DNA of 26,927 nt from IMG/VR virus record IMGVR_UViG_3300029787_000267, positions 1-26,927 of that record. The stretch is one strand, 5' to 3'. The notes beneath the pieces are model-generated. The model saw only the letters and a program-made list of their open reading frames with translations, did not search any database and was not told the origin of the DNA. Position numbers and translations under genes: made by a program. Source of the DNA: a virus. Below are positions 1 to 26,927 of this stretch, one piece after another. The number at the start of each line of letters is the position of its first letter. Position 1 is the first letter of the stretch.

Positions 1-1647
1 ACCAGAGGTGAAGCAAAAGTCCTTATAGAAAAACTTTTGTCTAATAGTTTATTTCACGAATTAGAACCAGTTGAAGTGTTGGATGTTTATGTAAATCCAT
101 CAGACCCATCATATGATGAAACTCAAACTTATAAAGATGTAGTTCCAGAGGAAATGCAAGGGGAAACGGGAAGTGAGATAGGATTAGAATCGTTCCAACT
201 AGACTTCTTAGATAATGAACCGCCTTATCTTAACTATAAGGAACCTGGAGTTCCGTACACCAAACAAGAACAAATTGACTTCGCAGACATCCTACCATTA
301 GCAAAAAATCCATCTTTCTTAGGAGCGATAAGAGGTAGGTATGTGGTTTCTGAACAAGGAGATTCTATTGATGAAACCAAAATATTTAGACCATTGGACC
401 CAAATATAATACAATATCCAGTCATTGGTGAGGTGGTTCTTGGTTTGGAATTCGCAGGAAAACATTATTATTTTTCAAAATTAAATGATACTGCTAAAGT
501 CCAACATCTCAGTAAATATGGTATTAGTAATCTTCACAATGAAACTGCAAACGAATCAGCGGCCATTATAACGAATAGTATTAGAAGGGCTGGAAGATAT
601 GACCCCGAGACTGGTAATGAAATAACAGGTTCTTATAAACCCGAGGAATTAGAAAATAATCCATCTATATTTTCAACAGTAAATGGTGCTGGAGTCATAC
701 CATTAGGATTATACTTTGAAGAAGACTACCGAGCTTTCAGATTACGACCTGAAGAAGGCGATACCATCTTACAAGGCAGATTTGGAAATTCAATTCGTTT
801 AGGAAATACTAATAGAAAAAATAGACAAGACCCTTATGGTATAGGAGTAGGTTTAGTAAATTCATCAAATGTAAAAATAACTGCCGGTTCTTATATGTAT
901 GGTCTTGAAAGGAACCCTGATGGTAGTATTTATCGTGTAGGTTTTGAGGGTGACTATGTCTCAGAACTTGGGGCTAATAAAGTAAATGGTGTTCATCAAC
1001 CAAGGGTAGAAGAAGACATAAGAACACACGTAGAAAATTTACAACACGATGACGCTTCTCTTTACTTAACATCTAATGAAAATATTGATTTACCTGAACC
1101 AGCGGTTTTTTTATCTGATTTTGTTGTTGATAAAGAATACAAACATCCACAAGCGATATTATGTTCTGATAGAATTATTATTAATGCAAAAAAACCAAAT
1201 GAAAATAGACCTATCGCCAGTTTTAAAGTAGGGAGGGAATTAGGGAAGATTCAATCTCAAGTTCTGATTACATCAGACGACAAGGTGGATATAATTTCTA
1301 ATGATATTCATTTAAGAACTCAACGAGAACGTTATACTACGGATAAAAAATTAGACGATTCATCCAAACAACATATATATTTAGATAATGGTGGAATAAG
1401 AGTTTCAGCATTTGAAAGCACTATATATGATAATAATCCAGCAGTTAAAGCCAACGAAGATTTTGATACTGTGATTAATATAATTTTAGATATGCAAATA
1501 ACTACAAAAAGAGCAGAATTACTTGCGGAGGTTGCAAAACCATTTTCTAATCCAGTAACGATAGCAGAACTTGAAGAAGAAGTACAAAATTTAAATAGAA
1601 TAAAAAATGAAAAAAGTTTTTATTGTAAAAATGTAAATGTAGAATAG
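1..1647 (+). CDS. gp5-like baseplate hub/central spike protein, 5' truncated
   Basis: The frame is already open at base 1 (it begins TRGEAKVLIEKLL), so the gene starts upstream; a TTG at 37 is merely the first possible start inside the window. 548 residues are visible. Residues about 139-160 (PVIGEVVLGLEFAGKHYYF) look like the OB-fold of phage/VgrG spike proteins. Then comes EGDTILQGRFGNSIRLGN (about 252-270), a later DDASLYLTSNENIDL (about 350) and PQAILCSDRIIINAKK, a series I associate with gp5-like spike/hub proteins of marine T4-like phages, where the C-terminal half forms a beta-helical needle. The gp25 and gp6 genes just downstream support a baseplate role. No lysozyme domain is visible in this part. 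Assignment to gp5 is from motif memory; that it is a virion protein is more certain than which one. Confidence 0.62.
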   Translation, partial: TRGEAKVLIEKLLSNSLFHELEPVEVLDVYVNPSDPSYDETQTYKDVVPEEMQGETGSEIGLESFQLDFLDNEPPYLNYKEPGVPYTKQEQIDFADILPLAKNPSFLGAIRGRYVVSEQGDSIDETKIFRPLDPNIIQYPVIGEVVLGLEFAGKHYYFSKLNDTAKVQHLSKYGISNLHNETANESAAIITNSIRRAGRYDPETGNEITGSYKPEELENNPSIFSTVNGAGVIPLGLYFEEDYRAFRLRPEEGDTILQGRFGNSIRLGNTNRKNRQDPYGIGVGLVNSSNVKITAGSYMYGLERNPDGSIYRVGFEGDYVSELGANKVNGVHQPRVEEDIRTHVENLQHDDASLYLTSNENIDLPEPAVFLSDFVVDKEYKHPQAILCSDRIIINAKKPNENRPIASFKVGRELGKIQSQVLITSDDKVDIISNDIHLRTQRERYTTDKKLDDSSKQHIYLDNGGIRVSAFESTIYDNNPAVKANEDFDTVINIILDMQITTKRAELLAEVAKPFSNPVTIAELEEEVQNLNRIKNEKSFYCKNVNVE

Positions 1648-1655
1648 GAGTAATA

Positions 1656-2138
1656 ATGAAAAAAAATGATTTAATAAAAATAATAGAATTAGTTGTCCGT
1701 AAAGAAGTTAAAAAACAGATGACCGAGATATTTATTAATGATAAAGAAGAAATCAAATTGTCGGAAACGATTTCTAAACCAAAACCTAAAAAGGTTGTCA
1801 ACAAACCTAAAAAACAATATAGTAAAAACCCAGTTTTGAACGAAGTATTGAACAACACTAAACCATTAGGTTCAAGTCAAACTGATGAATATCCATCATT
1901 AGGCGGTGGTGTTTTAGGTAGTGATAATATGGCAGAAGTATTGGGTTATGGTGATTTAGGCAGAGGACAGAATAAAGAAAGAGCTAGAGAAATGGCAGCA
2001 GTTGATACAATTAAGAAAGCTGGTGTAAGTGTGGACCAAGTTCCTGAAGGAGTTCAAAATGCATTGACTCGTGATTATTCTGGTTTGATGAAAGCAATTA
2101 ATAAAAAGAAAGAGGGTGAGGGTAATTACAGACCTTAA
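1656..2138 (+). CDS. small hypothetical protein in the baseplate operon
   Basis: 160 residues that I do not recognise. The start follows a good ribosome binding site (AGGAG, 5 bases upstream of the ATG) 8 bases after the spike gene. The N-terminus is a highly charged, probably helical segment (about 1-35), followed by a Lys/Pro-rich linker (KPKPKKVVNKPKK), a Gly-rich middle (LGGGVLGSDNM) and a charged, helical C-terminal part. There is no signal peptide or membrane segment. Position between a spike-like gene and gp25 suggests a virion or assembly factor, but nothing in the sequence proves it. A 21-base stretch within the gene (1728-1748) is identical to the intergenic promoter-like region at 10044-10064. 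Confidence 0.7.
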   Translation: MKKNDLIKIIELVVRKEVKKQMTEIFINDKEEIKLSETISKPKPKKVVNKPKKQYSKNPVLNEVLNNTKPLGSSQTDEYPSLGGGVLGSDNMAEVLGYGDLGRGQNKERAREMAAVDTIKKAGVSVDQVPEGVQNALTRDYSGLMKAINKKKEGEGNYRP

Positions 2139-2144
2139 TGATAA

Positions 2145-2570
2145 ATGAGTACATTTGACATAGATAACAATGATGACTTTTATATTGGAGTGCAATTTCC
2201 ATTAAGTTATGGTGGAACTTATGGATTCTTCAATCGGTCAAAAACTTTATTTGAGCAAGTTAAATCCAATATAAGAAATCTTATACTAACTAATTTAGGT
2301 GAAAGAATATTTCAACCAGAACTTGGTTCTAATGTTCAAAGTATAATATTTGAAAATATAACAAATGATTTAATAAGTGATGTTCGTGATAAAGTAGAGG
2401 AAGCCGTGAGAGAAGCTATTTCACAATGGTTGCCTTATGTCATTTTAAATGAAGTAAATGTTTTTCAAGATGAGAATAATCCAAATAAAGTTTTTCTTCA
2501 AATAGAATACTCAATTTCAATAGACCCAAATTCTTTAGACCAAATAACATTCACTTTTAACGGAGGTTAG
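2145..2570 (+). CDS. 25: gp25-like baseplate wedge protein (GPW/gp25 family)
   Basis: 141 residues, the usual size for phage T4 gp25 and its P2 gpW/T6SS TssE relatives. Nearly the whole chain matches the family: FPLSYGGTYGFF (about 18-29), then a helix with KSNIRNLILTNLGERIFQPELGS (about 40-62), the conserved leader of this family, then DVRDKVEEAVREAISQWLPYVILNEV. In T4, gp25 joins the wedge to the inner baseplate and helps start sheath assembly. The next gene is gp6-like, the same order as in T4-like phages. No strong Shine-Dalgarno sequence precedes the ATG, so translation is probably coupled to the preceding gene. Confidence 0.9.
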   Translation: MSTFDIDNNDDFYIGVQFPLSYGGTYGFFNRSKTLFEQVKSNIRNLILTNLGERIFQPELGSNVQSIIFENITNDLISDVRDKVEEAVREAISQWLPYVILNEVNVFQDENNPNKVFLQIEYSISIDPNSLDQITFTFNGG

Positions 2571-2574
2571 TAAT

Positions 2575-4521
2575 ATGCCCGATTATTCAAATCCAGATTT
2601 CGGAACAAATTTAAAAACAATAAAAAAAGATACAGATTATCTTGGTAGGGATTTTGCAGATATCAGAACAAACTTAATTGAGTTTGCAAAAGCACACTTT
2701 CCTAAAACATATAATGATTTTAACGAAACATCACCTGGTATGATGTTTATTGAAATGGCTGCTTATGTTGGTGATTTAATGAATTATTATATTGATAATC
2801 AATTTAGAGAAACACTTTTATTACAAGCGGAAGAAAGAAAAAATATTTTTGCAATAGCACAATCATATGGATATAAACCTAAGTTAGCGGTTCCAGCAAC
2901 TGCAGAGTTAAATTTTTCAGTGGTGGTTCCAGCAACGACAAACGACGCTGGAGATTATGTCCCTGATTTAAATTACGCCGGTGTCGTATCTGCAAATAGT
3001 GTTATTGAATCTGATAGTGGAGTTGAATTTACATTATTAGATGATGTTAATTTTAAAGTTTCAAGTTCTTTGGACCCACTAACGATTGAACAACTAGTAC
3101 CATCTTCTGGAACTAATCCAACAAATTATAGATTGCACAAAAAAGGGATTGCAAAATCAGGAACAAGAGTAACTGAAACCTTTTCATTTACAAATGCTAA
3201 AAAGTTTGATAAAATTGTTTTATCAAATGATAGAGTTACAGAAATAATATCAGTCACAGATAGTAATGATAAAAAATATTATGAAGTTCCATTTTTAGCA
3301 CAAGACACTATATTTGAATCAATAGAAAATACAACTCTTAATGACCCTGCTTTATCACAATATCAAAACGATACACCTTTTTTATTAAAGTTAATTAAAG
3401 CGTCAAAAAGATTTACGACAAGAGTTCGTGCGGATAACAAAACAGAATTAAGATTTGGTTCAGGTGTTAGTGATAATGCAGATGAAGTAATAATTCCAAA
3501 TCCTGATAATGTTGGTTCATCATTAGGTTTTGGAGTTTCCAAAATAGATGAATCATTTGACCCAAGTAATTTTTTAAAAACTGAAACTTTCGGTCAAGCA
3601 CCAAGCAACACCACTCTAACCATAGTTTACAATTATGGTGGAGAAGTAGAGCATAATGTCCCTGCAGAAACCATTACTAATTTTACCGAATTAACTTACA
3701 CGGTAAATGAAACAGGTTTAAACGCAAGTTTAGTATCCACTAGTAAAAGCACTTTAGGTGTTGAAAATACATCACCTGCAGCTGGCGGAGCTAGTCAAGA
3801 GACATTAACTGAGATAAAAGAAAACGCTGCAGCATATCTCAATACACAAAACAGAGCGGTAACAAGACAAGACTATATTACAAGAGTTTATTCATTACCA
3901 CAAAAATATGGTAACATAGCTAAAGCATATATTGCACAAGACGAACAATTAGAAATTCAAAATAATGAAGAGGTAACAATACCTAATCCGTTGGCTTTGA
4001 ATATGTATGTGTTAGGTTATGATGAAAATAAAAATTATCAATCTATAAATCAGGCGGTAAAAGAAAATTTAAAATTATATCTCTCACAATATAGAATATT
4101 AACAGACGCAATAAATATAAAAAATGCTTTTATTATTAACATTGCGGTTAAATTTTCAATCGTGGTTCGTAAAGGTTTGAATCATAATGATGTTTCATTT
4201 AGAGCTATTCAAGCCGTTAAAAGACACTTTCAAACTACGAAATGGCAAATTAATCAACCAATTATTTTAAATGATATCGCTAATGAGATATTAAGAGTTG
4301 ACGGAGTGGTTAGTGTTTCGCCACCTGACCATAACAATCCTAATAAAGATATGATAGTAATTGAAAATAGAAATTTATTATCAGATGGATATAGTGGGAA
4401 TGTTTACGATATGACATCGGCAACAAGAAAAGGAATCGTTTATCCTTCATTAGACCCAAGTATCTTTGAGGTTAAATTCCCAAACACAGACATTGAGTGT
4501 GAAGTAGTAGGAGAACAATAA
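2575..4521 (+). CDS. 6: gp6-like baseplate wedge protein
   Basis: 648 residues, close to T4 gp6 (660). The N-terminus reads DYLGRDFADIRTNLIEFAKAHFPKTYNDFNETSPGMMFIEMAAYVGD (about 22-68), typical of gp6/gpJ-type baseplate proteins, followed by DNQFRETLLLQAEERKNIFAIAQSYGYKP. The middle is beta-rich and variable; the C-terminal third (SLPQKYGNIAKAYIAQ and later FQTTKWQINQPIILNDIANEILRVDGVVSV) matches the conserved part that in T4 forms the gp6 ring holding adjacent wedges together. It starts 4 bases after gp25, with GGAGG 9 bases before the ATG, and its last base overlaps the next ATG. The family match is strong. Confidence 0.88.
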   Translation: MPDYSNPDFGTNLKTIKKDTDYLGRDFADIRTNLIEFAKAHFPKTYNDFNETSPGMMFIEMAAYVGDLMNYYIDNQFRETLLLQAEERKNIFAIAQSYGYKPKLAVPATAELNFSVVVPATTNDAGDYVPDLNYAGVVSANSVIESDSGVEFTLLDDVNFKVSSSLDPLTIEQLVPSSGTNPTNYRLHKKGIAKSGTRVTETFSFTNAKKFDKIVLSNDRVTEIISVTDSNDKKYYEVPFLAQDTIFESIENTTLNDPALSQYQNDTPFLLKLIKASKRFTTRVRADNKTELRFGSGVSDNADEVIIPNPDNVGSSLGFGVSKIDESFDPSNFLKTETFGQAPSNTTLTIVYNYGGEVEHNVPAETITNFTELTYTVNETGLNASLVSTSKSTLGVENTSPAAGGASQETLTEIKENAAAYLNTQNRAVTRQDYITRVYSLPQKYGNIAKAYIAQDEQLEIQNNEEVTIPNPLALNMYVLGYDENKNYQSINQAVKENLKLYLSQYRILTDAINIKNAFIINIAVKFSIVVRKGLNHNDVSFRAIQAVKRHFQTTKWQINQPIILNDIANEILRVDGVVSVSPPDHNNPNKDMIVIENRNLLSDGYSGNVYDMTSATRKGIVYPSLDPSIFEVKFPNTDIECEVVGEQ

Positions 4522-5729
4522 TGCATTATTTTGAATTTGGAAAAAGAGACGCAACAATTTATTCAGGTGGGACAACATCTTCCATTAACACTGGTTTTGA
4601 TGAGATATTAGAAATCAATAAAGTAGTTGCCGATAATGGTACGGTACAAAATGTATCAAGAATATTGATTGACTTTGATTATACTTTTATTTCTGAACAA
4701 ATAGAACAGGGAACTATTCCTTCATTAAGTGAAACTAGTAGTGTAAAATTTCATTTAAATTTATATGACGCAACATCAGAAGAAGTAGAAGCTGAGCAAA
4801 GTGTTTTTGTTTATATGGTTAGTGGTAGTTGGAAACAAGGAACAGGAAAACTTGACCACGACCCAGTGACAGAGGACGGAGTAAGTTATCAATATCGTGA
4901 CCAAGAAGCTAAAACACCTTGGGTAACAGGTTCAATATTGACTGATGGAGGTGCTTGGTATACCAGTAGTGCTGCTTCTTTTGAAGTCAGCACTTCTTAT
5001 GATTTGACTTTTGACAAAAAAGATATTAGAGCAGATGTAACCAACTTGGTTTACAATCATATACTTTCAAGTTCAGATTTTCCGAACAACGGATTTATTG
5101 TTAAACGAGAATCTATATCACATCCAGCTGGACTCTCAGGTTCAATGCCAGGAAGAACTTTTGCATTTAATTCAGGTAGTGATACTACAAAAGACGAGGC
5201 AAGTACAAGTAGATTAGGTAATCTAAAATATTTCTCAAGAGAAACACATACAATCTATCCACCTAAATTAGAAGTAGTTTGGGATGACTCAAGTTGGAAT
5301 ACAGGTTCTGCAGCTGCACCTTTGACAAAATTAAGTTCAACAGATTTAGAAAGATTAAAAGTTTATTTTAAAAATTTAAGACCAGAATATAAAGAAGGTT
5401 CAAAAGTAAAACTTAGAGTAGCGGGTAGAGAATTATATCCAACAACAAGTTTTGGAACAACACCAGCAGAATTGGATATAAAAGTTTTACCAAGTGCTTC
5501 ATCTTTCTATGAAGTAAAAGACGCCGATACTGAAGAGGTAATTATACCTTATGGTAGTGGTTCAAAAATTAGTTGTGATTCAACAGGTAATTATTTTAAT
5601 CTATTTATGGATGGATTACAAGCAGAAAGAAACTATCGTTTTTGTGTCAAAGTGGTTAGTGGTAGTGGGACTACTGATGAGCAAATAAACTTTTATGATG
5701 ATAATTATGAATTTAGGGTAGTAAGATAA
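4521..5729 (+). CDS. virion structural protein, baseplate region
   Basis: 402 residues. The ATG overlaps the gp6 stop by one base (TAATG), so translation is probably coupled. No signal peptide or membrane helix. The chain is beta-rich: FEFGKRDATIYSGGTTSSINTGFDEILEINK (start), then a jelly-roll-like stretch about 50-240 with many Ser/Thr and short strands (SVFVYMVSGSWKQGTG, YDLTFDKKDIRADVTNLVYNH), then a second beta domain about 270-402. The ADVTNLVYNHI segment resembles DNRLRE-like domains of surface fibres, but I hold that loosely. The position between gp6 and the 1325-residue structural gene argues for a baseplate component, perhaps occupying the place of T4 gp7/gp8. Confidence 0.72.
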   Translation: MHYFEFGKRDATIYSGGTTSSINTGFDEILEINKVVADNGTVQNVSRILIDFDYTFISEQIEQGTIPSLSETSSVKFHLNLYDATSEEVEAEQSVFVYMVSGSWKQGTGKLDHDPVTEDGVSYQYRDQEAKTPWVTGSILTDGGAWYTSSAASFEVSTSYDLTFDKKDIRADVTNLVYNHILSSSDFPNNGFIVKRESISHPAGLSGSMPGRTFAFNSGSDTTKDEASTSRLGNLKYFSRETHTIYPPKLEVVWDDSSWNTGSAAAPLTKLSSTDLERLKVYFKNLRPEYKEGSKVKLRVAGRELYPTTSFGTTPAELDIKVLPSASSFYEVKDADTEEVIIPYGSGSKISCDSTGNYFNLFMDGLQAERNYRFCVKVVSGSGTTDEQINFYDDNYEFRVVR

Positions 5730-6031
5730 TGCCATACACACAAGAAGAAGCACAACAACGTTCAGAATATTATGATGACTATTTGGACTTTTTACGAGAA
5801 AAACGAAGACAAGAAGTTTTAAGTGCATTAGGTTCATACAATTCAGGTTCAATAGTATTACAAGAATTTCGTGATGAACGAGGTTTTTTGATTTCGTTTG
5901 AAAATCCATTTGAAGATGGTAATTCTCAAGAGGAACAAGCCGAACTAGTTAATCATTCAATAGAACAATTTTTATTTAACACAGACTTTTCAGAAGAAAT
6001 AGATACAGACTTTCAAACCTTTATTGAATAG
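5729..6031 (+). CDS. small acidic hypothetical protein in baseplate operon
   Basis: 100 residues, unrecognised. It begins with a one-base overlap with the previous stop (TAATG) and ends 10 bases before the next gene, so it is well embedded in the operon. The first 35 residues are probably helical and rich in Glu, Gln, Arg and Tyr (QEEAQQRSEYYDDYLDFLR); the C-terminal half is strongly acidic. No signal peptide, membrane segment or cysteine. It may be a small baseplate adaptor or chaperone for the large protein encoded next, which is inference from position only. Confidence 0.7.
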   Translation: MPYTQEEAQQRSEYYDDYLDFLREKRRQEVLSALGSYNSGSIVLQEFRDERGFLISFENPFEDGNSQEEQAELVNHSIEQFLFNTDFSEEIDTDFQTFIE

Positions 6032-6041
6032 GTAAAAAATT

Positions 6042-9000
6042 ATGCCTACATATACATTTACACCAGACGAAAAAAATCAATACTTCAACTTGACGCCAAG
6101 TTTTAGTGGTTTTGGTAATCAACCTGACAGAGATTATATCGTGCTTTGTGTTTATAATTTAAATAATATACTTTTACAAGAAAAAAAGTTATCATTGTCC
6201 AACATAGAGTTTGGATTAAATAAACAAATTTTGTTGAATGTTGGCCAACACCTTCGTGATTGTGGTTATTCTGAGGGTAATTATAGAGTAAGATATAAAT
6301 TTTTACGAAAAATTGCCGGAGAGTTTGATTCCCAAACTTTTAAATATAGTATTGATGACATCTCTTCTGATAAAAGAGAGGTTGTAATAAGTAATAATCA
6401 AGTTGAAACACCAATAGAACCAGGAAGTTTAAAACAACAATATCTTTCAGATTTTGTAACTATGAATTCTGAAATAGATTTTGAACCACCAAATGCTTCA
6501 TCTTTACCAAACATATCATTTGAGGATGTAGACAGCAACATAATAAAATATTCAATAGAACAACCAGTAGAAAATTATTTTTTTCAAGATTTAATTGGAG
6601 GAGAACTTCAAATAAGAGATTTTCTTCAAACATCAGAAGCTTCTTATCTTGGTAAATTTAAAGTAATAGAAGTTTTAGATGGCAACAAAATAGTAGTTGA
6701 TAAAACATTTAGACAATGTGTGGAGGCGTTTGGATTTAACGCTGATGGTTATTTTAATGACCATTATATGAATTCACCTGGTGCTTGGTTTATAAGATAT
6801 AAGAAATTTAATGTTGATAACTTTGAAAATTATATGGTCATTGGTGAAAATTATTATTTGATGATAAATGATAAATTGATTGAGAGAAATGAAAATACAA
6901 GACAATATAAAAGAGCCGTCAGACTAAAGGCGAGATTATTCAATAATATTCAGAGATTTCAAAAAGTATATTTTGCTCAACAAATGTTAAACGACTATAC
7001 GGATAATGTAACTTTAGTTCCTAATCCTGAATTATCACCAGAAGTGTTTTTAAGAATTCCTAATTTAAATTCAGTGGATAATCCACTTAATTTTAATCCA
7101 ACACAATTCCAAAGTCATAATGATTTATTAAGTGATGATGACCCAACTAATAAAGATATTGAAAGATTATTAGTATCAAGTAGTTTATTAGATGTTCAAC
7201 CAAATATTGATTTTCAAAAAACAACAACTGATTTACAAATACAACTGGATGATACTGGTTTTGGAAATTTTGTTCATTTCTCAAACGCTGAAAGAAGACT
7301 TACTAATTTTAAAACAAAGGTAGAATTAATTGAAAGTCATAGTGCAGAGAGTCGCTCATTAGCTCCTATTGCAGATTCACTTAAGTTCGTACAAAGTCTT
7401 GAAAGTAAAAGACAAAGAGTAATTAATTCCTTTGACCCGTTTGAACATTTTATGTATTTTGAAAGTTCATCTTATGTAAGTTCATCGGAGGGACAATTTC
7501 ACGACACTGCTTGGCCAAAACAAACAAGCACTGAACCTTATGTATTGGCACCAACAACCGCCTCGGTGGTTACAAGCTGGTACAATAATATGATATCAAG
7601 TGCTTCAACATATGATAATACAAACCAAAATTCACTTAGAAATACATTACCAGGACACGTTCAAAATGATTCACAAAATAATGTGTTTTTAGAATTTATG
7701 GATATGATAGGTCAACAATTTGATGAAACTTGGACCTATACAACAAAATTAACAGATGTTAATGTTAGGGTGGAAAAGTTGTCTGAAGGTATATCAAAAG
7801 ATATAGCTCAACAATTTGCCAGAAGTTTAGGAGTTGAATTAACAAGTGGTAATAATTTATTGACATTACCTGAGTATCTATTGGGTAGAAATCAAGACGG
7901 AACCAATAAATACGAAACACCACAAGAAAAAGTAACAGAGGAAATATGGAAAAGAATTTTAGCAAACTTACCTTTCTTTATTAAAGCAAAGGGAACAAGA
8001 AGAGCTATGACAGGATTATTAAATTGTTATGGTATACCGAGTTCTATATTGAGAGTTCGTGAATATGGTGGACCAGACAAAGGAACAGGTGTAAATTATG
8101 AAATTAAAAGAAAATTTACTCACGCATTAGATTTTAAATCAGAACAATTTATTAAATCACAATGGTCAACCGATTCTTCAGGTTTAACACCTGACACAAT
8201 AGAATTTAGATTTAGAACACCTTCTTCATCAGACCAAGTTTTATTACAAAAAAATAATGACTTTGCTATTTCTTTACAAGATAACGGAGCATCCGATAAT
8301 TTAGGACATCTAAAATTTCAAATAAGTGCTTCTGGTTTTGACCAAGGTACATACATCACTTCATCAGAATTACCATTTTACAATGATGATTTTTGGTCAG
8401 TTATGTTGACAAGAAAAGCAGCGGCAAACAGAACGGATGGATTATCAGTTGGTGACGAGTTAACAACGGATATCGCAACAAGTCAAAGTGTTTATGAATT
8501 AACAACTAAACAATATGATTCCACAAGACAAAGAGTTATATATGAAGATAGTCAAAGTTTAACATCACACACTTCAAGTTTAGCAACTGATATAAATAAC
8601 ATATCAGGTAGTAGACTAAATGGTTCATTCACCAGTAGTGGATTTGTATTTCTTGGTGGACAGAATGTTGGCTTCGGTGGTAGATTTAGTGGTTCTATGA
8701 TGGAATATCGTTTATGGTCAGAACCATTGAGTTCAAATGTATTTGATAATCATACAAGAACACCTAAAGCATATAATGGTAATAGTTATTCATCATCATT
8801 TGATGAGTTATTAGTTCGTTATATGTTAAATGATAATATTTCTTTTTCAGCATCAAACGCAACATTAACATCTTCAAATGTAGCACATTTACAAACTTAT
8901 GAAAGAGCAATTTCTGGTAGTAACATTGATGGTTTTACAGGAACCAATTTTAGAAGTCTTGTTGACCAAGAACAATTTAGAGTACCAGATGTTGGTCCAA

Positions 9001-10019
9001 GTCGTAGAAATGCAACTAAGATTAGAATTGAAGATAATAAATTAGTTGGTAATTTGTCAGCGGTTCAACGAGCAGAAAAGTCATCACAAGATTTTGCACC
9101 AATAGATAGTGATAGATTGGGAGTTTATTTCTCACCAGTTGATGTAGTAAATGAAGACATTGTTTATAGTATTGCAGATTTTAATTTTGATGATTACATC
9201 GGAGACCCAAGAGATGAATTTAAACATACTTACAGAACACTTAAAAGTTTACAAATAGATTATTTTAAAAGGTATCAAAACTCAAATAACTTTTTTGATT
9301 ACTTAAGATTATTAACATATTATGACACAAGCATATTTACACAATTAAGAAATCTAATACCAGCAAGAGCAAATGAAACTCTTGGTGTATTGATAGAACC
9401 AAGTATATTGGAAAGACCAAAGGCAGTTCCAAGAAGACAAACAGAATTTGATAATCAATATTTTGAAAATGCATCACCATTAGAAGATGGATTACAAGTA
9501 ACAAGATTTATTTCAGAATCACTTGACAATGCTTTAGTCGCTACAGGAGAGTTTCCAACATACGGCGGAGACTTAGTGAACAATCGTGATTTATCTGGTT
9601 CAGTGGGTAGATTAGGAATACAAACTCTCGTTAAATTAGATGAGATTGACCCAACATCACCTTACGGAGATTTATACGCAACCGCTAGTGTGGTTTTTGG
9701 TGGAACAACAACAGAGTTTGAAGAGGTGGTTCAACCATTTATCTCATCATCAAGACTATCACCAATCAATCAAGACACAGAAAAGTTTTATTCAAGTTCT
9801 ATAAGTGCTTCACTTGACAAAGCATATAGTTCTTCATTTGTAGAATCAGAGTTTCAAAGTGTGATTTCTGATAGTTATTTAGAAAATACATTTTTTATTG
9901 GAACTAAAGTAACAAAAGACAACGCACCAGGTGGAGGCGATGCGGTTGAAATAACTTTAACTTCACCTACTTCATTAACAACACAAGAACCAGGAGAATC
10001 AAAACTTAGGGTTGAATAA
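6042..10019 (+). CDS. large virion structural protein with LamG-like insertion
   Basis: 1325 residues, the largest gene here. The N-terminal about 150 residues are beta-rich. The middle (about 510-690) is helical and contains FLEFMDMIGQQFDETWTYTTKLTDV and EEIWKRILANLPFFIKAKGTRRAMTGLLNCYGIPSSILRVREYGG, a block common in long baseplate proteins of marine T4-like phages. Residues about 710-910 look like a concanavalin/LamG-type sandwich (TIEFRFRTPSSSDQVLLQ; later GFVFLGGQNVGFGGRFSGSMMEYRLWSEPLS). The C-terminal part (about 1025-1140: GVYFSPVDVVNEDIVYSIADFNFDDYIGDPRDEF, then LRLLTYYDTSIFTQLRNLIPAR) is a further conserved block. By order it could stand for T4 gp7, but sequence identity to gp7 is not something I can see. 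The lectin-like part may bind host glycans. Confidence 0.78.
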   Translation: MPTYTFTPDEKNQYFNLTPSFSGFGNQPDRDYIVLCVYNLNNILLQEKKLSLSNIEFGLNKQILLNVGQHLRDCGYSEGNYRVRYKFLRKIAGEFDSQTFKYSIDDISSDKREVVISNNQVETPIEPGSLKQQYLSDFVTMNSEIDFEPPNASSLPNISFEDVDSNIIKYSIEQPVENYFFQDLIGGELQIRDFLQTSEASYLGKFKVIEVLDGNKIVVDKTFRQCVEAFGFNADGYFNDHYMNSPGAWFIRYKKFNVDNFENYMVIGENYYLMINDKLIERNENTRQYKRAVRLKARLFNNIQRFQKVYFAQQMLNDYTDNVTLVPNPELSPEVFLRIPNLNSVDNPLNFNPTQFQSHNDLLSDDDPTNKDIERLLVSSSLLDVQPNIDFQKTTTDLQIQLDDTGFGNFVHFSNAERRLTNFKTKVELIESHSAESRSLAPIADSLKFVQSLESKRQRVINSFDPFEHFMYFESSSYVSSSEGQFHDTAWPKQTSTEPYVLAPTTASVVTSWYNNMISSASTYDNTNQNSLRNTLPGHVQNDSQNNVFLEFMDMIGQQFDETWTYTTKLTDVNVRVEKLSEGISKDIAQQFARSLGVELTSGNNLLTLPEYLLGRNQDGTNKYETPQEKVTEEIWKRILANLPFFIKAKGTRRAMTGLLNCYGIPSSILRVREYGGPDKGTGVNYEIKRKFTHALDFKSEQFIKSQWSTDSSGLTPDTIEFRFRTPSSSDQVLLQKNNDFAISLQDNGASDNLGHLKFQISASGFDQGTYITSSELPFYNDDFWSVMLTRKAAANRTDGLSVGDELTTDIATSQSVYELTTKQYDSTRQRVIYEDSQSLTSHTSSLATDINNISGSRLNGSFTSSGFVFLGGQNVGFGGRFSGSMMEYRLWSEPLSSNVFDNHTRTPKAYNGNSYSSSFDELLVRYMLNDNISFSASNATLTSSNVAHLQTYERAISGSNIDGFTGTNFRSLVDQEQFRVPDVGPSRRNATKIRIEDNKLVGNLSAVQRAEKSSQDFAPIDSDRLGVYFSPVDVVNEDIVYSIADFNFDDYIGDPRDEFKHTYRTLKSLQIDYFKRYQNSNNFFDYLRLLTYYDTSIFTQLRNLIPARANETLGVLIEPSILERPKAVPRRQTEFDNQYFENASPLEDGLQVTRFISESLDNALVATGEFPTYGGDLVNNRDLSGSVGRLGIQTLVKLDEIDPTSPYGDLYATASVVFGGTTTEFEEVVQPFISSSRLSPINQDTEKFYSSSISASLDKAYSSSFVESEFQSVISDSYLENTFFIGTKVTKDNAPGGGDAVEITLTSPTSLTTQEPGESKLRVE

Positions 10020-10040
10020 ACAATAATAAAATTTAACTTT

Positions 10041-10056
10041 CTTATATTTATTAATG
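10041..10056 (+). promoter_or_regulatory. putative phage promoter element
   Basis: CTTATATTTATTAATG lies in a 77-base gap between the 1325-residue structural gene and the next gene. The identical 16 bases recur at 22239-22254, and the 12-base core TTATATTTATTA recurs at 13134-13145; these are the only three gaps of 49 bases or more in the window. Here the core is preceded, four bases upstream, by TTTAAC (10032-10037), and the same spacing is seen at 13124-13129. The core contains TATATTTA, close to the Bacteroidota -7 box TAnnTTTG except for the last base. That it is a promoter is inference. Confidence 0.45.
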
Positions 10057-10096
10057 ATAAAGAATAGTTATATAATTTCCACAGGAGCAAAAAACA

Positions 10097-10696
10097 ATGG
10101 GATTTTTAGACAATACAACAATTACAGTAGACGCAGTATTAACAAAAAAAGGTCGTGAAGTATTAGCGAGAGGTGTAGAAAATTTTAAAATTACAAAATT
10201 TGCACTCGCAGACGATGAAATAGATTATAATCTATGGGATACATCACATCCAAATGGTTCATCTTATTATGGGGCAGTTATTGAAAATATGCCTTTATTA
10301 GAAGCATTCGTAGATGAGAATCAAATAATGAGATATAAACTTATTACATTACCAAAAAATACGGTAACTATGGCGATTCTCGCAATAGATAATACTGTAA
10401 AAGAAATAAATTCAAACTCATCTACTTCAATACAACCATCTACATTAAATTTATTCACGGATGAATCATATACGTTTACTATCCACAATACTGATATCGC
10501 AACGATACAAGTAGTGGGTTCAGGAAACACAACAAGTGATTCCGAAGATAGAACAATGACTATTTCTAATGCTAAAGAAGTCGCAGTAGTTGGACAAACT
10601 CTTTCTGAATCAACTTCTTTAAGAAAAACTCAATTAACAATAACAGGTCAACAAAGTGGACAATCAGTTGTTATCACGTTGAATCATAACGGATAG
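10097..10696 (+). CDS. conserved phage structural protein with Ig-like C-terminus
   Basis: 199 residues. The start has a clear ribosome binding site (AGGAG, 9 bases upstream of the ATG). The first about 100 residues (GFLDNTTITVDAVLTKKGREVLARG, KITKFALADDEIDYNLWD, YYGAVIENMPLLEAFVDE) match a conserved protein I know from tail regions of large marine phages, without known function. The second half (about 108-199) is Ser/Thr-rich and beta-stranded (STLNLFTDESYTFTIHNTDIATIQVVG ... RKTQLTITGQQSGQSVVITL), resembling a bacterial Ig-like (Big2-type) fold, which in phages often decorates the virion surface. First gene after the putative promoter at 10041, probably co-transcribed with the two following genes. 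Confidence 0.75.
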   Translation: MGFLDNTTITVDAVLTKKGREVLARGVENFKITKFALADDEIDYNLWDTSHPNGSSYYGAVIENMPLLEAFVDENQIMRYKLITLPKNTVTMAILAIDNTVKEINSNSSTSIQPSTLNLFTDESYTFTIHNTDIATIQVVGSGNTTSDSEDRTMTISNAKEVAVVGQTLSESTSLRKTQLTITGQQSGQSVVITLNHNG

Positions 10697-10706
10697 GAGA
10701 TTATAA

Positions 10707-12080
10707 ATGCCACATTCAGAATTAAGCCCAACTTTAGTACCTACAAGTAGTTTAGCAGATGCTAAAAACTACATACAATCTAAAGTATCGTCACGAGATT
10801 ATGCAAGATTTTTTGAACTTATTCAAGATATTGCATTAATACCAGACGCAGTTTTTAGGTATAACTCTCAACACGAGGGAGAAAACGGAGACAACGGAGA
10901 CAACGGAGACAACGGAGACAACGGAAACAACGGAAACGGTGGTTCAAATAATCCATATAGACCTTTCCAAGATGGAGATGTATCTGAAACTTTAAGAACA
11001 AAAGTTACAAGTGGTTTATTCTCAGGTGGTTTAGGTTCATTAACAACATTTTTTACACAATCAAATGCAGGAGCAAGAACAGGTTCTTATTTAGATATTT
11101 ACGATAAAGACATTAATTCTGATTCAACAGCAGAGGTTCAATTTTCAGTAGGATATGCAAATGTAAATGGTAGTGGTTCAGTTGGAAATACAACCAAGAC
11201 AATAGCTGGAAACAGAGAAACAGCAGCACTTTATAAACAATTTGCAAATGTTTTATTACCACCAGGAACAGATAAATTTACTTTTACAGGCGCAGGTTCA
11301 ACATCAGATGATTTCTATTTTGTAGTATTCAATAGAGCCCGTATGAGAGAAAAAGTTGACCCAGGTAATTGGGAAATTAAATTACATTGTTCAGGTTCTG
11401 GACCAGATAACGTTATTAATTTTGGTTCTAACCTTGGTTCAGGAAGTTTTGATATAAGACTTATTGACGATAGTGGAGCAACAACAAATGTTGATGTTAA
11501 CCAAGGTGGTAGAGTATTTAATGTTGTTACAGGTTCAATCACATCAGGAACAGAGGTCATTGATACAACAGCAGCAAATCAGCCAGGTGGAGCATATGGT
11601 TTATTCTATCCTGATTTAGGAATTATATTATTAAACAGAGATATCCTTGATAACTCAGCTTCTTTAGGAGAAACTACAAGGGGACCTAACAACACATTAG
11701 TCCACACACCAACAAGTTCAAATGCGTTTGATTTCAATTCGGAATTGTTGTATAATTCAATAAAAAGTGGTTCATACTTTGCAGCTCGTAGAGAAGAAGA
11801 AATTAGTTCAACGAGTTATTTCGCCAGAGTAAAAAATCAAGACTTTAACTTTAGTAATAATCCAACCTTCACATCAGCATCAGCTGGAACTGAAGGAGGA
11901 ACGCCATCTTCAACAGGAAAATTTACACAAGCTACTTTTGAAAAAGACCCGAAAGTGTACATTACACAAGTTGGACTTTATAATGATTCAAATGAGTTAT
12001 TAGCAATTGCTAAATTATCTCAACCGGTCCTTAAAACTTTCGCTAGGGAGGCAGTAATTAAAGTCAAACTTGATTTTTAG
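10707..12080 (+). CDS. tail/fibre-type structural protein with collagen-like tract
   Basis: 457 residues, AGGAG 7 bases before the ATG. The N-terminal about 55 residues are helical (LADAKNYIQSKVSSRDYARFFELIQDIALIP), possibly a virion attachment part. Residues about 58-78 are Gly-X-Y triplets (GENGDNGDN...GNNGNGG) encoded by seven 9-base units. The rest is beta-rich and poor in cysteine. The last about 46 residues (PKVYITQVGLYNDSNELLAIAKLSQPV...KVKLDF) are clearly related to the end of the next protein (PYVTQVGLYDDFGQLLVVGKLGKPI...VVRFDV). Such a shared C-terminal module suggests paired structural proteins that plug into the same partner or each other. A tail-fibre or baseplate-appendage role is inferred from this and from position. 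Confidence 0.74.
   Translation: MPHSELSPTLVPTSSLADAKNYIQSKVSSRDYARFFELIQDIALIPDAVFRYNSQHEGENGDNGDNGDNGDNGNNGNGGSNNPYRPFQDGDVSETLRTKVTSGLFSGGLGSLTTFFTQSNAGARTGSYLDIYDKDINSDSTAEVQFSVGYANVNGSGSVGNTTKTIAGNRETAALYKQFANVLLPPGTDKFTFTGAGSTSDDFYFVVFNRARMREKVDPGNWEIKLHCSGSGPDNVINFGSNLGSGSFDIRLIDDSGATTNVDVNQGGRVFNVVTGSITSGTEVIDTTAANQPGGAYGLFYPDLGIILLNRDILDNSASLGETTRGPNNTLVHTPTSSNAFDFNSELLYNSIKSGSYFAARREEEISSTSYFARVKNQDFNFSNNPTFTSASAGTEGGTPSSTGKFTQATFEKDPKVYITQVGLYNDSNELLAIAKLSQPVLKTFAREAVIKVKLDF
10878..10940 (+). repeat. 9-bp minisatellite encoding Gly-X-Y triplets
   Basis: Seven consecutive 9-base units in frame with the surrounding gene: GGAGAAAAC, four exact copies of GGAGACAAC, then GGAAACAAC and GGAAACGGT. 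Each unit encodes a GEN/GDN/GNN-type triplet pair boundary with Gly at every third residue. Identical tandem copies at the DNA level imply recent slippage, so copy number is expected to vary between related phages. Confidence 0.9.
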
Positions 12081-12089
12081 GACAAACCA

Positions 12090-13121
12090 ATGTTCAAGAA
12101 TCTTGATACTAAAGATGTTTCAATAAGACCTTTTCAGGTCAATAAAAACTTCACGCATAATAATAATGATAGTGGTAGTGGTGTGTTTGCCATTAAAGCA
12201 ATCAGTGGTTCTTTTAGAAACTATGATAGTGGTTCTGATACCGTAACAAATGTTGTATCAAGTTCAGTATCAAGTAGTTATTTTGCACTACCAACTTGGC
12301 ATACAACCAACAATAGTTTTTATCGTGATTTTTCATCAAAACCTTCATTATTAGCTGGTTCAGGTATTATTAGTAAACAAAATAGAGAAATAAATGGAAC
12401 AGCTAGAATTATTAGTGTTGCAAAAAACCTTTATGGTGAAAGAATAAAACCAGGTTCTATTAATTTATCAGCTACGATTGGTGGAGTTACTTTTGATATT
12501 AGAGATGATGAAGATGGAAATCTTTATGACAATGCACACTCTGCGAGTTTTGCTGCATTCAAGTCAAGTTCATTTGATAGAGGTCAAGGAGTTTCATCAG
12601 CAACAGCAACTCTTGGTAGTGGTTCAGAAGTAGGTAATGTATTTTATGACCAAGGTTTATTAGTAATAACTGACACAGGTTCTTACTCAGATTTAGGTGA
12701 CCAAGGTAATCCATATACTTTAAAACATCAAGCAACACGAACAATTTATGAATATGAATTCCGTATGACTGCAAACGCAAATGAATTCAACAGAACCACA
12801 AATATAAGCACCACAAAAGAAAGAAGTGGTAGTGTAAGAATAGATTCAACTGCGAGTGGAAGTGGACTTAACGATTTCATATATCAACTATTTCCATTGG
12901 GAGACCAACCAACAGGACAAGGGACAGGTAGTTTTTCAGCACAATACACACCCGCATCACAATCGGAGTCTTTCGTAACATCATCAGATTTTTATCCATA
13001 TGTAACTCAAGTAGGTCTTTATGATGACTTTGGTCAACTATTAGTTGTGGGTAAATTAGGTAAACCAATCAAATTAAGTACACAATTAGATACTACTTTT
13101 GTAGTTCGTTTTGATGTATAA
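12090..13121 (+). CDS. tail/fibre-type structural protein, C-terminal paralogue of preceding gene
   Basis: 343 residues, GGA 8 bases before the ATG and 9 bases after the preceding stop. It is beta-rich and very Ser/Gly/Thr-rich (AISGSFRNYDSGSDTVTNVVSSSVSSSYF), without signal peptide or membrane helix. The N-terminus (KNLDTKDVSIRPFQVNKNFTHN) and ARIISVAKNLYGERIKPGSINLS (about 105-127) match a conserved structural protein of large marine phages as I remember it. The final 46 residues share the YVTQVGLYDD...LL.VGKL..PI module with the preceding gene. Probably a virion component near the fibre attachment point. Last gene of the structural block; the next gap carries a promoter-like element. Confidence 0.74.
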   Translation: MFKNLDTKDVSIRPFQVNKNFTHNNNDSGSGVFAIKAISGSFRNYDSGSDTVTNVVSSSVSSSYFALPTWHTTNNSFYRDFSSKPSLLAGSGIISKQNREINGTARIISVAKNLYGERIKPGSINLSATIGGVTFDIRDDEDGNLYDNAHSASFAAFKSSSFDRGQGVSSATATLGSGSEVGNVFYDQGLLVITDTGSYSDLGDQGNPYTLKHQATRTIYEYEFRMTANANEFNRTTNISTTKERSGSVRIDSTASGSGLNDFIYQLFPLGDQPTGQGTGSFSAQYTPASQSESFVTSSDFYPYVTQVGLYDDFGQLLVVGKLGKPIKLSTQLDTTFVVRFDV

Positions 13122-13133
13122 TCTTTAACAACT

Positions 13134-13145
13134 TTATATTTATTA
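13134..13145 (+). promoter_or_regulatory. putative phage promoter element
   Basis: TTATATTTATTA in the 49-base gap before the secreted-protein gene at 13171, with TTTAAC at 13124-13129, four bases upstream, exactly as at 10032-10053. It lies 25 bases before the ATG, leaving room for a short leader containing the CGGAG ribosome binding site. It would drive the envelope-directed block. No hairpin terminator is visible in the same gap. Confidence 0.45.
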
Positions 13146-13170
13146 TTGTAAAAAACCAACGGAGAAAACA

Positions 13171-16149
13171 ATGTTTCAGTTTATGAAAAAAATGGTTATG
13201 ACAGCAGCAATGTTTGGAATTGTTTTTGCTCAAAATACTCCAGAACCTATTATTAGAGTTAAACAAATGGGTGAATGGAAGACACCAGAATACTGGTGGA
13301 AAGCGCAAGAAACTATCCAACTACAAACTTTCTTAGCAGATGATATTACAACACCTGCTTTAAAAAATAATAATTTTGACTCGTGGAGAGATGACATATT
13401 AGAAATAGAAGTCACCATTGATGATAAAGGAGCAGATATCACCACATTTAGATTTGATATTGCATTTGATAATGACCTTATTACTTGGGTTGAAAATGAC
13501 GGAACTAATGTAGAGTATGGTGGAGACGAAACAAATAATACAAATGGACATACTGCTTGGAGTCAAGGAAACTCACGAGTAATTAAAGGTAGTCATATAT
13601 CAGGTTGGGACGAGGGTGAGGAATCAGATGATGATTATACTTTTGAAGTAACTTACTTTGATGATGTTGGATATATAGATAGTATTCAAAATAGTGGTGC
13701 TGAACAATCAACAACGGATACAAGTTATGATTGGTTAAGAATTACTATGGTATCTCACGGACACGACGACGACGGAACAGCAGGACCAGATAAAAAGTTT
13801 GGTAATGGAAGCGGAAACGAAGTTCAAATCCTTAAATTACAATTTAGAATAGAGGATGTGGTGGATAATTATGAACCACACTCATTTAGGATTCCAACAC
13901 TTTATAGTGGTGGTAGTGGTTATTACACTTATGTAAGTGATGACTATCTATTACCATATAAACTTTATATTGACGGAAATTGGGGAACAGATGGAACAAA
14001 TAATGGTGGTGCAAGAGGAGACATTACTCTACACCCTAAACTTGTTGATGTTGAAGGTTTCGCAAGATACATTGGAGAAAAAACCGACACAGATAGTGAC
14101 GGCGTAGATGACGATACATTTGTTCAGAAAGCTTATCCTTATTGGAAAGTTGTATTTGAATTAGATGAAGATAATCCAGATGATAACTCTAATTGGTATG
14201 ATATAGAAGATGTAGCAGACGATACAAGCACAGCAGATGAAGATTTATCTGATGATGTTATCGGAGATGATAGTGGAACATACTATTATCTAAAAATGTT
14301 AGATACTAATGGAACGACAACATTAGCAAATCAAACATTACCAGGAAACGGATTTTTAGGAGTATCTTATTTTGATTATACCTACACAGATAAATACGGG
14401 TATTATAATATTCAATTACCAAGAAACAATAATTATAGAGTATCTTTCTGGCCACCAGATTCTCTTGATGTAATTGGTCAACATACACAATTAGAATTAG
14501 ATAGAGGAGCGATTACAAACATTAATGACGCAATCGCATCATTTAATTTCCAATCAAACAAATTTGAAACTAAAGATAATATCAATGTAGATTCACCAAG
14601 TGCTTACTTGATTGGTGATGTAGACGGAGATGATGTATTTCAATTAAACGATACATACTTTTTATGGGCATATGTAAGTGGAGTATTTGATTCAACATAT
14701 ACGCATATAAACGGAAATACATATCAAGACTGGTCAAGTATTGATAAATTGAAAGATTCAAACGGAAATGCAGAAACTCTTAATTACTACCAAGCACTTA
14801 GAGGTGGTGATACAAAACAAAGAAGAGAGTTTAGTGTTTTTTGGGACAATAATTTAGCACAAGAGGACTCAACACTTTCACAAGACGCTGGTGGCGTTAT
14901 TTGGATTAATCCTTTAATGGACCAAGTTCAAACGGGACAAGATACTTTAAATGTTAGTATCGGAGCAGGAACATCAACATTTGATGACCCTGATGTAGAT
15001 GGAGATGGAGATGTTAATCCAGATAGAACACTTGGTGAAATAGCATACTACTTTACAGGTGATATGAATTTATCAGGAACAATGGTTCAAGAAACAGGTG
15101 AAAATGCAGACGGATACCAAGACGCATACACAGGAACAACTTACTATCGTTGGGGAACACACACCGTTGTCCAAAACGGAAATTCAGGAGATAGTTCTTG
15201 GAATCAAAATTGTGTAAATGCAACTTGTGATGACGCACCAAGTGCTTGGACATACGCTGATAATAATAGTGGAAATTATGACGGAAGTAGTAGAACAATG
15301 GCTACAACACCTGATGTAAGATTAGAATTACCAGCAGATGGTACCGTTAAAGTTAGTATGGGTAATCAAGTTTCAGTTCCATTGACAATTAAACCAAGTC
15401 TTAATGAACTAACAGGAGAGACTACGAAGATTGCAGGATTTGAATTTGAAATAAGATATAGAGAAGACCAACTTACATTTATAGACGCTCAAACAGGACT
15501 TTTACCAGGCCCTTGGATGACTTATCTAAATGAAAGTGAAGAAGATGAAAATGGATATACTACAATTTCATTTGGTGGTTTAGACAATTCACCTAACAAT
15601 GCACCACAAGATTACTACATTACAGAAGATATGGTTGGTTTAGAACTAATATTTAGAGCCGATTCATTGAGTAATTCTACTGACGAGTGGACAACAGCAG
15701 ACCTACAATTCGTAGGAAAAGCAAATGCAGGTAATCCAAATGGTGATGACTTACTAATGGATAGACAAAGTGGTAATGTGAGAATATGGAATAGATATTG
15801 GGCATTTGGTGGTGGACAACCAAATGAGGACGAAATGACATATGTTTACCCAAATCCATACAACGCAAGTAATCCATTACACAAATCAATCAATTTTCAA
15901 TTCTTTATGGTTGAAGAGGGTAATGTAAACATTAGTATTTATAACACACTCGGACAGAAAATAGTTGAGTTGATGGATGATAATATTGAACAAGGATTAC
16001 ACAATTATAACTTTGGAAGTTTACCAGACGCAGTAGGTGAAGGGGAATCTATGTTTAATGGATATGATGATTTAGATTCAGGTGTTTATCTATTTGTAAT
16101 GGAGACTGGAAATAGAATTAAGTCCAAGAAATTTACAATAATTAAATAA
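13171..16149 (+). CDS. secreted multidomain protein with T9SS C-terminal sorting domain
   Basis: 992 residues with a signal peptide (KKMVMTAAMFGIVFA, likely cut between A20 and Q21). The mature part has a cohesin-like beta domain near the start (about 70-240), a Ca-binding thrombospondin-3-like run DTDSDGVDDD (about 307-316), two dockerin-like loops GDVDGDDVFQLND (about 481-493) and DPDVDGDGDVNPD (about 605-617), and a second cohesin-like domain (about 715-875). Residues about 890-992 form a type A T9SS sorting domain: YPNPYNASNP, VNISIYNTLGQKIVEL, DLDSGVYLFVMETG and final KSKKFTIIK. In FCB bacteria this domain sends proteins through the T9SS to the cell surface. Start at 13171 is favoured by GGAG 6 bases upstream; an in-frame ATG at 13183 is possible. 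The next gene is PorV/PorQ-like. Function of the cargo is unknown; surface adhesin or exclusion factor are guesses. Confidence 0.85.
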   Translation: MFQFMKKMVMTAAMFGIVFAQNTPEPIIRVKQMGEWKTPEYWWKAQETIQLQTFLADDITTPALKNNNFDSWRDDILEIEVTIDDKGADITTFRFDIAFDNDLITWVENDGTNVEYGGDETNNTNGHTAWSQGNSRVIKGSHISGWDEGEESDDDYTFEVTYFDDVGYIDSIQNSGAEQSTTDTSYDWLRITMVSHGHDDDGTAGPDKKFGNGSGNEVQILKLQFRIEDVVDNYEPHSFRIPTLYSGGSGYYTYVSDDYLLPYKLYIDGNWGTDGTNNGGARGDITLHPKLVDVEGFARYIGEKTDTDSDGVDDDTFVQKAYPYWKVVFELDEDNPDDNSNWYDIEDVADDTSTADEDLSDDVIGDDSGTYYYLKMLDTNGTTTLANQTLPGNGFLGVSYFDYTYTDKYGYYNIQLPRNNNYRVSFWPPDSLDVIGQHTQLELDRGAITNINDAIASFNFQSNKFETKDNINVDSPSAYLIGDVDGDDVFQLNDTYFLWAYVSGVFDSTYTHINGNTYQDWSSIDKLKDSNGNAETLNYYQALRGGDTKQRREFSVFWDNNLAQEDSTLSQDAGGVIWINPLMDQVQTGQDTLNVSIGAGTSTFDDPDVDGDGDVNPDRTLGEIAYYFTGDMNLSGTMVQETGENADGYQDAYTGTTYYRWGTHTVVQNGNSGDSSWNQNCVNATCDDAPSAWTYADNNSGNYDGSSRTMATTPDVRLELPADGTVKVSMGNQVSVPLTIKPSLNELTGETTKIAGFEFEIRYREDQLTFIDAQTGLLPGPWMTYLNESEEDENGYTTISFGGLDNSPNNAPQDYYITEDMVGLELIFRADSLSNSTDEWTTADLQFVGKANAGNPNGDDLLMDRQSGNVRIWNRYWAFGGGQPNEDEMTYVYPNPYNASNPLHKSINFQFFMVEEGNVNISIYNTLGQKIVELMDDNIEQGLHNYNFGSLPDAVGEGESMFNGYDDLDSGVYLFVMETGNRIKSKKFTIIK

Positions 16150-16158
16150 GGAGTAATT

Positions 16159-17013
16159 ATGAAAAAACTATTAGGTTTATTATTAATAACAGGAACATTA
16201 TTCGCACAAGCAAACAATGTCTTTACACTTAACCCAAGTGTAAATAGTGCCGGTATGGGTAATGTTGGTATGGCAAATGCTGATGTGAAAAATGTGTTTC
16301 ACAATCCAGCTTTTGCAGGATTAAATAAAAGACACCAAGAAATATCTTATGTGGATTGGTTACCAAATTTAACTGATGATATGGGATATCAAAGTATTTT
16401 ATATACTTCATCATTAGGTTGGTCAAGTGAACTATTTTACTTTGATTACGGAACACAAATTGAAGCGAATGAAGGTGGTCTCATATTAGGAGACTTCAAT
16501 GCGACATCATATAGATTAAGTGGTGGATATGGATTTGCAATCAAAGATTGGATGTTTGGAGCAAGACTAAATCTATACAATCATAACTTTATTGATAGTT
16601 TTGACATCAAGATGAATTATGGTTTTGACTTAGGTGCTTACAAAGAATTTGGAAACACATCTTTAGGATTAGTTCTAAAAGATGTTGGTGGTGAAACAGA
16701 ATTCTTAGACCAATCACTTAATCTACCTATGTCAATTGGTGTTGGTGTAGGACAAAAGTTTGGAAACTTTACATTAGCATCAGATATTAAGTTCTATGAA
16801 GACTATAATTCTATTGGATTAGGTGGACAATATGATTTAGGTATCGCAAGTCTTAAATTAGGATACTACACAGAATCAGAATTTGAAGTTGATTACTTAA
16901 CATTAGGTGGTGGTATTGACGCAGGTATCGTAGATATATCATTAGCATATTATTACAACACAGATAGTTTCCACAACGAAACATTAATGATTTCATTTGG
17001 GTTTGACTTATAA
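16159..17013 (+). CDS. PorV/PorQ-like outer-membrane beta-barrel protein
   Basis: 284 residues. Signal peptide KKLLGLLLITGTLFA with predicted cut before Q17. The mature N-terminus (NPSVNSAGMGNVGMANADVKNVFHNPAFAG, about 25-54) matches the hallmark of the PorV/PorQ family within the FadL-like barrels (usually SA..LGMGGA.VA..DD..A..NPAGL). After it come alternating strands with Gly and aromatics (YRLSGGYGFAIKDWMFGARLNLY, SLGLVLKDVGG, IGVGVGQKFGNFTLASDIKFY) up to a final TLMISFGFDL. PorV carries T9SS cargo from the SprA translocon to the attachment complex; PorQ anchors PorZ. It begins 9 bases after the T9SS cargo gene, with AGGAG upstream, so the two are surely one operon. PorV and PorQ cannot be told apart here; a plain FadL-type porin is the alternative. 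Confidence 0.75.
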   Translation: MKKLLGLLLITGTLFAQANNVFTLNPSVNSAGMGNVGMANADVKNVFHNPAFAGLNKRHQEISYVDWLPNLTDDMGYQSILYTSSLGWSSELFYFDYGTQIEANEGGLILGDFNATSYRLSGGYGFAIKDWMFGARLNLYNHNFIDSFDIKMNYGFDLGAYKEFGNTSLGLVLKDVGGETEFLDQSLNLPMSIGVGVGQKFGNFTLASDIKFYEDYNSIGLGGQYDLGIASLKLGYYTESEFEVDYLTLGGGIDAGIVDISLAYYYNTDSFHNETLMISFGFDL

Positions 17014-17126
17014 TGGAAGGTTTAGCAGAATTAAATAACCTAAGTTATTTTGATGGTATTATAATTACCATTTGGTTAGGTTTAATGTATTATGGAAAAT
17101 GTTGGATAGACAACAAATTTAAATAA
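17013..17126 (+). CDS. mini-protein with one membrane segment
   Basis: 37 residues, starting on the last base of the preceding stop (TAATG) and ending 10 bases before the next ATG. Residues about 14-27 (DGIIITIWLGLMYY) form a hydrophobic helix, followed by a short basic tail (CWIDNKFK). Too short for family assignment. Packing between two genes without gap supports its reality. Confidence 0.55.
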   Translation: MEGLAELNNLSYFDGIIITIWLGLMYYGKCWIDNKFK

Positions 17127-17136
17127 GGATATAAAA

Positions 17137-17547
17137 ATGGCAAAAAAACAAGTAGACGCAGAACAATTAGTAGATAATCTACAAAACGCAAAGTTTGGAT
17201 TATCAATACAAAATATAGTAGCTATCGTTACGGTATTATCATCACTCATAGCAGGTTGGTATACTTTTACAGGTAGAATAGATTCATTAGAAGAAGTAGT
17301 TCAAGGATTCGCAGAAACATCAGACATTGAATTAGTCGGACAGAAGTTAGAAGAGTTTGAAAAAAACATAGACTATCTAACAGAAAGAGTTGACGCTGGT
17401 GCAGACTTATCAGATATCAAAGGTGATATCGTAGAACTACAAGGTGATGTGAAAAATCTTAACAGAACTATTAGAAGTGTAAGTAAAGCAATTGAAACAC
17501 ACGAGGTAGATTTTCACGGAGACCCATTAGCAAAATTTAAAAACTAA
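17137..17547 (+). CDS. membrane-anchored coiled-coil protein
   Basis: 136 residues, unrecognised. AAGGAT lies 7 bases before the ATG. One membrane helix (about 24-43, IQNIVAIVTVLSSLIAGWYTF) without a cleavage site is followed by about 80 residues with heptad-like leucine/valine spacing (DSLEEVVQGFAETSD, LVGQKLEEFEKNIDYLTERVD, GDIVELQGDVKNLNRTIRSVSKAIE), predicted coiled coil, and a short tail. This architecture is that of inner-membrane spanins and of phage membrane adaptors; no partner with a lipobox sits inside or beside it. Role in lysis or envelope bridging is inference. Confidence 0.72.
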   Translation: MAKKQVDAEQLVDNLQNAKFGLSIQNIVAIVTVLSSLIAGWYTFTGRIDSLEEVVQGFAETSDIELVGQKLEEFEKNIDYLTERVDAGADLSDIKGDIVELQGDVKNLNRTIRSVSKAIETHEVDFHGDPLAKFKN

Positions 17548-17675
17548 TGATGTTCTTTAAAACCAACGAAGCAAAAATTAAACACTTACAAAAAGAGTTG
17601 AAACGAGAAGACTTGTCTTTATTGAAAAGATTAATCTTTATGGTCCAACTAATGATGTTAGGATTTAAAAAGTAA
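17547..17675 (+). CDS. basic/hydrophobic mini-protein
   Basis: 42 residues. Its ATG overlaps the previous stop by one base and its own stop overlaps the ferredoxin ATG by one base, a double TAATG arrangement that strongly suggests a translated gene. The first half is basic and helical (KIKHLQKELKRED), the second is hydrophobic and Met-rich (LIFMVQLMMLGF) ending in KK, an amphipathic or membrane-active peptide by appearance. No family recognised. Confidence 0.55.
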   Translation: MMFFKTNEAKIKHLQKELKREDLSLLKRLIFMVQLMMLGFKK

Positions 17676-17962
17676 TGGCATTTGTAATAACAGAACCTTG
17701 TATTTCAACTTGTGATACTGCTTGTGTATCGGTTTGTCCAGTGGATTGTATTCACGGACCAATTGATAAAGAAGGAGCAGGAGCAGAAGTTGAGGGTATG
17801 GACTCAGTTGCAGGTATGCAATTATATATACATCCTGACGAGTGTATTGATTGTGGTGCTTGTGAACCTGAATGTCCGGTAGATGCTATCTATGATGAAG
17901 ATGATTTACCAGAAGAATATGAAAAGTTCGTAGAAATTAACGCAAAATTTTTTGAGGAGTAA
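17675..17962 (+). CDS. bacterial-type ferredoxin with two Fe-S clusters
   Basis: 95 residues. MAFVITEPCISTCDTACVSVCPVDC (start) and YIHPDECIDCGACEPECPVDAIY (about 51-73) are the two cluster motifs of the 7Fe/8Fe FdxA-type ferredoxins, with CxxCxxCxxxCP intact in the second and C9, C13, C17, C21-Pro, C25 in the first. The acidic C-terminus (EEYEKFVEINAKFFEE) is usual in this family. An about 20-residue insertion between motifs (GAGAEVEGMDSVAGMQ) is also seen in FCB homologues, as I recall. Soluble, cytoplasmic electron carrier; which phage or host reductase uses it cannot be told. It lies between envelope genes and is translationally coupled to the mini-protein before it. Confidence 0.9.
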   Translation: MAFVITEPCISTCDTACVSVCPVDCIHGPIDKEGAGAEVEGMDSVAGMQLYIHPDECIDCGACEPECPVDAIYDEDDLPEEYEKFVEINAKFFEE

Positions 17963-17965
17963 AAA

Positions 17966-18667
17966 ATGAAACATATATTAAGTTTATTTACATTAGTGTT
18001 TTTATTAGGTTGTGCAACTTCACAAGTTGAAGCTCAATCAGGTAAAACAAAAGTTCAATCTAAAATAGCATCATACGAAGCAGAAAAAACTCTTGATGAT
18101 ATTAAATGGTATGACGGAGAACCAGAAGGAATACAATTAATTCAGATTAAAGTATCTGAAAATATTTTAAATGCATATCCAGAACTTCGTGATAAACGAG
18201 TTGGGTTCGGTATGACTAATAGAATTATTGAGGTATTGGAAGAAGCAGGTCGTTTTTATTTCGTAGAAGAAAAAGATGAAGTTATTAATAAAATGGTTAA
18301 AGAGTGGGAACGAAGTGTTAGTGGATTATTGGAAGAAGAATTAAATGTCGGTAAGTTCGCAACAACTAAATGGTTTGCTTATGCAGAAATTTATGACTTC
18401 GCAGTGTCTAATCAAGAAGAAATCGTTAGAAGAAAAGCAAAATTAAAAAATACAACTATGGTTGGTATCCAAGTTCGTTTAGTAAATGTAGAAACAGGTA
18501 GATACATTACAGGTAGTGGATTAGGAACAAGTGCAAAAGAAGGTGAAGGAGTATTGAAAAACCTTGATATGTCATTTGACCAATCAACCGTATCATTTGC
18601 AACAACAGGCGCAGTAATCACTGCGGTAGCAAATGTATTGAGAAGATTAGAGAAAAGAGGTTGGTAA
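17966..18667 (+). CDS. CsgG-like outer-membrane lipoprotein
   Basis: 233 residues. An N-terminal lipoprotein signal (LSLFTLVFLLGC, Cys16 as lipid site) is followed by a Ser/Gln-rich linker. The body fits the CsgG fold: VGFGMTNRIIEVLEEAGRFYFVEEKDEVINKM (about 72-103), the strand-rich WFAYAEIYDFAV, then GIQVRLVNVETGRYITGSGLGTS (about 166-188, compare AVNLRVVNVSTGEIL in E. coli CsgG) and a final helix FATTGAVITAVANVLRRLEK. CsgG forms the outer-membrane pore of the curli (type VIII) secretion system. This protein is shorter than E. coli CsgG (277) and the regions of its two membrane hairpins look reduced, so pore formation is uncertain. GAGGAG lies 6 bases upstream of the start; the stop overlaps the next ATG. 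Confidence 0.75.
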   Translation: MKHILSLFTLVFLLGCATSQVEAQSGKTKVQSKIASYEAEKTLDDIKWYDGEPEGIQLIQIKVSENILNAYPELRDKRVGFGMTNRIIEVLEEAGRFYFVEEKDEVINKMVKEWERSVSGLLEEELNVGKFATTKWFAYAEIYDFAVSNQEEIVRRKAKLKNTTMVGIQVRLVNVETGRYITGSGLGTSAKEGEGVLKNLDMSFDQSTVSFATTGAVITAVANVLRRLEKRGW

Positions 18668-18849
18668 TGTGGGGTTTTGGGAATAAAAAAGAAGAACCTA
18701 AAAAAGAAGAAACCAAAGTAGTAAAACAAGAGACTAAATCAAACAACCAAGAAAGAAAAGTTGGAGATGAGTGGATTGGAGAGTTTTCCAAAACAAAAGT
18801 TAAGTTTCTTTATAGTGGACCAGTAGGTGAGTATCCGGGTTGGAAGTAA
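18667..18849 (+). CDS. small basic/acidic linker-like hypothetical protein
   Basis: 60 residues from the ATG at 18667, which overlaps the previous stop by one base; a TTG at 18661 would add two residues but lies inside the preceding gene without better signal. Residues about 8-32 are a low-complexity Lys/Glu run (NKKEEPKKEETKVVKQE), and the rest is VGDEWIGEFSKTKVKFLYSGPVGEYPGWK, a small folded-looking end rich in Gly and aromatics. No signal peptide. Unrecognised; placed between a CsgG-like lipoprotein and a barrel candidate. Confidence 0.6.
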   Translation: MWGFGNKKEEPKKEETKVVKQETKSNNQERKVGDEWIGEFSKTKVKFLYSGPVGEYPGWK

Positions 18850-18854
18850 AATGA

Positions 18855-19841
18855 ATGAAATGGTTTTTAACAATATTATTATTAGGTAGTCTTTACGGAC
18901 AAGGTTTTGGTTATAATTATATAGACCCTTGTAATCAACAAGCGGTAAATCTTAATTATTCAACTGAAACAACAGCTAATGGATTTTGGGTAACTTATTA
19001 CAACCAAAGAGCATTTTTTACTTGGACACAAGTAGCAGACGGAACACTACAAGCTTGGACCCAACAAGTTTATAGTGATTTTGAAAAATTATTTCCTTGT
19101 GCGGTTAACATCGCAGAGGAAGCATTAGCATCAGCTAATACGATTAATTTAGCAGATGAGTTAGAAAGGGAAGACGAGGAAGACATTGGAGCTTCGGAAC
19201 CAAGTTTTATCGGTGGTGATATTGTTAACACCTTTTACGATTATGGTTCAGTAGCTACATTTAATTCAGTTTATACGAGAGAAAATTTTGATTTAACTCA
19301 AGAGTTTAATTATACATTAAACATTACTTTAGATTTAAAAAAAGTATTAGGTTTGTATGGTAATACAAGAAAGTTTAAAGACAAAAGACAGAATGCTTTT
19401 TGGAATGCAGGAGCATTATATTACAGAACTTTTGAGGGTAGTGATTGGTTAATCACAGGTAATTACGGAAAAGTAATTCGTAATGATATTAGACAAGTTG
19501 GATTATTAAGTTCATCTATTGGTCAAATATCAAAAGAAAACTTTTTAAATTTAAATATGATGTATGGGTATAGATTACCAATACCAATACGAGATAACAC
19601 AATATTTTTACAGACTTTTGTAAGTTATACATTATTTAGATATTTTGAGGGTTTAAAAACAGAAAACAAATATTTATTATTAGAAAGTCCTATATTGATT
19701 TATCCAGGTGCAAGTATTGATATAAACTTTACCGAAACATTCAAGATGAATTTTGGATTTTATGTCGGATACAACACATTAGTAAACGATATAGGCGAGA
19801 GAAACATAAGTTATTCCATTGTATTTGGAACAAACTTTTAG
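18855..19841 (+). CDS. putative outer-membrane beta-barrel protein
   Basis: 328 residues. Signal peptide KWFLTILLLGSLYG with predicted cut before Q16. The N-terminal mature part (about 16-95) has two cysteines (DPCNQQ and FPCAVN) that could form a disulfide, with YYNQRAFFTWTQVADGTLQAWTQQVY between them. An acidic linker (LADELEREDEEDIGASEP) leads to about 200 residues of alternating strands (FNYTLNITLDLKKVLG, NLNMMYGYRLPIP, IFLQTFVSYTLFRYF, FKMNFGFYVGYNTLV) ending SYSIVFGTNF, a C-terminal Phe as in outer-membrane proteins. The ATG at 18855 is chosen because it gives the signal peptide; the ATG at 18851 is in another, short frame. Role unknown; it sits between two CsgG-like genes. Confidence 0.7.
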   Translation: MKWFLTILLLGSLYGQGFGYNYIDPCNQQAVNLNYSTETTANGFWVTYYNQRAFFTWTQVADGTLQAWTQQVYSDFEKLFPCAVNIAEEALASANTINLADELEREDEEDIGASEPSFIGGDIVNTFYDYGSVATFNSVYTRENFDLTQEFNYTLNITLDLKKVLGLYGNTRKFKDKRQNAFWNAGALYYRTFEGSDWLITGNYGKVIRNDIRQVGLLSSSIGQISKENFLNLNMMYGYRLPIPIRDNTIFLQTFVSYTLFRYFEGLKTENKYLLLESPILIYPGASIDINFTETFKMNFGFYVGYNTLVNDIGERNISYSIVFGTNF

Positions 19842-19850
19842 GAGATAAAA

Positions 19851-20366
19851 ATGAAGAAACTATGGTCAATCATATTACTAATTGGATTAGTAAACGCACA
19901 AATGCCAGAACCAACAATGGTAGGTCAAGATAAACTACAAGTTCCAACTTTGTCAATTAACAATTTTGTTAATCAAGCAGAGATTGAGGGATTAGAAGAC
20001 TCAAGAGTTTTCTTAGGTATTTCAAATATACTTACAGAAAATGTAATGGATTCAAGATACGACTTGGTAGAACAAGATTCAGATTTTGAATTAACAGCAA
20101 GAGTAATTTATCTTGGAAGACCAAGAACATCTACAACATTTCTTGGATTGTTTAGAAGAGAAACCACTACAACAGAAGTTCGTGTAGTTGTTGAATTGAG
20201 AAACAAAAAAACAGGTCAAGTAGTAAGTGGTAATGGAATAGGAACTATTGATAGAGAGATTAGTTCCACGGGGTTTCAGATAAACGAAGAATTACCTTTT
20301 GATAGAAGTGAACTCGGTGGAGCACTGAAAGAGGCGATAGGTAATGCGGTTCAAGAAATATTATAA
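19851..20366 (+). CDS. second CsgG-like secreted protein
   Basis: 171 residues. Signal peptide KKLWSIILLIGLVNA, predicted cut before Q17, no lipobox. The mature part resembles the CsgG fold: LQVPTLSINNF (first strand), RVFLGISNILTENVMDSRYDLVEQDSDFELTARVIYLG (about 62-99) and VRVVVELRNKKTGQVVSGNGIGTIDRE (about 117-143), then a final helix ELGGALKEAIGNAVQEI. The VVSGNGIGT segment parallels ITGSGLGTS of the lipoprotein gene at 17966, so the two may be distant paralogues or partners. AGGAG 8 bases before the ATG. The 3' end overlaps the next gene by 23 bases in another frame. The family call is from fold pattern and is moderate. Confidence 0.65.
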   Translation: MKKLWSIILLIGLVNAQMPEPTMVGQDKLQVPTLSINNFVNQAEIEGLEDSRVFLGISNILTENVMDSRYDLVEQDSDFELTARVIYLGRPRTSTTFLGLFRRETTTTEVRVVVELRNKKTGQVVSGNGIGTIDREISSTGFQINEELPFDRSELGGALKEAIGNAVQEIL

Positions 20367-21060
20367 AGATATACTTTCTTTAATAGCATCACTATCATTA
20401 TTAGGTACGGTTTATTTTGTAAATCACTATGATATAAAACAATTATATCGTGAGTTTGCTACATTGAGATTGAAAGTTCAATCCCAAGAAAAAACAATCA
20501 ACACTTTAAATGATAGAGTTGATTTATTAGCAAAACAAAATCAAGATTTACTATACGAATTACGAGAGCACAATGAAACTCGTGGTAGTGAAAATTCTTT
20601 ACTATTAGAAAGATTACAAGACTTGGAATATAAGGTTGAAGTTTTGTCTATGAAAAATACTTTGTCAAGTGGTAAGGTATTCAATGATAGATTTGAATTT
20701 ACAGATAAACAAGTCAATCGTGTAGGTCAATATGAAACCAAAGGACAAGTATTGGTTGCTTGGAAAGATGATTACTTAACAACTAAAAAAGTAAATGTCA
20801 ATACAATCGGTGAAATAAATGTTGTTCCAAAGATAAAAAAGCTTGACAAAGACGAATTTGTTTCGTATATTGATGAGAGTTATTTAGGTGGTATAATTAT
20901 ACGTGGACAAGGAGAAGTTCAAAAAATAGAACCACCAAGAAATCAATTTAGTTTTGGACCTTTTATCGGCGTTGCGTATAACGGAGTCACTGGTTTAACT
21001 GAACCGATTGTCGGCATTGGAGTTTCATATAATTTAATAAAAGTATGGGATTGGAGATGA
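20344..21060 (+). CDS. membrane-anchored coiled-coil protein, spanin-like
   Basis: 238 residues, starting inside the preceding gene (23-base overlap). One N-terminal membrane helix (about 11-26, LSLIASLSLLGTVYFV) flanked by basic residues, then a long coiled coil (about 30-100: LYREFATLRLKVQSQEKTINTLNDRVDLLAKQ and on), then a small beta domain (about 125-200) and a Gly/aromatic-rich C-terminus (SFGPFIGVAYNGVTGLTEPIVGIGVSYNLIKVW) of the kind seen in outer-membrane or spanin-like phage proteins. Such a chain could reach from inner to outer membrane. No endolysin or holin is visible in this window to confirm lysis. Unrecognised family; role inferred from architecture. Confidence 0.68.
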   Translation: MRFKKYYKDILSLIASLSLLGTVYFVNHYDIKQLYREFATLRLKVQSQEKTINTLNDRVDLLAKQNQDLLYELREHNETRGSENSLLLERLQDLEYKVEVLSMKNTLSSGKVFNDRFEFTDKQVNRVGQYETKGQVLVAWKDDYLTTKKVNVNTIGEINVVPKIKKLDKDEFVSYIDESYLGGIIIRGQGEVQKIEPPRNQFSFGPFIGVAYNGVTGLTEPIVGIGVSYNLIKVWDWR

Positions 21061-21137
21061 TTAATTTTTTAATAGGTGTAATGGTCGTGGTATCATTAGC
21101 AACCATTTATGTATGGTTCAGAGAGACAAATGATTAA
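21057..21137 (+). CDS. 26-residue single-helix membrane peptide
   Basis: ATG overlaps the previous stop (GATGA) and the stop overlaps the start of the next gene. Almost the whole peptide is one hydrophobic helix (NFLIGVMVVVSLATIYVWF) with a charged tail RETND. Real coding use is plausible because of the double overlap, but a peptide this short cannot be proven by sequence alone. Confidence 0.42.
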   Translation: MINFLIGVMVVVSLATIYVWFRETND

Positions 21138-21339
21138 AATAGAATTTGCAAATGGAAATCAAACAATTACAAAGGTTTGTAATCATTGTGGTTGTCATAT
21201 AGATAATCTTCAGGTGGAAGATATTATGGTTAAACCACCAGATGTCGGATTAACATTTAGAGATAAAAACGGAAACGAAATAACAAGAACAGAATTACCA
21301 AATGATTTAAAAGAATGTCAATGTGAGAATTGTGAATGA
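21130..21339 (+). CDS. small zinc-ribbon-like protein
   Basis: 69 residues from the ATG at 21130, which has GAGAGA a few bases upstream; an in-frame ATG at 21109 would add seven residues but lies inside the membrane-peptide frame. Cysteines pair as CNHCGCH (C17, C20, C22) and CQCENC (C63, C65, C68), as in small treble-clef or ribbon proteins that bind zinc. Between them is a beta-hairpin region with PPDVGLTFRDKNGNE. No family recognised; nucleic-acid binding or a host-protein adaptor are possible. Stop and next ATG overlap (GAATGA at 21336). Confidence 0.68.
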   Translation: MIKIEFANGNQTITKVCNHCGCHIDNLQVEDIMVKPPDVGLTFRDKNGNEITRTELPNDLKECQCENCE

Positions 21340-21731
21340 TTAAATTAGAAACATTATTAGAAAAACATCCAGATGATATTGATTCAACTTCTGGTGTGGT
21401 TATAGAACACGATAATAAAATACTCGTTATGAAAAAAGCAGAGGGTAATTACTCTATTCCAAAAGGACATATGCGTAAAGGTGAAACACCAAGAGAAGCA
21501 ATGCATAGAGAACTAAAAGAAGAAACACAAATCACATTACCAACAGAACCTAATTTTCTATACAAGATAGAAAGACCAATAGAAAAGGGTGGTAATTTTA
21601 TGTATGTGTTTCATTATGAATCAGACAAAGAATTAACACCAACACTTGACCACGAACACACAGACTTTGGGTATTATAAAAAAGATGAAATGCCAGAGGA
21701 TATTTACTATTTAAGGAAGTTTTTAAAATGA
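21336..21731 (+). CDS. Nudix hydrolase
   Basis: 131 residues. The Nudix box is nearly complete: G44-HMRKG-E50-TPREAMH-R58-E59-L-K-E62-E63-TQI66, where the usual Gly near the end is Gln65. SGVVIEHDNKILVMKKAEGNYSIPKGH before it is the standard strand pair. Nudix enzymes hydrolyse nucleoside diphosphates linked to another group; phage members act on damaged or signalling nucleotides, dinucleoside polyphosphates or mRNA caps/NAD ends. Substrate cannot be predicted from the sequence. Four-base overlaps with both neighbours show tight coupling with the zinc-ribbon and metallopeptidase genes. Confidence 0.9.
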   Translation: MIKLETLLEKHPDDIDSTSGVVIEHDNKILVMKKAEGNYSIPKGHMRKGETPREAMHRELKEETQITLPTEPNFLYKIERPIEKGGNFMYVFHYESDKELTPTLDHEHTDFGYYKKDEMPEDIYYLRKFLK

Positions 21732-22123
21732 AAAAACACTTAACAGAAATACATCAATTATTAGAAAGAACAGATTTACTATTCGTGGCTTCTGAATTAG
21801 TTAAACACTACAAACTTAAATCAAAAGTAAAGTTTGGAACATTTAAAAAAGAACAAGGTGGTTATAATTGGGATACAGACGAAATAAGATTAAAAAAGTT
21901 TTATCCAAGTGTTGATGAGTTTATCATTACGGTTTTACACGAAATACATCACGCAATCCAAGTTGATAAATATGGTAGAAAGAAATTTATTAAGAAATAT
22001 CAACAAGCAAGTAATATGGCTGAGTTAGATGGATTGGATAGATACCTTGCAAATAAATGGGAAAAGAAAGCTGAGAATTGGGCTCAACAAGAATATCGTA
22101 AAAAATGGAAAAGTAAGTTTTAA
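21728..22123 (+). CDS. HExxH zinc metallopeptidase-like protein
   Basis: 131 residues. VLHEIHHAIQVDKYG (H71, E72, H75) is a zincin catalytic motif. The segment ahead (GTFKKEQGGYNWDTDEIRLKKFYPSVDEFIITVLHE) resembles small SprT/IrrE-type or DUF-type peptidases where strands lead to the active helix. A third ligand could be Glu in AELDGLDRYLANKWEKKAENWAQQE, as gluzincins use, or a His not seen here. Cytoplasmic, no signal peptide. Target unknown. Last gene of the transcription unit; an AT-only hairpin follows. Confidence 0.72.
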   Translation: MKKHLTEIHQLLERTDLLFVASELVKHYKLKSKVKFGTFKKEQGGYNWDTDEIRLKKFYPSVDEFIITVLHEIHHAIQVDKYGRKKFIKKYQQASNMAELDGLDRYLANKWEKKAENWAQQEYRKKWKSKF

Positions 22124-22175
22124 ACTAGTATAATTTTCCCTTTCGTTCTACCTACCTACAACAATATATATCTCT

Positions 22176-22203
22176 AAAAATAATAAAAATCAATTATTTT
22201 TTT
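22176..22203 (+). terminator. possible weak AT-only hairpin terminator
   Basis: AAAAATAAT (22176-22184) and ATTATTTTT (22193-22201) are perfect inverted repeats with an 8-base loop, ending in a T run. It lies between the metallopeptidase gene and the promoter-like element at 22239, where a unit boundary is expected. The stem has no G or C, so it would be weak, and AT-rich sequence yields such repeats by chance. Confidence 0.28.
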
Positions 22204-22238
22204 CCAAAATAAAAAAAAATTCATTTTAGAAGTTTTAT

Positions 22239-22254
22239 CTTATATTTATTAATG
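22239..22254 (+). promoter_or_regulatory. putative phage promoter element, leaderless gene
   Basis: The same 16 bases as at 10041-10056 (CTTATATTTATTAATG), at the end of the longest gap of the window (132 bases). The ATG of the nuclease gene follows only two bases later (22256), and an in-frame stop at 22250-22252 excludes an earlier start. If TATATTTA (22241-22248) acts as a -10/-7 box, transcription would begin at or next to the A of the ATG, so the mRNA would be leaderless. The other 100 bases of the gap hold a pyrimidine-rich stretch and A/T runs but no further gene. Confidence 0.42.
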
Positions 22255-22255
22255 T

Positions 22256-22600
22256 ATGAAAACTCGTTCAGCCAAGAATAAAGGTAAAAGGTTACAAAAT
22301 GATGTTCGTGATTTAATCTTAGAAACCTTCACAGAATTAGAACCAGATGATGTTCGTTCAACTACTATGGGAGATAGTGGTGAAGATGTTCTATTATCAC
22401 CGGCAGCTCGTAAGTTATTCCCATTTTCAGTAGAGTGTAAAAACCAAGAAAAACTTAACATATGGAGTTCATTAGAACAAGCAGAAGATAACGCTGGTCC
22501 ACACATACCTTTATTGGTATTCAAAAGAAATCGTAGTAAAACATACATATCAATGGAAATAAACGATTTAATCAAAATATTAAATGACAAAGAAAAATAA
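22256..22600 (+). CDS. PD-(D/E)XK-type nuclease
   Basis: 114 residues. RSAKNKGKRLQNDVRDLI at the N-terminus, then STTMGDSGEDVLLSPAARKLFPFSVECKNQEKLNIW (about 35-70) hold the core motifs: E43-D44 and the E60-C-K62 signature with Q64, the order expected in small phage nucleases of the restriction-endonuclease/resolvase fold. PLLVFKRNRSKTYISM (about 85-100) would be the last core strand. I recall the same pattern from other large phages where it is called a hypothetical nuclease or recombination protein. Cleavage of branched or damaged DNA is likely; exact substrate unknown. No ribosome binding site precedes the ATG (see the promoter entry). First gene of the DNA-metabolism unit. Confidence 0.78.
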   Translation: MKTRSAKNKGKRLQNDVRDLILETFTELEPDDVRSTTMGDSGEDVLLSPAARKLFPFSVECKNQEKLNIWSSLEQAEDNAGPHIPLLVFKRNRSKTYISMEINDLIKILNDKEK

Positions 22601-22733
22601 ATCAATATACGATTCAGGAACCACAAAAGGTAGTGCACCAAGAACTTCTGATAGAAAAAGATACGAGGACAATTTTGACAAAATATTTAGAAAAAAGGAC
22701 AAAGATGGAAAAAGAAAAAGTAGTAATAGTTAG
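22584..22733 (+). CDS. small very basic phage protein overlapping both neighbours
   Basis: 49 residues, overlapping the nuclease end by 17 bases and the nucleotidyltransferase start by 29. Sequence TKKNKSIYDSGTTKGSAPRTSDRKRYEDNFDKIF then a Lys/Arg-rich tail (RKKDKDGKRKSSNS). The SAPRTSDRKRYEDNFDKIF portion reads like a folded conserved peptide and the basic tail may bind nucleic acid. It fills what would otherwise be a 104-base gap, which supports it being translated. Not recognised. Confidence 0.55.
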   Translation: MTKKNKSIYDSGTTKGSAPRTSDRKRYEDNFDKIFRKKDKDGKRKSSNS

Positions 22734-23136
22734 TGGATACTTTGACCCACTACACGTCGGACATTTAGAATATTTACAAATGGCGAGTCAATTAGGTGAT
22801 AAGTTATTAGTGATTATCAATAATGACGAACAAGCAAAACTAAAAAAAGGTGAGTCTTTTATGAACGAAAGAGATAGAATGGAAATCCTTTTTGCTTTAG
22901 AGTGTGTAGATGAAGTATTGATAAGTTGTGATGAAGACGCATCAGTTTGTAAATCCATAGAATTAGCAGCTCAGTTTAAACCAATGGCACATTTAATCTT
23001 TGCAAAGGGTGGAGATAGAAACTTCGGTGAAGTACCAGAAGTTGATGTTTGTGAAAAACTTGGTATAGAAATGGTTGATAATTTGGGTGAAAAGATTCGT
23101 TCATCATCTGAATACACTGGTCTAAAACAAATATGA
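22705..23136 (+). CDS. cytidylyltransferase-like nucleotidyltransferase
   Basis: 143 residues from the ATG at 22705, preceded by AAGGAC; an open frame back to 22633 has no ribosome binding site and would disrupt the family N-terminus. VVIVSGYFDPLHVGHLEYLQMA carries the HxGH motif (H17-V-G-H20) of the cytidylyltransferase superfamily, KGESFMNERDRMEILFALECVDEVL follows, and RSSSEYTG (near 132-139) matches the second motif (usually ISTT/RSSS). Relatives include glycerol-3-phosphate cytidylyltransferase, HldE/RfaE2 and NMN adenylyltransferase. Without the substrate pocket I cannot choose; a role in modifying surface sugars or NAD metabolism is possible. Confidence 0.88.
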   Translation: MEKEKVVIVSGYFDPLHVGHLEYLQMASQLGDKLLVIINNDEQAKLKKGESFMNERDRMEILFALECVDEVLISCDEDASVCKSIELAAQFKPMAHLIFAKGGDRNFGEVPEVDVCEKLGIEMVDNLGEKIRSSSEYTGLKQI

Positions 23137-23285
23137 GTTCAGACGAATTTATAATAGCAGTTAAGTCTATTGATATATTGAAGAAAAAAATGGAAGAACA
23201 TAAAGATATGCCAGTTCCAGAAACAAAAGATTTGTGGAAGTATAGAAGATTTCGTAAAGTAAAATTAAATAAAAATGAATATTGA
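23133..23285 (+). CDS. small hypothetical protein
   Basis: 50 residues; its ATG overlaps the nucleotidyltransferase stop by four bases (ATGA) and its stop lies ten bases inside the primase gene. Charged helix (SSDEFIIAVKSIDILKKKMEE), a Pro-containing turn (MPVPETKDLW) and a basic end (KYRRFRKVKLNKNEY). Not recognised. The overlaps on both sides make it a credible gene. Confidence 0.55.
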   Translation: MSSDEFIIAVKSIDILKKKMEEHKDMPVPETKDLWKYRRFRKVKLNKNEY

Positions 23286-24213
23286 ACTAATACAATTAAT
23301 AGACAAAGTGTTGAACTCAAAAGGTCAATCATTAAGTAAAGCCAATGAGTATATGTGGTGGAGTCCTTTTGTATCACATCACAAACCTAAACTACAAGTC
23401 AATATCCAAACGGGTAAATGGCATTGTTGGGTAAGTAATCAAGGTGGACACAACTTATATCAATTATTTAAAAAAGTTGGTGCGGGATATCAAGACTTTA
23501 AAGAACTAAATGAATTACTTGGAGATACATCTTTTTATCAGAAAGAAGATAATAAAAAATCAGAAGTAATACAATTACCAAAAGAATTTAAATCACTATC
23601 AGATGATACCGATACATCTATCATTAAACAACACGCACTAATGTTTTTAAGAAAAAGAGGTATTGACAAAGAACACATAACAAGATATAATTTAGGATAT
23701 TGTTCAGAGGGTATATATAACAACAGAGTGATTATACCGAGTTATGATTCAGACGGCAAGTTAAATTATTTTGTCGGACGAGACTTTTATAACTCAAATT
23801 TCAAATACAAGAACCCACCATTTCCAAAAGATGTAGTCGGATTTGACCTATATGTTAATTGGTCATTACCGATAGTTTTGGTAGAGGGTGTGTTTGATGC
23901 TATGAGTATAAAAGGCAACGCAATACCGTTGTTCGGAAAAAGTATTTTACCTAAGTTAGAAAAGAAGATTACGGAAAAACGAGTTAACTCTATATTTATT
24001 GTTTTAGACGGAGATGCTTTTAACGATGCTATCCAAATGGTTGAGAAGTTTACCGACAATGGTATTTCGGTTAACTTTGTTAAGTTGGACGGAAAAGACC
24101 CCAACGATTTAGGTTATCGTCAAATGATTGATAAAATCCACGAAGCAGTTCCGATGAATTTTAAAACATTAATGGAAATGAAATTATATGGAAAACAATA
24201 CTTGGCAAATTGA
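23275..24213 (+). CDS. DnaG-type DNA primase (TOPRIM)
   Basis: 312 residues. N-terminal region (NEYMWWSPFVSHHKPKLQVNIQTGKWHCWVSNQGGHNLYQLF, about 25-66) aligns with the zinc-binding domain of DnaG-family primases, but only one Cys of the usual CHC2 set is present; His35, His36, His49 and His59 surround it, so zinc binding may be altered or lost. FLRKRGIDKEHITRYNLGYCSEG and RVIIPSYDSDGKLNYFVGR follow as in DnaG. The TOPRIM domain holds VEG (V203-E204-G205, in IVLVEGVFDAMS) and DGD (D245-G-D247, in IVLDGDAFNDA). It makes RNA primers for the lagging strand; the matching helicase is not in this window. In T4 this job is done by gp61, which this gene resembles in role rather than proven homology. 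Confidence 0.87.
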   Translation: MNIELIQLIDKVLNSKGQSLSKANEYMWWSPFVSHHKPKLQVNIQTGKWHCWVSNQGGHNLYQLFKKVGAGYQDFKELNELLGDTSFYQKEDNKKSEVIQLPKEFKSLSDDTDTSIIKQHALMFLRKRGIDKEHITRYNLGYCSEGIYNNRVIIPSYDSDGKLNYFVGRDFYNSNFKYKNPPFPKDVVGFDLYVNWSLPIVLVEGVFDAMSIKGNAIPLFGKSILPKLEKKITEKRVNSIFIVLDGDAFNDAIQMVEKFTDNGISVNFVKLDGKDPNDLGYRQMIDKIHEAVPMNFKTLMEMKLYGKQYLAN

Positions 24214-24391
24214 CGACAACTTATATAAAGTTCACATAAGTTCTGATGTGTATGGTAAATTAAAAGAAGAATTTAATATTAAGAATACTTGCAAATATAT
24301 GAAAAAAGGTGAGATATTCGCATATGATATTATAGTAGATAAAGATGAATTAAAAAAAGTTACAAAACGACTTGAGGAGTTTGATTGTTAG
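24188..24391 (+). CDS. small hypothetical protein after primase
   Basis: 67 residues, starting 26 bases inside the end of the primase gene. WQIDDNLYKVHISSDVYGKLKEEFNIKNTCKYMKKGEIFAYDIIVDKDELKKVTKRLEEF reads as a compact alpha/beta protein with two Cys (35 and last). No motif recognised. Placement between primase and the Mre11-Rad50-like gene suggests a replication or recombination accessory. Confidence 0.65.
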   Translation: MENNTWQIDDNLYKVHISSDVYGKLKEEFNIKNTCKYMKKGEIFAYDIIVDKDELKKVTKRLEEFDC

Positions 24392-24399
24392 AATCAAAA

Positions 24400-26927
24400 A
24401 TGAAGGTTCCATTTAGGAAACTAAAACACATACATCACATTAGTGATATTCAAATAAGAAATCTAAAACGACACAGAGAATACGAAGAAGTATTTAATAA
24501 ATTATACGAAGAAGTTAAAAAGAATCCGAAGAATGCAATTTCTTATATCGGTGGTGATATTGCACATAGTAAAACAGAAATGTCACCTGAGTTAGTAGAC
24601 CAACTATCTCGTCTATTCAAAAATTTAGCAGACATATGTCCATTAGTTATTATCGCTGGTAATCACGATGCTAATCTAAACAATCCAAATCGTATGGATG
24701 TGTTAACACCGATTGTAGAAAATCTAAATCATCCAAATCTACATTATCTTAAAAGAACAGGTGTGTATAGATGTGGTGATACTAATTTAGTTGTGTGGGA
24801 TGTTTGGGATAAAGAATCAGATTATATAAAAGCAAAAGATATCAAACAAGACGGAACAAATGTGGTGTTGTATCACGGAACCGTAGACAGAAGTGAAACA
24901 GACTTAGGTTTTAAATTACCATCTAAAGTCAAAATGAAAATGTTTAAAGACTACGACTTAGCGTTATTAGGTGATATTCACAAAAGACAATTTATCAACA
25001 AAGAAGAAACTATCGCATATTGTGGTTCTTTGATTCAACAAAATCACGGAGAGGATATCGGTAAAGGTTATTTACTATGGGATGTTCCAAAGAGAAAATC
25101 TCAATACATAGAAATACCAAATGATTATGGATACTATACAATCAATATAGATAATGGTAAATTACCAGACCTATCCGATTTACCTAATAAACCAAGAGTT
25201 CGTATTAGAGTAAGTAATACAAAACCTGCTCAACTGAAACGAGTGATGACACAACTACAAAAGAAATGTAAAATACAAGAAAGTGTTATCACAAGAGTAG
25301 ATGGATTATCAAAAGATAAAGTTCGTGATAATAAAATTAACATTGGTAATGTAAACAATGTAGGTTATCAATTTAATTTAATTGAAGAATATCTAAACAA
25401 TAACTATGCAGTTGATGAAGATACTATGGTTAAGATAAACAAAATTTTAACAGAACTAAATACCAAAATAGCATCAGAGGATATTTTAAGAAATATCAAT
25501 TGGAAATTAAAAAAGTTTGAATTTAGTAATATGTTTAGTTATGGTGAAGATAATGTAGTTGACTTTACTAAACTAAATGGTATTATTGGTTTATTCGCTC
25601 CTAATGCAAGTGGTAAGTCAGCATTATTAGACGCATTAGCTTTTTGTTTGTTTGATATATCTACAAGAGCGACAAGGGCAAACAATATAATCAACAAAGC
25701 AAAAAATAATCTACATTGTAAATTAAACTTTGAGATTGACGGAGTAGATTACTTTATTGAAAAAAGAGGTAAGAAGAATCTTAGAACAGGACACGTCAAA
25801 GTAGATATTGACTTTTGGATGGTTGATGAAAATGGAGATACCACAAGTCTTAATGGGGACCAAAGAAGAACCACACAATTAAATATCAGAAAAATAATTG
25901 GAGATTTTGAAGACTTTATATTAACATCAATGTCAAGTCAAAATGATTCTACGGTGTTTATTAATAAAACACAGAAAGAAAGAAAAGAGTTATTATCACA
26001 ATTTATGGGACTAAAAATATTTGATAGATTGTGGGTTCAAGCATCAGATGATATTAAAGATGTAAATGCTTTATTGACTGATTTTAAGAAAGCAGACTAT
26101 GATTCAGAATTGGCACAGATTACGAACGAACTTATCATATTAGAATCTAAGGAAAAAAATCTAAAAAGTCAAGAAGAAAATATAAAAATTGAAATAAAAG
26201 AATATCAAGAAAAAATAGAAAAAGAAACTAAAAAACTTAAACCAGTAGACCAAACTATTAGAGACATAGAAGTTTTAAAAGATGAAAAAGATAAAATGTC
26301 TGATTTATTACAAAAAGTTTCTCACGACAAAGACGGAACATTAACAGAACAATACGATTGTGAACTACGAATTACAGATATTCAAAACAAAATAAAAACT
26401 TATGAGAAAGATAATGTTCAAGAAAACTTTGCCAAATTAGAAAAGTTAGAACAAGAGAGAGATTTGTTTCAAATAGAATTAGACAAACTAAAAGCAGATG
26501 TAAAGATTAAATTAGACAAAATTGAAAAACTTGGTAATTTAACTTGGGACGAAAATTGCGAACATTGTATGAGTAATCCTTTTACATTAGATGCTATTGA
26601 AACTGAAAAACATTTAGGTAAAGATAAAGAATTAGCAACAAAATATTTAACAAAGAAATCTCGTATGGACGACAAGATACAAAAAATGTTTAAAGTTCGT
26701 GCATACAAAAAAGATTTAGATGAATTAGGTCAATCGTTGGTTGAAGGAGAATCACGACACTCTCAACTTGTATCTAACTTACAATATCTCAACGAACGAG
26801 AAGAGAACATACAGAATCAAATCAATTCTATTGTAAGTGAAATGGACAAATATGTCGCACAAGAAAAAGATGTCGTCTTTAACCAAACGATTGATTTAAA
26901 AATCCAAGACTTAAAATCAGAACAATA
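24400..26927 (+). CDS. fused SbcD-SbcC (Mre11-Rad50-like, gp47-gp46) protein, 3' truncated
   Basis: One open frame of 842 codons without stop, running off the window. Residues about 8-330 are an Mre11/SbcD nuclease: HISDIQ (D16, Q18), GGDIAH (D53), AGNHD (N88-H89), YHG (H159) and GDIH (H194). About 375-842 is the N-terminal part of Rad50/SbcC: FSNMFSYGEDNVVDF, Walker A APNASGKSALLDA (K406), Q-loop region LTSMSSQNDSTVF, coiled coil, the zinc hook C720-E-H-C723, and the returning coil; the second ATPase lobe must lie downstream. T4 encodes these as separate gp47 and gp46, which process double-strand breaks and recombination-dependent replication forks. Motif I has Gln where the usual metal ligand is His (DxH). 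ATG at 24400 lacks close SD; a TTG at 24385 sits 5 bases after GAGGAG and would add five residues, so the start is uncertain. Confidence 0.9.
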   Translation, partial: MKVPFRKLKHIHHISDIQIRNLKRHREYEEVFNKLYEEVKKNPKNAISYIGGDIAHSKTEMSPELVDQLSRLFKNLADICPLVIIAGNHDANLNNPNRMDVLTPIVENLNHPNLHYLKRTGVYRCGDTNLVVWDVWDKESDYIKAKDIKQDGTNVVLYHGTVDRSETDLGFKLPSKVKMKMFKDYDLALLGDIHKRQFINKEETIAYCGSLIQQNHGEDIGKGYLLWDVPKRKSQYIEIPNDYGYYTINIDNGKLPDLSDLPNKPRVRIRVSNTKPAQLKRVMTQLQKKCKIQESVITRVDGLSKDKVRDNKINIGNVNNVGYQFNLIEEYLNNNYAVDEDTMVKINKILTELNTKIASEDILRNINWKLKKFEFSNMFSYGEDNVVDFTKLNGIIGLFAPNASGKSALLDALAFCLFDISTRATRANNIINKAKNNLHCKLNFEIDGVDYFIEKRGKKNLRTGHVKVDIDFWMVDENGDTTSLNGDQRRTTQLNIRKIIGDFEDFILTSMSSQNDSTVFINKTQKERKELLSQFMGLKIFDRLWVQASDDIKDVNALLTDFKKADYDSELAQITNELIILESKEKNLKSQEENIKIEIKEYQEKIEKETKKLKPVDQTIRDIEVLKDEKDKMSDLLQKVSHDKDGTLTEQYDCELRITDIQNKIKTYEKDNVQENFAKLEKLEQERDLFQIELDKLKADVKIKLDKIEKLGNLTWDENCEHCMSNPFTLDAIETEKHLGKDKELATKYLTKKSRMDDKIQKMFKVRAYKKDLDELGQSLVEGESRHSQLVSNLQYLNEREENIQNQINSIVSEMDKYVAQEKDVVFNQTIDLKIQDLKSEQ

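Follow-up and report, generated by a model that had tools for sequence, protein, structure and literature searches.

Phage-encoded cargo of the type IX secretion system (T9SS) has already been published for Cryophage and the crAss-BACON phages (PMC7468147; PMC6949934). In Cryophage (2020), proteins with type A sorting domains vary between variants and are proposed to use the host T9SS, perhaps affecting superinfection (PMC7468147). Shuttles dedicated to individual cargo proteins are described for type B systems. In F. johnsoniae the PorP/SprF shuttle is often encoded directly downstream of its cargo; it has to be supplied in matching amounts and may also act as the anchor of that cargo (PMC12618676, PMC9143113). 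Outer-membrane export parts are also carried by phages of small marine bacteria, namely the csgGF curli pore genes of pelagimyophages and of the methylophage Melnitz, whose purpose is unsettled (PMC7029224, PMC9004378).

Here we analyse a viral stretch of 26,927 nucleotides (the window; IMG/VR record IMGVR_UViG_3300029787_000267, positions 1 to 26,927), in which a type A cargo gene is followed directly by a gene for a PorV/PorQ-family barrel. In the published view, all type A cargo relies on one common PorV, so that a shuttle reserved for a single type A protein would be a departure. The window shares with the type B pairs SprB-SprF, Fjoh_3952-3951 and PG1035-PorP a secreted cargo with its own 14-stranded shuttle barrel (secretion and a shuttle role being proposed for the phage pair), but differs from them in having a type A sorting domain and a PorV-family barrel and in being phage-borne. 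Unlike Cryophage, for which the accessible text describes enzymes and a PA14 protein and no shuttle (PMC7468147), the window has a cohesin-bearing cargo, a PorV-family barrel partner and a larger block of exported proteins.

Results

A phage cargo protein with a type A sorting domain

The cargo gene (13171-16149; + strand, as for all features below) encodes 992 aa and is conserved in IMG/VR relatives. From N to C terminus, the protein comprises a signal peptide, a variable passenger, a cohesin-fold domain and a sorting domain. The signal peptide (13171-13230) is a hydrophobic N-terminus, MFQFMKKMVMTAAMFGIVFA, followed by glutamine. All complete relatives have a hydrophobic stretch ending in FA-Q or FG-Q, and glutamine at +1 is consistent with the Bacteroidetes Q-rule for signal peptides (PMC10653852).

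The C-terminus had been read by eye as a type A sorting domain, and the profile search agrees: TIGR04183 matches residues 892-990 (15844-16140) with E 4e-7, its 29.9 bits exceeding the cut-off of 23. We consider this match to be real and, because Pfam PF18962 reaches 14.9 bits, under its cut-off of 27, divergent in sequence. TIGR04183 also matches 13 of 14 cargo relatives (two of these 14 end at contig ends), and the YPNPY, GQK, G-Y and terminal KKFTI-K motifs are conserved. With regard to the seven-stranded Ig-like fold of such domains, strands are predicted at residues 908-989, though in a low-confidence model (pLDDT about 30-67). No type B sorting domain was found on the cargo with NCBIfam models at E up to 1.

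The full-length cargo model was poor (pLDDT 38), and the cohesin part alone was used. This domain (residues about 716-873; 15316-15789) matched solved cohesins in Foldseek with E values of 1.7e-8 to 1e-6, the modelled stretch lying mostly at pLDDT 50-80. Pfam Cohesin matches the cargo weakly, under its cut-off (E 0.0016).

A PorV-family barrel directly behind the cargo

After a gap of 9 bases follows the gene for a 284-aa outer-membrane barrel with a signal peptide (16159-17013). The PorV/PorQ family model NF033709 scores 90.1 bits on this protein (E 2e-25), which is right at the family cut-off of 90, and matches all eight barrel relatives; its scores in relatives reach 96.8 bits. AlphaFold2 predicts 14 strands at a mean pLDDT of 67. 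The top Foldseek matches of this model in the PDB are the PorV chains 6h3i_F and 8gl6_F (E 1-2e-10), both from SprA-PorV translocon structures, of which 8gl6 holds a type A sorting domain (RemA-CTD). These results bear out the PorV/PorQ-like assignment of the preliminary description, whose coordinates, protein lengths, intergenic gap and quoted motifs were likewise exact. That description had also allowed for an unrelated FadL porin. A FadL/TodX identity was rejected, as the barrel has no match to Toluene_X (PF03349) and TodX/FadL structures rank below PorV (2e-6 and weaker).

Assignment within the family is less specific. The strict PorV equivalog model NF033710 has no match to the window's barrel at E up to 1 and matches seven of the eight relatives at some level; the PorQ equivalog NF033711 gives 62.8 bits on the barrel, short of its cut-off of 220. 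No PorP/SprF model matched the barrel (NCBIfam, E up to 1), nor did any Pfam model, and a sequence profile search of the PDB with the barrel returned chance matches only (ankyrins, RPN8). We propose that the barrel is a dedicated shuttle or anchor for the phage cargo.

The pair is conserved across phages

The cargo-barrel junction was seen again in 18 further IMG/VR contigs, and the two genes are adjacent in 19 of 19 junction-spanning records, window included, as expected from the pairing first suggested. Their spacing is 8-11 bases in 14 records, a 4-base overlap in two and a short insert in three; among the contigs found, the barrel never stands behind another upstream gene. A chimeric assembly of phage and host DNA was rejected, since the same junction, flanked left and right by phage genes, occurs in contigs of several metagenomes. 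Among the pairs listed, dN/dS is 0.14-0.42, in line with purifying selection. Cargo and barrel identities across the phages are almost uncorrelated (r 0.15), which at the level of sequence shows no strict cargo-barrel co-adaptation, and cargo and barrel types recombine among phages.

No phage-encoded T9SS shuttle was found in 50,697 phage records searched by tblastn with the window barrel or in the literature searched, and scanning viral sequences with host PorV likewise yielded no relative. The host PorV query did match three unverified fecal 'Bacteriophage sp.' records among the phage records. Two of these (all but H14) are bacterial DNA, with the gene orders C25 peptidase-PorV-YgbB-tRNA methyltransferase and subtilase-PorV-SusE. 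The preliminary description knew of no earlier report of such a phage cassette; of the pair, the shuttle alone is new, phage T9SS cargo being known before from the reports cited above.

The pair lies within a block of exported proteins

Both genes sit in a larger block of exported genes, which the preliminary description left out. The block occurs at two genome positions, and gene order is kept at both. In the window, a series of tail and baseplate genes precedes the cargo gene; in contig L170 the block adjoins head genes instead. Downstream of the barrel lies the gene for a 136-aa membrane-anchored coiled-coil protein (17137-17547) with one hydrophobic stretch, conserved order and a weak Rz-like spanin match. 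It is followed by genes for a 233-aa lipoprotein (17966-18667; lipobox-like N-terminus LLGC), a 328-aa exported, probably outer-membrane protein (18855-19841; signal peptide YGQ), a 171-aa exported protein (19851-20366; signal peptide NAQ) and a 238-aa membrane-anchored coiled-coil protein (20344-21060). The last is spanin-like by profile (phrog_739 Rz-like spanin, E 4e-5; relative in L170, E 7e-4); the 171-aa protein is weakly related to the lipoprotein (hhalign probability 80%, 62 columns). The T4 late-promoter motif showed no excess, and sigma-70-like sites were fewer than in shuffles.

A partial counterpart is found in genes 15-18 of Flavobacterium phage immuto (MW353176), which include a cohesin-type cargo with a type A sorting domain (45.4 bits), a lipoprotein homologous to that of the window (33.6% identity over 97%) and, in the same order, a protein resembling the 328-aa product (immuto35A_18, pairwise E 3e-6). 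The immuto cargo, unlike that of the window, is only 243 aa long, and no PorV-family match was found in the 160-kb immuto record. Compared with the csgGF phages, the window concerns another secretion system; its lipoprotein, suspected by eye of being CsgG, fails the PF03783 model and matched no PDB chain.

The probable host has its own T9SS genes

The host of these ocean phages is probably a streamlined lineage of the uncultured bacterial phylum Marinimicrobia. Bacterial genomes scanned with the phage barrel gave no match; the phage ferredoxin, whose nearest relatives are from Neomarinimicrobiota, served instead as the host pointer. SprA is over cut-off in 19 of 24 genomes of the probable host family, and a general PorV is present in 20. 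A second PorV-family gene, found in 15 of the 24, lies directly behind a cargo gene in all 15. CsgG was not above cut-off in the family. Neither a C25 sortase domain nor GldM was found there, but control genomes were equally without a match and these absences are weak.

The probable host lineage thus has a bacterial counterpart to the cargo-plus-shuttle arrangement, a chromosomal cassette with type A cargo and a PorV-family gene within tens of bases (15 genomes, one family), though the phage barrel is nearer the general PorV. The passengers have no significant similarity to the phage cargo beyond the sorting domain, and an outer-membrane receptor-like gene precedes the cassette. The phage barrel shares 29% identity over 285 aa with the host general PorV (E 4e-19), more than with the cargo-linked paralogue. 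In the tree it falls on the general-PorV side, with the paralogue on the far side.

Discussion

We favour the reading, with a probability of roughly 0.6, that the two genes form a surface-display pair that borrows the host T9SS. This builds on the computed identities of both proteins, their pairing and conservation, and SprA and PorV in the probable host family; secretion, binding of the cargo by the barrel and anchoring we infer. The cargo would cross the inner membrane by Sec, and its type A sorting domain would be recognised and the protein passed through the outer membrane via host SprA. The phage barrel would then take the sorting domain at the translocon, move the cohesin-bearing protein off and probably also hold it at the surface, the pair acting as part of the exported envelope-gene block. 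The published type B pairs, with their downstream shuttles, speak for such an arrangement. Against this reading, a private shuttle is not obligatory for type A cargo, because published type A cargo needs the common PorV only and the immuto cargo is without a PorV match. The near lack of correlation between cargo and barrel identities and a barrel score right at the family cut-off count against it as well.

The block could instead be an envelope-disruption or egress module, the two membrane-anchored coiled-coil proteins, the lipoprotein and the outer-membrane proteins together spanning the envelope and the T9SS pair contributing to the weakening or opening of the outer membrane when the cell lyses. 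Both coiled-coil proteins (136 and 238 aa) have spanin-like profile matches (E about 4e-3 to 4e-5), which, like the lipoprotein and exported proteins of the same block and the lysis role proposed for phage-encoded curli pores (PMC9004378), fit such a module. We nonetheless regard it as unlikely: the spanin matches reflect weak coiled-coil similarity, neither a holin nor an endolysin was identified next to the block, and a lytic role leaves the 992-aa cohesin-bearing passenger, its sorting domain and the shuttle without a reason. Less likely again is a barrel that serves as a decoy or replacement for host PorV, titrating or sustaining host type A export, and sits behind the cargo as a matter of operon convenience. 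Its closeness to the general PorV by identity and tree and the recombination of cargo and barrel types would suit this role, but no contig found places the barrel behind any other gene, the two genes are tightly joined (with a four-base overlap in two contigs), and their order is preserved where the block has another genome position.

Tail and baseplate genes are a frequent neighbourhood of phage receptor-binding genes. The position of the cargo gene in the window and its variable sequence would therefore suit a virion or tail-associated adhesin, with sorting domain and barrel inherited from a host gene without a T9SS role. This appears very improbable given the conserved signal peptide, a sorting domain intact to its last residues, purifying selection, a neighbouring barrel that is an outer-membrane protein and the L170 block beside head rather than tail genes.

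For a surface-display pair, the likeliest purpose, offered tentatively, is an altered surface of the infected cell, e.g., one blocking further phages; superinfection exclusion by the pair is plausible. At somewhat less than even odds, we suggest more broadly that Marinimicrobia phages carry their own terminal branch of the T9SS, a dedicated type A shuttle-anchor with its cargo in a conserved envelope block, by which infected cells would come to display a cohesin scaffold.

Phages borrow host secretion for single proteins. The lineage described here seems to supply the following part of the machine too, kept through deep divergence and relocation. If so, the barrel would be, to our knowledge, the first virus-encoded T9SS shuttle, and would show that type A cargo can have a dedicated one. 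It would also give a handle on viral surface remodelling in a marine phylum that is uncultured, while the cultivated Flavobacterium phage, with its partial block, would offer a system for testing its purpose.

Sorting domain and barrel fold of the paired proteins

The window, 26,927 bases from one IMG/VR virus record, starts with baseplate and tail genes, including gp25-like and gp6-like baseplate wedge genes, and at its other end carries RusA, a cytidylyltransferase-like gene, a primase gene and an SbcC-like gene. At this end, the single frame 24385-26925 fuses a phosphoesterase-like N-terminal region to an SbcC-like ATPase region; their T4 counterparts, gp47 and gp46, are separate. The cargo ORF (13171-16149, 992 aa) lies between the two gene sets and the barrel ORF (16159-17013, 284 aa) follows after 9 bases, exactly as in the preliminary description.

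The profile search proposed there recovered the type A sorting domain. Cargo residues 892-990 match the T9SS type A model TIGR04183 of NCBIfam (29.9 bits, cut-off 23), as do 13 of 14 relatives, two of these 14 being cut off by a contig end; the Pfam sorting-domain match is below the Pfam cut-off. The cargo begins with a signal peptide and has glutamine at the expected mature position, a residue shared there by the barrel and two other exported proteins of the neighboring genes, in line with the Q-rule as stated for Bacteroidetes (PMC10653852). AlphaFold2 modelled the full-length cargo poorly (mean pLDDT 38). Over the better-predicted stretch, at about residues 716-873, the model resembles solved cohesins (best E 1.7e-8), and Pfam Cohesin matches the cargo below cut-off (E 0.0016).

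The barrel, taken from the start as PorV/PorQ-like, just reaches the cut-off of 90 bits with the family model NF033709 (90.1 bits), which all eight aligned relatives also match. It falls short of the PorQ equivalog cut-off, and the PorV equivalog gave no match to the window's barrel at E up to 1. The predicted structure, of medium quality (mean pLDDT 67), has 14 strands. Its best two PDB matches are PorV (6h3i_F, E 1.4e-10; 8gl6_F, E 2.1e-10), ahead of OmpU and porins (E 7e-8 and weaker) and of TodX/FadL (E 2e-6 and weaker).

Conservation of the pair and the exported block

The proposed search of related phages for conserved pairing gave 18 IMG/VR contigs besides the window that span the cargo-barrel junction, the close relatives all being metagenomic. 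Both genes are complete in 17, one contig having the C-terminal 298 residues of the cargo alone, and in all 18 the first sizeable gene downstream of the cargo encodes the barrel. Two contig pairs are identical across both genes, so there are fewer independent cases than contigs. The two genes are 8-11 bases apart in 14 of 19 records (window included), 186 bases apart in L172 and about 400 in L032 and L033; in two diverged relatives (L169, L170) the genes overlap by 4 bases. In L033 the interval holds a histidine- and lysine-rich 132-aa ORF (8603-9001) with a signal-peptide-like start. Eight more related contigs (L013-L020) end inside the cargo gene or at its start, which fits a variable region, since such regions break assembly. 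For the pairs listed, dN/dS values of 0.14-0.42 show purifying selection on both genes. Across phages, the identity of the cargo does not correlate with that of the barrel (r 0.15), and types of the two have therefore probably been exchanged.

The pair opens a block of exported genes that continues with a 136-aa coiled coil, a ferredoxin (17675-17962), a 233-aa lipoprotein (17966-18667), two exported proteins of 328 aa (18855-19841) and 171 aa, and a 238-aa coiled coil. Both coiled coils are membrane-anchored and give weak spanin-like matches. The window and most of its close relatives carry the ferredoxin, which is missing from the block in several diverged ones (L167, L169, L170). In L170, whose barrel is 48% identical, the same order minus the ferredoxin lies between the portal gene and the major head gene. 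The whole block adjoins portal genes, not tail genes, in L170 (463-16252; major head also) and L172. An order kept at two genome positions argues for a functional unit.

A probable Neomarinimicrobiota host

Among 75 bacterial loci compared, the nearest ferredoxins are from two Neomarinimicrobiota (66-67%; next ones 58-62%), which suggests a host in this group. We surveyed 24 genomes from the family of one of the two. SprA exceeds its cut-off in 19, a general PorV (about 180-220 bits) is found in 20 and a weaker PorV-family paralogue (about 88-119 bits) in 15. In every one of the 15, a same-strand TIGR04183 match precedes the paralogue by 142-170 bases, and in the regions fetched 10-19 bases separate the end of the host cargo from the paralogue; the general PorV is near such a match in none of 20 cases. 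An outer-membrane receptor-like gene precedes the chromosomal cargo and paralogue (L143, L147-L154). No C25 sortase domain or GldM was found in the family genomes, but control genomes gave no match either, which weakens these negatives. The phage barrel is similar to the general PorV (29% over 285 aa, E 4e-19) but not to the paralogue. Phage barrels form one clade on the general-PorV side of the tree, a provisional placement because long branches meet there.

Relation to known systems and possible function

A phage-encoded T9SS cargo has been reported in Cryophage, whose authors suggest that it uses the host system and may be linked to superinfection (PMC7468147), and crAss-BACON phages also carry sorting-domain proteins (PMC6949934). 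Among 50,697 phage records, no relatives of cargo or barrel were found. Host PorV as query gave three unverified fecal matches; the two examined (MT836897.1, MT835954.1; the third is MT836010.1) were rejected as phage PorV carriers, their neighbors showing pieces of bacterial chromosome.

The cultured Flavobacterium phage immuto (MW353176.1, 12691-15868) has part of the block. Its 243-aa cohesin-type protein, annotated merely as 'cohesin domain-containing protein', carries a sorting domain (TIGR04183, 45.4 bits) and aligns weakly with the C-terminal part of the window's cargo (23% identity, E 4e-6 pairwise). The second gene after it encodes a protein homologous to the 233-aa lipoprotein (33.6%), and behind that lies a gene whose product resembles the 328-aa protein (E 3e-6 pairwise). 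Unlike the window, immuto gave no PorV-family match.

The cargo would be exported by Sec and pass through the host's SprA, and the phage barrel would then pick up its sorting domain. A barrel of its own would free the phage from competition for host PorV, and may also retain the cargo at the cell surface. As to purpose, we favor surface remodelling against further phages, at a probability of roughly one in three. The main rival is a role in lysis or egress, because the remaining block genes span the envelope.

Published work has type A cargo served by a common PorV. For type B cargo it describes dedicated shuttles that are stoichiometric and in many cases encoded by the gene immediately downstream; some of them may also act as anchors (PMC12618676, PMC9143113). 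The phage pair and the Neomarinimicrobiota cassette share the type B arrangement but are built of type A parts, and bacteria of this family, too, may have a dedicated type A shuttle.
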